A DNA stretch of 64,000 nt. Source: Streptomyces sp. B21-083 (GTDB taxonomy: Bacteria > Actinomycetota > Actinomycetes > Streptomycetales > Streptomycetaceae). The position numbers and the translations under genes are program-made. The notes below the pieces were generated by a model. That model worked only from the letters and a program-made list of their open reading frames with translations. It ran no database searches and was not told the DNA's origin. Positions 1 through 64,000 of this stretch are shown here, one piece after another. The DNA is taken from assembly GCF_036898825.1 (NCBI RefSeq), contig NZ_JARUND010000001.1:2666001-2730000 (forward strand), written 5' to 3'. The stretch's first letter is position 1, and each line of letters opens with the position of its first letter.

Positions 1-249
1 ATGGTCGGCGTCAACGTCGACGGCGACCTCGACCCCGTGGCCGACGCACTGAGCGCCATGGCGGAAGTCGAGTACGTGGTGATGACCGCGGGTTCCTTCG
101 ACATCCTCGCCGAGATCGTCTGCGAGGACGACGACCACCTGCTGGACGTCATCAACAAACGCATGCGGGCCCTGCCCGGCGTGCGCTCCACCGAAAGCTT
201 CGTCTACCTCAAGCTCAAGAAGCAGACCTACATGTGGGGAACCCGATAA
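1..249 (+). CDS. Lrp/AsnC-family transcriptional regulator, C-terminal part (cut by window edge)
   Basis: The 82 visible residues form the ligand-sensing (RAM/AsnC) domain. The stretch contains the typical pattern of an Asp-rich strand, EVEYVVMTAGSFDILAEIVC, and a closing 'GVRSTESFVYLK' strand. The DNA-binding helix-turn-helix half lies upstream of base 1, so the Met at base 1 is probably internal. The stop is only 2 bp before the GTG of the downstream aminotransferase, so the two are almost certainly co-transcribed. Lrp proteins beside aminotransferases usually sense an amino acid or amine. From memory, the equivalent S. coelicolor pair sits next to polyamine-uptake genes, which makes an amine ligand plausible but unproven. 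Confidence 0.85.
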   Translation: MVGVNVDGDLDPVADALSAMAEVEYVVMTAGSFDILAEIVCEDDDHLLDVINKRMRALPGVRSTESFVYLKLKKQTYMWGTR

Positions 250-251
250 CC

Positions 252-1634
252 GTGACGACCACCGACAGCCACAGCTCCAAGGACCTCAGCCGCACCGCGT
301 ACGACCACCTGTGGATGCACTTCACCCGCATGTCGTCCTACGAGAACGCTCCCGTCCCGACGATCGTCCGGGGCGAGGGCACGTACATCTTCGACGACAA
401 GGGCCGGCGCTATCTCGACGGTCTGGCGGGGCTGTTCGTGGTCCAGGCCGGTCACGGCCGCGTCGAGCTGGCCGAGGCCGCCTTCAAGCAGGCGCAGGAG
501 CTGGCGTTCTTCCCCGTGTGGTCGTACGCCCACCCGAAGGCGGTAGAGCTGGCGGAACGTCTGGCCGGCTATGCGCCGGGCGACCTCAACAAGGTCTTCT
601 TCACCACCGGCGGCGGCGAGGCCGTCGAGACCGCCTGGAAGCTCGCCAAGCAGTACTTCAAGCTGGTCGGCAAGCCCACCAAGTACAAGGTCATCTCGCG
701 TGCCGTCGCCTACCACGGCACCCCTCAGGGCGCCCTGTCCATCACCGGACTGCCGGCCCTGAAGGCCCCCTTCGAGCCGCTGGTCCCAGGCGCCCACAAG
801 GTCCCGAACACCAACATCTACCGCGCCCCGATCCACGGCGACGACCCGGAGGCCTACGGCCGCTGGGCCGCCGACCAGATCGAGCAGGAGATCCTCTTCG
901 AGGGCGCCGACACGGTGGCCGCCGTCTTCCTGGAGCCGGTGCAGAACGCGGGCGGCTGCTTCCCGCCCCCGCCCGGCTACTTCCAGCGGGTCCGCGAGAT
1001 CTGCGACCGCCATGACGTCCTGCTCGTCTCGGACGAGGTCATCTGCGCCTTCGGCCGCCTCGGCACGATGTTCGCGTGCGACAAGTTCGACTACGTACCC
1101 GACATGATCACCTGCGCCAAGGGCATGACCTCGGGCTACTCCCCGATCGGCGCCTGCATCATCTCGGACCGTCTCGCCGAGCCGTTCTACCAGGGCGACA
1201 ACACCTTCCTGCACGGCTACACCTTCGGCGGCCACCCGGTGTCCGCGGCCGTGGGCCTGGCCAACCTCGACCTGTTCGAGCGCGAGAACCTCAACCAACA
1301 TGTGCTGGACAACGAGGGCGCGTTCCGCTCGACCCTGGAGAAGCTGCACGACCTGCCGATCGTCGGTGACGTCCGCGGCAACGGCTTCTTCTACGGCATC
1401 GAACTGGTGAAGGACAAGGCGACCAAGGAGTCCTTCGACGCGGAGGAGACGGAACGTATCCTCTACGGCTTCCTCTCCAAGGCCCTCTTCGAGAACGGCC
1501 TGTACTGCCGTGCCGACGACCGCGGCGACCCGGTCGTCCAGCTCGCCCCGCCGCTGATCGCGAACCAGGAGACGTTCGACGAGATCGAACAGATCCTGCG
1601 CGCGACACTGACGGAGGCGTGGACGAAGCTCTAG
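252..1634 (+). CDS. Class III PLP-dependent aminotransferase (omega-amino acid/diamine type)
   Basis: This is a 460-residue fold-type I, subgroup III aminotransferase. The hallmark segment 'LLVSDEVICAFGRLG' (the Asp that binds the PLP ring nitrogen) is followed by 'ITCAKGMTSGYSPIGA', where Lys290 is the expected Schiff-base lysine. I chose GTG 252 over the in-frame ATG at 234, because the latter lies inside the upstream gene. Enzymes of this kind transfer an amino group from omega-amino acids or diamines such as putrescine or GABA to pyruvate or 2-oxoglutarate. Coupling to an Lrp gene fits catabolic control by the substrate. The exact substrate cannot be read from sequence. A strong terminator hairpin follows. 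Confidence 0.88.
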   Translation: MTTTDSHSSKDLSRTAYDHLWMHFTRMSSYENAPVPTIVRGEGTYIFDDKGRRYLDGLAGLFVVQAGHGRVELAEAAFKQAQELAFFPVWSYAHPKAVELAERLAGYAPGDLNKVFFTTGGGEAVETAWKLAKQYFKLVGKPTKYKVISRAVAYHGTPQGALSITGLPALKAPFEPLVPGAHKVPNTNIYRAPIHGDDPEAYGRWAADQIEQEILFEGADTVAAVFLEPVQNAGGCFPPPPGYFQRVREICDRHDVLLVSDEVICAFGRLGTMFACDKFDYVPDMITCAKGMTSGYSPIGACIISDRLAEPFYQGDNTFLHGYTFGGHPVSAAVGLANLDLFERENLNQHVLDNEGAFRSTLEKLHDLPIVGDVRGNGFFYGIELVKDKATKESFDAEETERILYGFLSKALFENGLYCRADDRGDPVVQLAPPLIANQETFDEIEQILRATLTEAWTKL

Positions 1635-1648
1635 CCCCCGGCGGCTCT

Positions 1649-1695
1649 GCGGCCCGGGTGCACCCGTACGAGTGGGATGGGTGCACCCGGGCCGC
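1649..1695 (+). terminator. Strong hairpin terminator after the aminotransferase gene
   Basis: A 17-bp perfect inverted repeat occupies 1649-1665 and 1679-1695, with a 13-nt loop. It begins 15 bp after the aminotransferase stop codon. No long U-tract follows, as is common in Streptomyces. It insulates the ABC transporter genes downstream. Confidence 0.85.
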
Positions 1696-1816
1696 GTGCT
1701 GTCCGGCGTTCCCGGCCCACATCCTTAGCGTGCCCTGTAACCGATCGGCCCTGTCTTCGTTCCCCCGCACGGGGGATGGACTCAGGGAATTACGGATCTG
1801 AACGAGGTGTACGCCC

Positions 1817-2617
1817 ATGGTGGCCCCGCCGGACAACGACGTGCTCTGGGCACGCGCCCTGCACTACCAGCACAACGACGGCTCGCCTGCGCTGAGCGGC
1901 GTCTCGCTCGGTGTCCGTGAGGGCGAGATCCTCGCCGTCAGCGGCCCGCGCGGCAGCGGCAAGACGACCCTGCTGCGCTGCCTGTCGGGCCTGGTACGAC
2001 CGCTGCGGGGCGAGGTCTGGTTCAACAGCGTGCCCGTGCACACGATGGGCCCGCTCACCCGTGAACGGCTGCGCCGCGACCGGTTCGGCTGGATCGACCC
2101 GGCCCCGGTCCTCGTACCGGAACTGAACGTCTGGGAGAACGCGGCCCTGCCCCTCATGCTGCGCGGCACCAGCCGTCGGCGTGCCAAGACGGCGGCCCTG
2201 GAGTGGCTGGAGCGCCTGGACATCGGCGACCGGGCCCGCAAACGCCCCTGCGAGCTGCGCCAGTCGGAACGCCAGCGCGTCTCCATCGCCCGCGCGCTGG
2301 CCCCGGGCCCCACGGTCCTCTTCGCCGACGAGCCGACGGCGCCGCTCTACCAGGCGGACCGGGCGCACGTTCTGCGGACGCTGACGACAGCGGCCCGCTC
2401 GCACGGCATCACGGTGGTCCTCGCGACGCACGACGCGGACACGGCGGCGCTCGCGGACCGCACGGTCTCGCTGCTCGACGGGCGACGCGTGAACACCGTC
2501 CACCTGCCCCCGGTCACCACGAACGACACGGAGACCGGGACCGGGACCGGGACCGGCACCGGCACCGGCACCGGCACCGACGCGGAAGGCCGGGCCGCGT
2601 GCTCGCTCTCCGTCTAG
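1817..2617 (+). CDS. ABC transporter ATP-binding protein with degenerate signature motif
   Basis: The 266-residue protein resembles MacB/LolD-type ATPases. It has Walker A 'GPRGSGKTT', Walker B 'TVLFADEPTA' and the switch histidine in 'VVLATHDADT'. The ABC signature is abnormal: where LSGGQQQR is expected it reads 'LRQSERQR'. The last ~25 residues contain (Thr-Gly) repeats encoded by seven ACCGGG/ACCGGC hexamers. A ribosome-binding sequence GAGGTG lies just upstream of the ATG. The gene overlaps the following permease gene by 19 bp, so they form a pair. The substrate is unknown. The altered signature may lower ATPase activity or make the protein act mainly as a partner or regulator. Confidence 0.82.
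   Translation: MVAPPDNDVLWARALHYQHNDGSPALSGVSLGVREGEILAVSGPRGSGKTTLLRCLSGLVRPLRGEVWFNSVPVHTMGPLTRERLRRDRFGWIDPAPVLVPELNVWENAALPLMLRGTSRRRAKTAALEWLERLDIGDRARKRPCELRQSERQRVSIARALAPGPTVLFADEPTAPLYQADRAHVLRTLTTAARSHGITVVLATHDADTAALADRTVSLLDGRRVNTVHLPPVTTNDTETGTGTGTGTGTGTGTDAEGRAACSLSV
2534..2575 (+). repeat. Hexamer microsatellite (ACCGGG x3, ACCGGC x4)
   Basis: Seven tandem hexamers lie inside the 3' end of the ATP-binding gene and encode alternating Thr-Gly. Since the unit is a multiple of three, copy-number change would lengthen or shorten the tail without a frameshift. Confidence 0.9.
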
Positions 2618-3978
2618 CCCGCGGCGCCCACCCCGGCGTCCAGCTCCGGCGTCTCCTGGTCGCGACGGCGTCGGCTGCCACGGGTTTCCTGCTCCTGGGC
2701 ACCCTGGGCCACGCCCTCGCCCACCAGAACACCCCCGGCGGCTCGGCCCTGCGCCTGGCCTGGTGCATGGCCCCGCTGGCGGCCACGGTCTACTTCGCGG
2801 TGACGGCGGCCCGCACGGACCCCGGCACCAGACCGCGCCCCGGCCTGGCGGCGATCGGCCTGGGCCCGGCCCGGCTGATGGCCGTCGCGGCCACGACGAC
2901 GGTCCTGTCCTGCACCCTGGGTTCGATGCTGGCCCTGCTGTTCTTCCTCCACCTGCGAGGCGACCTGACGGGCATGCCGTTCGACGGCGACGCCGCGGAC
3001 TTCCTGGCCGCCGACCGCCCCCTCCCCCTCCCGGCCGCCCTGACGCTGCTGACCCTGGTACCGGTGGCGGCGTCGGTCTCGGTCGCCCTGACCCTGCGGC
3101 CGACCGACACCCGCCAGGCTCCGGGCAACGGCACCCGCCTTCGGCGGTACGGCCGGTTCGGAGCGGAGGGCGCCCACAGCACCCGGGACACCTTCGGCGC
3201 GTACGGGCGGTTCGGCGCCCAGCTGCGCTCCACACCCCGTCCGGCGCCGGACGGCGCGACCAGCCCTTCAGCGCCGGCCCCGGACACCGCCGAAACCCCG
3301 GACCAGGACACCGACCCGGCCCCCGCCGACCTCACCGCCACCGACCCGCACGCCCTCCCCGCCCCGCGCCCCACTCCCCGGGGCCTCCCCTGGGGGATCG
3401 CCGCCCTCGCGGCCGGCCTCGCCGTGGAGGCGTACGCCGCCCGCACCCCCCACACCCGCCTCGCCATGCCCGGCGGAGCCACCGGTAGCTCCGCCGCCGT
3501 ACTCGTGGGCTGGGCCCTCACCGCCCTGGGCCTCGCCCTGGCCGGGCCCGCCCTCACCCATTTCTGCGGTCGTCTCCTCCAGGCCGTCCGCCCCGGCGCC
3601 CTCCGTCTGCTCGCCGGCCGCGTCCTCATGGAGGAGGCGACCCGCATCGGCCGCCCCCTGGGCGTCGTCTGCGCGGTGGCGTCGGGCGCGTACGCCATGC
3701 TCGTGTTGTACGAGGACGCCGTCGACGACCCGTCCCTCGGCCCCCTCACCACCCTGGGCGCCCTGGTCGTGGTGGGCTGCGCCGTCGCCACGCTCCTCAC
3801 GGCCGCCGCCGAGGCCAGACACGCCCGCGCGGACACCACCGCCGCCCTGCTCCGCCTGGGCGCGCCGGCCACCACCCTGCGTACCGCCGCGGGCCTGCGC
3901 GCCGCCGCCCTTCTCGCCCTGTTCGCCCCGCTGACCTTCCTGATCGCGGAGTTGGCGGCGCTGCCGCTGACCGCCTGA
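2599..3978 (+). CDS. ABC transporter permease (FtsX/MacB-like, multi-spanning)
   Basis: This 459-residue protein starts with GTG at 2599, in a different frame and overlapping the ATPase gene, which suggests translational coupling. Several hydrophobic segments are visible: near residues 15-35, 50-70, 90-120, 145-165, then a long Pro/Asp-rich hydrophilic stretch (about 175-255), followed by further spans near 260, 295, 345, 385 and 440. The layout with membrane spans at both ends and a long loop resembles FtsX-type permeases, though the loop is proline-rich and low in complexity. A 'YGRFGA' hexapeptide occurs twice in the loop. Neighbouring genes give no clue to substrate. The permease assignment rests on topology and linkage. 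Confidence 0.75.
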   Translation: MLALRLARGAHPGVQLRRLLVATASAATGFLLLGTLGHALAHQNTPGGSALRLAWCMAPLAATVYFAVTAARTDPGTRPRPGLAAIGLGPARLMAVAATTTVLSCTLGSMLALLFFLHLRGDLTGMPFDGDAADFLAADRPLPLPAALTLLTLVPVAASVSVALTLRPTDTRQAPGNGTRLRRYGRFGAEGAHSTRDTFGAYGRFGAQLRSTPRPAPDGATSPSAPAPDTAETPDQDTDPAPADLTATDPHALPAPRPTPRGLPWGIAALAAGLAVEAYAARTPHTRLAMPGGATGSSAAVLVGWALTALGLALAGPALTHFCGRLLQAVRPGALRLLAGRVLMEEATRIGRPLGVVCAVASGAYAMLVLYEDAVDDPSLGPLTTLGALVVVGCAVATLLTAAAEARHARADTTAALLRLGAPATTLRTAAGLRAAALLALFAPLTFLIAELAALPLTA

Positions 3979-4074
3979 GAATCCGTACGAAAAAAATCTC
4001 TACGCACCGATGAGTTCCGCACAGGCGCCCGGTCTACCCCACCGAACAGCACCACACCGACGGGAGAGACCCTC

Positions 4075-4488
4075 ATGAGCGAGTACCAGCAGATGATCTT
4101 CGTGAACCTGGCCGTCAGCGATGTCGCCGCCTCGAAGAAGTTCTTCACTGAGCTCGGCTACACGATCAACCCGCAGTTCACGACCGACGACACCGCCTGT
4201 GTCGTGATCAGCGACAACATCATCGCGATGCTGCTGAGCAAGCCGCGCTACGCCGACTTCACGAAGAAGGAGATCGCGGACTCGACGAAGACCAGCGAGG
4301 TCCTCATCTGTCTGAGCGCCGAGAGCCGCGCGAAGGTCGACGAGCTGGTCGACGGGGCGCTCGCGGCGGGCGGCACCGAGCCGCGCGACGCGCAGGACTA
4401 CGGCCAGATGTACGGCCGCGCGTTCGACGACCTCGACGGCCACACCTGGGAGGTCATGTGGATGGACCCGGCGGCCGTCCAGGGCTAG
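4075..4488 (+). CDS. VOC (glyoxalase/bleomycin-resistance fold) family protein
   Basis: The 137-residue protein has the paired beta-alpha-beta modules of the vicinal-oxygen-chelate fold. It begins 'IFVNLAVSDVAASKKFFTELGY' and ends in 'GRAFDDLDGHTWEVMWMD', where His and Glu match common metal-ligand positions. A GGGAGAG ribosome-binding site precedes the ATG. It is monocistronic, lying between an ABC permease gene and a LOG-family gene. The family includes lyases, isomerases and resistance proteins; the closest subgroup is the small PhnB/YaeR-like stand-alone type. The reaction cannot be assigned. Confidence 0.85.
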   Translation: MSEYQQMIFVNLAVSDVAASKKFFTELGYTINPQFTTDDTACVVISDNIIAMLLSKPRYADFTKKEIADSTKTSEVLICLSAESRAKVDELVDGALAAGGTEPRDAQDYGQMYGRAFDDLDGHTWEVMWMDPAAVQG

Positions 4489-4553
4489 GGCCTGCCCGGC
4501 GGATCATGCCGGAGACCACGGGCTTGGCACGCCCGTCTGCCTCGTTGTCGTCA

Positions 4554-4591
4554 CTCTCCCCCGCTCGCGGCTCAGTTCGACCGGGGGAGAG
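4554..4591 (+). terminator. Possible weak terminator hairpin
   Basis: A 9-bp inverted repeat (CTCTCCCCC / GGGGGAGAG) with a 20-nt loop lies 65 bp after the VOC gene. The loop is long and there is no U-tract, so the call is tentative. Confidence 0.4.
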
Positions 4592-4635
4592 AGGGGCCGG
4601 ACCGACCCTGACAGGGCCCGTGCTTACATGGGCGG

Positions 4636-5757
4636 GTGCAGACGAGTCCCGCCCATGCGGCGCACCACGACGACCGTGAGATCGAGACGCTCCAGGAGTT
4701 CGACGCGGTCGTCTCGGCCCGCGGCACCCTCGCCGGATTCCGCGTCCAGGCCGTCGATCTGACGGACCGTACGAAGGAACTGCTGACCAGCGGCGCCGAG
4801 GGCGCCGTCTTCCTCGGCTGCCCGATGCGTCCGGACGCGGCGGCGAAGATCCGCGCGGACGGCGCCCTGGTCTTCCCGCCGGTCCCGGGCCTGCCCTTCG
4901 ACCCGTACCGCGGCCATCTCTACTCGCCGGACGAGTTGTTCGCCGGGCTCGACCAGGGTTACGAGCGGACCCCCGACGCCCTCGGGTACGCCTGGTTCCA
5001 GCACACCAAGGCCGACGGCGACATCTTCGCCTCGATGCTGCGCTCCGTCCACGACGACGCCGTCTCCGACGCCCTCGACGAACTCCTGTGCCGGGCACAG
5101 GTGGTGGGGGTGATGGGCGGCCACGCGATGGCACGCGGAACGCGGGAGTACGCCGGTGCCGCGCGCCTGGGGCGTGAGCTGACGCGCGCCGGGTTCACCG
5201 TGGCCACGGGCGGTGGCCCGGGCGCGATGGAGGCGGCGAACCTCGGCGCGTACGCGGCCACCTTCGAGGACGCCATGCTCGACGAGGCGTGCGAACTCCT
5301 CGCCGGGGCACCGTCGTTCACACCCTCGATCACCGACTGGGCGCGCGCCGCCTTCGAGGTCCGCGCGCGTTGGCCCGAGGGGGCCGGCTCGGTGGGCATC
5401 CCGACCTGGTTCTACGGGCACGAACCGCCGAACGCCTTCGCCTCGCACATCGCCAAGTACTTCGCCAACGCCACCCGCGAGGACGGGCTGCTGGCCCGCT
5501 CGAACGCGGGGATCGTCTTCCTGCCGGGCGCCGCCGGGACCGTACAGGAGATCTTCGACAACGCGACCCCGAACTACTACCAGTCGCGCGGCGAGCCCAC
5601 GCCCATGGTCCTGGTGGACCGCGCCCACTGGACCGAACGGCTGCCCGCCTGGCCGTTGCTCCAGTCGCTGGCGCGGGGCCGGGCGATGGAGGACCGAATC
5701 GCCCTGGTCGACCGGATTGAGGACGCTCCGGACGCTTTGAAACGCCTCGCCGGTTAA
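4636..5757 (+). CDS. LOG-family Rossmann-fold nucleotide-binding protein
   Basis: The 373-residue protein contains the two signature segments of the LOG/lysine-decarboxylase-like family: 'TVATGGGPGAMEAANLGAYA' and 'FLPGAAGTVQEIFDNA', the latter a variant of PGGxGTxxE. Members cleave nucleoside 5'-monophosphates at the glycosidic bond or simply bind nucleotides. The ~110-residue N-terminal part is extra relative to the compact LOG core of about 190 residues, making this the long actinobacterial form. The start is GTG 4636; no strong ribosome-binding site is visible, so it is uncertain. A role in nucleotide salvage is inference. Confidence 0.78.
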   Translation: MQTSPAHAAHHDDREIETLQEFDAVVSARGTLAGFRVQAVDLTDRTKELLTSGAEGAVFLGCPMRPDAAAKIRADGALVFPPVPGLPFDPYRGHLYSPDELFAGLDQGYERTPDALGYAWFQHTKADGDIFASMLRSVHDDAVSDALDELLCRAQVVGVMGGHAMARGTREYAGAARLGRELTRAGFTVATGGGPGAMEAANLGAYAATFEDAMLDEACELLAGAPSFTPSITDWARAAFEVRARWPEGAGSVGIPTWFYGHEPPNAFASHIAKYFANATREDGLLARSNAGIVFLPGAAGTVQEIFDNATPNYYQSRGEPTPMVLVDRAHWTERLPAWPLLQSLARGRAMEDRIALVDRIEDAPDALKRLAG

Positions 5758-5796
5758 CGGGTAGGCAAAGACCAATGCCTGGAGCCTGCATACAGA

Positions 5797-5824
5797 TTGA
5801 CAGCCCTTATGCTGCGCTTATAAA
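5797..5824 (+). promoter_or_regulatory. Vegetative-type promoter for the LAETG wall-protein gene
   Basis: TTGACA at 5797-5802 and TATAAA at 5819-5824 are separated by 16 bp. This is an unusually consensus-like sigma-70/HrdB promoter for this GC-rich genome. The expected start near 5831 leaves a leader of about 80 nt before the GTG at 5911. Confidence 0.6.
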
Positions 5825-5910
5825 CCTGTGAGACTCCTGGGGGTGACGAGGTGATGAGGTCTCTTCACTCCCTCCCACTCCCTCAGTTGTGCATCCCGTG
5901 AAGGGCAACC

Positions 5911-6591
5911 GTGTCCATATCTCTCCGTACCGCGCGTTCCGTGCGCATCCTCGGTGTTGCCTCCGCCTCGGCCGCGCTCGCGCTGGGCGTCGCGGGCAAC
6001 GCGTTCGCCTGCAACATCAGTGAGTTCTCCGCGGTCGCCAAGTGCGACGGCGAAAACGGCGTCATCAGCGTCACCGACGTGGACGCGTCGGGCACCCCCG
6101 CCACCGTCACCGTGTACCTGGGCGAGAAGCTCATCGGCACCCAGGACGTCGTGGGCAGCCGCGAGGGCGTCACCGTCGACTTCCCGGAGGACTGGGCGCC
6201 GAACACGACGTACCGCGTCCACGTCAAGGCCGGCAAGCTGGTCGACGAGGACATCAAGTCGGGCGTGAACACCCCGGACGAGGCCTGCAAGCCGGAGTCG
6301 ACCCCGACTCCGACCCCCTCGGCTTCGCAGCCGGAGGAGTCCGCCACTCCCACCCCGTCGGCGTCGGAGCCCGAGGAGTCGGCCACCCCGACCCCGTCGG
6401 CCTCCGAGAGCACCCCGGGTGCCCCCGCGAGCAGCGTTCCGACGCCCGCGGGCGGTAGCTCCAACCTCGCCGAGACCGGCGCCAGCTCGAACACCGGTGT
6501 GATCGCCGGTATCGCGGCTGCCCTGGTCGTCGTCGGCGGCGGCGCCGTCTTCTTCGGTCTGCGCCGTCGTGGGGCGTCCAGCAACAGCTGA
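5911..6591 (+). CDS. Cell-wall anchored protein with LAETG sorting signal (class E sortase substrate)
   Basis: The 226-residue exported protein has a signal peptide (residues 1-33, cleavage after AFA). A compact domain of about 95 residues with two Cys follows. Next is a Pro/Thr/Ser stalk made of near-identical '[11 protein letters not shown]' repeats (about 131-168). The C-terminal sorting signal is LAETG at 186-190, a membrane span at about 196-216 and a basic tail 'RRRG'. LAxTG is the motif recognised by class E sortases of Streptomyces. Sortase would cleave after Thr and attach the protein to peptidoglycan. The small domain's function is unknown. The gene has its own promoter and ends before a hairpin. 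Confidence 0.88.
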
Positions 6592-6631
6592 CGTTCCGCT
6601 CGCTGTATCCGCAGCGCCTGGCTGTACGTTG

Positions 6632-6661
6632 TGGCCCGTCCCCGCATCAGGGGGCGGGCCA
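6632..6661. terminator. Bidirectional terminator between the LAETG gene and thiQ
   Basis: A 12-pair stem (6632-6643 / 6650-6661, one G-T wobble) closes a 6-nt loop. It lies between convergent genes and can serve the plus-strand wall-protein gene and, from the other side, the thiBPQ operon. Confidence 0.75.
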
Positions 6662-6681
6662 CTCCGCACTATCCAGCCTGT

Positions 6682-6761
6682 CTGGGGGTCCCCCCTCTGG
6701 GGGAGCTTGAGGACGAGGCCCCTTCAGGGCCGAAGCGGGGGTCTGGGGGCGCAGCCCCCAG
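6682..6761. repeat. Streptomyces-type dispersed intergenic repeat cluster (three small palindromes)
   Basis: Three short palindromic units lie side by side. The first is a GGGGGT/CCCCC/GGGGGA unit near 6684-6704. The second is a GGCCCC-TTCA-GGGCC hairpin near 6717-6731. The third is a perfect 8-bp-arm hairpin at 6743-6761 (CTGGGGGC-GCA-GCCCCCAG). I recognise these as sequence families found scattered between genes of many Streptomyces genomes. Their function is unclear; they may add to termination. Confidence 0.6.
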
Positions 6762-6805
6762 GGATGGGACGGGTAGGGGCGGCGGGGGCGAGGAAAGTGG
6801 ACCCC

Positions 6806-7822
6806 TCAGCCGAGCACGACGATCTCGGACGCGTCGAAGACCACACCGACCTCGGCGCCCGGCTCCGGTGCCTCGCGCAGCGCGCACGCGGCCTCCAGGC
6901 GGGGCGCGTCCTCGGGCTGCAGCTGTACGGCGACATGCGTACCCCGGAAGGTGCGCGCGGTCACGGTGCAGCGCAGGCCCTCGGCGGCGGGCACCAGGCG
7001 CACACCGGCGGGCCGTACGAGCAGCGCGCGCGGCCCCTGGGGGGCGCCCTCGGGGACCGGTGCCTTGCCCCAAGGGGTGTCGGCGACCTGCCCGCTCACC
7101 GTGGCCCCGACGACGTTGTCGAAGCCGAGGAAGCGTGCCACGAACTCGTCGGCGGGCTGTTGCCAGACCTCAAGTGGCGTACCGGACTGGGCGATTCGCC
7201 CGTCGCGCATCACGATCACCCGGTCGGCGAGAGCGAAGGCCTCGCCCTGGTCATGGGTGACGGCGAGCACGGTGGTGCCCAACCGGCCGAAGAGTTCCCT
7301 CAGTTCGACGACGAGACGCTCGCGCAGCGAGCGGTCCAGCTGGCCGAGCGGTTCGTCGAGCATCAGCAGGCGGGGGCGCGGCGCCAGAGCTCTGGCGAGG
7401 GCGACGCGCTGCTGTTCCCCGCCGGAGAGCGCGGCGACGGCCCGTCCGGCGGCCCCCGGCAGCCCGACCAGGTCCAGCAACTCCCTCACGCGCACGTCCT
7501 GTTGAGCCCTGGGTACGTGGTGCATGCGCAGCCCGAAGGCGACGTTGGCGCCGACATCCCGCTGCGGGAAGAGCTGGTGGTCCTGGAACATCAGACCCAC
7601 CTCCCGCTTGTGTGCGCGCACCCCGGCGAGATCCCGGCCGTCGAGCGACACCCGCCCCGCGTCCAGGGGTTGGAGTCCGGCGACCGCCCGCAGCAGGGTC
7701 GACTTTCCGCTGCCGCTGGGCCCGAGCACGCACACGATCTCGTGCTCGTCGACATCGAGGCCGACGCCGTCGAGCACGGCCCGCGCCCCGAACCGTACGG
7801 TCGCTGCTTCGAGACTGAGCAT
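6806..7822 (-). CDS. thiQ: Thiamine ABC transporter ATP-binding protein
   Basis: This is a 338-residue importer ATPase with Walker A 'GPSGSGKST', Q-loop 'LMFQDHQLFPQ', signature 'LSGGEQQR', Walker B 'LLMLDEPL' and switch His 'VLAVTHDQ'. A C-terminal extension of about 100 residues is like the TOBE domains of ferric/thiamine/sulfate importers. I start it at ATG 7822 ('MLSLEAATVRFG'), 2 bp after the permease stop. It is the last gene of a three-gene operon whose leader carries a TPP riboswitch, which makes thiamine or its phosphate the likely substrate. Sequence alone would also fit an iron importer. Confidence 0.86.
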   Translation of the reverse strand: MLSLEAATVRFGARAVLDGVGLDVDEHEIVCVLGPSGSGKSTLLRAVAGLQPLDAGRVSLDGRDLAGVRAHKREVGLMFQDHQLFPQRDVGANVAFGLRMHHVPRAQQDVRVRELLDLVGLPGAAGRAVAALSGGEQQRVALARALAPRPRLLMLDEPLGQLDRSLRERLVVELRELFGRLGTTVLAVTHDQGEAFALADRVIVMRDGRIAQSGTPLEVWQQPADEFVARFLGFDNVVGATVSGQVADTPWGKAPVPEGAPQGPRALLVRPAGVRLVPAAEGLRCTVTARTFRGTHVAVQLQPEDAPRLEAACALREAPEPGAEVGVVFDASEIVVLG

Positions 7823-7824
7823 GG

Positions 7825-9525
7825 TCAGAACTCCCCGGTCCGGTCGGTCCGCAGCCGCTCCAGCACGAGCAGAGCCACCGCGCACACCACCATCAAGATC
7901 GTCGAAAGGGCCATCGCCTGGCCGTAGTTGAGGTCACCGGGGCGCCCCAGCAGGCGGGCCACGGCGACCGGCAGAGTCGGGTTGTCGGGCCGGGCGATGA
8001 ACACGGTCGCCCCGAACTCGCCCAGCGACACGGCGAACGCGAACCCGGCCGCGACCAGCAGCGCCCGCCGCACGATCGGCAGATCGACCTCGCGCCAGAC
8101 CCGCCAGGGCGAGGCCCCGAGCACGGCCGCCGCCTCCCGGAGCCGCCCGTCCACCGCACGCAGCACCGGCAGCATGGTCCGCACGACGAACGGCACCCCG
8201 ACCAGCGCCTGCGCGAGCGGTACGAGGATCCAGCTGCTGCGCAGATCGAGCGGCGGCTCGTCGAGCGCGATGAGGAACCCGAACCCGACGGTCACCGCCG
8301 ACACCCCGAGCGGCAGCATCAGCAGCGCGTCGAACCCCCGTACAAGCCGCCCGGCATCGCGCCTGGTCAGCGCCACGGCCGCCAGCGAGCCCACGACGAC
8401 GGCGATTCCGGTGGCGGCGAGGGCGTACTGGAGCGAGTTCCCGATGGCGGAGATCGGCGCCACCAGGAAGATGCCGGAGTCGTCCCGGGTGAGCGCCCTG
8501 TAGTAACCGAGGCCCGCACCACCGGGCGTGGCGAACGACCGCTGGACCAGCACGGCGAGCGGCAGCACCAACAGGACGGCGATGCTCACGAGCACTCCGC
8601 CGAGCAGTGCCCACTGGCCCCGGCCGCGCGGCCGGCGTGCTGTCGTCTCCGGCGCCACGAGCCGTAGCGCGCTCTCCCGTCGCCGTACCGTCCGGGCGTG
8701 CACGGCGAGAACCGCGCCCACCGCCAGGAACTGGACGATGGTCAGCACGGCGGCCGTACCCAGGTCGAAGATCTCCGAGGTCTGGCGGTAGATCTCCACT
8801 TCGAGGGTGGCGAAGGTCGGGCCGCCGAGGATCTGCACCACTCCGAAGGAGGTGAAGGTGAAGAGGAAGACCATGAGCCCGGCCGCGGCGACGGCGGGCG
8901 CGAGAGCGGGCAGGGTGACCTGCCGCCAGGCCGCGAACCGCGAGGCGCCGAGCACCCGCGCGGCCTCCTCCTGGCGCGGGTCGAGCTGCGCCCAGAGCCC
9001 GCCGACGGTCCGTACGACGACGGCGTAGTTGAAGAAGACGTGCGCGAGCAGGATCGCCCACACGGTCGTGTCCAGCCGTACGCCCCACAGCTCGTCGAGC
9101 AGCCCGCCGCGCCCGACCAGCGCCAGGAAGGCGGTCCCGACGACGACGGTCGGCAGCACGAACGGCACGGTCACCACGGCCCGCAGGACCTGCTTGCCCC
9201 TGAAATCGAAGCGCGCGAAGACATACGCGCCGGGGAGCGCGATCAGCAGCGTGAGCGCGGTGGACGCGAGCGCCTGCCAGAAGGTGAACCAGAGGACATG
9301 CCGGATGCCGGGGTCCTCCAGCACGTCCCCCACCTGCCCGAGCCGCCAGACCCCGTCGACGTGCAGGCCCCGCGCGACGATCGCGGCGACGGGATAGGCG
9401 AAGAAGAGCGCGAAGAAGACGACGGGCAGCACCAGCAGCCCACCGCGCAGGGCGGCGCCCCGCCGACGCGCAGCCGCTTCCGCTGCGCCCACTGCTTCGG
9501 CTACTTCAGTACGAGCGATGTCCAC
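7825..9525 (-). CDS. thiP: Thiamine ABC transporter permease (fused two-domain type)
   Basis: This is a long permease of about 566 residues with roughly twelve membrane segments arranged as two homologous halves, as in ThiP and FbpB. Each half carries an EAA loop: 'EEAARVLGASRFAAWRQVTLPALAPAV' in the first and 'REAAAVLGASPWRVWREVDLPIV' in the second. Two GTG codons are possible starts, 9537 and 9525; both overlap the end of the binding-protein gene, by 37 or 25 bp. I list the shorter form. The overlap implies translational coupling with thiB. It sits in the membrane and works with ThiQ and the lipoprotein ThiB. Confidence 0.86.
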   Translation of the reverse strand: MDIARTEVAEAVGAAEAAARRRGAALRGGLLVLPVVFFALFFAYPVAAIVARGLHVDGVWRLGQVGDVLEDPGIRHVLWFTFWQALASTALTLLIALPGAYVFARFDFRGKQVLRAVVTVPFVLPTVVVGTAFLALVGRGGLLDELWGVRLDTTVWAILLAHVFFNYAVVVRTVGGLWAQLDPRQEEAARVLGASRFAAWRQVTLPALAPAVAAAGLMVFLFTFTSFGVVQILGGPTFATLEVEIYRQTSEIFDLGTAAVLTIVQFLAVGAVLAVHARTVRRRESALRLVAPETTARRPRGRGQWALLGGVLVSIAVLLVLPLAVLVQRSFATPGGAGLGYYRALTRDDSGIFLVAPISAIGNSLQYALAATGIAVVVGSLAAVALTRRDAGRLVRGFDALLMLPLGVSAVTVGFGFLIALDEPPLDLRSSWILVPLAQALVGVPFVVRTMLPVLRAVDGRLREAAAVLGASPWRVWREVDLPIVRRALLVAAGFAFAVSLGEFGATVFIARPDNPTLPVAVARLLGRPGDLNYGQAMALSTILMVVCAVALLVLERLRTDRTGEF

Positions 9526-10583
9526 GACTTGACCCACTGGTCACGGTGCGCGGCGATCTTCGCGGGGTCCATCGTCTCGGGGTCCTTGGCCTGCGGCCCG
9601 AACTCGGTGAACTCGGCGGGCACCTGCGCGCCCTCCCGTACGGGATACACGAACATGTTGAGCGGCATGTCCTCCTGGAAGGTCTTGCCGACCAGGAAGT
9701 CGAGCAGCGCCTTGCCGCCCGCGCTGTTCCCGGCGTTGCTGAGCAGCCCCGCGTACTCGATCTGCCGGAAACAGGTGCCGGTCGCGACGCCGGTGGGCGC
9801 GGTGGTCGGCTTCGGGTCGGCGAAGATCACCTCGGCGGGCGGCGAGGAGGCGTACGAGACGACGAGCGGCCGGTCCCCCTTGGCCTTCTTGCCGCCGGCC
9901 GACCCGGAGAACTCCTCGTTGTACGCCTGCTCCCACCCGTCGACGACCTTCACGCCGTTGGCCTTGAGCTTCGTCCAGTAGCCGGACCAGCCGTCGTCTC
10001 CGTACTTCGCGGCGCTGCCGAGCAGAAAGCCGAGCCCCGGCGAGGAGGTGGAGGCGTTCTCGGTGACGAGCAGGTCCTTGTACGCGGGCTTGACCAGATC
10101 GTCGAAGGACCCGGGCGGGGTCAGCTTGTGCTCGCTGAACCAGGCCTTGTCGTAGTTGACGCAGATGTCGCCGGTGTCGATCGGCGTGACCCGGTGCTTG
10201 TCCGCGTCGGTCCGGTACGCGGGCAGGATCGCGTCGGCGTCCTTCACCTCGTACGACTGGAACAGTCCGTTGTCGAGCGCGCGGGAGAGCAGGGTGTTGT
10301 CGACGCCGAAGAAGACGTCGCCCTGCGGGTTGTCCTTGGTCAGGATCGCCTTGTTGACGGCCTGGCCGGCGTCGCCGTCCTTGAGGACCTTGACGGTGTA
10401 CCCGGACTGCTTCTCGAAGGCGGCGAGGACGCTCTTCGAGACGGCCCACGAGTCATGGCTGACGAGGGTGACGGTCTTGGAGTCCGCCGCCGAACCGCTG
10501 CCGCCGTCGCCGGAGCCGCACGCGGACAGCGTGACAAGCCCGAGCCCGACGGCAAGGGCCGTGACCTGCTTGGTGATGTTCAC
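9501..10583 (-). CDS. thiB: Thiamine ABC transporter substrate-binding lipoprotein
   Basis: The 360-residue protein has a lipoprotein signal with lipobox 'LVTLSAC' (Cys22) and a Gly/Ser-rich linker. The body is typical of the ThiB/AfuA class ('GDVFFGVDNTLLSRALD', 'GDICVNYDKAWF', 'SPGLGFLLGSAAKYGDDGW'). The GTG start at 10583 has an AGGAGG ribosome-binding sequence 9 nt upstream. It is first in the operon and directly follows a TPP riboswitch, which is strong evidence for thiamine import rather than iron import. It is anchored on the outer face of the membrane. Confidence 0.9.
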   Translation of the reverse strand: MNITKQVTALAVGLGLVTLSACGSGDGGSGSAADSKTVTLVSHDSWAVSKSVLAAFEKQSGYTVKVLKDGDAGQAVNKAILTKDNPQGDVFFGVDNTLLSRALDNGLFQSYEVKDADAILPAYRTDADKHRVTPIDTGDICVNYDKAWFSEHKLTPPGSFDDLVKPAYKDLLVTENASTSSPGLGFLLGSAAKYGDDGWSGYWTKLKANGVKVVDGWEQAYNEEFSGSAGGKKAKGDRPLVVSYASSPPAEVIFADPKPTTAPTGVATGTCFRQIEYAGLLSNAGNSAGGKALLDFLVGKTFQEDMPLNMFVYPVREGAQVPAEFTEFGPQAKDPETMDPAKIAAHRDQWVKSWTSLVLK

Positions 10584-10620
10584 CGGATTTTTCCTCCTGG
10601 GATGACCAGGAAGAGACGCG

Positions 10621-10658
10621 GCCCTGCCCAGAACCCATGACGGGGTTCCGGGCAGGGC
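10621..10658 (-). terminator. Riboswitch expression-platform hairpin
   Basis: The inverted repeat GCCCTGCCC-A-GAACCC / GGGTTC-C-GGGCAGGGC has one mismatch and a short loop. It lies between the TPP aptamer and the thiB ribosome-binding site. It could act as the terminator formed when TPP is bound. Only a weak pyrimidine run follows, so control of translation is also possible. Confidence 0.65.
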
Positions 10659-10675
10659 GCAACAGCTTGAGTGAT

Positions 10676-10770
10676 GACCGAACTTCCTACCCAGAATGAC
10701 CTGGGCGAGGTTCAGAGGGTCTGCGGGCTGTCCCGCACTCTCAGCGCTGTGGCGCTCCCCTGTCGGAATA
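10676..10770 (-). ncRNA. TPP (THI-box) riboswitch controlling thiBPQ
   Basis: Read on the minus strand, the conserved elements of the thiamine pyrophosphate aptamer appear in order. GGGGAGCGCC (10760-10751) is the P1/P2 side. Next is CTGAGA (10744-10739), the pyrimidine-sensing THI-box core. A P3-like GCGGGACAGCCCGC hairpin follows. Then come GACCCTCTGAACCT (10721-10708), and CCAGGTCATTCTGG with the closing GGTAGG (10704-10686), the P4/P5 pyrophosphate arm. The aptamer sits between the end of rlmN and thiB. When TPP is abundant, expression of the transporter should be repressed. Confidence 0.93.
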
Positions 10771-10796
10771 TGAAGATATGTATGTACGGCGTAAGA

Positions 10797-11903
10797 CTAC
10801 CGCTCGGTGGCCGCCAGCTGACCGCACGCCCCGTCGATCTCCTGCCCCCGGGTGTCCCGAACGGTGACGGGCACGCCGTGCGCGGCGATGGCCTCGACGA
10901 ACGCCTTCTCGTCCTCGGGCCGCGAGGCGGTCCACTTGGACCCCGGAGTCGGGTTCAGCGGGATCAGGTTGACATGCACGGGCTTGCCCCTGAGCAGCCG
11001 CCCGAGCCGGTCACCACGCCAGGCCTGGTCATTGATGTCCCGGATCATCGCGTACTCGATGGACAGCCGGCGCCCCGACTTGGCCGCGTACTCCCACCCG
11101 GCGTCGAGGACCTCCCGCACCCTCCACCGCGTGTTGACGGGCACGAGGGTGTCGCGCAGCTCGTCGTCGGGTGCGTGCAGGGAGATGGCGAGCCGGCACT
11201 TGAAACCCTCGTCGGAGAACCGGTTGATGGCCGGTACCAGTCCCACGGTCGAGACGGTGATCCCGCGCTGCGACAGCCCCATGCCGTCCGGCGCGGGGTC
11301 GGTCAGCGCACGGATGGCGCCGACCACGCGCTTGTAGTTGGCGAGGGGCTCGCCCATACCCATGAAGACGATGTTGGAGAGCCGCGCGGGGCCGCCGGGG
11401 ATCTCCCCGTCCCGAAGCGCACGCATCCCGTCCACGATCTGGTGCACGATCTCGGCGGTGGACAGATTCCGGTCCAGCCCGGCCTGTCCGGTCGCGCAGA
11501 ACGGGCAGTTCATCCCGCACCCGGCCTGCGAGCTGATGCACATGGTCACCCGGTCCGGGTACCGCATGAGCACCGACTCGACGAGCGTCCCGTCGAACAT
11601 CCGCCACAGCGTCTTGCGGGTGGTGTCCTGGTCGGTCGACAGATGACGCACGACCGTCATCAGCTCCGGAAGCAGCGCTTCCTGGAGCTTCCCGCGCGAG
11701 GCGGCCGGGATGTCCGTCCACTCCGCCGGGTCGTGCGCGAACCGCGCGAAGTAGTGCTGCGAGAGCTGCTTGGCACGAAACGGCTTCTCACCGATCGCGG
11801 CAACGGCCTCTTTACGCTCGGCAGGCGTGAGATCGGCAAGATGCCGCGGCGGCTTCTGGGCTCCGCGCGGGGCGATGAATGTGAGTTCTCCGGGCTTAGG
11901 CAT
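10797..11903 (-). CDS. rlmN: 23S rRNA (adenine-2503-C2)/tRNA methyltransferase RlmN
   Basis: The 368-residue radical-SAM methylase has its iron-sulfur motif in 'CGMNCPFC' (CxxxCxxC). Further hallmarks are '[14 protein letters not shown]' and '[13 protein letters not shown]'. A conserved Cys near the C-terminus ('DGACGQL') is the methyl-carrying residue in this family. It makes 2-methyladenosine at A2503 of 23S rRNA and A37 of some tRNAs. I start at ATG 11903 ('[14 protein letters not shown]'), as the upstream in-frame extension lacks family resemblance. It stands alone at the upstream side of the thi operon. A consensus DnaA box lies 45 bp upstream of the start. Confidence 0.95.
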
Positions 11904-11947
11904 GGCTGTACCAGTGTCGCAGACATCCGGACACCCCCTCGCTGCCC

Positions 11948-11956
11948 TGTGGACAA
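11948..11956 (-). promoter_or_regulatory. DnaA box upstream of rlmN
   Basis: The minus strand carries TTGTCCACA, the preferred DnaA box of Streptomyces, in the gap between the unknown helical gene and rlmN. It is isolated and far from any recognisable origin. Confidence 0.5.
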
Positions 11957-12003
11957 CCTCACCCGCGGGCACAGAAACCCAGGTCAGCGGCCCTTCTGCG
12001 CTC

Positions 12004-12675
12004 TCACTGAGGCGCCGCAGCCATCACTCCCCGAAGCTGCGTCACCTCCCGCTCCAGCTCGCGGTAGTGGTCGCTGACCTTGCGCCGGGCCGTCGGGGTG
12101 ACGCGGCCCCCGTCCAGTTCGGCCAGTCGGTGCCCCAGGGCGGCAAGGTCCGTCTGCCAGCCGTGCCAGCCGTCGGCGCCCTGGGCGACGGCCAGCTCGT
12201 CCTGGGCGGCCCGCAGGGTCGCGTGGGCCGTCTGACGCAGCGGGAGGATGGCGGCGCGGAGCCGTTCGGTGCGCTCACGGAGATAGACGAGGGACTCGCC
12301 GACTCCGGCGCACGTCTCCCCCAGTTCGGTCATCGATCTGGTGTGCTCCCCGAGCGCGCCCAGCCAGGGAACGGCCGCCTCGACACCGTTCTCCGCCGCC
12401 GCGACAGCCCCGGTACGGATCTCGTCGTAGTACTGCGAAACACCGTCCAGGTCGGCGAAGACACTCACGGCCCCGGTCGTCTGTTCACGGATGGTGTCCG
12501 AGGGCAGTCCGTCGCCCTGATCGAGCAGCGCCTCGATCCGCGCCAACTCGCCCCGAACCGCTCGTCGCAGCTCCAGCAGAGCCTGGTGAGCGGCGTCGGC
12601 CGCCTCCACCGGGCCGGCGACAGCTGCCAGCCCCTCGGCCTGCCGCTGGCGTCTGGCCCGACTACGCCCCCACAT
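12004..12675 (-). CDS. Unknown protein, alpha-helical, cytoplasmic
   Basis: I do not recognise this 223-residue protein. It is rich in Ala, Glu, Arg and Leu with heptad-like patterns, for example '[23 protein letters not shown]' and '[14 protein letters not shown]', so it is probably helical or coiled coil. There is no signal peptide and no membrane span. I chose ATG 12675 ('[10 protein letters not shown]') because GGAAGGGGTGG precedes it. It lies between cdsA and rlmN, in the same direction, with 100-bp gaps. Codon usage is native and the position looks stable, so it is likely a real, conserved streptomycete gene. Confidence 0.7.
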
Positions 12676-12800
12676 GCACGCCACCCCTTCCGGACGGATC
12701 GACCGCACTGAAGTCGATCTTAGGTTCGAAAGGGGTGGTTTCGGGCCGACGTGGGTTCTTCACAGGAAATCCGGACCGTACTGGAACATTCCGGCCGCCC

Positions 12801-13925
12801 TCAGCCCACGAAGGCGACGAACAGCAACCACACGACAGGAGCCGTGGGAAGCAGCGAGTCCAGCCGGTCCATGATGCCGCCGTGCCCGGGCAACAGCGTG
12901 CCCATGTCCTTGATGCCCAGGTCCCGCTTGATCATGGACTCGCCGAGGTCGCCGAGCGTGGCGCTCACCGCGACCGCGAGGCCCAGCAGCAGCCCCTGCC
13001 ACCAGGTGCCGTCGTCGATGACGTACTCCATCAGCAGCGCGCCCGCCACCATCGCGAACGTGACAGCGCCGAACAGACCCTCGCGGGTCTTGCCGGGGCT
13101 GATGCGCGGGGCGAGCTTGTGCTTGCCGAAGCGCCAGCCGATCGCGTACGCGCCGGTGTCGCTGACGACCGTCAGGAGCAGGAACGTCATGACGCGCTGC
13201 GCACCGTCGTCGGCGGTGAGCATCATCGCGACGAACGTCGCCAGGAACGGGACGTAGAAAGCAGCAAAGACGCCTGCCGTGACGTCCTTCAGATAGCCCT
13301 CGGGGGGTTCCGTCATACGCCAGACCAGGACCGCGAGCGCGGTCAGCGCCATCGCGACCCACGCGCCCTCGGGACCCCGGACGTAGCCGGCGACGACCAT
13401 CGCGGCCCCGCCGAGCGCGAGCGGCACCAGCGGTGCCTTGATGCCCTTGCGTTCCTGGAGCCGGGACGTCAGTTCCCACAGGCCGACCACGACGGCGACC
13501 GCGATCACGCCGACGAAGGCGGCCTTGACGACGAACAGCGACGCGATGATCACCGCGCCGAGCCCGACGCCGACACCTATGGCCGCGCCGAGGTCCCGAC
13601 CCGCGCTCTTCTTCGGGACGGGGGCGGGCTGCTGGGCGTCGTCGGGCGTGGGCATGGAATCCGGCTTCTGCGGCACCGCCCCGTAGGGCTGTGCCTGCGG
13701 CTTCTCGTCGCGGAACAAGGGGCCGCCCGGCCGAGCGGCCCCCCGGTCGTCATCCTGGTCTCCGCCATGTGCGGGTACGTCGGGCACGATGGGCATGGGG
13801 CGAGTCTGCTGCGCGTGCTGCGCATCGTACGCGGGACCCGCCGGGGCAGCCCCCTGGACAGGCCCTCCGTCGGACGGCCCCCAGTACCCGGCGTGGGGCT
13901 GCGCCCCCCAGGAAGAGTCGTTCAT
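12801..13925 (-). CDS. cdsA: Phosphatidate cytidylyltransferase (CDP-diacylglycerol synthase)
   Basis: The 374-residue membrane enzyme makes CDP-diacylglycerol from phosphatidate and CTP, the entry to phospholipid head-group synthesis. The C-terminal family signature is complete: 'SMIKRDLGIKDMGTLLPGHG' followed by 'GIMDRLDS'. About eight hydrophobic segments fill residues 110-374. The first ~105 residues are a Pro/Gln/Asp-rich cytoplasmic extension not found in short homologues. The ATG shares one base with the frr stop codon (TGATG), indicating tight translational coupling to frr. Confidence 0.94.
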   Translation of the reverse strand: MNDSSWGAQPHAGYWGPSDGGPVQGAAPAGPAYDAQHAQQTRPMPIVPDVPAHGGDQDDDRGAARPGGPLFRDEKPQAQPYGAVPQKPDSMPTPDDAQQPAPVPKKSAGRDLGAAIGVGVGLGAVIIASLFVVKAAFVGVIAVAVVVGLWELTSRLQERKGIKAPLVPLALGGAAMVVAGYVRGPEGAWVAMALTALAVLVWRMTEPPEGYLKDVTAGVFAAFYVPFLATFVAMMLTADDGAQRVMTFLLLTVVSDTGAYAIGWRFGKHKLAPRISPGKTREGLFGAVTFAMVAGALLMEYVIDDGTWWQGLLLGLAVAVSATLGDLGESMIKRDLGIKDMGTLLPGHGGIMDRLDSLLPTAPVVWLLFVAFVG

Positions 13926-14482
13926 CAGACTTCGAGAAGCTCCGCTTCCTTGTGCTTGAGAAGCTCGTCCACCTGCGCGACGTACTTCGCGGTGGTGTCG
14001 TCGAGCTCCTTCTCCGCGCGACGGCCCTCGTCCTCGCCGACCTCGCCGTCCTTGACGAACTTGTCGATGGTGTCCTTGGCCTTGCGGCGGATGGACCGGA
14101 TCGAGATCTTGGAGTCCTCGGCCTTGGTCCGGGCCACCTTGATGTAGTCCTTGCGGCGTTCCTGGGTGAGCTCGGGGAACACCACGCGGATGATGTTTCC
14201 GTCGTTGCTCGGGTTGACGCCGAGGTCGGAGTCGCGGATCGCCTGTTCGATGTTGCGCATCGCGGTCTTGTCGAACGGGGTCACCACGGCCATCCGCGGT
14301 TCGGGCACGGAGAAAGAGGCCAGCTGGTTGATCGGCGTCAACGCGCCGTAGTAGTCGGCCACGATCTTGTTGAACATCGCCGGGTGCGCACGGCCGGTGC
14401 GGATCGCGGCGAAGTCCTCCTTGGCGACCACGACGGCCTTCTCCATCTTCTCCTCGGCCTCGAGGAGGGTCTCTTCGATCAC
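13925..14482 (-). CDS. frr: Ribosome recycling factor
   Basis: The 185-residue protein matches RRF throughout: '[21 protein letters not shown]', '[20 protein letters not shown]' and '[23 protein letters not shown]'. It splits post-termination ribosomes together with EF-G. Two adjacent GTG codons (14485, 14482) are possible starts. I took the second, which gives the usual length and a better-spaced AGGAG. It lies between pyrH and cdsA in the widely conserved rpsB-tsf-pyrH-frr-cdsA order and overlaps cdsA by 1 bp. Confidence 0.95.
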
Positions 14483-14636
14483 CACTTGCTCCTGCGTGTC
14501 TTGAGTAGGCCCGGCTGCTGGTCTCGGTCAGGCCGGCGGCCGGCTGCGTCGCGTCTTCTTCCTGCACGGTTCCCGACCGGCAGGACATTGTCCATCCCCC
14601 GCTCAGGGTCCGTCCCCGGGCAGGGCTGATACCCGG

Positions 14637-15395
14637 TCAGTCCCGGCTGCCCTGTTCACCGACGAGTGTGCCGATCTTCTCACCCTTGACGGCCCGGGCG
14701 ATATTGCCCTCGGTCAGAAGCTCGAAGACCAGGATCGGGAGCTTGTTGTCACGGCACAGCGTGATCGCGGTCATGTCGGCGACCTTGAGGTCCCGGGTGA
14801 TGACCTCGCCGTAGCCGAGCGAGTCGAACTTGACGGCCTCGGGATTGGTCTTCGGGTCGGAGTCGTAGACCCCGTCCACGCCGTTCTTGCCCATCAGCAG
14901 TGCCTCGGCGTCGATCTCCAGGGCGCGCTGTGCGGCGGTCGTGTCGGTGGAGAAGTACGGCATGCCCATACCGGCACCGAAGATGACCACACGGCCCTTC
15001 TCCAGGTGTCGTACGGCGCGCAGCGGAATGTACGGCTCGGCGACCTGACCCATGGTGATGGCGGTCTGGACCCGGCTGTCGATGCCCTCCTTCTCCAGGA
15101 AGTCCTGGAGAGCGAGGCAGTTCATGACGGTGCCGAGCATGCCCATGTAGTCCGAGCGGGCCCGGTCCATGCCGCGCTGCTGCAGTTCCGCACCGCGAAA
15201 GAAGTTGCCGCCGCCGAGGACGACGGCGATCTGGGAGCCGTCGCGCACGACGGCCGCGATCTCGCGGGCAATCTTGTGCACCACGTCGGGGTCGACGCCC
15301 AGGCCCCCGCCACCGGAGAAGGCCTCTCCGGACAGCTTCAGCATGTACCTGCCGCGCACTTTGCCGTCGTCGCTCTTCTGGGCCTTGGTGGTCAT
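14637..15395 (-). CDS. pyrH: UMP kinase
   Basis: This 252-residue amino-acid-kinase-fold enzyme phosphorylates UMP with ATP. Seen motifs are '[12 protein letters not shown]' (phosphate-binding Lys), '[14 protein letters not shown]', '[20 protein letters not shown]' and the '[15 protein letters not shown]' nucleotide-binding stretch. The start at ATG 15395 follows GAGGCGAG. It is separated from tsf by about 200 bp holding a 15-bp-stem hairpin, so part of the rpsB-tsf transcription probably stops before it. Confidence 0.95.
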
Positions 15396-15430
15396 CGAGA
15401 TCTCGCCTCTTCACGTGTCACACATACGAA

Positions 15431-15483
15431 GGAGGCCATTGCCGATGGGGTGTCGTCGCATCCCATGCTCGGCAATGGCCTCC
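15431..15483 (-). terminator. Long hairpin between tsf and pyrH
   Basis: A 15-bp perfect inverted repeat (15431-15445 / 15469-15483) encloses a 23-nt loop that can itself pair TGGG with CCCA. It lies in the tsf-pyrH gap and probably reduces or ends transcription coming from rpsB-tsf. Confidence 0.75.
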
Positions 15484-15596
15484 TCGTCAGATCTGCTGTC
15501 GTCCGCCACGCGCGCGTGCATGACGGCGTACGCGCGCGACTGTCATCGACCCTATAGGTATGCCTACGCGGGCCGCGCGTCGATCGCGGTACGGAC

Positions 15597-16433
15597 TCAG
15601 ATGCCGACCTTGATGCGCGTGAAGCGCTTCAGGGTGACACCGGCCTCGTCCAGGACCTTCTGGACGGACTTCTTGTTGTCCAGCGCGTACGGCTGGCCGA
15701 GCAGCGTGGCTTCCTTGAAGAAGCCGTTGACGCGCCCCTCGACGATCTTCGGCAGGGCGGCCTCGGGCTTGCCCTCGGCGCGGGTGGTCTCCTCGGCGAC
15801 GCGGCGCTCGGTCTCGACGACCTCGGCCGGCACGTCCTCCTTGGAGAGGTACTTCGGCGCGAAGGCGGCGATGTGCTGGGCGATGCCCTTGGCGACCTCG
15901 GCATTGGGCTTGTCCAGCTCGACGAGGACACCGATCTGCGGGGGCAGGTCGGGCATCGTGCGGTGCATGTAGGCCAGCACGAAACCGTCCGCGTACTGCG
16001 CGAAGCGGTCCAGGACGATCTTCTCGCCCAGGTTGGCGTTGGCCTCGTCGACGTACGCCTGGACCGTCTTGCCGGACTCGATCTCGGAGGCGAGCAGCGC
16101 CTCCAGGTCGGCCGGGGAGGTCTTGGCGACGTGCTCGGCGAGCGCGTTGGCGGCAGCCTGGAACTTCTCGCCCTTGGCGACGAAGTCCGTCTCGCACTTC
16201 AGCTCGACGAGGACACCGGAGGTGTTGTCGTCGGCGATGATCGAGACGACCGCGCCGTTCTCGGCGGAACGGCCCTCGCGCTTGGCGACGCCCTTCTGGC
16301 CCTTGATGCGCAGGGCCTCGACGGCCTTGTCGACCTCGCCCTCGGCCTCGTCCAGTGCCTTCTTGCAGTCCATCATGCCGGCGCCGGTGAGCTCACGGAG
16401 CTTCTTGACGTCGGCGGCGGTGTAGTTCGCCAT
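15597..16433 (-). CDS. tsf: Elongation factor Ts
   Basis: The 278-residue protein is full length for EF-Ts. It starts 'MANYTAADVKKLRELTGAGM' followed by 'MDCKKALDEAEGEVDKAVEALR', the conserved N-terminal UBA-like domain. The core contains 'VELKCETDFVAKGEKFQ', where the TDFV residues contact EF-Tu. It exchanges GDP for GTP on EF-Tu. It is downstream of rpsB with a 100-bp gap containing a 13-bp-stem hairpin, likely setting the ratio of S2 to EF-Ts. Confidence 0.97.
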   Translation of the reverse strand: MANYTAADVKKLRELTGAGMMDCKKALDEAEGEVDKAVEALRIKGQKGVAKREGRSAENGAVVSIIADDNTSGVLVELKCETDFVAKGEKFQAAANALAEHVAKTSPADLEALLASEIESGKTVQAYVDEANANLGEKIVLDRFAQYADGFVLAYMHRTMPDLPPQIGVLVELDKPNAEVAKGIAQHIAAFAPKYLSKEDVPAEVVETERRVAEETTRAEGKPEAALPKIVEGRVNGFFKEATLLGQPYALDNKKSVQKVLDEAGVTLKRFTRIKVGI

Positions 16434-16474
16434 GATTCTCGGAGTCTCTCTCGAAGTCTGAAAGATCTACGGAC

Positions 16475-16513
16475 CGAACGGCGGGGGGCCGATGGAGGTG
16501 CCCCCGCCGTTCG
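16475..16513 (-). terminator. Hairpin between rpsB and tsf
   Basis: A 13-bp perfect inverted repeat (16475-16487 / 16501-16513) with a 13-nt loop lies between the rpsB stop and the tsf start. It is a likely partial terminator or RNA-processing site. Confidence 0.7.
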
Positions 16514-16533
16514 ACAACCCGAAGGGGTGAGGG

Positions 16534-17475
16534 TCAGGCCTGCTCGGCGGCGTCGGCCGGAGCCTCGGCAGCGGGCGCCTCGACGGGGGCCTCAGCGGCG
16601 GCCTCGACCTCGGCCTCGGCAGCGGCCTCGACCGGAGCCTCCTCGGCGGGGGCCTCAGCGGCAGCAGCCTCGGCGGCGGGCGCCTCGGCGTCGTCGGCCT
16701 TCTTCTCGCCCTCGAGGAGGTCGCGCTCCCACTCGGCGAGGGGCTCGGCGACGGCCTTCTCGCCCTTGTCACCGGTGTTGACGCCGGAGCGGGACATGAG
16801 GCCCTCGGCGACAGCGTCGGCGATCACGCGGGTGAGCAGGGTGACGGAGCGGATCGCGTCGTCGTTGCCCGGGATCTTGTAGTCGACCTCGTCGGGGTCG
16901 CAGTTGGTGTCGAGGATCGCGACGACCGGGATGTTGAGCTTCCGGGCCTCACCGACCGCGATGTGCTCCTTCTTGGTGTCCACGATCCAGACGGCGCTGG
17001 GCACCTTGGACATCTCGCGGATACCACCGAGGGTCTTCTCCAGCTTGGCCTTCTCGCGCGAGAGCACGAGAAGCTCCTTCTTGGTGAGACCCGACGCGGC
17101 GACGTCCTCGAAGTCGATCTGCTCGAGCTCCTTGAGGCGCTGCAGACGCTTGTAGACGGTCGAGAAGTTGGTGAGCATGCCGCCCAGCCAGCGCTGGTTG
17201 ACGTAGGGCATGCCGACGCGGGTCGCCTGCTCGGCGATCGCTTCCTGCGCCTGCTTCTTCGTGCCGACGAACATGACCGTGCCGCCGTGGGCGACGGTCT
17301 CCTTGACGAACTCGTAGGCGCGGTCGATGTACGACAGCGACTGGAGCAGGTCGATGATGTAGATGCCGTTGCGCTCCGTGAAGATGAAGCGCTTCATCTT
17401 CGGGTTCCAACGACGGGTCTGGTGACCGAAGTGGACGCCGCTTTCCAGCAGCTCCCGCATCGTGACGACGGCCAT
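16534..17475 (-). CDS. rpsB: 30S ribosomal protein S2
   Basis: The 313-residue protein has the complete S2 core: '[20 protein letters not shown]', '[12 protein letters not shown]', '[14 protein letters not shown]' and '[36 protein letters not shown]'-type segments. The last ~60 residues are an Ala/Glu-rich acidic tail typical of actinobacteria. An AAGGAGAA ribosome-binding site precedes ATG 17475. It heads the rpsB-tsf cluster, transcribed away from the divergent M23 peptidase gene. Confidence 0.97.
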
Positions 17476-17678
17476 GGCCGTTCTCCTTGTGTTTCTCGGT
17501 TGTGCCGCGGGTACCGGTCGGCACCCGCGCCTGACGCCCGATTGCGCCTTGCCACGAGGGACCGAGGGGCGCTGACACCGGCCTTGTAGGGGCCTGATGT
17601 CGGGGCGTGCGAAGTCGACCCGGTCACCCGGATCGCCAAAGGAAGTGTACGGGAACCGCGAGGCCTCGGGTGACGCCG

Positions 17679-17687
17679 TTATCCACA
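17679..17687 (+). promoter_or_regulatory. DnaA box in the rpsB / peptidase divergent promoter region
   Basis: TTATCCACA, a perfect 9-mer DnaA box (E. coli R1 form), lies about 205 bp upstream of rpsB and 59 bp upstream of the peptidase gene. No second box is adjacent, so it is a single regulatory-type site at most. Confidence 0.5.
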
Positions 17688-17745
17688 ACCGGTCAGTACT
17701 CCACAGGTCCACCCAGACCGTCCCGAATCGCGCGAGGCTCCCCCC

Positions 17746-18357
17746 ATGCGAGCGAAACGAGGAATGCGTGGAGGAGGACGTCGGGGCCTTGGAGTGCTGC
17801 TGGCCCTGACGCTGACACTGACGGCATCGACGGCGCGCGGGGCCGGGGCGGCTCCGCCGACGGAACCCCGCCCGGCGGACGTCCCTTCGACCCCCGCGAT
17901 CGCCCGCACCTGGCCGGTGGGCTCCCGCCCCCTGGTCCTACGAGCCTGGGAGCCTCCCCCGACGCCCTACGCCGGCGGTCACCGGGGCGTGGACCTGGCG
18001 GCCACCCCCGGTACCCCGGTTCGCGCGGTGGCGGCGGGCCGGGTCTACTTCGCGGGCCGGGTGGCGGGCCGGGGAGTCGTCTCCGTGGAACTGTCGGGCA
18101 CGGGCGCCCCGCCCCTGCGCACGACATACGAACCGGTGACGGCCGCAGTGGTGAAGGGCGCGGAGGTGACGGCGGGCGAGGTGGTGGGCACGGTGGAGGT
18201 CGGCAGCGGTCACTGCACGACGGCGTGCGTGCACTGGGGCCTGCTGAGAGGCGACATGTACCTGGATCCGCTGACCCTGCTGCCTCCATGGCTGCTGCAC
18301 AGGGGCCCGTCCCGCCTCCTACCGGTACTGGGCGTACCGCTGCCCGCCCAGCCGTAG
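17746..18357 (+). CDS. Secreted M23-family (LytM-like) peptidoglycan peptidase
   Basis: The 203-residue protein has a signal peptide (about 1-35, ending near 'GAGA') and one M23 domain. Zinc ligands are seen in '[14 protein letters not shown]' (HxxxD) and '[15 protein letters not shown]' (HxG-type with His-Trp-Gly). The motif order fits lysostaphin/LytM endopeptidases, although 'HWG' replaces the common 'HLHF'. It likely cuts peptide cross-links in the cell wall during growth. Divergent from rpsB and convergent with the TetR gene. It is small, with no wall-binding repeats. Confidence 0.85.
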
Positions 18358-18409
18358 CCGTACACGGCCCGACCGAGCCACCGGGCCCGCGCCGACCCAC
18401 GGGGCCGGT

Positions 18410-19000
18410 TCAGCCCCGTACACCCCGCAGCGCCATCGCCACAGCCGCGTCGGTGATCACCGCAGGATCTTCCGTCATCCCGAACTCGATCCGCCGCACA
18501 GCCGCGTCCACGATCCCCTGCAGCAACATCGCGGCCATCCGGGGCTGCTCATGCCCGATGTCCCGCAGCGCCTCGACCACCATCGCGACGAGCGCCCCGT
18601 GTGCGGCCCGGATCCTCTCCCGGGCCCCCGCGTCCAGTTCACTCGCCGAGATCGCGACCACGGCCCGGTGCCGGCGGTCACCCACCAGGGCGAGCTGCTG
18701 GCGTACATAGGCCTCGACCTTGTCCTCTGGCCCCTCGGCCGCGGCCATCGCCGCCTCGACCTCGGCCGCCCAGACCGGGAAGTCGACCGCGCACAGTTCC
18801 TCGACGACGCAGGCCCGCGACCGGAAGTACTCGTACACGGACGACCGCGCGAGCCCGGTCCGCTCGGCCAGGGCCGGGAAGGTCAGCGCCTCCGTCCCGC
18901 CCTCGGACAGCAGGGACCTCGCCGCGTCCAGCAGGGCGGCTCGCTGCATCGACCGGTGCTCGGCCACGGAGGCCGCTCGAATCCTTGGCACGTCAGCCAC
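18410..19000 (-). CDS. TetR-family transcriptional regulator
   Basis: The 196-residue protein has an N-terminal TetR helix-turn-helix: 'AALLDAARSLLSEGGTEALTFPALAERTGLARSSVYEYF'-type pattern over residues 20-58. A helical ligand/dimerisation domain follows with no motif that names an effector. It stands alone, convergent with the peptidase gene and upstream of nothing it obviously controls. whiG ends 75 bp behind it in the same direction. The target is unknown. Confidence 0.88.
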   Translation of the reverse strand: MADVPRIRAASVAEHRSMQRAALLDAARSLLSEGGTEALTFPALAERTGLARSSVYEYFRSRACVVEELCAVDFPVWAAEVEAAMAAAEGPEDKVEAYVRQQLALVGDRRHRAVVAISASELDAGARERIRAAHGALVAMVVEALRDIGHEQPRMAAMLLQGIVDAAVRRIEFGMTEDPAVITDAAVAMALRGVRG

Positions 19001-19055
19001 TGTACGGACGGACCGCCCCGCAGGGGAGATCCTCCGGTCACCCGGGCCGCCTGGC

Positions 19056-19078
19056 CAGGTCAGGTCAGGTCAGGTCAG
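19056..19078 (-). repeat. CAGGT pentamer tandem repeat at the end of whiG
   Basis: Four and a half copies of the 5-mer CAGGT run across the whiG 3' end. On the minus strand they read TGACC, and the first TGA is the whiG stop codon. The unit is not a multiple of three, but copy change would occur after the stop. Confidence 0.9.
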
Positions 19079-19917
19079 CGACCGAAGCTCGCCAGCTTCG
19101 CGCGCAGTTGCAGGACCGACTTGGTGTGGATCTGGCTGACCCGGCTCTCGGTCACGCCCAGCACGTTGCCGATCTCCGCGAGGGTGAGCCCCTCGTAGTA
19201 GTACAGCGTCACCACGGTCTTCTCCCGGTCGGGCAGCGTGTTGATCGCCCGCGCGAGGAACCGCCGCAGCTCCCGGCCCTCGGCCACCTCGACCGGGTTG
19301 TCGGCGGCGGTGTCCTCCAGCGTGTCCATGAGGCTCAACCGGTCCCCGCCCTCGCCCCCGGCATGCAGCAGTTCCTCCAGCGCCACCACGTTCGCCAGCG
19401 ACAACTGACTGAACACCGCGTGGAGTTCGTCGACCGCGATGCCCATCTCGGCGGCCACCTCGCCCTCCGACGGCGTCCGCCGCAGGCGCGCCTCCAGCGT
19501 CGCGTACGCCCGCTCCACGTTCCGCGCCTTCTGCCGCACCGACCGCGGAATCCAGTCCAGCGCCCGCAGTTCGTCGATCATGGCGCCCCGGATGCGCGTG
19601 ATCGCGTACGTCTCGAACTTGATCTCCCGCTCGATGTCGAACTTCTCGATCGCGTCGATCAGCCCGAACACCCCGGAGGAGACGAAGTCCGCCTGCTCGA
19701 CGTTGGGCGGCAGCCCGACGCTCACCCGGCCGGCGACGTACTTCACGAGCGGCGAGTAGTGCAGGATCAACTGCTCCCGCAGCCGCTCGTCGCCCGTCGT
19801 CTTGTACGAACGCCACAGCTCGTCGACCGTCGAGGGAGCGGGCGGGCGCACGTTACCGCCGTCGCGGGCTGCCGGTGGGGCCGCCGCCCGGTCGGACCCG
19901 GAGGTGTGCTGGGGCAT
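19075..19917 (-). CDS. whiG: RNA polymerase sigma factor WhiG (sporulation, FliA-type)
   Basis: The 280-residue sigma factor is of the FliA/WhiG class. Region 2 spans '[26 protein letters not shown]' to '[22 protein letters not shown]', and region 4 contains '[23 protein letters not shown]'. In Streptomyces, WhiG starts the commitment of aerial hyphae to sporulation by transcribing whiH and whiI, and is held by an RsiG-c-di-GMP anti-sigma complex. Length equals the known WhiG. The neighbours dprA, comM and yraN upstream are the conserved order. A 322-bp gap separates it from dprA, room for its own promoter. Confidence 0.95.
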
Positions 19918-20239
19918 ACGTCGCCTTGTGCCGTTCTGCCGTGAACCGGTGGTGTCTGGATGGGTGCCCGGGTGGGCCGTCGGTCTGTTGCGGTCTGATG
20001 TCGAATTACCCGTCTGGTCGAATTGCCTCTCCGACTGCCGGTCTGCGCCGGAATCCACGTGAGCGTAGCGTGACTGAGGTGTCGCAGTGTGCGAGGTCGA
20101 GGGGGTGGGGCGTACGCGGATACGTTCCGCTGGATGCCCTCCAGGGGCAGGTCCGTTGCCCTGTGTGACCATCGGAGCGGGTCAACTGTGGGAATTCCCG
20201 AGGGCTTCGGGCATCCCCCGGACGGCCGAACACGCTCGG
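19918..20239. other. Intergenic region upstream of whiG, no gene
   Basis: 322 bases between the dprA stop and the whiG start. It presumably holds the whiG promoter. I see a perfect 10-bp palindrome GGGAATTCCC at 20190-20199 but no convincing promoter elements or small gene. Confidence 0.6.
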
Positions 20240-21445
20240 TCAGCACGCGTCCCGCCCGGGCCGGACGGAGATCATCGCCTGGCGTGTCAACTTCCAGCCG
20301 TCGTCGTGTCGTTCGACGTAACCAAGTGATCGGAGCTCGTACAGTCTGGCGACCGCGTCGTCCTTCGTCGTCGACGCGCTCAGCGCGATGTCGTCCACGG
20401 TCGCCGTCGCGGCGGCGGGCAGCACGGCCAGGACACGTCTTGCCGCCGGTTCCAGCAGGTCACGCGGGAGCACCGGCCCCCGCCTCTCCGGCGCCAGCTC
20501 GCCCATGTCCCCGACCAGTTCGGCGACTTCCGCGGCGTCGGTGACCAGCATCGCCTCGCCGCGCAGGAGTTCGTGCACACCGGCGGAGAGCCCGCTGGTG
20601 GCGGGCCCCGGCACCCCCATCGTGAACCTCCCCAGCCGCTGCGCCGCCCGTGCCGTGACGAGCGACCCGCTGCGGTACGCGGCCTCGACGACCACGGTTC
20701 CCCTGGTGAGGGCCGCGATCACCCGGTTCCGCAGCACGAACCGGCTCTGCGTCGGGTGGTCGCCGGGCGGCAACTCGCCCACCACCAGGCCTTGTTCGGC
20801 GATTCTGGTGATCAACTGGGTGTGCCCGCGCGGGTAGGGCCGGTCGACTCCGCAGGCGAGTACGGCGACGGTGGCCCCGCCCGCACCGAGCGCACCCCGG
20901 TGCGCGGCCCCGTCGACCCCGTAGGCGCCGCCCGACACCACCACCCATCCGCGCTCCGCGAGCCCGGCGGCGAGCGTGGCCGCCATGTGGGCGCCGTACT
21001 CGGTGCAGGCCCGGGCTCCCACCACGGCGACGGACCGCAGCGCCCACATCCGCAGGCTGGGCCGCCCGCGCACCCACAGTCCCGTGGGCCGCGCGTCACC
21101 GAGGTCGTCGAGCTGGGCCGGCCACTCCGGCTCGCCGGGCCACACGAAACGCACCCCCGCCGCCCGCGCGACGGCGAGATCCCGCTCGGGCTCGGCCTGC
21201 GCGGCCCGCGCGCACAGCCCCGACCATCTGGTCCCGGTGACTCCGGTCAGCATCGGCCCGCCGTCCCTGAGCCGCCGTACCACTTCCACGGCCCCGCGCT
21301 CCCGGAGCCACCGCCCCGCGACCTCGTCCCCCGGCTCGACGACCCGGGTGAGGAGGACCCGGGCGAGCCCCTCCGCGGCCGGTCGGCCGCCCTGCTCACC
21401 ACTCGACCCCTCGCCGGTCGCGTCCCCGGCCGCGTCCCGTGTCAT
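20240..21445 (-). CDS. dprA: DNA-processing protein DprA
   Basis: The 401-residue protein has the DprA Rossmann domain: 'VAVVGARACTEYGAHMAATL', 'VVVSGGAYGVDGAAHRGAL', 'VAVLACGVDRPYPRGH' and 'FVLRNRVIAALTRGTVVVEA'. A C-terminal winged helix follows ('TVDDIALSASTTKDDAVARLYELRSLGYV'-like). DprA binds single-stranded DNA and loads RecA. In non-competent Streptomyces it may assist conjugal or other recombination. It has an ATGA overlap with comM, so the pair is translationally coupled. Confidence 0.95.
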   Translation of the reverse strand: MTRDAAGDATGEGSSGEQGGRPAAEGLARVLLTRVVEPGDEVAGRWLRERGAVEVVRRLRDGGPMLTGVTGTRWSGLCARAAQAEPERDLAVARAAGVRFVWPGEPEWPAQLDDLGDARPTGLWVRGRPSLRMWALRSVAVVGARACTEYGAHMAATLAAGLAERGWVVVSGGAYGVDGAAHRGALGAGGATVAVLACGVDRPYPRGHTQLITRIAEQGLVVGELPPGDHPTQSRFVLRNRVIAALTRGTVVVEAAYRSGSLVTARAAQRLGRFTMGVPGPATSGLSAGVHELLRGEAMLVTDAAEVAELVGDMGELAPERRGPVLPRDLLEPAARRVLAVLPAAATATVDDIALSASTTKDDAVARLYELRSLGYVERHDDGWKLTRQAMISVRPGRDAC

Positions 21446-23067
21446 GCCATCGCCCCGATCGCCATCGGCACCCCACGAGGCACCCCCGTACGCAGTTGCA
21501 GCGCCAGGGCGACATCCGTCGCGTCGGGCCGGTCATGGCCGACGAGGTCCGCGACGGTCCAGGCGACCCTCAGGACCCGGTCGATCCCGCGCGCGGTGAG
21601 CACACCCCGTTCCAGATTCCGCTCGGCCTCCTCCATGGCGCCGGGTACGGCGTGCCAGCGGCTGCGCAGCTCCCGTCCCGGCACCTCGCTGTTGGTCCGC
21701 CACGGGGTCCCCACGAGCCGCGCCGACGCCCGCTCCCGGGCCGTGCGCACCCGCTCGGCGACCGTCGCCGTGGACTCGCCCCGCGCCCCGCGCTCGACGA
21801 GCTGGGAGCGCGTTACCCGGTCCACCTCGACCCGCAGGTCGACCCGGTCGAGCAGGGGCCCGGAGAGCCGGGCCTGGTAGCGCCGGATCACGGAGGGCGG
21901 GCACTCGCAGAGGGTGTCCCGTTGGGAGAAACGGCCGCACGGGCACGGGTTGGCCGCGAGGATCATCAGGAACCTGGCCGGGAACCGCACCACCCCGGCA
22001 CTCCGTGCGATCACCACGTGCCCGGCCTCCAGGGGCTGGCGCAGGGCGTCCAGCGCCTGGCTCCCGAACTCCGGGGTCTCGTCCAGAAAGAGGATCCCGC
22101 GGTGAGCCAGCGAGACGGCTCCGGGCCGCGCCACACCCTGTCCGCCGCCGACGAGTGCCTGCATGGTGGCCGAGTGGTGCGGGGCGCAGTAGGGCGCCGT
22201 GTCGATCAGGGGTTTGCCCGGTGGCAGCAGGCCCGCGACCGAGTGGACGGCGGTGACCTCCAGCGACTCCTCCCGGCTGAGCCGGGGCAGGACGGCGGGC
22301 AGCCGCTCGGCGAGCATCGTCTTGCCGGCCCCCGGTGGACCTTCGAGGAAGACATGGTGGCCGCCGGCCGCGGCCACCTCCATCGCCGTGCGCGCCGAGT
22401 GCTGGCCCACGACGTCGGCGAGGTCGTGGCCGTTGTCGTACTGGGCGGCGCCCATGCTGTGCATCCCCGTGGCCGCCCCGGTGCCCGGCATCCGCAAGCC
22501 CGCCATGAGCGGGTCGGGGCGGCCGTGGTCGTCCGGTTCCTCCTCGGGTACGGGCTCGTCGGTGAGAACGGCGATCAGCTGCCGCAGACTGCGCACTCCG
22601 AGCACGGACACCCCGGGGACCAGAGCGGCTTCGGCGGCGGCGCACTCCGGCACGACCACCTGTTCGTATCCCGAGTCGGCCGCCGCCAGTACCGCCGGCA
22701 GGATGCCCCGGACCGGTCGCACCCGGCCGTCGAGGCCCAGTTCGCCGATCATCACGATGTCGGCGAGGACCCGGGGATCGATCCGCTCGGCGGCCCCGAG
22801 GACGGCGGCGGCGATGGCGAGGTCGAAGCCGCTGCCGCTCTTGGGCACGGACGCCGGGCTGAGCCCCACCGTGAGTTTCTTCTGCGGCCAGGCGGCTCCG
22901 GAATTGACGACCGCCGCCCGGACCCGGTCCTTGCTCTCCGTGAGGCTCTTGTCGGGCAGTCCCACCAGGGTGAACGCGGCGACGCCGGGTTCGAGATCCG
23001 CCTGGACCTCGACGACCACACCCTCGACACCCACCAGCGCCACCGAACACGTACGGGCGAATCCCAT
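21442..23067 (-). CDS. comM: YifB/ComM-family Mg-chelatase-like AAA+ ATPase
   Basis: The 541-residue protein has an N-terminal Lon-S16-like fold ('GFARTCSVALVGVEGVVVEV', 'VGLPDKSLTESKDRVRAAV'), Walker A 'GPPGAGKTMLAERLPAVLP' and Walker B-like 'RGILFLDETPEF'. A zinc-like cysteine cluster follows, 'NPCPCGRFSQRDTLCECPP'. ComM is a hexameric helicase aiding branch migration during transformation; in actinobacteria its role is untested as far as I know. The stop overlaps dprA's start, and its own start shares one base with the yraN stop, forming a tight yraN-comM-dprA unit. Confidence 0.94.
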   Translation of the reverse strand: MGFARTCSVALVGVEGVVVEVQADLEPGVAAFTLVGLPDKSLTESKDRVRAAVVNSGAAWPQKKLTVGLSPASVPKSGSGFDLAIAAAVLGAAERIDPRVLADIVMIGELGLDGRVRPVRGILPAVLAAADSGYEQVVVPECAAAEAALVPGVSVLGVRSLRQLIAVLTDEPVPEEEPDDHGRPDPLMAGLRMPGTGAATGMHSMGAAQYDNGHDLADVVGQHSARTAMEVAAAGGHHVFLEGPPGAGKTMLAERLPAVLPRLSREESLEVTAVHSVAGLLPPGKPLIDTAPYCAPHHSATMQALVGGGQGVARPGAVSLAHRGILFLDETPEFGSQALDALRQPLEAGHVVIARSAGVVRFPARFLMILAANPCPCGRFSQRDTLCECPPSVIRRYQARLSGPLLDRVDLRVEVDRVTRSQLVERGARGESTATVAERVRTARERASARLVGTPWRTNSEVPGRELRSRWHAVPGAMEEAERNLERGVLTARGIDRVLRVAWTVADLVGHDRPDATDVALALQLRTGVPRGVPMAIGAMA

Positions 23068-23489
23068 CACGCCACCCCCCGCGCGTGTTCCACCACGGGG
23101 GCGCCGCGCTCGGGCAGCAGAACGCCGACCAGGTCGATGCGGACGCCGCCAGGTGGTGCTCCCCCGTGTTCCTGGACCCATCGTTCGGCGAGACCCCTCA
23201 GCCGCTCGGCCTTGGCCGGCGTGACGGCCGCCATCGGGTGCTGGAAGACTCCGGCGGGTCCGGCCGCCCTGCGCGTCTTGACCTCGCAGACGACGAGCGC
23301 GTCGCCGTCCCGGGCCACGATGTCGATCTCGCCGGTACGGCCGGCGCGCCAGTTGCGGTCCAGGACCGTCATTCCGGCCTCGGTCAGCCGTCGCGCGGCC
23401 AGATCCTCGCCGTACCTGCCCAGCGCGCCGCGCTGTGCGTTGCCTCGCGCCGGGCTCTGTCCGCCGCCTTGTGCATGGCGTGTGTTCAT
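23067..23489 (-). CDS. YraN family (UPF0102) putative endonuclease
   Basis: The 140-residue protein contains the PD-(D/E)XK-like core of the family: '[20 protein letters not shown]', '[21 protein letters not shown]', where Asp, Glu and Lys form the nuclease site. Its biochemical role is not firmly established. It is the first gene of the yraN-comM-dprA unit, which deals with DNA uptake or recombination. An N-terminal Gln/Gly-rich stretch of about 20 residues precedes the domain. Confidence 0.9.
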
Positions 23490-23545
23490 GTCGGCACCAC
23501 CTCCGGCGCCAACAATGCGGGCAGTTCAGCGAGCTATTGGATCTT

Positions 23546-23572
23546 GGTGGACAACCTCGGCATTGTGGATAA
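23546..23572 (-). promoter_or_regulatory. Pair of DnaA-box-like 9-mers upstream of yraN
   Basis: On the minus strand, TTATCCACA (23572-23564) is followed 18 bp later by TTGTCCACC (23554-23546, one mismatch). Both face the same way and lie in the 107-bp gap between the DUF2469 gene and yraN. Confidence 0.5.
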
Positions 23573-23596
23573 CTCCGCCACCCGCACGAGTGACGG

Positions 23597-23905
23597 TCAG
23601 CCGCCCGGGAGCTCCAGATCGCTCTTGTTCAGCTCCTCGATGTTCACGTCCTTGAACGTGAGCACCCGGACCTGCTTCACGAACCGGGCCGGCCGGTACA
23701 TGTCCCACACCCAGGCATCCGCCATCGACACCTCGAAGAACACCTCACCCTGGACCGAGTGCACCTGCATCTCGTAGTCGTTGGTGAGGTAGAAGCGCCG
23801 CTCGGTCTCGATCACGTATTTGAACAGACCGACGACATCGCGGTACTCCCGGTAGAGCTTCAGCTCCATCTCGGTCTCGTACTTCTCGAGGTCCTCGGCG
23901 CTCAT
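23597..23905 (-). CDS. DUF2469 family protein
   Basis: The 102-residue protein 'MSAEDLEKYETEMELKLYRE...' is a near-invariant actinobacterial protein of unknown function. It is acidic, has no membrane span and is rich in aromatic residues ('VSMADAWVWDMYRPARF'). It starts at ATG 23905. It lies between the NUDIX gene and yraN, all on the same strand, an order common in Streptomyces. Strong conservation suggests an important small cytoplasmic role, but none can be read from the sequence. Confidence 0.9.
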   Translation of the reverse strand: MSAEDLEKYETEMELKLYREYRDVVGLFKYVIETERRFYLTNDYEMQVHSVQGEVFFEVSMADAWVWDMYRPARFVKQVRVLTFKDVNIEELNKSDLELPGG

Positions 23906-23960
23906 GGCATGTTCCCCTTCAGCCGTGCGTCCCCCCATTGTGCGCCAGTACCGCGATCCT

Positions 23961-24485
23961 CTAGACGATTTCCGTGTCGAGGACCTCGGGCATGGGCGGG
24001 GGACCTTCGTCGAGCACCTTGCGCAGGAGCTCGGCGAGTCTGGTCGGATACACCGTCTCATGTGCCCGGGTCAGTTCCTGGCACGTCCACCAACGCGCTC
24101 CGGCGACACTGCGCCGTTCCAGCTCGGTCTGGCCCGTGGCCCGGGTCTCCGTCCGTTCCGTACGGGCCAGGAAGTACCACTCGTCCTGGTCCCAGCGGCG
24201 CCCCGCGAAGGGGAAGGAACAGCTGCGCCGCCACAGCACCGGCCCGAGTTCGACCTCGGTGATGCCGGTCTCCTCCGCGAGTTCCCGCAGCGCGGCCTCC
24301 TCGCGGGTCTCGTCACCCTCCAGGCCGCCACCGGGAGTGAACCACCAGGCGACCGCCGGATCGTCCGGCTCGTGCCCGTGCAGCAGCAGGATCCGGTCCT
24401 GGGGATCGAGGAGCACCACTCGGGACACCTCGCGTGTTCCGCCGGTGTACGAGTCGTCCGCGGCGCCCACCGGCTCAGCGGGCAC
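23961..24485 (-). CDS. NUDIX hydrolase
   Basis: This is a protein of about 174 residues with a complete Nudix box, 'GGGLEGDETREEAALRELAE' continuing 'ETGI'. It provides the metal-binding Glu residues. I take GTG 24485 as start, which overlaps the upstream signal peptidase gene by 11 bp; longer in-frame starts would lie deeper in that gene. Nudix enzymes cleave a nucleoside diphosphate linked to another group. The substrate cannot be inferred. It appears to be the last gene of the signal-peptidase cluster. Confidence 0.87.
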   Translation of the reverse strand: MPAEPVGAADDSYTGGTREVSRVVLLDPQDRILLLHGHEPDDPAVAWWFTPGGGLEGDETREEAALRELAEETGITEVELGPVLWRRSCSFPFAGRRWDQDEWYFLARTERTETRATGQTELERRSVAGARWWTCQELTRAHETVYPTRLAELLRKVLDEGPPPMPEVLDTEIV

Positions 24486-25221
24486 CGGCCGGCTCCGCCA
24501 CCGCGCCGACCCGCCGCTTCGACGCCCGGTTGGCGATCGGCCCGTAGGCGCCACCGCCCAGGACCAGTACCCCGCCCGCCACGATCGCGATGGTGAGCAG
24601 CCGCAGCGGCCCCGGTGTCGACAGGGCGCCCAGCGGCTCGAAGCCCGTGGGCCGGGCCAGCATGCCGTTCATGGGCCACACCACGGCGTCGACGCGTGCG
24701 TCCACTCCGCTGCGCGGCACCGTGCCGTTGAAGGCCTCCGTGAGATGAGCCGTGGAGTCCAGGGATCCGGTGCGCTCGTCACCGAGCAGGAACAGACGCC
24801 CCTCGGGGACCGTGACCGACGGGATGGCGGTCAGCTCGGCCACCTGGCCCTTGCGCAGGTAGGGCTCCTGGATCTGCTTGCCGTTGACGACCAGCTTGCC
24901 GTCCGTGCAGCAGGAGACCGTGTCCCCGCCCACGGCCACGACCCGCTTGACCAGGGGCATGTCGCCCCAGCTCTCCTGCCTGAAGACCACGACGTCACCG
25001 CGCTTGATGTCGCCGCCGTCGATCCGCTGGGCCAGCACCCGGTCGCCGGCGACGATGGTGGGCGACATGGAGTCCGTCGGCACGGTGTACGGCTGGTAGA
25101 GGATCGCGCCCCAGACGAAGCCGCCGAGGAAGAGCACACAGCCGAGGGCCATGGCCAGTCCCGACAGCTTGCTGCCGAGCCGCCCGCGGCCCTCGTCCGT
25201 ACGTGTCGTCGTACTGCTCAT
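24475..25221 (-). CDS. sipZ: Type I signal peptidase, fourth of four (SipZ-like)
   Basis: The 248-residue protein has one N-terminal membrane span (about 18-40) and catalytic serine in 'TVPTDSMSPTI'. The catalytic lysine is in 'PLVKRVVAVGGDTV', box E is 'FLLGDERTGSLDS', and a second span lies near the C-terminus (about 205-230). It cleaves signal peptides on the outer membrane face. It starts at ATG 25221, 37 bp after the preceding sip gene. Position in the row suggests SipZ by analogy with S. lividans sipWXYZ; it is the most divergent of the four, with a shorter catalytic domain. Confidence 0.88.
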   Translation of the reverse strand: MSSTTTRTDEGRGRLGSKLSGLAMALGCVLFLGGFVWGAILYQPYTVPTDSMSPTIVAGDRVLAQRIDGGDIKRGDVVVFRQESWGDMPLVKRVVAVGGDTVSCCTDGKLVVNGKQIQEPYLRKGQVAELTAIPSVTVPEGRLFLLGDERTGSLDSTAHLTEAFNGTVPRSGVDARVDAVVWPMNGMLARPTGFEPLGALSTPGPLRLLTIAIVAGGVLVLGGGAYGPIANRASKRRVGAVAEPAGAR

Positions 25222-25258
25222 CCCAGTGGTCTCCCAGATCGCGGCCTGGGACGGCACC

Positions 25259-26260
25259 CTACCCGGCGGTACCGGACCCGGGAACACCGGAGTTTCCGAC
25301 GGTAACGGGAGCATCCGTACGACCGCCCGCTCGGCGCCTGCGCCACAGGACCAGCGGGACGGCGCCCGCGAGGCCCAGCGCGCCCGGTGCGGCGGCGCTC
25401 AGGTTCTGGTCGAACGTGTCGGGAATCGGCAGCGTGTTCCAGCGGGTGGGCGGCCAGGCGACCACGATGGCGCGGCCGACGACGTTGCCCACCGGGACGA
25501 AGCCCTGGTTCTTGTCCTCCTGGTGATACCGGGAGTCCAGGGAGTTCTGCCGGTGGTCACCCATGACCCAGATTTTGCCCTTGGGTACCGTCACCTTGAA
25601 CTGGCCGCCCTGGTCGTCGACGCTGCACGGGGTGTTACCCGCGTACACGAACGACGCGTCGTCGAGCGCCTTGCCGTTGACCTTCAGCGGGCCCGTGCCC
25701 TTGCACTCGACGGTGTCGCCGCCGACGCCGATGACCCGCTTGATGAGGTCCTTCTCGTTGGCGGACGGCATCAGGCCGATCCAGCCGAGGACCCGCTGCA
25801 CGGGGTTCGGTTCGACGGTCGGCTCGCCGGCCAGCCAGTCGGCGGGGTCGTGGAAGACGACGACCTCACCGCGCTCGGGCTCGGAGCCGAACCACGGGGT
25901 CAGCTTGTCGACCAGGACCCGGTCGCCCTGCTCCAGCGTGTGCTGCATGGAGTCGGAGGGGATGGAGAACGCCTGGACCAGGAAGGTCTTGATCAGCAGC
26001 GCGAGCACCAGCGCGATGCCGATGAGCAGCGGCAACTCCTTCCAGAAGGAGCGCTGCTTCCTGGGCTTGTGGCCGGGCTCGTCAAGGTCCTGCGCCGTGT
26101 CGTCCCCGGAGTCCCCTGAGCCGCTCCCCGGGAGCCCTGGGGCCCCGGAGTCACTCCCTGCGGGGACGGCGTCCTCTGCGGCCGGTGAACCCGGCTCCGC
26201 GGGGCGCTGTTCCTCGGGACCGTCCTGTCCGGACCGTGCGCCGACCGCCAAATCCCCCAC
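25259..26260 (-). CDS. sipY: Type I signal peptidase, third of four (SipY-like)
   Basis: This is a protein of about 333 residues with a long cytoplasmic Asp/Gly/Pro-rich leader (about 70 residues), a membrane span, catalytic Ser in 'SIPSDSMQHTL', Lys in 'LIKRVIGVGGDTV', and 'WVMGDHRQNSLDSRYH'. A C-terminal span ('GALGLAGAVPLVLW') is followed by basic residues. In S. lividans SipY is the main signal peptidase. Two GTG codons (26266, 26260) are possible; AGGAG spacing favours 26260. The start lies inside the 3' end of the preceding sip gene. Confidence 0.88.
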   Translation of the reverse strand: MGDLAVGARSGQDGPEEQRPAEPGSPAAEDAVPAGSDSGAPGLPGSGSGDSGDDTAQDLDEPGHKPRKQRSFWKELPLLIGIALVLALLIKTFLVQAFSIPSDSMQHTLEQGDRVLVDKLTPWFGSEPERGEVVVFHDPADWLAGEPTVEPNPVQRVLGWIGLMPSANEKDLIKRVIGVGGDTVECKGTGPLKVNGKALDDASFVYAGNTPCSVDDQGGQFKVTVPKGKIWVMGDHRQNSLDSRYHQEDKNQGFVPVGNVVGRAIVVAWPPTRWNTLPIPDTFDQNLSAAAPGALGLAGAVPLVLWRRRRAGGRTDAPVTVGNSGVPGSGTAG

Positions 26261-27233
26261 ATCCACTCCTCACTCCGAACCACCGCCCACGCCGGAAGCG
26301 ACGCAGGCCCACCACTCCCATAACGAGCGGGAGTTCCGCAGGGGTCGGGAGCGGGATCGATCCATACCGATCCGCGGAAGCCACCCTATGCGACGAGCCG
26401 AGGGCCGAGGCCGACCCACCCGGCACCGTGGAGAACGTGTTCGGCTCCTCCAGACGGGTCCAGTGGCCGAACGGCCAGGCGATGACCATGGCCCGGCCCA
26501 CGACGGAGGTCTCGGCCACGGTGCCGCTGTACGCCTCGGTGCGGTGGTAGCGGGAGTCGGCGGAGTTGGCCCGGTGGTCGCCCATGACGAACAGGCGCCC
26601 CTCGGGGACCTTCACCTCGAAGGTGAACGACGACGGCTTGTTGCCGGGGTGGATGTAGGTCGTCTCGTTGAGCGGCATGCCGTTGACCGTCACGCGGCCC
26701 TGGGAGTCGCAGCACTTGACGGTGTCGCCGCCGACGGCGACGACGCGTTTGATGAGGTCCTTCTCGTCGTCCGAGGGCAGCAGACCGATGAAGGTGAGAC
26801 CCTGCTTGAACTGCTTGACGACGATGGGGTCCTCGCCCTTCGCCGTGGTCGGCTCGTCGTCGAGCCAGCCGCCGGGGTCCTTGAAGACGACGACGTCACC
26901 GCGCTGGGGCTTGGAGCCGAACCAGGGGGTGAACTTGTCCACGAGGACACGGTCACCGATCTGGATCGTGTTCTCCATCGAGCCCGACGGGATGACGAAC
27001 GCCTGCACGAGGAACGTCTTCAGGACCAGCGCGATGAGCACCGCGACGCCCACCAGAAGGGGTATCTCCTTGACGGCCGAGCGCCGTCTGCGCGCCTTGA
27101 CCTTGCGCTGGAGCTTGCGCCGCTCGGCCCGGCCCGGCCTGGCGGCGGCACCGGACGCCCGGCGGGAGCCGGTGGGCAGCAGTTGCTCGGCAGCGGTGCT
27201 GGGCGCACCGCGCGGTTTACCGCGGTTACCCAT
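26151..27233 (-). CDS. sipX: Type I signal peptidase, second of four (SipX-like), long overlapping tail
   Basis: The 360-residue protein has a basic cytoplasmic N-terminus ('RKLQRKVKARRRRSAVKE'), a span, catalytic Ser in 'VIPSGSMENTI', Lys in 'LIKRVVAVGGDTV' and 'FVMGDHRANSADSRYH'. Its reading frame runs 110 bp into the next sip gene. This adds a Gly/Arg-rich tail of about 36 residues with no similarity to the catalytic domain. The start is ATG 27233 (GTG 27239 also possible), overlapping the first sip gene by 8 bp. Both overlaps point to translational coupling along the row. Confidence 0.88.
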   Translation of the reverse strand: MGNRGKPRGAPSTAAEQLLPTGSRRASGAAARPGRAERRKLQRKVKARRRRSAVKEIPLLVGVAVLIALVLKTFLVQAFVIPSGSMENTIQIGDRVLVDKFTPWFGSKPQRGDVVVFKDPGGWLDDEPTTAKGEDPIVVKQFKQGLTFIGLLPSDDEKDLIKRVVAVGGDTVKCCDSQGRVTVNGMPLNETTYIHPGNKPSSFTFEVKVPEGRLFVMGDHRANSADSRYHRTEAYSGTVAETSVVGRAMVIAWPFGHWTRLEEPNTFSTVPGGSASALGSSHRVASADRYGSIPLPTPAELPLVMGVVGLRRFRRGRWFGVRSGCGGFGGRRTVRTGRSRGTAPRGAGFTGRRGRRPRRE

Positions 27234-27966
27234 GGACACCGTCCGACGTGCCGACCGCGGTCGCCTCCGGGGCGGGCACGCGCGCGTACGAGCCGGGTCG
27301 GTCCAGGCGGGTCCAGTGCTCGCGGGGCCAGGCGATCCAGTCGGCCCGGCCGATCACCCTCCCGACGGGGACCATCCCACCGCCAGGGGAACCCAGGTGG
27401 TCCCGGGAGTCCCTGGAGTCGCTGCGGTGGTCCCCCAGGACGAAGAGGCCGCCCTCGGGCACCACGACGTCGAAGGACACCGTGGACGGGCTGTCACCGG
27501 GGTAAAGGAACGTCGACTCGTCGACCGACCGGCCGTTCACCTCGATTCTCCCCTCCTTGTCGCAGCAGACCACGTGGTCTCTCCCCACACCCACAACGCG
27601 CTTGATGTAGTCGGCGTGCCCGAAGTAGCCGGTTCCGTCGAACACGACGACGTCACCGCGCTGCGGCTCGGCACCGAAACGGTACGCGAACTTATTTACG
27701 AGAACGCGGTCCCCGATCCTCAATCCGCCCTCCATCGAGCGGCTGGGAATTTCGAACGGCTGGATGACGAACCTGCTGGAGAGGAGCAGAAAAAGCAGGC
27801 AGACCAGCAAAGTCAGGGTGATCCGTCCACCCGGGAGCCATTCGGCCGCCCAGGACACCAACGCAAAACGCGACCGGTCCTCCGGCCCCTCGGTGTCCGA
27901 GATCTTCTCGGATCGAGCAGGGCGGGAGGAGCGGTCGCGCTCCGTCTGCTGTGCTTGGGTGTTCAT
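27226..27966 (-). CDS. sipW: Type I signal peptidase, first of four (SipW-like)
   Basis: The 246-residue protein has a single N-terminal span, catalytic Ser in 'EIPSRSMEGGL', Lys in 'YIKRVVGVGRDHV', and 'FVLGDHRSDSRDSRDH'. Unlike the other three, it has no C-terminal membrane span, as reported for SipW of S. lividans. The usual GGD after the Lys box is changed to GRD, while the catalytic Ser/Lys pair remains. It opens the four-gene row downstream of rplS. Confidence 0.88.
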   Translation of the reverse strand: MNTQAQQTERDRSSRPARSEKISDTEGPEDRSRFALVSWAAEWLPGGRITLTLLVCLLFLLLSSRFVIQPFEIPSRSMEGGLRIGDRVLVNKFAYRFGAEPQRGDVVVFDGTGYFGHADYIKRVVGVGRDHVVCCDKEGRIEVNGRSVDESTFLYPGDSPSTVSFDVVVPEGGLFVLGDHRSDSRDSRDHLGSPGGGMVPVGRVIGRADWIAWPREHWTRLDRPGSYARVPAPEATAVGTSDGVHG

Positions 27967-28026
27967 CGGGGCAGGATGCTATCCGGCCTCGATGTGAGCC
28001 TTCTTTACATCGGGCTCGCCGACAGC

Positions 28027-28377
28027 TCAGTTGTCGCGCTTCTCCTTGATCTTCGCGGCCTTGCCGCGCAGCTCACGGAGGTAGTACAGCTTGGCGCGAC
28101 GCACGTCACCACGCGTGACCAGCTCGATCTTCTCGACGATCGGGGTGTGCACCGGGAAGGTGCGCTCGACGCCGACGGAGAACGAGACCTTGCGAACCGT
28201 GAAGGTCTCGCGGACACCGGCGCCCTGACGGCGGATGACTACGCCCTTGAACTGCTGCACACGGGAGCGGTTGCCCTCGATGACGCGGACGTGGACGTTG
28301 ACGGTGTCACCCGGGCGGAAGGCCGGGATGTCGCTGCGCAGCGACGCGGAGTCGACGGTATCGAGCAGGTGAGACAT
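28027..28377 (-). CDS. rplS: 50S ribosomal protein L19
   Basis: The 116-residue protein is the normal length for L19 ('[26 protein letters not shown]', '[13 protein letters not shown]'-like core, '[20 protein letters not shown]'). It sits at the 30S-50S interface. I start at ATG 28377 ('[16 protein letters not shown]'). It is the fifth gene of the rpsP-khpA-rimM-trmD-rplS cluster. A short 7-bp inverted repeat (GTTGATG/CATCAAC, 28393-28414) lies just upstream of the start and might influence translation. Confidence 0.96.
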
Positions 28378-28510
28378 TTCGTCTGCTTTCTTCGTTGATG
28401 CCACAGGTCATCAACGGGAGCTTGATTTACGGAGGAATGCTGTCCGTGCCGGGGCGGGCGTCGTGTCCCCCCGTGGCAGGGGCGCACGCCGGACGACGCA
28501 CAACAGCGAC

Positions 28511-29332
28511 CTATTCTTCCACGCCCTCTGGCCTGCGCCAAAATCGGCCGTCGGCGGAAGGCTGCCACCCCATGATGGAGAGCGTCTCGCGGTCCTTCTT
28601 GTCGAAGACCGACGCGTCCGTCTGCTCGAGCAGGCCGGGCCGGTTGGCCGCCGTACGGCGCAGCGCCTCGTCCCGGCGCCAGCGCGCGATCTTTCCGTGG
28701 TGGCCGCTGAGCAGCACGTCCGGGATCTCCCGGCCGCGCCACTGGGGCGGCTTGGTGTAGACGGGCCCCTCCAGGAGGTTTGCCATGGCACCGGGCGCGA
28801 AGGAGTCGTCCTGGTGCGACTCGGCGTTGCCCAGGACCCCGGGCAGCAGCCGCGCGACGGCCTCCGTGATCACCAGGACGGCCGCCTCACCGCCGGCGAG
28901 AACGTAGTCGCCGATGGACACCTCGTACACGGGCATCCGGGTCGCGTACTCGTCGATGACGCGCCGGTCGATGCCCTCGTAGCGGGCGGGTGTGAAGACG
29001 AGCCACGGCCGCTCGGACAGTTCGACGGCGAGCGCCTGGGTGAAGGGGCGGCCACTGGGGGTGGGCACGACCAGCGCGGGCGTCCGCGAGCCGGTCTCGT
29101 ATCCGTCGGCCAGTACGTCGTCCAGCGCGTCGCCCCAGGGGTCGGTCTTCATGACCATTCCCGGGCCGCCGCCGTAAGGCGTGTCGTCGACCTTGTTGTG
29201 ACGGTCGTACGTCCAGTCCCGAAGATCATGCACGTGCACATTCAGCTGTCCACGCGCGCGTGCCTTGCCGACGAGCGAGACGTTCAGGGGTTCGAGGTAC
29301 TCCGGGAAGATCGTGACGACGTCGAGACGCAT
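28511..29332 (-). CDS. trmD: tRNA (guanine-37-N1)-methyltransferase
   Basis: The 273-residue SPOUT enzyme makes m1G37 and prevents +1 frameshifting. It has 'VVTIFPEYLEPLNVSLVGKA', 'DDTPYGGGPGMVMK', and the trefoil-knot segment 'RYEGIDRRVIDEY' followed by 'YEVSIGDYVLAGGEAAVLV'. The conserved catalytic Asp of the TrmD family is present in 'NAESHQDDSF'. The ATG shares one base with the rimM stop codon, so synthesis is coupled. Confidence 0.97.
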   Translation of the reverse strand: MRLDVVTIFPEYLEPLNVSLVGKARARGQLNVHVHDLRDWTYDRHNKVDDTPYGGGPGMVMKTDPWGDALDDVLADGYETGSRTPALVVPTPSGRPFTQALAVELSERPWLVFTPARYEGIDRRVIDEYATRMPVYEVSIGDYVLAGGEAAVLVITEAVARLLPGVLGNAESHQDDSFAPGAMANLLEGPVYTKPPQWRGREIPDVLLSGHHGKIARWRRDEALRRTAANRPGLLEQTDASVFDKKDRETLSIMGWQPSADGRFWRRPEGVEE

Positions 29333-29895
29333 CAGGCGTCGGCCCCCGAGGAGTCCTCGTCGTCCCGGGCGGACGCGATCTCTGCCCGGTCGTCGATCAG
29401 ACCCGGCGGCGGGTCGATGACCGCGCGCTGCTCCTCCAGGTCGATCTCCACCACGATCTCCTCGACGAACGGGATGTACACCTCGCTGCCGTCGGGTCGC
29501 TCCACGACGAACAGGTCCTGGGAGGGCAGGTGCGAGATCTCGGTGATGCGCCCGACCTCGGTGCCGTCCACCAGGACCACGTCCAGGTCCATCAGCTGGT
29601 GGTCGTAGTACTCGTCCTCGCCCTCGGGCATTTCCTCGGGGTCGACGTCGGCGATCAGCAGGGTGTTGCGCAGTGCCTCGGCGCCGGTCCGGTCGTGTAC
29701 GCCCGCGAAGCGCAGCAGGAGCCGGCCGCTGTGGACGCGGCCGGTCTCGATGGTCAGCGGGCCCGCCGAGGCCGGGTCGGTCGCCAGGACGGCGCCGGGC
29801 GGGAGCCGGAGCTCCGGCTCGTCGGTACGTACCTCGACGGTGACCTCGCCCTTGATGCCGTGGGCGCGGCCCACACGCGCGACTACGAGCTGCAC
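29332..29895 (-). CDS. rimM: 16S rRNA processing protein RimM
   Basis: The 187-residue protein has the RimM N-terminal beta-barrel ('[20 protein letters not shown]', '[18 protein letters not shown]') and a PRC-barrel half ('[15 protein letters not shown]', '[19 protein letters not shown]'). It binds S19 and aids 30S head maturation. An acidic tail of about 20 residues follows. It overlaps trmD by one base and is separated from khpA by about 105 bp containing a hairpin. Confidence 0.95.
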
Positions 29896-29945
29896 TTTCT
29901 GGAATCTCCTGTCGTGTGCCTACGGCATTACCGCGTAGACGACTT

Positions 29946-29982
29946 CGGGCCGGGGACGGCCCAAGTGGCCCTCCCCGGCCCG
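29946..29982 (-). terminator. Hairpin between khpA and rimM
   Basis: A 16-position stem (29946-29961 / 29967-29982, one C-C mismatch) closes a 5-nt loop within the khpA-rimM gap. It probably attenuates transcription from rpsP-khpA into rimM-trmD-rplS. Confidence 0.65.
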
Positions 29983-30001
29983 AGCCGGTGCTGCATGGTG
30001 A

Positions 30002-30241
30002 TCAGCGAACCTGATCCACGTCGACGAGGTCGACACGGACACCACGTCCGCCGATGGCACCCACGACGGTGCGCAGGGCACGTGCGGTGCGGCCGTTGCG
30101 GCCGATCACCTTCCCGAGGTCGTCGGGGTGAACCCTGACCTCCAGAACGCGCCCGCGACGCAGGTCACGCGAGGCGACCTGCACTTCGTCGGGGTTGTCG
30201 ACGATGCCCTTCACGAGGTGCTCGAGAGCCTCCTCGAGCAT
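30002..30241 (-). CDS. khpA: KH-domain RNA-binding protein KhpA
   Basis: The 79-residue protein is a single type II KH domain with the RNA-binding GxxG loop in 'GKVIGRNGRTARALRTVVGA'. KhpA binds many RNAs and pairs with KhpB (Jag) in other Gram-positives. It sits immediately after rpsP (2-bp gap), as in most actinobacteria. Confidence 0.94.
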   Translation of the reverse strand: MLEEALEHLVKGIVDNPDEVQVASRDLRRGRVLEVRVHPDDLGKVIGRNGRTARALRTVVGAIGGRGVRVDLVDVDQVR

Positions 30242-30243
30242 GC

Positions 30244-30672
30244 TCAGGCCTCGGTCGGCGCAGCCGCAGAGGAGTCGGCCGCGGCCTCGTCCTTCTTCTC
30301 GGCCTTCTTCTTCTGGGTGATGGCCTCACCCTTGCCCTCGTTGTCGCCGCCCAGGGCCTCGAACAACGGACGCGCGGGCTTCGGAGCGGCCACGAGCAGC
30401 GGAGCCGGGGCGGGCAGACCCTTGAACTTCTGCCAGTCGCCGGTCAGCTTGAGGATGGCGAGAACCGGCTCGGTCGGCTGCGCGCCGACACCCAGCCAGT
30501 ACTGCGCACGCTCGGTGTCGACCTCGATGCGCGAGGGGTTCTGCACCGGGTGGTACAGGCCGATCTCCTCGATGGCCCGGCCGTCACGGCGGGTACGGGA
30601 GTCGGCGACGACGATGCGGTAGTGAGGCGAACGGATCTTGCCCAGACGCTTCAGCTTGATCTTGACTGCCAC
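30244..30672 (-). CDS. rpsP: 30S ribosomal protein S16
   Basis: The 142-residue protein starts at GTG 30672 ('[20 protein letters not shown]'), with AGGAG 11 nt upstream. It carries the full S16 core ('[23 protein letters not shown]') and an actinobacterial Ala/Lys-rich tail of about 50 residues. It heads the rpsP-khpA-rimM-trmD-rplS cluster. S16 is needed for 30S assembly. Confidence 0.95.
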
Positions 30673-30981
30673 GGGAGTGGGTTCTCCTGAATTGGACGTG
30701 GTTGGGCACGGCGAGATTGCCGCGTGGGGTTGCGGTACCCGAGTGCCCGATGGACGCGTCAGCCGGAGGCGAGAGGGTTCCTGTGCGGCTGTCGAGTACA
30801 GCTGGCCATTCTGCCATACCCTGCGGGCCGCGCCGAACCCGGGCGCTGCTTCGCCACGCCTGTATGGGCACCCGGCGTTCCGGGTGCCCATACAGGCGCC
30901 TGCACGCGGCCCGCGCACTCCCCCACGTGTTCATCCGGCACCCACGAGATGCCGGGCTCGATCACGCGACGGGGCAAAGCC
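30673..30981. other. Intergenic region upstream of rpsP
   Basis: 309 bases between the SprT-like gene and rpsP. It holds the strong 18-bp-stem terminator listed separately and must hold the rpsP promoter in the 180 bp next to the gene. I see no convincing promoter hexamers and no small gene. Confidence 0.6.
30858..30897. terminator. Very strong terminator after the SprT-like gene
   Basis: An 18-bp perfect inverted repeat (30858-30875 / 30880-30897) with a 4-nt loop CGTT. It lies 85 bp beyond the SprT-like gene stop and shields the rpsP promoter region. Confidence 0.88.
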
Positions 30982-31584
30982 TCAGGCGGCGCCCGCACCC
31001 ACGATCTCGGGGATGCGGAACGGCTTGCCGCAACCGCCGCACACGATCGGAGCCTGCGCCAGCACCGAGGGGACGACGCGCACGTTGCGACCGCAGTCAC
31101 AGACGGCCTTCACGCGCACCCCTCCCCCGGAGGAACCGTGGCGGGCGGCCGGACCGCGGAAGGTGCGGGTGGTGTCGGAGGTGGTGGCGACCGTATGTGC
31201 CTTCAGGGCGCGCTGCAGCCGCTCCATGGTGGGCCGGTAGCGGCGCTTGGCCTCGGGGTTGAGCGTGACCAGCGAGAAACCGCTGCTGGGATGCGGTTCC
31301 TCCGGGTGGTCCAGGCCCAGCTCCTCTGCGATCGCGAGGAATCTACGGTTGTGGTATCGGCCGGCCCGGGAGGTGTCGCGGACTCCGCGGGCGGCGGCGA
31401 TGCCATGGACTGCCTCATGCAGCAGTCGCTCGAAGGAGAGCGCGTGCCCGCAGGCGGACGACGACTCTCCGATCAGGGACTCGGGCGCGGCAAGATCGGG
31501 CAGCTCGGGGTGGTACCGCTGAATGTCGGCCCACGCCTGCGCCAGCTCTGCGGCGAGAACAGGTGGTGTCTGTGTCGTGCTCAC
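30982..31584 (-). CDS. SprT-like zinc metalloprotease-fold protein
   Basis: This is a protein of about 200 residues. The zinc-protease motif HExxH is in 'LLHEAVHGIAAARG', followed by 'GRYHNRRFLAIAEELGL' as in SprT/Spartan proteins. A C-terminal zinc ribbon has cysteines in 'CDCGRNVRV' and 'VCGGCGKPF'. Spartan proteins cut DNA-protein crosslinks; bacterial SprT roles are not settled. I start at GTG 31584 ('VSTTQTPPVLAAEL'); a GTG at 31647 is also in frame. No good ribosome-binding site precedes either. It stands alone with a strong terminator behind it. Confidence 0.83.
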   Translation of the reverse strand: MSTTQTPPVLAAELAQAWADIQRYHPELPDLAAPESLIGESSSACGHALSFERLLHEAVHGIAAARGVRDTSRAGRYHNRRFLAIAEELGLDHPEEPHPSSGFSLVTLNPEAKRRYRPTMERLQRALKAHTVATTSDTTRTFRGPAARHGSSGGGVRVKAVCDCGRNVRVVPSVLAQAPIVCGGCGKPFRIPEIVGAGAA

Positions 31585-31835
31585 GTAATGACAACGAGCC
31601 TGAGTGCCGCTGTGTTCCGATTCCGGGCCATCCCAAATAATTTGCACGTACCCGTCAGTTGCCGCTGATGCGTCCTGACGAGGGCGGGTGCGCTGATCTG
31701 CGGAGAAGCCTCACAGCTCATACCAAGCCGGTGCGTAGCCCCACGTACGACCCGGCGCGTAGACGTCGTCCGCACGCCGGGGTACCTGTGGTCGGCCGTT
31801 GCGCAAGGGGCGTTTCGGTCGCTCTCGCCCCAGCC

Positions 31836-33251
31836 TCAGTAGGTGCGGGCGACGATGGCGACGTTACCGGGTGCGTCATCCGCGTCGGGGACCGACCCGT
31901 CCGCCGCGACCAGACACCGTACGGTCACCCCGTGCTCGCCGAGCCCTGCTTCGCCCTCCTCACCGAGTACCGCCCAGGGGATGCGCGCCCAGCCGCCGGC
32001 GGTCGCCGCCTCGACGGCCTCCCCGATCGAGGACACCTCCGAGGTACGGGCCTGACGCCGCTCCCGCGACTGGGCCAGCAGCAGCGCCTGGTCCTCTTCG
32101 AGGACGGTGGGCAGCAGCCGTACGAGCGTGTCGGGGTCCACCGGCTCCCTGCCGCCCGGGATGCGGCGGGCGAGCATCACCGTGCCGTTCTCCAGGTCGC
32201 GGGGGCCGACCTCGACGCGTACGGGCACGCCCTTGAGCTCCCAGTCGACGGCGCGGCGGCCGAAGGGCACATCTGTGCGGTCGTCCACGTGTACGCGTAC
32301 ACCCGCCGCCTTCAGCCGGTCACCGATCTCACGGACCTTGGCCAGAACCGCTTCGTCACCCTTGATCGCGAGGACCACGGCCTGGATCGCGGCGAGGCGC
32401 GGCGGGACCCGCAGGCCATTGTCGTCGCCGTGTGCCATCACCAGGGCGCCGATCATGCGGGTCGTCGAACCCCAGGACGTCTGCCAGACGAGCTCCCGCC
32501 TGCCTTCCTTCGACAGATAGCTGGTGTTGAACGCCTTGGCGAAGTTCTGGCCCAGCTCGTGGCTGGTGGCCATCTGGATGGCCTTGCCGTCGCCCATCAT
32601 GCCTTCGAGCGTGAGGGTGTTGATGGCACCCGCGAAGCGCTCCTTGACCGTCTTGCGGCCGGGAACGGTGTCCATCGCCAGAACGTTCACCATGAAGTCC
32701 TCGTAGACCTCGCGGTGGATGTGCGCGGCGAAGTCACGTGCGTCGTCGTGGGTGGCGTGCGCGGTGTGGCCTTCCTGCCACAGGAACTCCGACGTGCGGA
32801 GGAAGAGCCGCGGGCGCAGCTCCCAACGCACCACGTTCGCCCACTGATTGATCAGCAGGGGCAGATCGCGGTAGCTCTGCACCCACTTCGAGAAGTAGTC
32901 GTTGATGATCATCTCGGAGGTGGGACGCACCACCGCGGGCTCTTCGAGTTCCTTGCCGCCGCCGTGCGTGACCACGGCCAGCTCCGGCGCGAAGCCCTCG
33001 ACGTGCTCGGCCTCCCTGACGAAGTACGACTGCGGGATCAGCAGGGGGAAGTAGGCGTTCTGCGCGCCCGTCTCCTTGATCCGCGTGTCCATCTCGGCCT
33101 GCATCCGCTCCCACAGCCCGTACCCGTACGGTCGGATGACCATGGTGCCCCGCACCGGACCGTTGTCGGCCAACTCGGCCTTGCCGACCAGATCCTGGTA
33201 CCAGCGAGGGAAGTCAATTGCCTGCGGCGTGAGTACGGGGGCCTTTGCCAT
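31836..33251 (-). CDS. proS: Prolyl-tRNA synthetase, eukaryote/archaeal type
   Basis: The 471-residue class II synthetase charges tRNA-Pro. It belongs to the compact archaeal/eukaryotic-like form: no editing insertion, class II motif 2 in 'ANVVRWELRPRLFLRTSEF', the class-defining 'GHTAHATHDDA' loop, and a terminal 'RTY' with C-terminal Tyr typical of this form. The anticodon domain contains 'VDDRTDVPFGRRAVDWELKGVPVRVEVGPRDL'-type sequence. Bacterial-type ProRS of about 565 residues is usually encoded elsewhere in streptomycetes, so this may be a second enzyme. No T-box leader is visible. It is divergent from a methyltransferase gene. Confidence 0.92.
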   Translation of the reverse strand: MAKAPVLTPQAIDFPRWYQDLVGKAELADNGPVRGTMVIRPYGYGLWERMQAEMDTRIKETGAQNAYFPLLIPQSYFVREAEHVEGFAPELAVVTHGGGKELEEPAVVRPTSEMIINDYFSKWVQSYRDLPLLINQWANVVRWELRPRLFLRTSEFLWQEGHTAHATHDDARDFAAHIHREVYEDFMVNVLAMDTVPGRKTVKERFAGAINTLTLEGMMGDGKAIQMATSHELGQNFAKAFNTSYLSKEGRRELVWQTSWGSTTRMIGALVMAHGDDNGLRVPPRLAAIQAVVLAIKGDEAVLAKVREIGDRLKAAGVRVHVDDRTDVPFGRRAVDWELKGVPVRVEVGPRDLENGTVMLARRIPGGREPVDPDTLVRLLPTVLEEDQALLLAQSRERRQARTSEVSSIGEAVEAATAGGWARIPWAVLGEEGEAGLGEHGVTVRCLVAADGSVPDADDAPGNVAIVARTY

Positions 33252-33451
33252 GGCGCGATGCTACGGGCCCACGCTGCCGGCATGTGAATTTTTTTCGTGA
33301 GCACACCGAGCACACAACCTCGGCCCGACAACCCCTGGACGGCGGGTCGAGGGCGGAGTTACCTGGCATACGGGGGAAGTGCGATCGCGCACTGCACGGG
33401 GGCCACCACATCGGAAACAGCGGCAACTCTCGTTGGATTGGGGCGCTTTCG

Positions 33452-34300
33452 ATGACACCTACGCTCGTGCGACAGCACCTGCCTCACACGGGTCCGGCGA
33501 CCCGCGTGGACCTGTGCACACGCGCGCGTGACTGGTCGGAGATCCAGGAGCGCATGTTCGTACCGCTCTATGAGGCCGTCTACGAGCGGCTGGAAGTGGG
33601 CAGCGGCACCCGAATGCTCGGCCTCGGCTGCGGCGCGGGCCTGGCCCTGTTGATGGCGGCGTCAAGAGGTGCCGCCGTCACCGGTGTCGAGGCATCGTCA
33701 CCGCAGCGGCTGAGCCTCGCGCGGGAGCGTTTACTGCCCGAACCGGCGCTCACGCGCGCGCGTGCCCACAGGAGGCTCGCGGCGAGCCTCCCTGAGGAGA
33801 CGGACTCGCCTCCCTACACCCTGGTGACCGCGTTCGAGCCGATCGGCTGTCGGGCGGGCGACTCCGAGGGACTCGGCGAGACGCTCGCGGCAGCCGTGCC
33901 GTCGGTCGGGCGAGGGGCGCCGGTGGTCCTGGTGGGCTGGGGTCCGCCGGAGCGCTGCGCCACGTCGGCCGTACTGCGGGTCGCGGCCCGGCTCGCCGAT
34001 CCGCTGCGCGTCACGGGCAGTTGGCGCCCCGCGCTCCGCGACGACCTGGAGGAGGTCGCCCAGCGGGCCGGCCTGCGCCCGGGCGGCTCGGGGCGGGTGG
34101 CTTGCCCGTTCGGGTACGCGAACCTGGGCAGCGCGGTACGAGGGCTGCTGTCGACGGGGCTGTTCGACGCGGCGATCACGGCGACCGGCCAGGAGCAGGT
34201 GGACAAGGAGCTGGCGGAGGCGCTGCATCCGCATCAGCGGCGGGACGGGACGATCTGGATGCCGAACGTCTTCCGGTACCTCATCGCGCTGACGGCGTGA
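33452..34300 (+). CDS. SAM-dependent methyltransferase-like protein
   Basis: The 282-residue protein has the class I SAM-binding motif in 'RMLGLGCGAGLALLMAASRG' and motif II-like 'AAVTGVEAS'. The rest resembles the ubiE/small-molecule methyltransferases. The substrate is unknown. The start ATG 33452 is preceded by GGGGCG only. It is divergent from proS with a 200-bp shared upstream region, and convergent with ffh across a terminator. I recognise it as a conserved streptomycete gene next to ffh but know no function. Confidence 0.78.
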   Translation: MTPTLVRQHLPHTGPATRVDLCTRARDWSEIQERMFVPLYEAVYERLEVGSGTRMLGLGCGAGLALLMAASRGAAVTGVEASSPQRLSLARERLLPEPALTRARAHRRLAASLPEETDSPPYTLVTAFEPIGCRAGDSEGLGETLAAAVPSVGRGAPVVLVGWGPPERCATSAVLRVAARLADPLRVTGSWRPALRDDLEEVAQRAGLRPGGSGRVACPFGYANLGSAVRGLLSTGLFDAAITATGQEQVDKELAEALHPHQRRDGTIWMPNVFRYLIALTA

Positions 34301-34333
34301 GATCCCCCTGAGAACTCTGCCCGGGCACACGTG

Positions 34334-34361
34334 AGGGCGCCCCTACGGCGAGGGGCGCCCT
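34334..34361. terminator. Bidirectional terminator between the methyltransferase gene and ffh
   Basis: An 11-bp perfect stem (34334-34344 / 34351-34361, AGGGCGCCCCT arms) with a 6-nt loop lies between convergent genes. Confidence 0.82.
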
Positions 34362-34400
34362 GAACGACGTAACACCAACCAGCCGTCTCGAATCAGCCGA

Positions 34401-34430
34401 TCAACGGCTCAACGGCTCAACGGCTCAACC
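34401..34430. repeat. TCAACGGC octamer tandem repeat downstream of ffh
   Basis: Three exact copies of TCAACGGC and a partial fourth (TCAACC) lie just beyond the ffh stop codon, outside any gene. Confidence 0.9.
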
Positions 34431-34440
34431 GATCGCCTTC

Positions 34441-36000
34441 TCAGCCCATGAACTTCTTGAACTCGTCCGGCAGCTCGAAGTCCTCGGGGGCCTGCTGGCC
34501 CGGCAGGCCGAAGGCACCGCCCGGAGCACCCTGGGCGCCGGCGGCCTTGCGCGCGGCCTCCTCCTGCTCCTGCTGCTTGCGCTTCATCGGGTTGCCGGAA
34601 CGCTGCTTGCCCTTGGCCTGCTTGGGCTGCTTCTTCGACCGGCCGGGGCCGCCACCCATGCCCGGCATCCCGGGCATCCCCGGCATGCCGCCGCCCTGGG
34701 CCATGCGGGACATCATCTTGCGGGCCTCGAAGAACCGCTCGACCAGGCCCTTGACCGCGCTGACGTCGACACCGGAGCCCTTGGCGATACGGGCGCGGCG
34801 CGAGCCGTTGATGATCGTCGCGTCCTGGCGCTCGGCCGGGGTCATCGACTTGATGATGGCCGCCGTACGGTCCACATCGCGCTCGTCGAGGTTGTTGATC
34901 TGGTCCTTGATCTGACCCATGCCGGGCAGCATGCCGAGCAGCTTGCTGATCGACCCCATTTTCCTGACCTGCTCCATCTGGGCCAGGAAGTCATCCAGGG
35001 TGAAGTCCTGGCCCTTCTTGGACGCCAGTTTGGAGGCCATGGCCTCGGCTTCTTCCTGGCTGAACGTCTTCTCCGCCTGCTCGATCAGGGTGAGCAGGTC
35101 ACCCATGTCGAGGATGCGGGAGGCCATCCGGTCAGGGTGGAACGCGTCGAAGTCGTCGAGCTTCTCGCCGTTCGACGCGAACATGATCGGCTTGCCGGTC
35201 ACCGAGGCGATGGAGAGCGCGGCACCACCACGGGCGTCACCGTCGAGCTTCGACAGGACGACACCGTCGAAGCCGACGCCGTCCCGGAATGCCTCGGCCG
35301 TGTTGACGGCGTCCTGGCCGATCATCGCGTCGACGACGAAGAGGATCTCGTCGGGCGAGACCGCGTCCCGGATGTCCGCGGCCTGTCGCATCAGCTCGGC
35401 GTCGATACCGAGGCGGCCGGCGGTGTCCACGATCACGATGTCGTGGACCTTGGTCTTCGCGAACTCCATGGAGTCCTTGGCGACCTTGACCGGGTCACCG
35501 ACCCCGTTGCCCGGCTCGGGCGCGTAGACCGCGACCCCGGCGCGCTCGGCGACGACGCTGAGCTGGTTGACGGCGTTGGGGCGCTGGAGGTCGGCGGCGA
35601 CGAGGAGGGGCGAGTGTCCCTGGTCCTTGAGCCACTTGCCGAGCTTGCCCGCGAGGGTGGTCTTACCAGCACCCTGGAGACCAGCCAGCATGATGACGGT
35701 CGGGGGCTGCTTGGCGAAGCGGAGGCGGCGGGTTTCGCCGCCGAGGATCGTGACGAGTTCCTCGTTCACGATCTTCAGGACCTGCTGGGCGGGGTTCAGC
35801 GCCTTGGAGACGTCGGACCCGAGGGCACGCTCCTTGACGTTCTTGATGAACGTCCGCACGACCGGCAGGGCCACGTCGGCTTCGAGGAGCGCGATACGGA
35901 TCTCGCGGGCCGTGGCGTCGATATCAGCCTCGCTGAGCCGACCCTTCCCGCGGAGAGATTTGAAAGTCGCGCTGAGGCGGTCAGAGAGGGTATCGAACAC
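34441..36000 (-). CDS. ffh: Signal recognition particle GTPase Ffh (SRP54)
   Basis: The 519-residue protein has an N domain, a GTPase with 'GLQGAGKTTLAGKLGKWL' (G1), 'DTAGRLGIDAEL' (G3) and 'LSKLDGDARGG' (G4), and a Met-rich M domain with 'MSRMAQGGGMPGMPGMPGMG'. It binds signal sequences and SRP RNA and docks on FtsY, which is also encoded in this window. The C-terminus is a Lys/Gln/Ala-rich extension ending 'DEFKKFMG'. It stands alone; glnD lies upstream. Confidence 0.97.
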   Translation of the reverse strand: MFDTLSDRLSATFKSLRGKGRLSEADIDATAREIRIALLEADVALPVVRTFIKNVKERALGSDVSKALNPAQQVLKIVNEELVTILGGETRRLRFAKQPPTVIMLAGLQGAGKTTLAGKLGKWLKDQGHSPLLVAADLQRPNAVNQLSVVAERAGVAVYAPEPGNGVGDPVKVAKDSMEFAKTKVHDIVIVDTAGRLGIDAELMRQAADIRDAVSPDEILFVVDAMIGQDAVNTAEAFRDGVGFDGVVLSKLDGDARGGAALSIASVTGKPIMFASNGEKLDDFDAFHPDRMASRILDMGDLLTLIEQAEKTFSQEEAEAMASKLASKKGQDFTLDDFLAQMEQVRKMGSISKLLGMLPGMGQIKDQINNLDERDVDRTAAIIKSMTPAERQDATIINGSRRARIAKGSGVDVSAVKGLVERFFEARKMMSRMAQGGGMPGMPGMPGMGGGPGRSKKQPKQAKGKQRSGNPMKRKQQEQEEAARKAAGAQGAPGGAFGLPGQQAPEDFELPDEFKKFMG

Positions 36001-36216
36001 GGTGGCGTCGGTCCTCGGAGTCAGGGGACAAGGTGGGCTGCACCCAGGGTATCCGGCCCCGCAAACAAATCGTCCCCGCCTGCTGATTCAGCGGGCGGGG
36101 ACGGAATCCCCACGAGGGCGGGGAGCATGCTTCGCACAGCCGTCCGTTACCGCGAAGGTTCGGACCATCCGCGCGTGGGCGGGGACTCTCGGCTCAACGA
36201 GAGAGGCCGGCCGCAG

Positions 36217-38673
36217 TCACCCCCGCAGCATCTCCTCCAGCTTTCTTGCCACCGAAGACGCCTCGGCCGCCGGTAGGGGCACGCCCTTGGCGTTGGTCAC
36301 GTAGAAAGCGTCCACGGCATTCGAACCCAGCGTGCTGACGTGCATGCTCCGCACCCGCACCGCCGCGTCCTCCAGGGCCCGTCCGATGCGGTGCAGCAGC
36401 CCCGGGGCGTCCTGGGCGCGCACCTCGATCACCGTGGCCAGCCGGGATGCGGCCGGATGTACGGTCACCCGGGCCGCCGGCGCCACCACGCCCCGGCGGC
36501 GTGGGTACGCCGCGTCGCGCTCGGCCAGGCGGCCGGTGATGTCCAGGGAGCCGTCCAGGGCCCGTACGAGGTCGGCGCGCAGTCGGGCCGCCTGGGGCAG
36601 CGAGCCGTACTCGGCGGCGACGCGCCAGTCCAGGAGCAGGACCGCGCCCTCGACGCCGTCGGGGAGGTCCAGTGCGCGCAGTTCCGCCGTGCGCACGGTC
36701 AGCCGGTGCATCGCGAGGACGCCGGCCACGGCGGGCAGGACGCCCGGCTGGTCCGGAACCGCGATCAGGAGTTCCACGCCGAGTGGTTCGGGGTCGCCCG
36801 AGGCCTCCGTCTCCGCCGCCTCCGCCGGTACCTCCGTCTGGGCGCGCAGCGACAGCACCGGGCCGCCTGTGCGGAACGCCTCTATGGCGAGCCGTTCCTG
36901 CTCGGCGGTGGGCGCGGCGGCCTCGGGCTCCTCGGGGGCGTCCCCGGCGAGCACGGCGGCGACCCGTTTCACCAGGTCGGCGACGAGGGAGCCACGCCAG
37001 GACGACCAGGCGGCCGGGCCCGTGGCCAGCGCGTCGGATTCGGTGAGGGCGTGGAGGAGTTCCAGGGTGCTCTGCGTGCCGACGGCCTCGGCGACCGAGC
37101 GGACGGTGGCCGGGTCCTCCAGGTCACGCCGGGTGGCGGTGTCGACGAGCAGCAGATGGTGGCGTACGAGAGTCGCCAGGACCGCCACGTCCGCACGGTC
37201 GAAGCCGATGCGGGCGGCCACGTCCTTGGCGATGATCTCGCCCGCCACCGAGTGGTCGCCGGGCCAGCCCTTGCCGATGTCGTGGAGAAGCGCGGAGACG
37301 AGGAGGAGGTCGGGGCGGCTGACGCGGCGGGTGAACTCGGAGGCCCGGACGGCCGTTTCGATCAGGTGGCGGTCGACCGTCCAGATGTGGACGGCATTGC
37401 GCTGCGGGCGGCAGCGGACCCGCTCCCAGTCCGGGAGGAAGTGGGTGATCAGGCCTTCGGCCTCCAGCGCCTCCCAGACCTCGATGGTCGGGCGGCCCGA
37501 GCCCAGCAGCGTCACCAGTTGTTCGCGCGCCTCGGCCGGCCACGGGGTGGGCAGCGGTCGTGCCACGGCCGCCATGCGGCGGACCGCGTGCAGGGACATC
37601 GGGAGTCCTGCCTGCGCCGCTGCGGCGGCGGCGCGCAGCGGGAGTACGGGGTCGCGGTCGGGGCGTGCGGCGCGGGCGAGGACCACCTCGCCGTCCTGCT
37701 CCACGACGCCTTCCGCCAACGGGGAACGTTCCGCCACCGGCTTGCCGCCGCCCAGCATGGCGCGCAGGCGCGGGCGTACGGCGCGCGATCGCAGTACGCG
37801 CCCCACCTCGCGCCAGGTGACGTCACTCGCGTACGAGACGACGCGTGCCGCCTCGTACACCTGTCGCAGGAGGGTGTCGGCGTCGAGGAGTCCGAGTTCG
37901 GCGGCTACCTGGTCCTGTTCCTGGAGGGCGAGGCGGTCGGTCGCACGGCCCGTCGTCAGGTGGAGGGCGTCTCGGACGTCCAGCAGGCGGCGGCGCGCGT
38001 CGGCGAGGCCCTCGCGGGGGGCGTCGGCCAGCCAGGAGGCCGCGACCGCGCGGAGGGCGGTGGCGTCGCGCAGGCCGCCGCGGGCCTCCTTGAGGTCGGG
38101 TTCGAGGAGGTACTGCAGCTCGCCCTGACGTTCGGCCCGTTCGGCGCAGAGTTCCTGGAGTTCGGGGAGGCGTTTGGGCGCCTGGTTGCGCCAGTCGGCG
38201 AGGACGGCGGTACGCAGCCCGGCCGTGAGGCCGAGGTCGCCGGCGAGGTGGCGGGCGTCCAGCAGGCCCAGCTGCACCTTGAGGTCCTCGCCCGAGGTCT
38301 TGCGGGCCTCGGACGGCGTCCGGACGGAGTGGTCCAGGGCGAGACCCAGGTCCCAGACGGGGTACCAGAGGCGGTCCGCGAGGGCCGCGACCCCGGCGGA
38401 GTCGCTGCCGTCGTGGAGGAGGAGCAGGTCCAGGTCGCTGCGTGGGGAGAGTTCGCCTCTGCCGTAGCCGCCGACGGCGACCAGGGAGACCCCGCGCAGT
38501 TCCTCGGCGCCGGCCGTGAAGAGGCCGCTCAGCCATTCGTCCGTCAGTTCGGCCAGGGCCGCACGGCGCGGCGGCCCGGACCGCGCCTCCTCAGTGAGGA
38601 GGCGCAGCCGGGCCGCCGCATAGCCGCTGGGTCCCGAGTCCTCTGCATCCTTACGCACGTCCGTACTCGTCAC
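36217..38673 (-). CDS. glnD: [Protein-PII] nucleotidyltransferase GlnD
   Basis: The 818-residue enzyme starts at GTG 38673 with AGGAG 7 nt upstream. Domains in order: nucleotidyltransferase (about 68-85, 'GGYGRGELSPRSDLDLLLL'), a GlnD linker, an HD hydrolase ('LLVSALLHDIGKGWPGDHS'), and two ACT domains that sense glutamine ('IAVPDQPGVLPAVAGVLAMH', 'EVRAQDAPGLLHRIGRALED'). From published Streptomyces work I recall that GlnD adenylylates, rather than uridylylates, Tyr51 of GlnK. It is the third gene of amtB-glnK-glnD, 28 bp after glnK. Confidence 0.95.
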   Translation of the reverse strand: MTSTDVRKDAEDSGPSGYAAARLRLLTEEARSGPPRRAALAELTDEWLSGLFTAGAEELRGVSLVAVGGYGRGELSPRSDLDLLLLHDGSDSAGVAALADRLWYPVWDLGLALDHSVRTPSEARKTSGEDLKVQLGLLDARHLAGDLGLTAGLRTAVLADWRNQAPKRLPELQELCAERAERQGELQYLLEPDLKEARGGLRDATALRAVAASWLADAPREGLADARRRLLDVRDALHLTTGRATDRLALQEQDQVAAELGLLDADTLLRQVYEAARVVSYASDVTWREVGRVLRSRAVRPRLRAMLGGGKPVAERSPLAEGVVEQDGEVVLARAARPDRDPVLPLRAAAAAAQAGLPMSLHAVRRMAAVARPLPTPWPAEAREQLVTLLGSGRPTIEVWEALEAEGLITHFLPDWERVRCRPQRNAVHIWTVDRHLIETAVRASEFTRRVSRPDLLLVSALLHDIGKGWPGDHSVAGEIIAKDVAARIGFDRADVAVLATLVRHHLLLVDTATRRDLEDPATVRSVAEAVGTQSTLELLHALTESDALATGPAAWSSWRGSLVADLVKRVAAVLAGDAPEEPEAAAPTAEQERLAIEAFRTGGPVLSLRAQTEVPAEAAETEASGDPEPLGVELLIAVPDQPGVLPAVAGVLAMHRLTVRTAELRALDLPDGVEGAVLLLDWRVAAEYGSLPQAARLRADLVRALDGSLDITGRLAERDAAYPRRRGVVAPAARVTVHPAASRLATVIEVRAQDAPGLLHRIGRALEDAAVRVRSMHVSTLGSNAVDAFYVTNAKGVPLPAAEASSVARKLEEMLRG

Positions 38674-38701
38674 CCAGCGACTCCTGTTCTGTTTTGCTGC
38701 C

Positions 38702-40377
<1,676 letters not shown>

Positions 40378-40764
40378 CGGCGTCTCCTCGTCATTGGTAC
40401 GGCGGCCCCGTGCGGGCGAAGCCTGAGCGGATTGCGGGGTGGGCCGGTTATGCGCCAGACATTGACGCAGCGCCGTTTCGGTCGACGCCCCTCGATGTTT
40501 CGGCGACGTGACGAAGGCGCCGCCCGTGTTACGCCTGAATGAACTGCCGGATTTCGGTCACCGTGATCGTTATCGTGACGCAATCTTCGGCAAAGGCAAC
40601 CGCACCACCGCTTGAGAAACCCCCACGGAGACCAGCCACATCCGCGAGAGCGGCGCCGGCTCGGGCGCAGACGCGGTCCGGCCGCGGCGGGCCTTCCGAT
40701 GACCTGGCGGGGGAGCCGAGTCGGGCTGTCGGGAGGGCCTGCCGCGGCCGGGGTTCTGGGGTTT
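40378..40764. other. Intergenic region between nsdA and amtB
   Basis: 387 bases. The amtB-proximal part carries the GlnR box (40475-40512). The nsdA-proximal part (40590-40764) shows nothing I can name: no clear terminator and no small gene. Confidence 0.6.
40475..40512 (-). promoter_or_regulatory. GlnR binding site (a-site and b-site) controlling amtB-glnK-glnD
   Basis: On the minus strand the sequence reads GTCAC-n6-GAAAC-n6-GGGCG-n6-GAAAC, exactly the half-site layout of the Streptomyces GlnR box (gTnAc-n6-GaAAc, repeated with 6-bp spacing). The first, second and fourth half-sites match well; the third is degenerate. It lies 98-135 bp upstream of the amtB start, where GlnR activates amtB in S. 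coelicolor. Confidence 0.85.
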
Positions 40765-42249
40765 TCAGACCGCTTCGGCGGTCTCGGGCAGTTCGATCGC
40801 GAGGAGGTCGGTCAGGTCGACGACCTCGGTGAGATCGCCGAAATCGCGTACGGCCGTGTCTACGGTCTTTCGGATACGAGTGCTGACGCGTTCGGAGCGC
40901 ACCTTCTTGGCGATGACCATGGCCTCGGCGGCCAGTACCGTCGCCCGCTCGGGCTCGCGCTGGAGGAGGTGGACGGTGGCCATGCCGATCAGGTTCAGTG
41001 CGTACGACCGCTGGTGATCGGTGTCCTTCGCGAACAGGTCGACGGCGTTGCGCATCATGGGCTCGGCCAGGGACGCGTAGGTGGGGCTGCGGCCGGCGAC
41101 ATAGGCCAGGTCACGGAACGAGTGGGAGTTCTCGCCGTACAGCTCGGCCCGGGAGAAGAAGCGGATCCAGTCGGGATCGGGCTCGTCCCAATCGTGTACG
41201 TCCGCGAACGTGTCCTCGGCCATCCGCACGGCCCGCTTGCACTTTCCGGGTTGCCCCATATTGGCGTATGCGCGCGCCTCCATCGCATACAGCATGGCCT
41301 GGGTGCGGGGGCTTGCGCAGTCACGGCTGCCGTACTGCGCGAGATGGATCAGTTCGAGGGCGTCGTCGGGCCGGCCGAGGTGGATCATCTGACGGCTCAT
41401 GGACGACAGGACGTACGAACCCAGCGGCTTGTCGCCGGCCTCCTTGGCGGCGTGCAGGGCCAGGACGAAGTACTTCTGGGCGGTCGGCTGGAGCCCCACG
41501 TCGTACGACATCCAGCCGGCGAGTTCGGCCAGCTCGGCGGCGACCTTGAACAGCTTGCGGGCGGTGGCCTCGGGCTGGGGCTCCTGGAGGAGGTCCGTCA
41601 CCTCGTGCAGCTGTCCGACCACCGCCTTGCGGCGCAGTCCGCCGCCGCACTGCGCGTCCCACTGCCGGAACATCGCGGTGGTGGACTCCAGCAGCTCCAG
41701 TTCGGGCTTGGAGAGGCGGCCGGCCCGGCGCGCGGCGGACGGGTGTTCGGGCTCCTCGGGCGGAGCGGGGGGCACCGGGACGAGCCAGCGCTGCATGGGC
41801 TCGATGAGGGTGGGGCCGGCGGCGAGGGACAGCGCGGTGCCAAGGAAGCCGCGTCGCGCCAGCATCAGGTCGCTGCGCGAGAACTCGCTGAGCAGGGCCA
41901 CGGTCTGAGGGGCCGTCCAGGGCAGGTCGACGCCGGACGTGGACGGCGACTGCCGGGCGGCGCGCAGCCCGAGGTCCTCGATGGAGACGACGCAGCCGAA
42001 GCGCTCGGAGAACAGCTCGGAGAGGATGCGCGGGATCGGCTCGCGCGGGTTCTCCCCGTCGAGCCAGCGCCGGACCCGCGAGGTGTCCGTCGAGATGTGG
42101 TTGGCACCCAACTGGCGAGCCCGGCGGTTCACTTGGCGCGCCAGTTCACCCTTCGACCAGCCGCTGCGCACGAACCACGAGCCGAGCAGCTCGTTCGGGC
42201 GCTTGTCGGTGCTAGCCGCGGTCGTCGCGCTTCCGCCGTTGCCGCCCAC
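40765..42249 (-). CDS. nsdA: NsdA-type negative regulator of differentiation and antibiotic production
   Basis: This is a protein of about 494 residues. The N-terminal ~100 residues resemble a DNA-binding helix-turn-helix ('WSKGELARQVNRRARQLGAN', 'DTSRVRRWLDGENPREPIPR'). The rest is helical and TPR-like ('DDALELIHLAQYGSRDCASP', 'TQAMLYAMEARAYANMGQPG'). The name is assigned from the sequence type and the position next to amtB, where S. coelicolor nsdA lies. Disruption there raises actinorhodin production and sporulation. The start GTG 42249 is a best guess. Confidence 0.82.
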   Translation of the reverse strand: MGGNGGSATTAASTDKRPNELLGSWFVRSGWSKGELARQVNRRARQLGANHISTDTSRVRRWLDGENPREPIPRILSELFSERFGCVVSIEDLGLRAARQSPSTSGVDLPWTAPQTVALLSEFSRSDLMLARRGFLGTALSLAAGPTLIEPMQRWLVPVPPAPPEEPEHPSAARRAGRLSKPELELLESTTAMFRQWDAQCGGGLRRKAVVGQLHEVTDLLQEPQPEATARKLFKVAAELAELAGWMSYDVGLQPTAQKYFVLALHAAKEAGDKPLGSYVLSSMSRQMIHLGRPDDALELIHLAQYGSRDCASPRTQAMLYAMEARAYANMGQPGKCKRAVRMAEDTFADVHDWDEPDPDWIRFFSRAELYGENSHSFRDLAYVAGRSPTYASLAEPMMRNAVDLFAKDTDHQRSYALNLIGMATVHLLQREPERATVLAAEAMVIAKKVRSERVSTRIRKTVDTAVRDFGDLTEVVDLTDLLAIELPETAEAV

Positions 42250-42706
42250 TGGAACGCCCCCACTCCCTGAGACCGCTTGTCGCCGAGTGCGCCAAGCCCT
42301 ATCAGAATGCCGGTAAATAGGCTCCACGTCCGGCAGTTCTCACCCTTCGAACGGGAAGTCGACTTGCCTCCGGCATACCCACAAGCGCATGCATCCTCAG
42401 GCCTCGTGCACTCAAAGTAATCCTACGATCACGCCTCCGGCCATGGCGATCCAGGAAACGCCACCATTCGCCACCCCTTCGAATGAACTCACGGGCGCCT
42501 GCGCAGGATTGACTTGACAGTGGACGGTCGGGAGTGGGCGGAGCGATGCGCGTGAGGGCGCGCGCCGCCGAGCGCACCACCCGCGGCACTTCTGGGCGCC
42601 GACTGGAACGGGTGATGGCGGGCAGGGGTGCGGACAGACGGAAACACAGGGTCACGTTCTGCTCGCAGTTCGTAACCACCGGTGCGTCGGACCCGTTGGA
42701 GGGGGC
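42250..42706. other. Divergent promoter region of nsdA and the Prim-Pol-like gene
   Basis: 457 bases without a gene. A TTGACT/TTGACA-type sequence at 42509-42519 on the plus strand could be a -35 element for the Prim-Pol-like gene, but no matching -10 is visible. Composition is lower in GC near 42300-42450, as expected of promoters. Confidence 0.5.
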
Positions 42707-43369
42707 ATGGGCTTCACGATCGGCAGCAGCCGGGGTATTCGCGAGATCCGGCCCGGCACGCGCCGCCGCGGCCGGTCGTCGGAGTGCACCGCCGTGGCCG
42801 AGTACACCGGCCTCTGGGGCTGGGACGTGGTCGCCGGTGCCCGCGCGGCGGGCGGCGCCTGCTCCTGCGGCCTGGCCGACTGCCCCACGCCCGGCGCCCA
42901 CCCCCTGAGCTTCGCGCCCCGGGTCGAGGCAGGCGCCACACTCGGCGAAGTCATGGACACCTGGGGCCAGTTCCCCGGCGCCTCGGTCATGCTCCCGGTG
43001 GGCCGCGCCTTCGACGTGATCGAGGTCGCCGAACCGGCCGGCCGGCACGCCCTGGTCCGCCTGGAGCGCATGGGCCTGCCCCTCGGCCCGGTCGCCGCCA
43101 CCCCTGACGGCCGCGCCCAGTTCTTCGTCGCCCCCGGCGCCGCCACCGAACTCCCCGCACTCCTCTACCGCATGGGCTGGGACGACGCGACCCTCGACCT
43201 GCACGGCCTGGGCGCCGGTACGTATCTGACGGCGCCCCCGTCCGACCGGGGCTGCCTCGGCCCCGTCACCTGGCTGCGCCCGCCCGCCCTGGACACGGCG
43301 ACGAAGCCCCCGGCGGCCAGGCTGCTGCTGGGAACGCTCGCCTACGTGGCGCACCGGTCGCGGCTGTAG
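42707..43369 (+). CDS. Stand-alone Prim-Pol-like (bifunctional primase/polymerase N-terminal) domain protein
   Basis: This 220-residue protein resembles the N-terminal Prim-Pol domain seen in phage and plasmid primases. The CSCG-x3-C-x3-GxHP motif appears as 'CSCGLADCPTPGAHP', and the 'GASVMLPVGRAFDVIEV' strand sits where the catalytic DxD strand lies. Yet the Lys of GKHP is Ala, and the metal-binding aspartate pair reads 'FDVIEV', so catalysis is doubtful. No helicase domain or phage gene is nearby. GGAGGG precedes the ATG. A strong terminator follows. It seems to be a domesticated single-domain relative of unknown role. Confidence 0.72.
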   Translation: MGFTIGSSRGIREIRPGTRRRGRSSECTAVAEYTGLWGWDVVAGARAAGGACSCGLADCPTPGAHPLSFAPRVEAGATLGEVMDTWGQFPGASVMLPVGRAFDVIEVAEPAGRHALVRLERMGLPLGPVAATPDGRAQFFVAPGAATELPALLYRMGWDDATLDLHGLGAGTYLTAPPSDRGCLGPVTWLRPPALDTATKPPAARLLLGTLAYVAHRSRL

Positions 43370-43385
43370 CGCGGGCCGCACAGCA

Positions 43386-43424
43386 AGACGCCCGTCCCCA
43401 ACCGCACCTTGGGGACGGGCGTCT
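43386..43424. terminator. Bidirectional terminator between the Prim-Pol-like gene and ftsY
   Basis: A 15-bp perfect stem (43386-43400 / 43410-43424) with a 9-nt loop, followed by TCTTCGT on the plus strand, between convergent genes. Confidence 0.88.
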
Positions 43425-43482
43425 CTTCGTGGGCCTACGAAGTGGACCTACGAAATTTCGGAGGCGGCGACCACGATGGTGA

Positions 43483-44682
43483 TCACTCCCCGATAAGTGC
43501 GTCAACGAACGCCTCCGGCTCGAACGGAGCCAGATCGTCGGCCCCCTCACCGAGCCCGATCAGCTTCACCGGCACGCCCAGTTCGCGCTGTACGGCGATG
43601 ACGATGCCGCCCTTGGCGGTGCCGTCGAGCTTGGTGAGCACGATGCCGGTGATGTCGACGACCTCGGCGAAGACACGGGCCTGGACCAGCCCGTTCTGCC
43701 CGGTCGTGGCGTCCAGCACGAGCAGCACCTCGTCCAGCGGGGCGTGCTTCTCGACGACGCGCTTGACCTTGCCGAGCTCGTCCATGAGCCCGGTCTTGGT
43801 GTGCAGCCGCCCGGCGGTGTCGATCAGGACGACGTCGGCACCGGCCGCGATGCCTTCCTTGACGGCGTCGAAGGCGATCGACGCGGGGTCACCGCCCTCG
43901 GGGCCGCGCACGGTTCGGGCCCCGACTCGGTCGCCCCAGGTCTGGAGCTGGTCGGCGGCGGCGGCCCGGAAGGTGTCGGCGGCACCGAGAACGACGTTCT
44001 TGCCGTCGGCGACCAGGACGCGCGCGAGCTTGCCGGTGGTGGTGGTCTTGCCGGTGCCGTTGACGCCGACGACCATCACGATGCCCGGGGTGTCGAGGTT
44101 GGAGTCGGTCTTCACGGTCCGGTCGAACTCGGGTACGAGGATCTGGAGCAGCTCCTCGCGCAGCAGCCCGCGCAGCTCGGCGGGCGTGCGGGTGCCGAGC
44201 ACCTTCACCCGCTCGCGCAGCCTTTCGACCAGGTCCTGGGTGGGCTGGACGCCGACATCGGCGGTGAGGAGGGTGTCCTCGACCTCCTCCCAGGTGTCGT
44301 CGTCGAGGTGCTCGCGCGCGAGGAGCGTGAGGAGCCCCTTGCCGAGCGCGTTCTGCGACCGGGAGAGCCGGGTGCGCAGCCGGACCAGCCGGCCGGCGGT
44401 GGGTTCCGGTACCTCGATGGCGGGAGCGGAGGGAGGTTCCTCGACGGCGACGGACGAGGCGTCGGCGCCCGGGAGATCCACCTCCTCTATCGTGCGGCGC
44501 GGTTCGTCGCGCGGCGTCTCGGCCTCGTCGCCGACATGCGGCTCGGCCGGAGGGGCGGTGAGGTCGGGTGTCGTGGGGGGCGCCGGGGGCAGCGGCTTCT
44601 TCCTGCGGCTGCCGACGACGAGCCCACCGAGCACACCGAGCACGACCACGGCGATGACTACAGCAAGGATGATGGTTTCCAT
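43483..44682 (-). CDS. ftsY: Signal recognition particle receptor FtsY
   Basis: The 399-residue SRP receptor has an N-terminal membrane span (residues 1-24, followed by SRRKK). Next is an acidic/Pro-rich linker to about residue 95, then the NG domain with 'GVNGTGKTTTTGKLARVL' (G1), 'DTAGRLHTKTGLMDEL' (G3) and 'LTKLDGTAKGG' (G4). A true membrane anchor is typical of actinobacterial FtsY. It pairs with Ffh, also in this window, to deliver nascent membrane and secreted proteins to SecYEG. It starts at ATG 44682. Confidence 0.96.
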   Translation of the reverse strand: METIILAVVIAVVVLGVLGGLVVGSRRKKPLPPAPPTTPDLTAPPAEPHVGDEAETPRDEPRRTIEEVDLPGADASSVAVEEPPSAPAIEVPEPTAGRLVRLRTRLSRSQNALGKGLLTLLAREHLDDDTWEEVEDTLLTADVGVQPTQDLVERLRERVKVLGTRTPAELRGLLREELLQILVPEFDRTVKTDSNLDTPGIVMVVGVNGTGKTTTTGKLARVLVADGKNVVLGAADTFRAAAADQLQTWGDRVGARTVRGPEGGDPASIAFDAVKEGIAAGADVVLIDTAGRLHTKTGLMDELGKVKRVVEKHAPLDEVLLVLDATTGQNGLVQARVFAEVVDITGIVLTKLDGTAKGGIVIAVQRELGVPVKLIGLGEGADDLAPFEPEAFVDALIGE

Positions 44683-45003
44683 AACTGTCCCAGTATGGCG
44701 TGACCTCCCACGCGGGCGTTCGTCGTCCACACCGGGCCGTTTGGCCCACCGGGCCGGGCTGGTCCGCCGTCCGACCATGAATCGGCCGGGAAGCCCCTTG
44801 GGGAGGGTCACAACCGCACCAGTAGGCGAGGTGCCACCGGGTGGACGCAGCAGTGCCCCCAGGCGGTGTCACTGCCCATCCAGTGGGCCGTGACACCCCC
44901 TCCCCGATGTCCGCGGCCCCGACCTCCCACGCCTACACCCTGGCGACCTGACGAGCCGTCAGTTACCGTCCCTCCCACACCGCCGACGAAGGGGATCGGT
45001 CCC
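44683..45003. other. Divergent region between ftsY and the LLM oxidoreductase gene
   Basis: 321 bases. It contains the symmetrical hairpin at 44865-44897. Promoters for both genes must lie here; I could not pick them with confidence. Confidence 0.5.
44865..44897. promoter_or_regulatory. Symmetrical inverted repeat, possible operator or terminator
   Basis: GGTGTCAC and GTGACACC (8-bp arms) enclose an inner GCCCA/TGGGC pair and a 5-nt loop, giving 13 of 14 paired positions. It lies 107 bp upstream of the LLM gene start between divergent genes, a place more typical of an operator than of a terminator. Confidence 0.5.
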
Positions 45004-45975
45004 ATGCCCGTCACCGTCGTACGTTTCAACCTGGTCGCCCCCGATGCCACCCCCGCCGACCTCCGCGCCCGCTACCAGGCCGCGATCGAGATGGCCGCGT
45101 ACGCCGACGCCCACGGCATCACCACGGTCCAGACCGAGGAGCACCACGGCGTCGCCAACAACTGGCTGCCCTCGCCGTTCGCCTTCGCGGGAGCCGTGTT
45201 CGGGGCGACGCGGCGGATCGCGGTGACGGTGTCGGCGGTGATCGGTCCGCTGCACGACCCCCTGAGGCTCGCCGAGGACATCGCCGTACTCGATCTGCTG
45301 AGCGGCGGACGGCTGGTCACGGTCGCCGGGATCGGGTACCGGCCCGAGGAGTACGCCCATTTCGGCGCCGACTGGAAGCGGCGCGGCAAGCTCCAGGACG
45401 AGCTGCTGGAGACGCTCCTGAAGGCCTGGACCGGCGAGGAGTTCACGTACCGGGGCCGTACGGTACGGGTCACTCCGCGCCCGTGCACCGACCCGCATCC
45501 GCTCCTTCTGGTGGGCGGCTCGTCGAAGGCGGCGGCCAGACGGGCGGCCCGTCTCGGGCTCCCTCTCTTCCCCAGCGCACACCTGCCCGAGCTGGAGGCC
45601 TACTACAAGGAGCGGCTCGTCGAGTACGGCACGGAGGGCTGGACGATGATGCCGGCCGCCGAGACCCCGCTGCTGCACATCACCGAGGACCCGGACCGGG
45701 CGTGGGCCGAGCACGGCCACCACTTCCTGCACGAGGCCCGGACGTACGCCTCCTGGCAGTCCGGCGACATACGGTCCGCCGTGAAGTCGGCGGCCACGAC
45801 GGTCGAGGAACTGCGTGCCGAGGGCGTGTACCGGATGCTGACGCCCGAGGAGTGCGTGGCCCAGGGGCTGGACAACTACGTGCTGCATCCGCTGTCGGGC
45901 GGGATGCCGGTGGAGGAGGGGTGGCGGAGTCTGCGGCTGTTCGGGGAGCGGGTGCTGCCGGAACTGGCGGGCTGA
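45004..45975 (+). CDS. LLM-class flavin-dependent oxidoreductase (bacterial luciferase-like)
   Basis: The 323-residue TIM-barrel protein shows the luciferase-like pattern: 'AAYADAHGITTVQTEEHHG', 'LAEDIAVLDLLSGGRLVTVAGIGYRPEEYA', and 'LLLVGGSSKAAARRAARLGLPLF'. Such enzymes use FMNH2 or F420 to oxidise small molecules. The motif does not decide the cofactor. ATG 45004 follows GAAGGGG. It is monocistronic between ftsY (divergent) and glcP (convergent). Confidence 0.86.
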   Translation: MPVTVVRFNLVAPDATPADLRARYQAAIEMAAYADAHGITTVQTEEHHGVANNWLPSPFAFAGAVFGATRRIAVTVSAVIGPLHDPLRLAEDIAVLDLLSGGRLVTVAGIGYRPEEYAHFGADWKRRGKLQDELLETLLKAWTGEEFTYRGRTVRVTPRPCTDPHPLLLVGGSSKAAARRAARLGLPLFPSAHLPELEAYYKERLVEYGTEGWTMMPAAETPLLHITEDPDRAWAEHGHHFLHEARTYASWQSGDIRSAVKSAATTVEELRAEGVYRMLTPEECVAQGLDNYVLHPLSGGMPVEEGWRSLRLFGERVLPELAG

Positions 45976-46044
45976 CGCACCTGCCCGCCGAAAGGCCGCT
46001 CCCGGCTCGGGCAGAGGCCGAGCAGCCGGAAGCGGCGGCGGATA

Positions 46045-46082
46045 CGGGGAGAAGGGCAGCGGGGACTTGGCCCTTCTCCCCG
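46045..46082. terminator. Bidirectional terminator between the LLM gene and glcP
   Basis: A 13-bp perfect stem (46045-46057 / 46070-46082, CGGGGAGAAGGGC arms) with a 12-nt loop lies between convergent genes. Confidence 0.82.
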
Positions 46083-46103
46083 AGTCGTGCGGAGGTGACG
46101 GGG

Positions 46104-47522
46104 CTAGCCCATCTCCTCCAGCGTCTTGCCCTTCGTCTCCTTGACGAACCGGAGCACGAAGGGGATCGAGAGCACCGCGAAGATCGTGTAGATCACGTAG
46201 GTGGCGGAGAGGTTCCAGTCGGCCAGTGACGGGAAACTCGCGGTGATGGCCCAGTTGGCGATCCACTGTGCGGCGGCGGCCACACCGAGGGCGGCGGCGC
46301 GGAGCCTGTTCGGGAACATCTCGCCGAGGAAGACCCAGACGACGACGCCCCAGGACAGGGCGAAGAAGAGCACAAACACATGGGCGGCGACCAGGGCGAC
46401 CCAGCCCTGGGTGGCGGGCAGCTTGCCGTCGACGAGGTCGTAGGAGAAGGCCCAGGCCTCCAGGGCGAGCCCGAGGGCCATGCCGACGGAACCGATGAGC
46501 GCGAGCGGCCGGCGGCCGATCCGGTCGACGAAGATCATGGCGATCACGGTGCCGATGATGTTGATGATCGACGTGGTGAACGAGTAGAGGAACGAGTCCG
46601 TCGGGTCGACGCCGACCGACTGCCACAGCGTCGAGGAGTAGTAGAACGCGACGTTGATGCCGACGAACTGCTGGAAGACCGAGAGTCCGATACCGATCCA
46701 GACGATCGGCTTGAAGAGGAAGGTGCCGCCGAGCAGGTCCTTGAAGACCGACTGGTGCTCCCTCTTCATGGCCCGCTCGATCTCGGCGACCCGGGCGTCC
46801 AGGTCGATACCGTCGCCCTCGACCTCGCGCAGCACCTCACGGGCGCGCTCGTCCCGGCCGACGGAGATCAGGAAGCGCGGCGACTCGGGGATCGCGAACG
46901 ACAGCAGCCCGTAGAGCACCGCCGGTACGACCATCACGCCGAGCATGACCTGCCAGGCCTCGACGCCCAGCAGCTCACCGCGCTGGTCGCCGCCCGCCGC
47001 GTTCAGGATGCCCCAGTTGACCAGCTGCGAGATGGCGATGCCGACGACGATCGCGGCCTGCTGGAAGGAACCGAGCCGTCCCCGGTACGCGGCCGGGGCG
47101 ACCTCGGCGATGTAGGCGGGGCCGATGACGGAGGCCATACCGATGGCGAAGCCGCCGACGATCCGCCAGAAGGCGAGGTCGTACAGCGCGAAGGGCAGCG
47201 CGGAGCCGACGGCGCTGATGGTGAACAGCACCGCGGAGATCTGCATGCAGCGGATACGGCCGATGCGGTCGGCCATGCGTCCGGCGGTGGCCGCGCCGAT
47301 GGCGCAGCCGATCAACGCGATGGCGATGACCTGTGCCAGGGCCGCGGAGCCGACGTCGTAGCGGCTCCGGATCGCCTCGACAGCGCCGTTGATCACGGCA
47401 CTGTCGTAGCCGAAGAGGAAACCGCCCATCGCGGCCGCCGCCGCGATGAAGATGACATGTCCGAGATGCTCGGGATGAGCCGCTCCGGCTCCTGACTTGG
47501 GTTCCTGCTCAGTGCTGGTCAC
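46104..47522 (-). CDS. glcP: Glucose permease of the major facilitator superfamily
   Basis: The 472-residue protein with twelve spans belongs to the sugar-porter family. It shows 'GGFLFGYDSAVINGAVEAI', 'GRMADRIGRIRCM', 'PESPRFLISVGRDERAREVL', 'FQQFVGINVAFYYSS' and 'FVKETKGKTLEEMG'. It closely resembles S. coelicolor GlcP, the proton-glucose symporter, and has the same position after smc. GTG 47522 has AGGAG 6 nt upstream; it gives the GlcP length. Two matching palindromes lie upstream. Glucose entry through GlcP feeds glucose kinase-dependent carbon control in Streptomyces. Confidence 0.93.
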   Translation of the reverse strand: MTSTEQEPKSGAGAAHPEHLGHVIFIAAAAAMGGFLFGYDSAVINGAVEAIRSRYDVGSAALAQVIAIALIGCAIGAATAGRMADRIGRIRCMQISAVLFTISAVGSALPFALYDLAFWRIVGGFAIGMASVIGPAYIAEVAPAAYRGRLGSFQQAAIVVGIAISQLVNWGILNAAGGDQRGELLGVEAWQVMLGVMVVPAVLYGLLSFAIPESPRFLISVGRDERAREVLREVEGDGIDLDARVAEIERAMKREHQSVFKDLLGGTFLFKPIVWIGIGLSVFQQFVGINVAFYYSSTLWQSVGVDPTDSFLYSFTTSIINIIGTVIAMIFVDRIGRRPLALIGSVGMALGLALEAWAFSYDLVDGKLPATQGWVALVAAHVFVLFFALSWGVVVWVFLGEMFPNRLRAAALGVAAAAQWIANWAITASFPSLADWNLSATYVIYTIFAVLSIPFVLRFVKETKGKTLEEMG

Positions 47523-47616
47523 GAACAACTCCTCGGGCCACCGGCAACGCCGCCGGGTGGGGGACCCTCTCAGGTAGGTGGTACCTGAAGGTAAAACCGA
47601 CGCTACCGAGACTATG

Positions 47617-47633
47617 CCTTCAAGTTTCGAAGG
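47617..47633. promoter_or_regulatory. Palindromic operator, copy 1, upstream of glcP
   Basis: CCTTCAA-GTT-TCGAAGG, with 7-bp arms (one mismatch) around a 3-bp centre, lies 95 bp upstream of the glcP start. An identical-plan site occurs exactly 63 bp further upstream. Confidence 0.7.
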
Positions 47634-47679
47634 TGACAGCGCGATTGCTGTGAGAAAGAAGGCACAATCAGCGGCGTTA

Positions 47680-47696
47680 CCTTCAAGTTTTGAAGG
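47680..47696. promoter_or_regulatory. Palindromic operator, copy 2, upstream of glcP
   Basis: CCTTCAA-GTT-TTGAAGG is a perfect 7-bp-arm palindrome between the smc stop and glcP. The shared spacer GTT and spacing of six helical turns to copy 1 suggest one dimeric repressor binding both sites on the same face, perhaps looping the promoter. Confidence 0.75.
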
Positions 47697-47709
47697 ATAG
47701 AAGCAGGGG

Positions 47710-50700
47710 TTAGCGGAGCCGTTGGGAAATCACCTTCGACACGCCGTCGCCCTGCATGGAGACGCCGTACAGCGCGTCGGCGACTTCCATCGTGCGCTTC
47801 TGATGCGTGATCACGATCAGCTGCGAGGCCTCCTGGAGCTCCTGCATGATCCGGATCAGCCGCTGGAGGTTGGTGTCGTCGAGCGCCGCCTCGACCTCGT
47901 CCATCACATAGAACGGGCTGGGGCGGGCCTTGAAGATCGACACGAGCAGCGCAACGGCGGTCAGCGAACGCTCGCCGCCGGACAGCAGGGACAACCGCTT
48001 GACCTTCTTGCCCGGCGGTCGGGCCTCCACGTCCACGCCGGTGGTGAGCATGTTGTCGGGGTCGGTCAGGATCAGCCGCCCCTCGCCTCCGGGGAACAGC
48101 CGGCTGAAGACGCCCTCGAACTGCACCGCCGTGTCCCGGTACGCCTCGGTGAAGACCTGCTCGACACGCTCGTCGACTTCCTTCACGACTTGAAGCAGAT
48201 CAGTGCGCGTCTTCTTCAGATCCTCGAGCTGCTCACTGAGGAACTTGTGCCGTTCCTCCAGTGCCGCGAACTCCTCCAGCGCCAGCGGGTTGACCTTGCC
48301 CAGCTGCTGGTAGGCCCGCTCGGTCGCCCTGAGCCGCTTCTCCTGCTCGGCGCGGTGGAACTGCTTCGGCTGGTTGCGCGGATGCTCCGGATCCTCGGGC
48401 AGTTCCTCGCCGTCGGCGGGGGGCGAGGGCGGCACCAACTGGTGCGGGCCGTACTCGGCCACCAACCCCTCCGGTTCCACACCGAGTTCCTCCAGCGCCT
48501 TGGTCTCCAGCTGCTCGATCCGCAGCCGCTTCTCGGCGCCGAGTACCTCCCCTCGGTGCATTGAATCCGTCAACTTGTCGAGATCGGCCTTGAAGTCCCG
48601 CCCGGCGGCGCGAGCGGCGGTCAGTTCCTGCTCACGCCGGGCCTTGGCGGCGTCGGCCGCGGTGCGTTCCTGATCGGCCCGGGAGAGCGAGACCTCGACG
48701 TGCGCGAGCAGTTGCCGGGCCCCGGAACCGACGGCTTCGGCGACGGCCGCCTCGTGCCGGAGCCGCGCCCTCCGCCGCTCGGCACGCGCGCGTGCCTCCC
48801 GTTCGGCACGTGCGGCCCGGTCGAGCGATTCGGCCCGTCCGGCGAGCCCCTTGACCCGCTCCTCGTGCGTACGGACCTGGAGCCGGGCTTCCATCTCGGT
48901 CTGCCGCGCGTTGGCGCCGTCGGCGGCGAGCCGGTCCCGGACTCCGGTGTCGGGCTCCTCCTCGACGGGCATCTCCTCGGCGACAGCGAGCCGCTCCGCC
49001 AACTCCTCGGCATCCTCTACGGCCTTGTCGAGCGCTTCCTGCGCGCGCGCCGCCGCCGCGGTGGACCTCTCGGCCTCCCCGGCGGCGCCCCTGGCCTGTC
49101 CGGCGAGCCGCCCGAGCTGCTGGGCGACGGCCGACTTCTCCCGGTCGGCGGCCCGCCGCCGCTCCCCCAACTCCTCGACGAACGCGGCACACTCCTTGCG
49201 CCGCTCCCCGGCGAGCCGCTGCGCCCCGGCCAACTCCTCGCACCGTACGGCCAGTTCATCGAGCTCGGCGGCGGCCTCGTCGACGGAGGCCTGCACCTCC
49301 AGCAGACTCGGCGCCCCGGCGGACCCACCGTGCGCGAAGTGGGCGCCGAGCAGGTCCCCTTCGGCGGTCACGGCGATCAACTCCGGCCGGGAGTACACCA
49401 GTTCCTCGGCGTCTTCGAGCGTCTCGACGACCACGATCCCGCGCAGCAACCGGCGTACGGCGGACATGAGTTCGGCGGGGCCTCGGACCAGGTCGGCGGC
49501 AAGAGGCGACCCATTCGAGGAGCGCCTCTCGGTCACCGCACGATCGCGGGGCGCCGAACCCTGGCCGTCGGCGGCACCGGCATCGTGGACGCCGCCGGGC
49601 GAGAACCCCTGGCCGTCGAACGCCTCGGCGTCGCGGGAACCGCCGGAGCGGGTACCCGCGGCCGCGCCGGAGTCGTCACCTCGGGCAGCTCCCTCGCCCG
49701 GATCCCCTGGCCCCGAAGCGGACTCGCCCGAGGCATCGGCATTACGCACACCCACGACACCCGGGTGCGCGGGCCCTGACGGCCACCGCCCCGCACCGGG
49801 ACCGGCCGACCGATCCTCGCCCGGGGGACGGCTCCGCTCCCCCGCACCAACGGCGGTCTCCCTCGTCAGTCCCTGTCCGGCACCAGGGGCACCACCGAGA
49901 GTCTCCAGCCCTTGCTCGGCCGACCGTCCCACACCCGCCGGGCCCTCACCCGCCGCATCGTCCAACCGCCCTGCGCCATCCGCAGGGCTCACCGCCCCAC
50001 GCACCCTCGCCTCCGACGCCCCCACCCAGCGCCGAACCGCCTCCGACGAACCGCCCGCAGGCCCCGAGCCGGCGCCCACCCCGTCGCCGCCCCGCCCACC
50101 GCCGTCCTCCCTGTCCACCGAGTCACGCGCCCCCTCGGCCCGCTCCCCCACCGAACCGCCCGGCCTGCGCGGCCGGGCCTCCGCCGGCTCCGGTGCCCCC
50201 GCCAGCAGCAGCGAAGCGCGCCCCCCGTCCTGCTTGCGCAGCAGACGGATCGCGGCTGCCGCGGAGGCCGGGGTCGTCACCGCGATGGCGTTCGCCGCCG
50301 CGCCGAAGGCCGCGGCCACGGCGACCTCGTGGCCCGGGGTGACCGTCAGCAGTTCCGCCGCCGGGCCGAGCAGGCCGGTGAGCCGGTCCCGCGCGGCCAA
50401 TAGCGCGCCCGTGCCGTCCTTGCGGCGCAGGCCCAGGGCCAGGGCCTCGTGGCGGGCCTGGGTGGCGGCACGCCTGCGCTCCGCCGCCGTGACCGCCTCG
50501 CGGGCCGCGGTGAGGGCCGCCTCCGCGTCGGCGAGGGCGGCCTTCGCCGTGTCGTGCCGCTCCGCCAGTTCCGCGTCACCCGCGTCGAGGCCGTCCACCT
50601 CGGCCTGCAGCGTCTCGTACTCAGCCTGGGCCGCGACCGCGCGTTCCCGCGCCTCGTCGCGCGCGGCGGCGAGGCGGCCGATCTCAGCCTGGGCGCCGGC

Positions 50701-51912
50701 CGCGCGCGACCGGGCGGCGTTGACCTGGCCGGTCAGCCGGGCCAGGCCCTCGCGGCGGTCGGCGATCGCGCGGGCCAGGTCCTTCAGGCGCCGTTCCTCG
50801 ACCGCGAGTTCGCGCTCCAGCTCGGCCCGGTGCTCGACCGTGTCCTCCAGCGCGTGTTCGGCCGCCTCCAGAGCCGCCTCCAGCTCGGCCTCCTGCTCAC
50901 GGATACGCGCGGCCTCGCGCTCCATGTCCTCCGGCTCACGTCCGCGCCGCTCCTCGTCGGGGGCGGAGGTGGCGCTCTTCACCCGGGCGTCGGCCAGCGA
51001 AACGGTGCCTCGCACCCGTTCGGCGAGCTGGGAGAGGTCGTACCAGGTCTGCTGGGCGCGCTGGAGGCGTGGCGTGAGCTGCCGTACCTCGTCCTCCAGG
51101 AGCGCCTCGCGCTGGAGGGCCTTCCTCAGCTCGGCCTCCGTCGCCTCCTTGCGTTCCTTGAGCGCGGCCTCGTCCGCGACCTCCGTCTGGAGCGCCCCCC
51201 GCAGCCGTACGAGATCGTCGGCGAGGAGCCGGAGGCGGGCGTCGCGCAGATCCGCCTGGATGACCGCGGCCCGGCGCGCGACCGCCGCCTGCCGTCCCAA
51301 CGGCTTCAGCTGGCGCCGCAGTTCGTCGGTGAGGTCCTGGACGCGGGCGAGGTTCGCCTGCATCGCGTCCAGCTTGCGCAGCGCCTTCTCCTTGCGCTTG
51401 CGGTGCTTCAGTACGCCGGCCGCCTCCTCGATGAAGGCGCGGCGGCCCATCGGATCGGCGTGCAGTACGGAGTCCAGCTGGCCCTGGCCGACGATGACGT
51501 GCATCTCACGGCCGATGCCGGAGTCGGACAGCAGGTCCTGGATGTCGAGCAGCCGGCAGGTGTCGCCGTTGATCTGGTACTCGCTGCCGCCGTTGCGGAA
51601 CATGATCCGCGTGATGGTGACCTCGGCGTACTCGATGGGCAGCGCGCCGTCGGAGTTGTCGATGGTGAGGGAGACCTCGGCGCGGCCGAGCGGCGGGCGC
51701 CCGGTGGTGCCGGCGAAGATGACGTCCTCCATCTTGCCGCCGCGCAGCGACTTGGCGCCCTGCTCGCCCATGACCCAGCTGAGGGCGTCCACGACGTTGG
51801 ACTTGCCCGAGCCGTTCGGGCCCACGACACACGTGATGCCCGGCTCGAAGCGCAGCGTGGTCGCCGAGGCGAACGACTTGAACCCGCGGAGGGTCAGGGC
51901 CTTGAGGTGCAC
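47710..51912 (-). CDS. smc: Chromosome condensation ATPase Smc with enlarged hinge
   Basis: The 1400-residue protein starts at GTG 51912. The N-terminal head has Walker A 'CVVGPNGSGKSNVVDALSWV'; long coiled coils (about 165-500 and 815-1200) flank the hinge. The C-terminal head has signature 'LSLLSGGERSLTAVAL' and Walker B 'PFYVMDEVEAALDDTN'. Smc organises and segregates chromosomes with ScpAB and ParB. Streptomyces Smc is normally near 1190 residues. The extra length is mainly a Gly/Ala/Asp/Pro-rich stretch at about 571-797 inside the hinge, not matching any Smc core. Head and coil regions look intact. Confidence 0.95.
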   Translation of the reverse strand: MHLKALTLRGFKSFASATTLRFEPGITCVVGPNGSGKSNVVDALSWVMGEQGAKSLRGGKMEDVIFAGTTGRPPLGRAEVSLTIDNSDGALPIEYAEVTITRIMFRNGGSEYQINGDTCRLLDIQDLLSDSGIGREMHVIVGQGQLDSVLHADPMGRRAFIEEAAGVLKHRKRKEKALRKLDAMQANLARVQDLTDELRRQLKPLGRQAAVARRAAVIQADLRDARLRLLADDLVRLRGALQTEVADEAALKERKEATEAELRKALQREALLEDEVRQLTPRLQRAQQTWYDLSQLAERVRGTVSLADARVKSATSAPDEERRGREPEDMEREAARIREQEAELEAALEAAEHALEDTVEHRAELERELAVEERRLKDLARAIADRREGLARLTGQVNAARSRAAGAQAEIGRLAAARDEARERAVAAQAEYETLQAEVDGLDAGDAELAERHDTAKAALADAEAALTAAREAVTAAERRRAATQARHEALALGLRRKDGTGALLAARDRLTGLLGPAAELLTVTPGHEVAVAAAFGAAANAIAVTTPASAAAAIRLLRKQDGGRASLLLAGAPEPAEARPRRPGGSVGERAEGARDSVDREDGGGRGGDGVGAGSGPAGGSSEAVRRWVGASEARVRGAVSPADGAGRLDDAAGEGPAGVGRSAEQGLETLGGAPGAGQGLTRETAVGAGERSRPPGEDRSAGPGAGRWPSGPAHPGVVGVRNADASGESASGPGDPGEGAARGDDSGAAAGTRSGGSRDAEAFDGQGFSPGGVHDAGAADGQGSAPRDRAVTERRSSNGSPLAADLVRGPAELMSAVRRLLRGIVVVETLEDAEELVYSRPELIAVTAEGDLLGAHFAHGGSAGAPSLLEVQASVDEAAAELDELAVRCEELAGAQRLAGERRKECAAFVEELGERRRAADREKSAVAQQLGRLAGQARGAAGEAERSTAAAARAQEALDKAVEDAEELAERLAVAEEMPVEEEPDTGVRDRLAADGANARQTEMEARLQVRTHEERVKGLAGRAESLDRAARAEREARARAERRRARLRHEAAVAEAVGSGARQLLAHVEVSLSRADQERTAADAAKARREQELTAARAAGRDFKADLDKLTDSMHRGEVLGAEKRLRIEQLETKALEELGVEPEGLVAEYGPHQLVPPSPPADGEELPEDPEHPRNQPKQFHRAEQEKRLRATERAYQQLGKVNPLALEEFAALEERHKFLSEQLEDLKKTRTDLLQVVKEVDERVEQVFTEAYRDTAVQFEGVFSRLFPGGEGRLILTDPDNMLTTGVDVEARPPGKKVKRLSLLSGGERSLTAVALLVSIFKARPSPFYVMDEVEAALDDTNLQRLIRIMQELQEASQLIVITHQKRTMEVADALYGVSMQGDGVSKVISQRLR

Positions 51913-52222
51913 GCCGCTGGACTCTACCTTCCGCCCTTATGTCACACGATGACCCCCTGGATACCCCCCGGCGGTTTCACCGATGAACGTGCAGGGCACA
52001 TCAGACGTTAGAGAGAGTGGAGAACCTGTGGAAGGGCCGGGACCACTCTTGACCATCGGGGAAGCGCGCGGAGAAGCACGGGGGAATAAAGAAGGGACGC
52101 CGAAGCGTCCCTTGCAATACTCTGGCCAAACTCCGACAGCTCAGCGGTTGACACGGGCAGTTCAACCACGGAGTTGCCGTGTGCGGTGCGCAGTGCTGAT
52201 GCAATGCGTGACGATGCAGTGA

Positions 52223-52426
52223 TCAGGTGAGCGCGGGCTCCGCCTGGCGTGCGTCGATGCTCTCGAGAAGCGAGTCGTGAGAAGCGGCAGCCGTCAGCTC
52301 GTCGTTTTCCGCCTGGATGCGTCCGAGTTCGGATTCCAGGTCCTGTACGCGCTGCTGGAGCCGTCGCATCTCGGCGAGGAGTCGCGGGTCAGAGCCGCCG
52401 ACGTAACCGAGAAGCGCCTTTGCCAT
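52223..52426 (-). CDS. Small coiled-coil protein of unknown function, upstream of smc
   Basis: The 67-residue protein starts at ATG 52426: 'MAKALLGYVGGSDPRLLAEM' then a Leu-zipper-like heptad run 'RRLQQRVQDLESELGRIQAE'. No signal or membrane segment. The start is preceded by GAGGACC. It lies 310 bp upstream of smc on the same strand. I recognise it as a conserved small streptomycete protein; its role is unknown. A helper of chromosome organisation is conceivable by position only. Confidence 0.75.
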   Translation of the reverse strand: MAKALLGYVGGSDPRLLAEMRRLQQRVQDLESELGRIQAENDELTAAASHDSLLESIDARQAEPALT

Positions 52427-52817
52427 GATGGATGGTCCTCCACACTGAGTGACCGACCGAAGCGGTGTGGGTCGTGAGGGAATCGCACCCGCGATGCTTG
52501 GCACTCTGGAGTTCTTGCTTAGGTTTTTGCTGCCGTTCTTACATGCCAAACAGCTAAGGTGCGCGGGGCTTTCAGCGTCTCACCAAAAAGTTTGACGGTC
52601 AACACGATCACGCCCTGTATTGGCGGGCGGCCCGGGGCGCGCGGCCTCTGGCGGGCGGCGCTGCGCCTTCGACGGGGCCCGAGGGCGCGGCCGCGAGCGC
52701 TTTCCGCGGAGCCTGCCACGACCTGCGCTTCTTGGCAACCACCAGCCGGTTTCCGCTGTGGACAAGTGCGTGCGGCATGCCCACAAGGCGCGGCCTGGGC
52801 GGCTTTACAGAACCGTC
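52427..52817. other. Intergenic region between acyP and the small coiled-coil gene
   Basis: 391 bases. A TTGTCCACA DnaA box (minus) lies at 52757-52765. The part nearest the coiled-coil gene (52430-52600) has lower GC and likely holds its promoter. Arg/Pro-rich frames in the rest look like composition artefacts, so I call no gene. Confidence 0.55.
52757..52765 (-). promoter_or_regulatory. DnaA box between acyP and the small coiled-coil gene
   Basis: TTGTCCACA on the minus strand, the Streptomyces consensus DnaA 9-mer, is intergenic and about 330 bp upstream of the coiled-coil gene that precedes smc. Confidence 0.5.
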
Positions 52818-53099
52818 TCAGCGGATGGCGAAGCCGTCGTAGATCCGGCGAGGTGTGTCCCAGATCTCGGTGACGCCGTCGACGCGGCCGGGCGTGTCGT
52901 CTCCGCGCAGCCAGTCGAGCAGCCCCTCGCAGCCCTGTCGAGTGCCCTCGGCGACCACTTGCACACGTCCGTCGTCCAGATTGAGAGCAAAACCACTCAG
53001 GCCGCCGATCTCCAGGGCCCTCGCCCGCGTGAACCAGCGGAATCCCACGCCCTGCACGCGTCCGCGCACCCAGGCGACCAGTCGCACATCGTCGTTCAT
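52818..53099 (-). CDS. acyP: Acylphosphatase
   Basis: The 93-residue enzyme has the catalytic Arg in '[18 protein letters not shown]' and the catalytic Asn in '[17 protein letters not shown]'. It hydrolyses acyl phosphates such as acetyl phosphate. Normal length and complete. It precedes the smc region on the same strand, in the usual Streptomyces order. Confidence 0.95.
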
Positions 53100-53241
53100 G
53101 AATGCACGCTAACGGGCCAATGTCTCTCTGAGCACTTCCTCCCCTTGCGCCATGGGGTACCGTCCCCACCCAACGAATCTCATATGAAACTCACTCGTTC
53201 GAGTGAGTAACCCTGACCGCAAGGACGAGGAAGGCCACAAC

Positions 53242-54399
53242 ATGGGACGGCACCGACGCTCCGCCGCCGGCCGCGCCGCCACAGGTCGCGCCACGGGGGT
53301 CACGGAACCATACGATTCGGACACGGATGGTTACGGATCCGGCCATGGACCGTACGACGCCCACGTCCCTCACACGCCTCACACCGCCTACAGCACGCTA
53401 TGGGAGGACGCTCCCACCACCGTGGGTAGCGCTCCGTACCTGCACCCGGAGGCGCACTCCGACGCCTACGCGAGGAGTGACGCCTACCTCTTCGCGCCGG
53501 ACGACACCGGTGCCCGTTCCGCGGTGACCGGCGGCCCCTTCGACGGGCCCGGCGCCGGTGGTGACCGCCGGCGCCGCAAGAAGCGGTCATCGATGTCGGT
53601 CCGTACGGGCCTGCTCGGCGTCTCCGCCGCGGTCGCCCTGGGGACGGTCGCGGTCGCCACCGGCGTGCTGCCCGGCGGTGACAAGTACAACATCGTCGGC
53701 GGCAGCGGCGGTGACAAGGTGCAGGCAGTGGACACCCCGACGAACGCGGAGACCCAGCAGGGCGGTGCGTCCGGCAACGCCGACGAGGACCGGGCCGGCG
53801 GTACGTCGACGAGCCGCGACGCGGACCGCGACACGTCTCCCCCCTCCCCGTCCGCGTCACCCTCCCAGTCGACCGCGCCGGCCACCCCGACCCCCAAGGC
53901 CCCGCCGAAGAAGTCGGCGGTCACGCCCAGCGAGGCGCCGAAGACGACTCCGGCACCCACTCCGACGAAGTCGGAGGAAAAGGCGAGGCAGCAGTCCTCC
54001 GCCCCCGTCACCGTGTCCGCGCAGGCCGCCGCCGAGGCGGAGGTGCTCCAGCTGGTCAACGAGGAGCGGGCGAAGGTGGGCTGCAGCGCGGTGTCCGCGA
54101 ACAGCGCGCTGCGGGATCTGGCGGAGGCGTTCAGCGAGGACATGGCCGCCCGGGACTTCTTCGACCACACCGACCCCGACGGCCTCTCACCCTGGGACCG
54201 GGCGGACAAGGCCGGCATAACCAGTCTCGGCGGCGAGAACATCGCCCGGGGACAGGCCGACGCCGCCGCGGTGATGGAGGCCTGGATGAACAGCCCCGGC
54301 CACAAGGCGAACATCCTGAACTGCGACTTCAAGACGCTGGGCGTGGGTGTGCACTTCGGCTCGGGCGGCCCCTGGTGGACCCAGGACTTCGGGTACTGA
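53242..54399 (+). CDS. CAP-domain (SCP/PR1-like) protein, membrane-anchored
   Basis: The 385-residue protein starts at ATG 53242 with GAGGAAGG upstream. Residues 1-118 are a basic, then Tyr/His/Asp-rich cytoplasmic region; a span follows (about 121-143). Next is a Ser/Thr/Pro linker (about 150-262), then a C-terminal CAP domain: 'EVLQLVNEERAKVGCSAVSA', 'DFFDHTDPDGLSPWDRADKA', 'GGENIARGQADAAAVMEAWM' and 'NSPGHKANILN'. The type II topology puts the CAP domain outside the cell. Bacterial CAP proteins are thought to act in adhesion, lipid binding or stress. It has a single gene transcript. Confidence 0.88.
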   Translation: MGRHRRSAAGRAATGRATGVTEPYDSDTDGYGSGHGPYDAHVPHTPHTAYSTLWEDAPTTVGSAPYLHPEAHSDAYARSDAYLFAPDDTGARSAVTGGPFDGPGAGGDRRRRKKRSSMSVRTGLLGVSAAVALGTVAVATGVLPGGDKYNIVGGSGGDKVQAVDTPTNAETQQGGASGNADEDRAGGTSTSRDADRDTSPPSPSASPSQSTAPATPTPKAPPKKSAVTPSEAPKTTPAPTPTKSEEKARQQSSAPVTVSAQAAAEAEVLQLVNEERAKVGCSAVSANSALRDLAEAFSEDMAARDFFDHTDPDGLSPWDRADKAGITSLGGENIARGQADAAAVMEAWMNSPGHKANILNCDFKTLGVGVHFGSGGPWWTQDFGY

Positions 54400-54440
54400 C
54401 CGGCGGCATCACCTGCTGACCTGAATATCGCACCAACAGT

Positions 54441-54465
54441 TTGCACTAACTACTGGTTAGCGCAA
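54441..54465. promoter_or_regulatory. Operator palindrome upstream of the HxlR gene
   Basis: TTGCACTAAC-TACTG-GTTAGCGCAA has 10-bp arms (one mismatch) and a 5-bp centre, 38 bp upstream of the ATG. Its size suits a winged-helix dimer, so autoregulation by the HxlR protein is likely. Confidence 0.72.
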
Positions 54466-54502
54466 TCTTCAGGTCAGCGCTGCGCTCGCGTACCCTGGGG
54501 TC

Positions 54503-54895
54503 ATGATGAACACCATGGAGGAGAACCTCCCCTACGACGTGTTCGCCAGGGCCTGCCCGTCGCGCGGCACGCTGGAGCACGTCACGGGCCGCTGGGGCGC
54601 ACTCACACTCGGCGCCCTGCAGGAGGGCTCGCTCCGATTCAACGAGTTGCGCCGCCGCGTCGACGGTGTGAGCGAGAAAATGCTGTCCCAGACCCTCCAG
54701 AGCCTGGAGCGCGACGGCCTGGTCCACCGCGAGGCCCAGCCGACGAACCCGCCCCGCGTGGATTACGAGCTGACCCCCCTGGGCCACGAGGTCGCCGAAC
54801 GGCTGCTGGCGCTCATCCACTTCGTGGAGGGCCGCATGGATTCCGTACTGGCGGCACGCGAGAGGTACGACGAGTCGCGCGCCGCTCACCACTAG
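54503..54895 (+). CDS. HxlR-family winged-helix transcriptional regulator
   Basis: The 130-residue protein carries the HxlR/MarR-like winged helix ('CPSRGTLEHVTGRWGALTLG', 'FNELRRRVDGVSEKMLSQTL', 'LERDGLVHREAQPTNPPRVD', 'YELTPLGHEVAERL'). One Cys (Cys18) lies at the N-terminal position that senses electrophiles or hypochlorite in some members. ATG 54503 or 54506. It is monocistronic with its own palindromic operator. The usual partner (a divergent oxidoreductase) is absent, so its target lies elsewhere. Confidence 0.9.
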   Translation: MMNTMEENLPYDVFARACPSRGTLEHVTGRWGALTLGALQEGSLRFNELRRRVDGVSEKMLSQTLQSLERDGLVHREAQPTNPPRVDYELTPLGHEVAERLLALIHFVEGRMDSVLAARERYDESRAAHH

Positions 54896-54908
54896 CAGCC
54901 GCGCTCGA

Positions 54909-55769
54909 CTACGGCGAGAGGCGCGGCGCCCGCTGGCACTGCGGGCAGAAGTAGCTGGACCGGTTCATCCAGGGGCGGCGACGCATCGGCGTCGCACAGC
55001 GTTTACAGGGCAGCCCCTCACGTCCGTACGCGTCGAGCGAGCGGTCGAAGTACCCCGATTCGCCATTGACGTTGACGTAGAGACTGTCGAAACTCGTGCC
55101 ACCCACGGCCAGCGCCGCGTTCATCACATCCCGTACGTGGCCCAGGAGTTCGGCCGTGCGCGGGCGGGTGAAGCCCGCGGTCGGACGTTCGTAGTGGACG
55201 CGGGAGCGCCAAAGGGCCTCGTCCGCGTAGATGTTGCCCACGCCGCTGATCAACGACTGGTCGAGCAGGGCCCGTTTGATGGTCGTACGCTTCCTGCGCA
55301 GCGCCTGGTGGAAGGCCTCGTCATCGAACAGCGGGTCGAGGGGGTCCCGCGCGATGTGGGCGATGACGTCGGGTAGCCCGTCGGGGGTGTTGTCGTGCAA
55401 CGACAGTCCACCGAAGGTGCGTTGGTCGACGAAGCGCAGCTCGGTCGCCAGGGCGTCCGCGAACCGGACGCGAATCCGCAGATGCTTCTCGTCGGGGGCG
55501 TCGTGCGGCTGCACCAGCAGCTGACCGCTCATCCCGAGATGCGCGAGCACCGACTGCCCGGTGTCCTCCAGCGGCAGCCACAGATACTTCCCACGCCGAC
55601 TGGGTGTACCGATGCGATGCCCTTTGAGGCGATGCGCGAAGTCGTCCGGACCGGCGACATGCCGCCGCACGGCCCGAGGATGCAACACCTCGGCATCAGC
55701 GACGGTCCGCTGAGCAACCCACCGAGCCAGCCCCCGCCGTACGACCTCGACTTCAGGCAACTCAGGCAC
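54909..55769 (-). CDS. mutM: Formamidopyrimidine-DNA glycosylase
   Basis: The 286-residue enzyme removes 8-oxoguanine. It begins '[14 protein letters not shown]', giving the catalytic Pro2 and Glu3. It contains '[10 protein letters not shown]' (catalytic Lys) and the C-terminal zinc finger with cysteines in 'PCKRCATPM' and 'YFCPQCQRA'. It lies behind rnc in the same direction, the widespread rnc-mutM order, with a 130-bp gap containing a dispersed repeat. Confidence 0.96.
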
Positions 55770-55794
55770 GGAAACCCCCTGCTTTTAGCTTTTA

Positions 55795-55816
55795 GGGGCG
55801 CGGGGAACTGCGCGAC
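55795..55816 (+). repeat. Dispersed Streptomyces repeat, copy A (rnc-mutM gap)
   Basis: The 22-bp sequence GGGGCGCGGGGAACTGCGCG plus AC occurs here and, inverted and identical, at 60086-60107. I recognise this word as one of the commonest intergenic repeats in Streptomyces genomes. Confidence 0.85.
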
Positions 55817-55899
55817 AAGCCACACTCAGCCCGCAGCCGACACACAACCGAAGAACACCAGTGCCGTCCCGCCAGGGACAGACACTGGTGCACACAAAC

Positions 55900-56742
55900 T
55901 CAGGCAGACGCGGAGGAGGACGCCTCAGCGTCATCCTCGACAGGCACAGGCACCGCAGCCTCGGCCGCGACCTCAGCCACAGCCTCCGCGGCAGCGGCCT
56001 TCGCACGTTCGTCCGCATCCGCGCGGATGGAACGCCAGGCCGATTCCGCGGCCTGCTGCTCCGCCTCCTTCTTGCTGCGGCCGGTGCCGGTGCCGTACGA
56101 GACGCCTCCGACGCGGGCGGCAGCAGTGAAGGTCTTCTCGTGGTCCGGGCCGGTCTCCGTGACCAGGTACTCGGGTACACCGAGCCCTTCGGTCGCGGTG
56201 AGCTCCTGGAGACTGGTCTTCCAGTCCAGGCCGGCACCGAGGTTCGAGGACTTCTCGATCAGTGGGTCGAAGAGACGGTGGACGAGTTCGCCCGCCGCGT
56301 CGAGACCCTGGTCGAGATAGACAGCGCCGATCACCGCTTCGAGGGTGTCGGCGAGGATGGACGCCTTGTCCCGCCCGCCCGTGCCCTCTTCACCCCGGCC
56401 GAGCCGGATGAAGGAGCCGAGTTCGAGCCCGCGGCCCACCTCCGCGAGCGCACGAGAATTGACCACCGCGGCCCGCAGCTTGGCCAACTGGCCTTCTGGG
56501 AGGTCGGGGTGGGTCCGGTACAGCGTGTCCGTGACCACCAGGCCGAGCACGGAGTCCCCGAGGAACTCCAACCGCTCGTTGGTGGGCAGACCGCCGTTCT
56601 CGTACGCGTACGAACGGTGGGTCAACGCACGCACCAGAAGGGCGGACTCAAGCTGGTAGCCGAGCCGCCCTTCCAGAAGCGTGTGGGACGAGGCCGTGTC
56701 CGCCTTCTTCTTGGCGGACGAGTCCGCCTGGGCGTCAGACAT
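55900..56742 (-). CDS. rnc: Ribonuclease III
   Basis: The 280-residue enzyme starts at ATG 56742. It has the RNase III signature '[20 protein letters not shown]' with catalytic Glu/Asp, '[20 protein letters not shown]', and a C-terminal dsRNA-binding domain ('[20 protein letters not shown]', '[16 protein letters not shown]'). It cuts double-stranded RNA in rRNA and mRNA. In S. coelicolor this gene is absB, a global regulator of antibiotic synthesis. An acidic Ala-rich tail of about 40 residues follows. Upstream are rpmF and the DUF177 gene. Confidence 0.96.
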
Positions 56743-56761
56743 GAAGCCTCTCACCGGCCGC

Positions 56762-56935
56762 TCAGACCTCGAGGACCTGGCGCTTGTTGTAAGTGCCGCA
56801 AGACGGGCACGCGATGTGCTGCAGCTTGGGCTCCTGGCAGCGCTCGCACGCAACCAGAGTGGGGACCGCAGCCTTCCACTGCGACCGGCGGTGGCGCGTG
56901 TTGCTGCGCGACATCTTCCGCTTCGGAACAGCCAC
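56762..56935 (-). CDS. rpmF: 50S ribosomal protein L32 (zinc-binding form)
   Basis: The 57-residue protein starts at GTG 56935 ('[20 protein letters not shown]'). It keeps four cysteines in '[17 protein letters not shown]', so it is the zinc-containing (C+) form; many Streptomyces also encode a Zur-controlled C- copy elsewhere. It is 2 bp downstream of the DUF177 gene and 19 bp upstream of rnc. Confidence 0.96.
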
Positions 56936-56937
56936 GG

Positions 56938-57588
56938 CTACTTCTCCTGCTTCTCGTCGACGCCCGCTTGCGCTTCGGCGCCGCTGATCTCGTCCTTCTC
57001 GCCGGGTTCGAGTGAACCTGCGAGTCCCTGCAGTGCCGCCCAACGGATGTCGACGGCGTCATGGTGGTGGGCCGGGTCGTCAGCCAGCCGGGCTCCACAC
57101 TCGGAGCACAGGCCAGGGCAGTCGTCCTGGCACACCGGCTGCATCGGCAGTGCGAGCACCACCGCATCACGCAGCACGGTTTCGAGGTCGAACAAGCCGT
57201 CCTCGATGAAGAGCGTGTCCTCGTCGTCCTCGGCGTCGTCGGCCGGCTCCGCCTTTACGCGGCCCCGGTCGTCGGCGTCAGGGTACGAGAACATCTCCTG
57301 GAAGTCCGCTGTGAGCTCCTGCTCAAGCGGCTCCAGACACCTTACGCACTCCCCCTTGGCCCGTGCACGGGCGGTGCCTGTGACAAGCACACCTTCCATG
57401 ACGGACTCCAGACGGAGTTCGAGCTCCACCGGCGCGCCTTCCGGCACTCCGATGACTCCCGCGATCCCAAGATCCGCAGGAGCGTCGATCTCACGGGTAA
57501 GGCGCTGCAGCGCGCCAGGACGCCGCCCCAGCTCGTGTGTGTCGAACACAAGAGGGTTGCGGTGGTCGAGGCGGGCGTTCAGAGCCAT
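56938..57588 (-). CDS. DUF177 (YceD) family protein
   Basis: The 216-residue protein starts at ATG 57588. It has the DUF177 cysteine pattern: '[14 protein letters not shown]' and '[17 protein letters not shown]'. The family is linked to rpmF throughout bacteria and to 23S rRNA accumulation in plants and E. coli. Here it is directly coupled to rpmF. The central stretch is strongly acidic. Confidence 0.93.
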
Positions 57589-57717
57589 TCCTGCTTTCGA
57601 TCTTCGATGCTCAGCTGCTCGTCTTCCGGGCAGCGGTGATCGCAGAGGTACATGCGACCGAAGAGCCAGGATACTGGACCTTCCGCCCACGGCCCAATCC
57701 GGTCCCCGTCCGGGCAC

Positions 57718-58791
57718 TTACTGCCCGCCGCGTCCCTGTTCGTAGGCGCGCAACTGCTCGGCGCTGATCATGCCGGTGTCGAAGAGGCTGGTCTCGTCGA
57801 GGGCGTACGACTGCTGCTGTTCCGCCTGTGCGTAGTCCTGCTGGCCCTGCTGGTCCTGGGCGGGGTCGTAGGCGGCCTGTGAGCCGTCGTACGCCTGGTA
57901 GGCGTAGGGGTCGGCCGTCTGGTAGCCGTACTGGTCCTGCTGCTGGGCGTACGCCTGCTGGTAGCCGCCGTAGGGGTCGGCGGGCTGCTGGTAGCCGTAC
58001 TGGTCCTGCCGGCCGTACTGCTGCTGGGCCGGGATCTCCGCCGCGCGGGGCTGTTCGGCGGGGGCGTCCGGGACGACGGCGAGGCCGGCCAGGAAGTCGG
58101 CGTCACTGGTGTGCTGCCTGGAGGTGCCGTCGTCGTCCTGGCCGAGGGCGCCGAGGTCGTCGCTGGCGATGCGGCCGTGCAGGGTCTGCCGGCCTCGGCC
58201 GACGGCCTCCAGGGTCTTGGCGAGGACGGCCTCGAAGGCGCCGAGCTTCACGTCGACGTATTTGTCGGCGTTGACACGCAGGGTCTCGGGGTCGTGGCTG
58301 CGCTCGGGGGCGTCCTCGTCCTCGTACCCCTGGTCGTCGAGGCCGGGGCCGGTGCCGAGCAGCTTCTCGCGGCCGCGGCCGACCGAGCCGAGGGTCTTGG
58401 TGAGGACGACCTCGAAGTTGGCGAGCTTGGAGTCGACGTAGTCGTCGGCCTCGGCGCGGACGTCCTCGGCCTCCTTGCGGGCCTCCGTGAGGATGCGGTC
58501 CGCCTCGCTCTGGGAGCGGCGGGCGACCTCCGTGTCGGAGATCAGCGAGCCGCGCTCCTCGTGCGCGGTCCGGATGATCCGGTCGGCCTCCTGGCGGGCC
58601 TGGTCGACCAGCTGTTCCCGGTCGCCGATCAGCTCCTGTGCCTGCGCGAGGGAGCCGGGCAGGGCCGCGCGCACCTCTTCCAGCATCGCGAGCAGTTCGG
58701 CGCGGTTGACCACGCACGAGGCCGACATGGGCATCGACCGGGCACTGGAGACCGAGGAGACGATCTCGTCGAGCTTCTTCTGCACGTCCAC
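57718..58791 (-). CDS. Coiled-coil protein annotated widely as cell division initiation protein; Q/Y-rich tail
   Basis: The 357-residue protein starts at GTG 58791. It is coiled coil over about 30-120 and has a 32-residue internal duplication (about 115-146 and 175-206, 'YVDSKLANFEVVLTKTL' / 'YVDVKLGAFEAVLAKTL'). Residues ~254-330 form a Gln/Tyr/Ala/Asp-rich low-complexity tail with 'QYGYQQPADPYGGYQQ'-like repeats, then a short conserved end. There is no signal or membrane span. The type is DivIVA-like by coiled-coil pattern. Its role is not proven; cytoskeletal scaffolding is inference. It lies between the DUF177 gene and coaD. Confidence 0.8.
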   Translation of the reverse strand: MDVQKKLDEIVSSVSSARSMPMSASCVVNRAELLAMLEEVRAALPGSLAQAQELIGDREQLVDQARQEADRIIRTAHEERGSLISDTEVARRSQSEADRILTEARKEAEDVRAEADDYVDSKLANFEVVLTKTLGSVGRGREKLLGTGPGLDDQGYEDEDAPERSHDPETLRVNADKYVDVKLGAFEAVLAKTLEAVGRGRQTLHGRIASDDLGALGQDDDGTSRQHTSDADFLAGLAVVPDAPAEQPRAAEIPAQQQYGRQDQYGYQQPADPYGGYQQAYAQQQDQYGYQTADPYAYQAYDGSQAAYDPAQDQQGQQDYAQAEQQQSYALDETSLFDTGMISAEQLRAYEQGRGGQ

Positions 58792-58893
58792 CGTGTGCTC
58801 GCCACTCTCTACAGCTGTGATGAAGACGGACGGGTCGACTGTACGACTCCTGCCGACCCGCCCGACACCGAGTGACGGTATGTCAGTCCCTCG

Positions 58894-59373
58894 TCAGTCC
58901 TTCTTGAGGCGGCCGTCGAGGGCTTCCAGGACCAGTGGCGGCACGAGGTGGGACACGTCCCCGCCCCAGGCGGCGACCTCCTTGACGAGCGAGGAGGACA
59001 GGAAGCTGTAGGTGGGATTGGTCGGTACGAAGAGCGTCTCGACGCCGGACAGCCCGTTGTTCATCTGGGCCATCTGGAGTTCGTAGTCGAAGTCACTGAC
59101 CGCGCGCAGGCCCTTGACGATGGCCGGGATGTCGCGCTGCTTGCAGAAGTCGACGAGGAGGCCGTGGAAGGACTCGACCCGGACGTTCCCGAACTCGGCG
59201 GTGACCTGGCGGATCAGGTCGATCCGTTCGTCGACCTCGAAGAGACCCTTCTTGGACTTGTTGATCATGACCGCGACATAGACCTCGTCGTACAGACGGG
59301 AGGCGCGGGAAATGATGTCGAGGTGTCCGTTGGTGATCGGGTCGAACGACCCGGGACAGACGGCACGGCGCAC
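58894..59373 (-). CDS. coaD: Phosphopantetheine adenylyltransferase
   Basis: The 159-residue enzyme makes dephospho-CoA from 4'-phosphopantetheine and ATP. It begins '[20 protein letters not shown]', containing the T/HxGH nucleotidyl-transfer motif, and ends with '[13 protein letters not shown]' (ISSTxxR-like). I chose GTG 59373 for its GAGGGA ribosome-binding site and normal length. An ATG at 59403 overlaps the rsmD stop (ATGA) and would add ten residues. Transcribed with rsmD. Confidence 0.95.
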
Positions 59374-59399
59374 TGGTGATCCCTCGCTCTCCGGTCCGG

Positions 59400-59984
59400 T
59401 CATCGTGCGTCATCGCACGTAGAGGCGGCGCGACCGTACCAAAACGTTCCCTCGCCGTAGCGACGGAACCGGAGCGCTTCGAAGCCGTCCGGCCAAGGGA
59501 ACTGACCGCCTCTGGTGCTGCGCTCCACGGTGACGAGGGCTTCGGCCGCGAGCCAGCCCCCGGCCCGGAGTGTGAGCAGAATCTCCCGAAGATCGTCGTT
59601 CTCGACGGCGTACGGCGGGTCGAGGAAGACGATGTCGTACGGCTGTGTGGACGGCGTCTGAACAACCTGTTCCGCCTTGGCCGCCCTGACCTCGGCGCCG
59701 GGCAGCCCGAGCGCCTTCACGTTCTCGCGGACGATACGGGCGGCGCGGGCGTCGGCCTCCACGAGGAGGGTGTGTCCGGCACCGCGGCTGAGCGCCTCCA
59801 GGCCCACGGCGCCCGAGCCGGCGTACAGGTCGAGGACGCGCTCACCGTCCAGGGGGCCGCCGAGGAGGGCCTGCCAGGTGGAGAAGAGGCCCTCGCGGGC
59901 GCGGTCGGAGGTGGGGCGCGTGCCTGTTCCCGGCGGGACGGCTAGGCGGCGTCCGCCGGCTGTGCCGGCGATCACGCGGGTCAT
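59400..59984 (-). CDS. rsmD: 16S rRNA (guanine-966-N2)-methyltransferase
   Basis: The 194-residue protein has '[20 protein letters not shown]', SAM-binding '[20 protein letters not shown]' and the catalytic 'DIVFLDPPY'. It methylates G966 of 16S rRNA. The rsmD-coaD order is common in bacteria. It starts at ATG 59984, downstream of recG by about 145 bp that carries a dispersed repeat. Confidence 0.93.
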
Positions 59985-60085
59985 CTGGGGTCCTTGTCCG
60001 TTTCCGTGTGGTGATTGCGGGTCCAGTTTCGCAGGCGGGGGTGGGGGCGCGTGTGTTGTTGGCGACTGCGGGTGCATGGGGGCTG

Positions 60086-60107
60086 GTCGCGCAGTTCCCC
60101 GCGCCCC
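60086..60107 (-). repeat. Dispersed Streptomyces repeat, copy B (recG-rsmD gap)
   Basis: An exact inverted copy of the 22-bp word at 55795-55816, with the same flanking GGCT/AGCC-type bases. Located between recG and rsmD. Confidence 0.85.
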
Positions 60108-60130
60108 TGGAGGGACGCGGGGTGATGGCC

Positions 60131-63100
60131 TCACCCCTTGTCCAGGTACTGCTCCCTCTCCTCGTCCAGTAGGGCGTCCAGGGCCGTGCGGAGGCCCGGG
60201 AGGTTGTTCAGGTCCGGGTCTGCGGCGACCACCGCCGCCCCCTCCTCCCTCGCCTCCGCGATGATCTCCTCGTCGTCGATGACGGTGAGCATCCGCAGGG
60301 ACGTGCGGGCGCCGGACTGGGCCTGGCCCAGGACATCGCCCTCGCGGCGTTGTTCGAGGTCGATGCGGGAGAGTTCGAAGCCGTCGAGGGTGGCGGCGAC
60401 GGAGTTGAGGCGCTGACGGGCGGGGCTCGCCTCGGGCATCTCGCTGACCAGGAGGCAGAGCCCGGCGGCCGAGCCACGGCCGACGCGGCCCCGGAGCTGG
60501 TGGAGCTGGGAGACGCCGAAGCGGTCGGCGTCCATGATCACCATCGCGGTCGCGTTGGGCACGTTGACGCCGACCTCGATGACCGTGGTGGCCACCAAAA
60601 CGTCCGTCTCACCGGCGGCGAAGCGGCGCATCACGGCGTCCTTGTCGTCGGGGTGCATACGGCCGTGCAGGATCTCGACCCTCAGCCCCTGGAGAGGGCC
60701 CCGGGTGAGTTGCTCGGCCACCTCCACGACGGCGAGCGGCGGGCGTTTCTCGGCCTCGTCCTCGGCGGACTTCTTCTTTCCGGCCTTCTTCGGGTCGTCC
60801 TCCTCATCGCCGATGCGGGGGCAGACGACATACGCCTGATGTCCGTTGCCCACCTCCTCGCGCACGCGCTCCCACGCGCGTGCCAAAAAATGGGGCTTGT
60901 CGGCGGCCGGGACGACGTGGCTGGCGATCGGGGAACGGCCGGCCGGGAGCTGGTCCAGGACCGATGTCTCCAGGTCGCCGAAGACAGTCATGGCGACCGT
61001 GCGCGGGATGGGTGTGGCGGTCATCACCAGCAGGTGCGGGGGCTGTTTGCCCTTGCCGCGCAGGGCGTCGCGCTGTTCGACGCCGAAGCGGTGCTGTTCG
61101 TCGACGACGACGAGGCCGAGGTCGTGGAACTGGACCTTGTCCTCGATCAGCGCGTGCGTGCCGATCACGAGCCCCGCCTCGCCGGTGACGAGGTCGAGCA
61201 GTGCCTGGCGGCGGGCCGCGGTGCCCATGGAGCCGGTCAGGAGGACCACCTTGGTGGCCTTGTCGGCGCCGCCGAGCATTCCGCCCTGCGCCAACTCGCC
61301 CATCATCTCGGTGATCGACCGGTGGTGCTGCTGGGCGAGCACTTCGGTGGGCGCGAGCATCGCGGCCTGACCGCCCGCGTCGACCACGGCGAGCATGGCG
61401 CGCAGGGCCACCATCGTGTTGTGAGTCACTGTGAAGTTGTCGGTGACGTAGGCGTGGCTGGGGTGCGCAACGCTGATGCACTGGACGGGCTTGCGTCCCA
61501 CGTGCTCGACCGCCCGAATTCCCCGTCGGAACGTGTTGTATTTCGGCCGGGGGCTTACCCGTTCGGCCTTTCTCCTCAGCCTGAACGGTGCGTACATGTC
61601 GGGCAGGGACACGAAGACGTTGAATGCCGCCCGCCGCGGCAGGATTCGCGCCCTGCCGCCCAGGGAGCGGACTAGCCACGCGACGTCCTCCGCGAGCCTC
61701 CTCGAGGCCGAACAGAACGAGATACTGAGTCCTCCCTTGTCGACTGTGCCGTCCGTGTCCATGAGCCCTTGGAGCACAGCGAGGCGGTTTTTGATCGACG
61801 TGTTCTTGAACTCGTCGGGAATGAACTTGCCATGCGACGTCACGCCCCAAAGGTTCAGGTCCTGCGCGGCCTGGATCACTGGATTGCGCACGCCACCCGC
61901 GCGGCGGGTCAGTTGGATCGTGTAGTCGCAGCGGGAACCGCTCACCGGAACCAGCCGACATTCCGGTGCCACGGCGGTCGCGGCTGCATCACGGATCTCA
62001 GCATCGACCGTGGACAGACGCAGGTTGTGCCGGAACGAGCCGTCTCCGAGAAGAAGACCGAACAGGTAGGGATCGAGAGGCAGCCCGCAGTCGTCTCCGA
62101 GATCGACCGGGGTGACTGCCGGGAGATACCACTTCGACGATCCGTTGGCCTTGAACGTGTCCAGCCGAATTTCTCGAGTCGTCATGACCTTGGGAGCCTG
62201 GCCACGGTGCCATCCGCAACTCGTGCCGACGATCCAGAGATGCTCGTCGTCGGACTCGACGGAACTGCCGTCCGAAAGGACCAAGCGCCAGACATCACGC
62301 TCGCCTTGTGGAAAGAGGCCGTCGATCAGCGCGATCTCCCCGTTGGGCACGACGATCTCGTCACCGACCCTCAGGTCCCCCATACGGCGGAAACCAACAG
62401 GGGTGAGGACGAGTGAGTCGAGAGGCTGAGCCTTGCCCGAGCCCACCTCTCCCTGCAGCAACCGATGCATCGGATGCTCCGCCGCCAGGTCGTCGAAGAT
62501 CTCCTTGGAGACCTTCTGCTGGCCCTCTGTGAGGGTGAAGGGGAGTTTCGCGTCGAAGGCGGTGAGAATGCCGTCCGGGGACGGTTTGCGGGGCACCGCC
62601 GGGAGTTGGGCGTCCGCGTGGCGGCGGCGGGCCAGGGCGACCTGGAGGACGAACGCCTCGTCCCACTTGAGGCGGGTGCGCGCCTCCTCGATGTCGGCCT
62701 TGGTGTGCGGGCGGTGGATCTTCAGTAGGGCCTCGGGGAGGGTGGCCAGGCCCCTGCCCTCCCGAAGGGAGGGGGGCAGCGGGTCGACGGCGTCCTGGGC
62801 GCTGAGCAGGACCGTCTGGACCGACTTGGCGATCTTCCAGGACTCCAGTTTCGCGGTGGCCGGGTACATCGGGATCAGGGCGCCCGCCCAGGAGTCGACG
62901 GCCTCCGCCGCCTCGTCTGTGTCGCCGCGCAGCAACTCGTACGCCGGATGGGCCAGCTGGAGGCGGCGGTTGAAGACCGAGACCTTGCCGGCGAACAGGG
63001 CGCGGGTGCCGGGGAGGAGTTCCTTGTGGGGTTTGTGGACTCCGTGGCCGAAGAAGACCAGTTGGATCCGGCCGCTGCCGTCTGTGATGGTGACTTCCAG

Positions 63101-63373
63101 GCGCTGGCCCTTGCCCCGGGGGGCCTTGGAGGACGCGAAGGTGTGCAGGCGGGCGTCGGCCACCTGGGCGACCACGGTCACGTGCTCGTCCATGGGGAGG
63201 TCGGCCAGGTGGGTGAGCTGGCCCCGCTCCTCGTATCTGCGCGGATAGTGGTGCAGGAGGTCGCCGACGGTGTGCAGGCCGAGGTGCTCGGCCATCACCT
63301 TCGCGGTGGCGGGGCCGAGCACTGACTTCAGCTGTTGTTTCAGGGGTTCTTCCAGTGCGGGCACGAGATCCAT
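60131..63373 (-). CDS. recG: ATP-dependent DNA helicase RecG precursor, interrupted by an intein
   Basis: The 1080-residue precursor starts at ATG 63373. The RecG parts are the wedge/OB region ('YEERGQLTHLADLPMDEHVT', 'FFGHGVHKPHKEL') and the helicase: motif I 'GEVGSGK(T)', motif Ia 'MLAPTEVLAQQHH', motif II 'LVVVDEQHRFG', motif III 'LLVMTATPIPRTVAM', and 'ATTVIEVGVNVPNATAMVI'/'QLRGRVGRGSAAG'. Between Lys314 and Thr653 a 338-residue intein splits the P-loop. Without it RecG is 742 residues, the normal size. RecG remodels stalled forks and branched DNA. The helicase cannot bind ATP until the intein is spliced out. It is the furthest-upstream gene of the recG-rsmD-coaD row. Confidence 0.95.
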   Translation of the reverse strand: MDLVPALEEPLKQQLKSVLGPATAKVMAEHLGLHTVGDLLHHYPRRYEERGQLTHLADLPMDEHVTVVAQVADARLHTFASSKAPRGKGQRLEVTITDGSGRIQLVFFGHGVHKPHKELLPGTRALFAGKVSVFNRRLQLAHPAYELLRGDTDEAAEAVDSWAGALIPMYPATAKLESWKIAKSVQTVLLSAQDAVDPLPPSLREGRGLATLPEALLKIHRPHTKADIEEARTRLKWDEAFVLQVALARRRHADAQLPAVPRKPSPDGILTAFDAKLPFTLTEGQQKVSKEIFDDLAAEHPMHRLLQGEVGSGKAQPLDSLVLTPVGFRRMGDLRVGDEIVVPNGEIALIDGLFPQGERDVWRLVLSDGSSVESDDEHLWIVGTSCGWHRGQAPKVMTTREIRLDTFKANGSSKWYLPAVTPVDLGDDCGLPLDPYLFGLLLGDGSFRHNLRLSTVDAEIRDAAATAVAPECRLVPVSGSRCDYTIQLTRRAGGVRNPVIQAAQDLNLWGVTSHGKFIPDEFKNTSIKNRLAVLQGLMDTDGTVDKGGLSISFCSASRRLAEDVAWLVRSLGGRARILPRRAAFNVFVSLPDMYAPFRLRRKAERVSPRPKYNTFRRGIRAVEHVGRKPVQCISVAHPSHAYVTDNFTVTHNTMVALRAMLAVVDAGGQAAMLAPTEVLAQQHHRSITEMMGELAQGGMLGGADKATKVVLLTGSMGTAARRQALLDLVTGEAGLVIGTHALIEDKVQFHDLGLVVVDEQHRFGVEQRDALRGKGKQPPHLLVMTATPIPRTVAMTVFGDLETSVLDQLPAGRSPIASHVVPAADKPHFLARAWERVREEVGNGHQAYVVCPRIGDEEDDPKKAGKKKSAEDEAEKRPPLAVVEVAEQLTRGPLQGLRVEILHGRMHPDDKDAVMRRFAAGETDVLVATTVIEVGVNVPNATAMVIMDADRFGVSQLHQLRGRVGRGSAAGLCLLVSEMPEASPARQRLNSVAATLDGFELSRIDLEQRREGDVLGQAQSGARTSLRMLTVIDDEEIIAEAREEGAAVVAADPDLNNLPGLRTALDALLDEEREQYLDKG
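61418..62431 (-). mobile_element. Class 3 intein with LAGLIDADG homing endonuclease in RecG P-loop
   Basis: 338 residues in frame, residues 315-652 of the precursor. The first residue is Ala (not Cys/Ser), 'AQPLDSLVLTPVGFRRMGDL'. Block B 'DDEHLWIVG' has His64 and Trp66. Block F 'KPVQCISVAHPSHAYV' has Cys318. Block G ends 'TVTHN' with Thr336, His337, Asn338; the +1 extein residue is Thr. Trp/Cys/Thr with non-nucleophilic residue 1 is the class 3 signature, first defined in mycobacteriophage DnaB inteins. Two LAGLIDADG motifs, 'LFGLLLGDG' (123-131) and 'LQGLMDTDG' (220-228), keep their acidic residues, so the endonuclease may be active. GC in three 60-base lines I counted was 62, 53 and 60%, against 72% in a flanking recG line. 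Confidence 0.93.
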
Positions 63374-63545
63374 TGCACACCACGCCACTGACATTGCCGT
63401 ATACGTACTCAGAATCCGCTGGTCAGACGGCTCGTTCCGGGCCTAGGATGGCGCGCCCCCGGCCATCCCCGCGGTCACCGCCTCACCGGGACCGCCCGAC
63501 CCCGCGCCGTCGCCAGAACCTGGTCCCCCCTCCGGCGCTGCGACG

Positions 63546-64000
63546 ATGGACTCCCAGACCTCACAGTCATCCCAGGCACCCCAGTCCCCGCATACGTTCC
63601 AGGTCGACCTGCGCGGCCTCGTGGACCTGCTCTCCCATCACCTCTACTCCAGCCCCAGGGTCTATCTGCGCGAGCTGCTGCAGAACGCCGTGGACGCGAT
63701 CACGGCCCGGCGCGCCGAGCAGCCCGACGCCCCTGCGCGGGTGCGGCTGTACGCGGAGGGCGGCACCCTGCGGGTCGAGGACTCCGGGGTCGGTCTCACC
63801 GAGGCGGACGTGCACAACCTCCTCGCGACCATCGGCCGCAGTTCCAAGCGGGCGGATCCGGGCGGCATCCAGGAAGCGCGTTCGGAGTTCCTCGGCCAGT
63901 TCGGCATCGGGCTGCTGGCCTGTTTCGTCGTGGCCGAGCGGATCAGGGTCGTCAGCCGCAGTGCCCGTACGCCGGACGCGCCGCCCGTGGAGTGGACGGC
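63546..64000 (+). CDS. Hsp90-family (HtpG-like) protein, N-terminal part (cut by window edge)
   Basis: The visible 151 residues start at ATG 63546 and continue past the window. They form a GHKL ATPase domain: 'SPRVYLRELLQNAVDAITAR' (N-box Glu/Asn), 'LRVEDSGVGLTEADVHNLLA' (G1 box DxGxG), 'TIGRSSKR' and 'FLGQFGIGLLACFVVAERI' (G2 box). It is Hsp90-like but shorter in its N-terminal stretch than HtpG of E. coli and has a Ser/Gln-rich start. It is a stand-alone gene divergent from recG. The substrate is unknown. Confidence 0.85.
   Translation, partial: MDSQTSQSSQAPQSPHTFQVDLRGLVDLLSHHLYSSPRVYLRELLQNAVDAITARRAEQPDAPARVRLYAEGGTLRVEDSGVGLTEADVHNLLATIGRSSKRADPGGIQEARSEFLGQFGIGLLACFVVAERIRVVSRSARTPDAPPVEWT

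Follow-up and report, generated by a model that had tools for sequence, protein, structure and literature searches.

The recG frame of Streptomyces sp. B21-083 carries a long in-frame insert within its ATP-binding loop, which raises the questions of what this insert is, how it came to be there, and what it means for a helicase whose Walker A motif it splits. In the 64,000-nucleotide stretch of DNA analysed here (the window), which belongs to a 10.5-Mb genome, the recG frame occupies positions 60131..63394 on the minus strand and encodes an intein-bearing precursor of 1087 residues from the ATG at 63394, or of 1080 residues from an alternative start at Met8 (63373). This precursor passes the NCBIfam RecG model NF008167 (1120.4 bits, cut-off 995) and displays the Pfam domains RecG_wedge, DEAD, Helicase_C and RecG_dom3_C in that order, identifying it as a RecG protein. 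The insert (61418..62431, minus strand; precursor residues 322-659) is 338 residues long and interrupts GEVGSGK/T, the P-loop of RecG, precisely at the Lys/Thr boundary. It is preceded by an N-extein (62432..63394, minus strand) whose C-terminal end, HRLLQGEVGSGK, is unchanged over these 12 residues in 71/71 filled and 28/28 empty loci, and followed by a C-extein (60134..61417, minus strand) that starts TMVALRAML, with the codon of Thr+1 at 61415-61417. RecG without the insert has 749 residues, or 742 from the Met8 ATG, so that both the position of the insert and the 742-residue RecG proposed in the original prediction were borne out.

The genes downstream of recG are on the same strand. A methyltransferase ORF resembling rsmD (59400..60134, minus strand; PF03602) has a four-base overlap with the recG stop and is followed by a nucleotidyltransferase ORF resembling coaD (58894..59403, minus strand; PF01467), so that the three are probably co-transcribed. 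Beyond the coaD-like gene, a 357-residue ORF (57718-58791, minus strand) gave no Pfam match; its tail is rich in Gln and Tyr and contains a tandem repeat of 66 bases (57903-58027). An Rfam scan of the 64-kb window gave zero matches at the gathering score.

Class 3 inteins are defined by the WCT signature, comprising Trp at motif B position 12, Cys at motif F position 4 and Thr at motif G position 5 (PMC3196547). The insert begins with Ala1 (62429-62431) and therefore has no Ser, Cys or Thr at position 1, and it carries Trp66 (motif B position 12; 62234..62236), Cys318 (motif F position 4; 61478..61480) and Thr336, the last within a terminal Thr336-His337-Asn338 (61418..61426) that also provides the penultimate His and the terminal Asn. 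The motif B His is present as His64 (motif B position 10; 62240..62242), three residues after Asp61 (62249..62251), and the nucleophile at +1 is Thr. All of these features are on the minus strand. We read 156 insert-bearing loci, for which an open recG frame was required (the only two recG loci missed by this rule, L143 and L144, were open too); these encode 113 distinct inteins, 87 of at least 330 residues and 26 shorter. Ala1, Asp61, His64, Trp66, Cys318, Thr336, His337 and Asn338 were identical in 113/113 of these copies and Thr+1 in 156/156 loci, and the WCT residues were also invariant in a 52-row alignment that included inteins from other hosts. Every detail of the original identification that could be tested, from Ala1 and the Trp66/Cys318/Thr336 set to Thr+1, was thus correct.

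The rest of the insert has the anatomy of an intein with a homing endonuclease. The splicing (HINT) domain is in two parts, an N-terminal part of approximately residues 1-104 (62120..62431, minus strand) and a C-terminal part of approximately residues 302-338 (61418..61528, minus strand). Between them is a LAGLIDADG homing endonuclease domain, again with approximate boundaries (about residues 118-290; 61562..62080, minus strand), which is predicted to have a PI-SceI-like fold and contains two dodecapeptide motifs, residues 122-133 (62033..62068) and residues 220-230 (61742..61774), with the catalytic acids Asp130 (62042-62044) and Asp227 (61751-61753). The intein-model search suggested with the original prediction had a positive outcome: the insert alone matched the LAGLIDADG model PF14528 at 36.2 bits (cut-off 22.5), and it matched parts of the intein-bearing DnaB and RecA models, scoring far under cut-offs that are set for whole proteins, as a partial sequence would be expected to. 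It also matched solved class 3 DnaB inteins (6bs8, E 2.5e-6). The predicted fold of the intein (pLDDT 93.6) was PI-SceI-like over its whole length, and its splicing part resembled the HINT fold of the solved class 3 DnaB inteins.

We compared the recG site across 392 Streptomyces genomes. A pattern search found an uninterrupted GEVGSGKTMVA-type sequence in 203 and an HN/TMVAL junction in 68; the other 121 were sorted by protein search into 115 uninterrupted (58 + 57), three filled (G233, G254 and G389) and three draft genomes in which recG was not found (G001, G050 and G099). In total, the site was empty in 318 genomes and filled in 71, and the filled genomes comprised 45 with full-length inteins and 26 with inteins shortened in the endonuclease region. 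Among the 115, G121 is partial, and in six there is a gap some 45 residues downstream of the site. The recG of G119 (G119:C425), counted as empty, has a frameshift just beyond the intein site, and G196 has a second recG-like piece (G196:C12:86924-87385; 64% identical, one stop). A contig scan detected 117 loci encoding a relative; of the 80 kept, 80/80 were in recG, 79 in Streptomyces and one in Actinacidiphila. The same-site insert was also found in Kitasatospora and Actinomadura proteins, of which we read three. Sampling 296 genomes across the class gave some related match in 115, and the 25 newly fetched loci that we read comprised four recG (all Streptomyces), 16 PhoH and five others, including DnaB and an SF2 helicase. 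Many of the intein-bearing RecG proteins among the 120 listed bear the NCBI name 'helicase-related protein', which hides their identity, so that surveys relying on annotation may miss RecG.

Together, these results make it very likely that the insert is a class 3 intein with a LAGLIDADG homing endonuclease in the RecG Walker A loop, with a splicing and homing cycle. Splicing, cutting and homing are what we infer, from an anatomy, predicted fold, site, distribution and conservation pattern that we describe directly. Following the published class 3 mechanism, translation of recG would yield a single precursor, about 1080 residues long and unable to bind ATP properly. The insert would adopt a HINT fold, with the endonuclease forming a lobe, and Cys318, the expected first nucleophile, aided by His64, Asp61, Trp66 and Thr336, would attack the Lys/Ala1 bond and take the N-extein. 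Thr+1 would then take over the N-extein, cyclisation of Asn338 would free the intein, and an O-N shift would leave GEVGSGKT in a RecG of 742 or 749 residues. A second recG would make splicing dispensable, but this was dropped as an explanation: when a RecG segment was used as the query against the genome, the only matches were the two halves of recG and one at 38%, in a 1237-residue frame that is probably Mfd. Since the site splits Walker A and the genome search found no second RecG, it is a fair inference that RecG function needs splicing.

The pattern of conservation differs between the parts of the intein. Both motif Asp residues are kept in 68/87 full-length but only 5/26 shortened distinct copies, and because one or both are missing in 19/87 full-length copies, full length is not proof of endonuclease activity. 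Among the 45 full-length genome copies, the endonuclease had a median dN/dS of 0.16, compared with 0.09 over residues 1-100 and 0.05 over the final 34 residues. The invariant class 3 residues, the decay of the Asp residues and this dN/dS pattern indicate that splicing is under stronger constraint than cutting.

These observations bear on two other explanations of the insert. Vertical inheritance within some species groups gives it the look of a normal part of RecG, and it might only resemble an intein, being instead a RecG domain particular to the lineage or an artefact of assembly. The comparison across Streptomyces, which the original prediction had named as a check, already refutes a normal conserved domain, as 318/392 genomes are uninterrupted at the same codon boundary; this and the PF14528, DnaB/RecA-model and 6bs8 matches show that the insert is not there by chance. 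The insert family also occurs in PhoH, DnaB and other P-loop proteins, the predicted fold matches inteins, and the insert is present in many independent assemblies, and we regard the probability of a domain or artefact as negligible. A dead intein that does not splice, with RecG lost in strain B21-083, is likewise very improbable. RecG is not essential in Escherichia coli, so that a dead copy could persist. The class 3 intein Arth_1007 is a precedent for inactivity, but it lacks Cys F4 and His B10 (PMC3196547), whereas the RecG intein has the motif B His and the full set of class 3 residues. Strong purifying selection on the splicing parts also argues against a dead copy, and no insert-bearing recG locus that we fetched had a broken frame across the insert.

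A further explanation is compatible with an active class 3 intein, namely that it splices slowly or conditionally (in response to redox, metal or branched DNA) and releases RecG on demand. The original prediction had proposed that redox or stress might control splicing, but the sequence of the window copy lends this no support. The Mycobacterium smegmatis intein DnaBi1 is inhibited by peroxide via a Cys48-Cys118 disulfide, in which Cys118 is catalytic (PMC6195587), and peroxide inhibits N-cleavage of MchDnaB1 (PMC7664689). Asp61 of the RecG intein is in the place corresponding to DnaBi1 Asp62, the role of which is given in PMC6195587. In the alignment with 6bs8 the position of Cys48 is taken by Val47. 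The only other nearly invariant cysteine of the RecG intein family is Cys60, which adjoins Asp61 and is kept in 109/113 copies; it is replaced by Ser in two other copies and in that of the window (Ser60, 62252..62254, minus strand). The cysteines of RecG itself, one near the start of the N-extein and two at C-extein residues 199 and 321, are far from the site in sequence, and oxidation of Cys318 is possible as for any class 3 intein. A shortened intein is retained in 26/71 filled genomes, both endonuclease Asp residues persist in only 5/26 distinct shortened copies, and Cys60 is nearly always kept, all of which would favour a switch; retention of shortened copies is also expected if precise deletion from the P-loop is rare, and most Streptomyces lack the intein altogether (318/389 genomes with recG). 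We therefore consider conditional splicing unlikely, albeit the least unlikely of these alternatives. Less probable still, and offered as speculation, is that in part of Streptomyces the intein has been domesticated: having lost its endonuclease, it would now restrain fork rescue post-translationally until released by a signal sensed at the splicing core (for instance through Cys60 and the catalytic Cys318). If so, the window copy, which combines Ser60 with a full endonuclease, would be an unregulated and still mobile form, and one gene would offer a natural pair of switch and non-switch.

For the mobile class 3 intein that we favour, homing would involve cutting of an intein-free recG by the endonuclease at the same place, with repair copying the element in. 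In Streptomyces the element would arrive, spread, shed its endonuclease and keep its splicing core, and it is absent from most sampled species. When intein presence was mapped onto a recG tree (70 filled genes, 28 empty), at least 19 changes were required, and strongly supported branches forced eight; this extein tree was built by a fast method and has few strong branches (31/95 starred). Shuffled presence gave a mean of 24.3 changes, with 1/500 shuffles as low as 19. Intein presence is thus clustered on the extein tree, which indicates that it is in part inherited. The inteins of loci L084 and L093 differ with a dS of 1.16 although their recG exteins are nearly alike (dS 0.12, dN 0.004). The median ratio of intein to extein dS was 2.3, and it was below 0.8 in 12/990 pairs; the window copy (L081) is in two of these 12, with L085 (ratio 0.71) and with L086 (0.69). 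The median difference in third-position GC, intein minus extein, was -0.129 for full-length copies (n=45) and -0.010 for shortened copies (n=26; p 4e-7), and full-length and shortened copies also differed when the splicing part was taken alone (p 6e-7), these p values serving as a guide only because the genomes are related. Full-length copies therefore appear foreign-like in third-position GC and shortened copies appear to match their host, and this fits, together with the pattern of decay, the prediction of a cycle of arrival, endonuclease decay and host adjustment. Tree tests were less informative. The intein and exteins conflicted (deltaL 380-1081), but the two extein halves also rejected each other's trees (deltaL 233 and 116), Robinson-Foulds distances hardly discriminated (58 vs 60 and 66), and the dS rank correlation differed modestly (0.58 between extein halves, 0.48 for intein vs extein). 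Because the two recG extein halves conflict too, tree conflict alone is a weak argument for transfer and we did not use it as proof.

Possible sources were sought among plasmids and phages. A match was present in 33 plasmid records, all less than 60% identical, and the nearest were three Rhodococcus plasmids (45%), which carry a recG-like gene with a same-site intein about 45-50% identical according to the aligner. In a tree of 52 inteins, restricted to class 3-type sequences, the Rhodococcus plasmid intein grouped with the Streptomyces RecG inteins (support 99), adjoining the P-loop intein of an SF2 helicase (support 88); the tree program flagged both the plasmid and the helicase rows as long branches. 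This suggests that the Rhodococcus plasmid intein is likely a relative of the source of the Streptomyces intein. Four other plasmid records encode a 91-96% identical protein with a query stretch left uncovered, and the site was empty in the one that was read. Plasmid-borne recG with and without the intein is a possible vehicle. Upstream of the site, the Rhodococcus loci L287 (filled) and L286 (empty) are 98.5% identical at distances over 420 bases; identity is about 88% within these 420 bases and along 1.2 kb downstream, to the gene end. The stretch of low identity may be a donor tract copied with the intein, a homing footprint; a larger recombination is equally possible, since the genes downstream differ. 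Together with the patchy distribution of the intein, this flank pattern points only indirectly to cutting of the intein-free allele. In five enterobacterial-type plasmid records (H24-H28) there is a 39.5% identical match, annotated traD in one and with no feature listed in the other four. A close phage source was also sought: 655 phage records matched, all less than 60% identical and the 20 listed at most 37.5%, and 48 IMG/VR loci matched at 24-38% identity, with RecG flanks at 0/38 readable junctions. A phage source close to the window copy was therefore dropped.

The original prediction knew of no described RecG example, but RecG appears in the table of eubacterial intein hosts of a 2018 review (PMC5874633, Table 1), and the insert is present in many proteins in the databases. 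The passage of that review concerns the same host protein and gives no class, site, species or sequence, and our search of the open-licence literature found no account, at the level of sequence, of a class 3 intein in RecG. Class 3 inteins as such, and the way they splice, have already been well described (PMC7664689, PMC6195587, PMC3196547). With an ordinary mechanism, the recG site offers unusually useful data, as stages of the homing cycle are found side by side at one site, in one gene and one genus, and base composition sorts them. It also appears that a fork-rescue helicase has been made dependent on protein splicing in 71/389 sampled Streptomyces genomes with recG.

The RecG intein shares with PI-SceI, the yeast VMA1 intein, a two-part HINT and LAGLIDADG architecture, but PI-SceI is a class 1 intein, is larger, and is 16-18% identical. 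The class 3 inteins of actinobacterial PhoH are 35-43% identical over the whole length, with the same class 3 residues and nearly always Thr+1, but they are in a different host, form their own clade and are inserted at YMRGR/TLNDAF, which is not a P-loop. We found this sister intein at that site in Streptomyces and other actinobacteria (L128-L131, L136-L141, L205-L217, L219, L221 and L225). In the IMG/VR loci (L227-L274), a variety of viral ATPases carry class 3-type inteins at the P-loop Lys or close to it. Insertion after this Lys is common among phage and viral inteins, many being at Lys/Thr or Lys/Ser (38/48 junctions readable), and the Lys/Thr site of mycobacteriophage TerL1-a has been called 'classic' (PMC5050341); unlike the RecG intein, these are hosted by terminases, AAA, SF1/SF2 and other proteins. 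The mycobacterial DnaB class 3 inteins (MsmDnaBi1, 6bs8; MchDnaB1, 6rix/6riy) have Ser at +1, whereas the RecG intein has Thr, lacks the DnaBi1 Cys48 redox partner, resides in RecG and carries a full endonuclease domain. The RecG intein is genuine and well preserved, and it belongs to a type of mobile element that is already known, not to a novel one.
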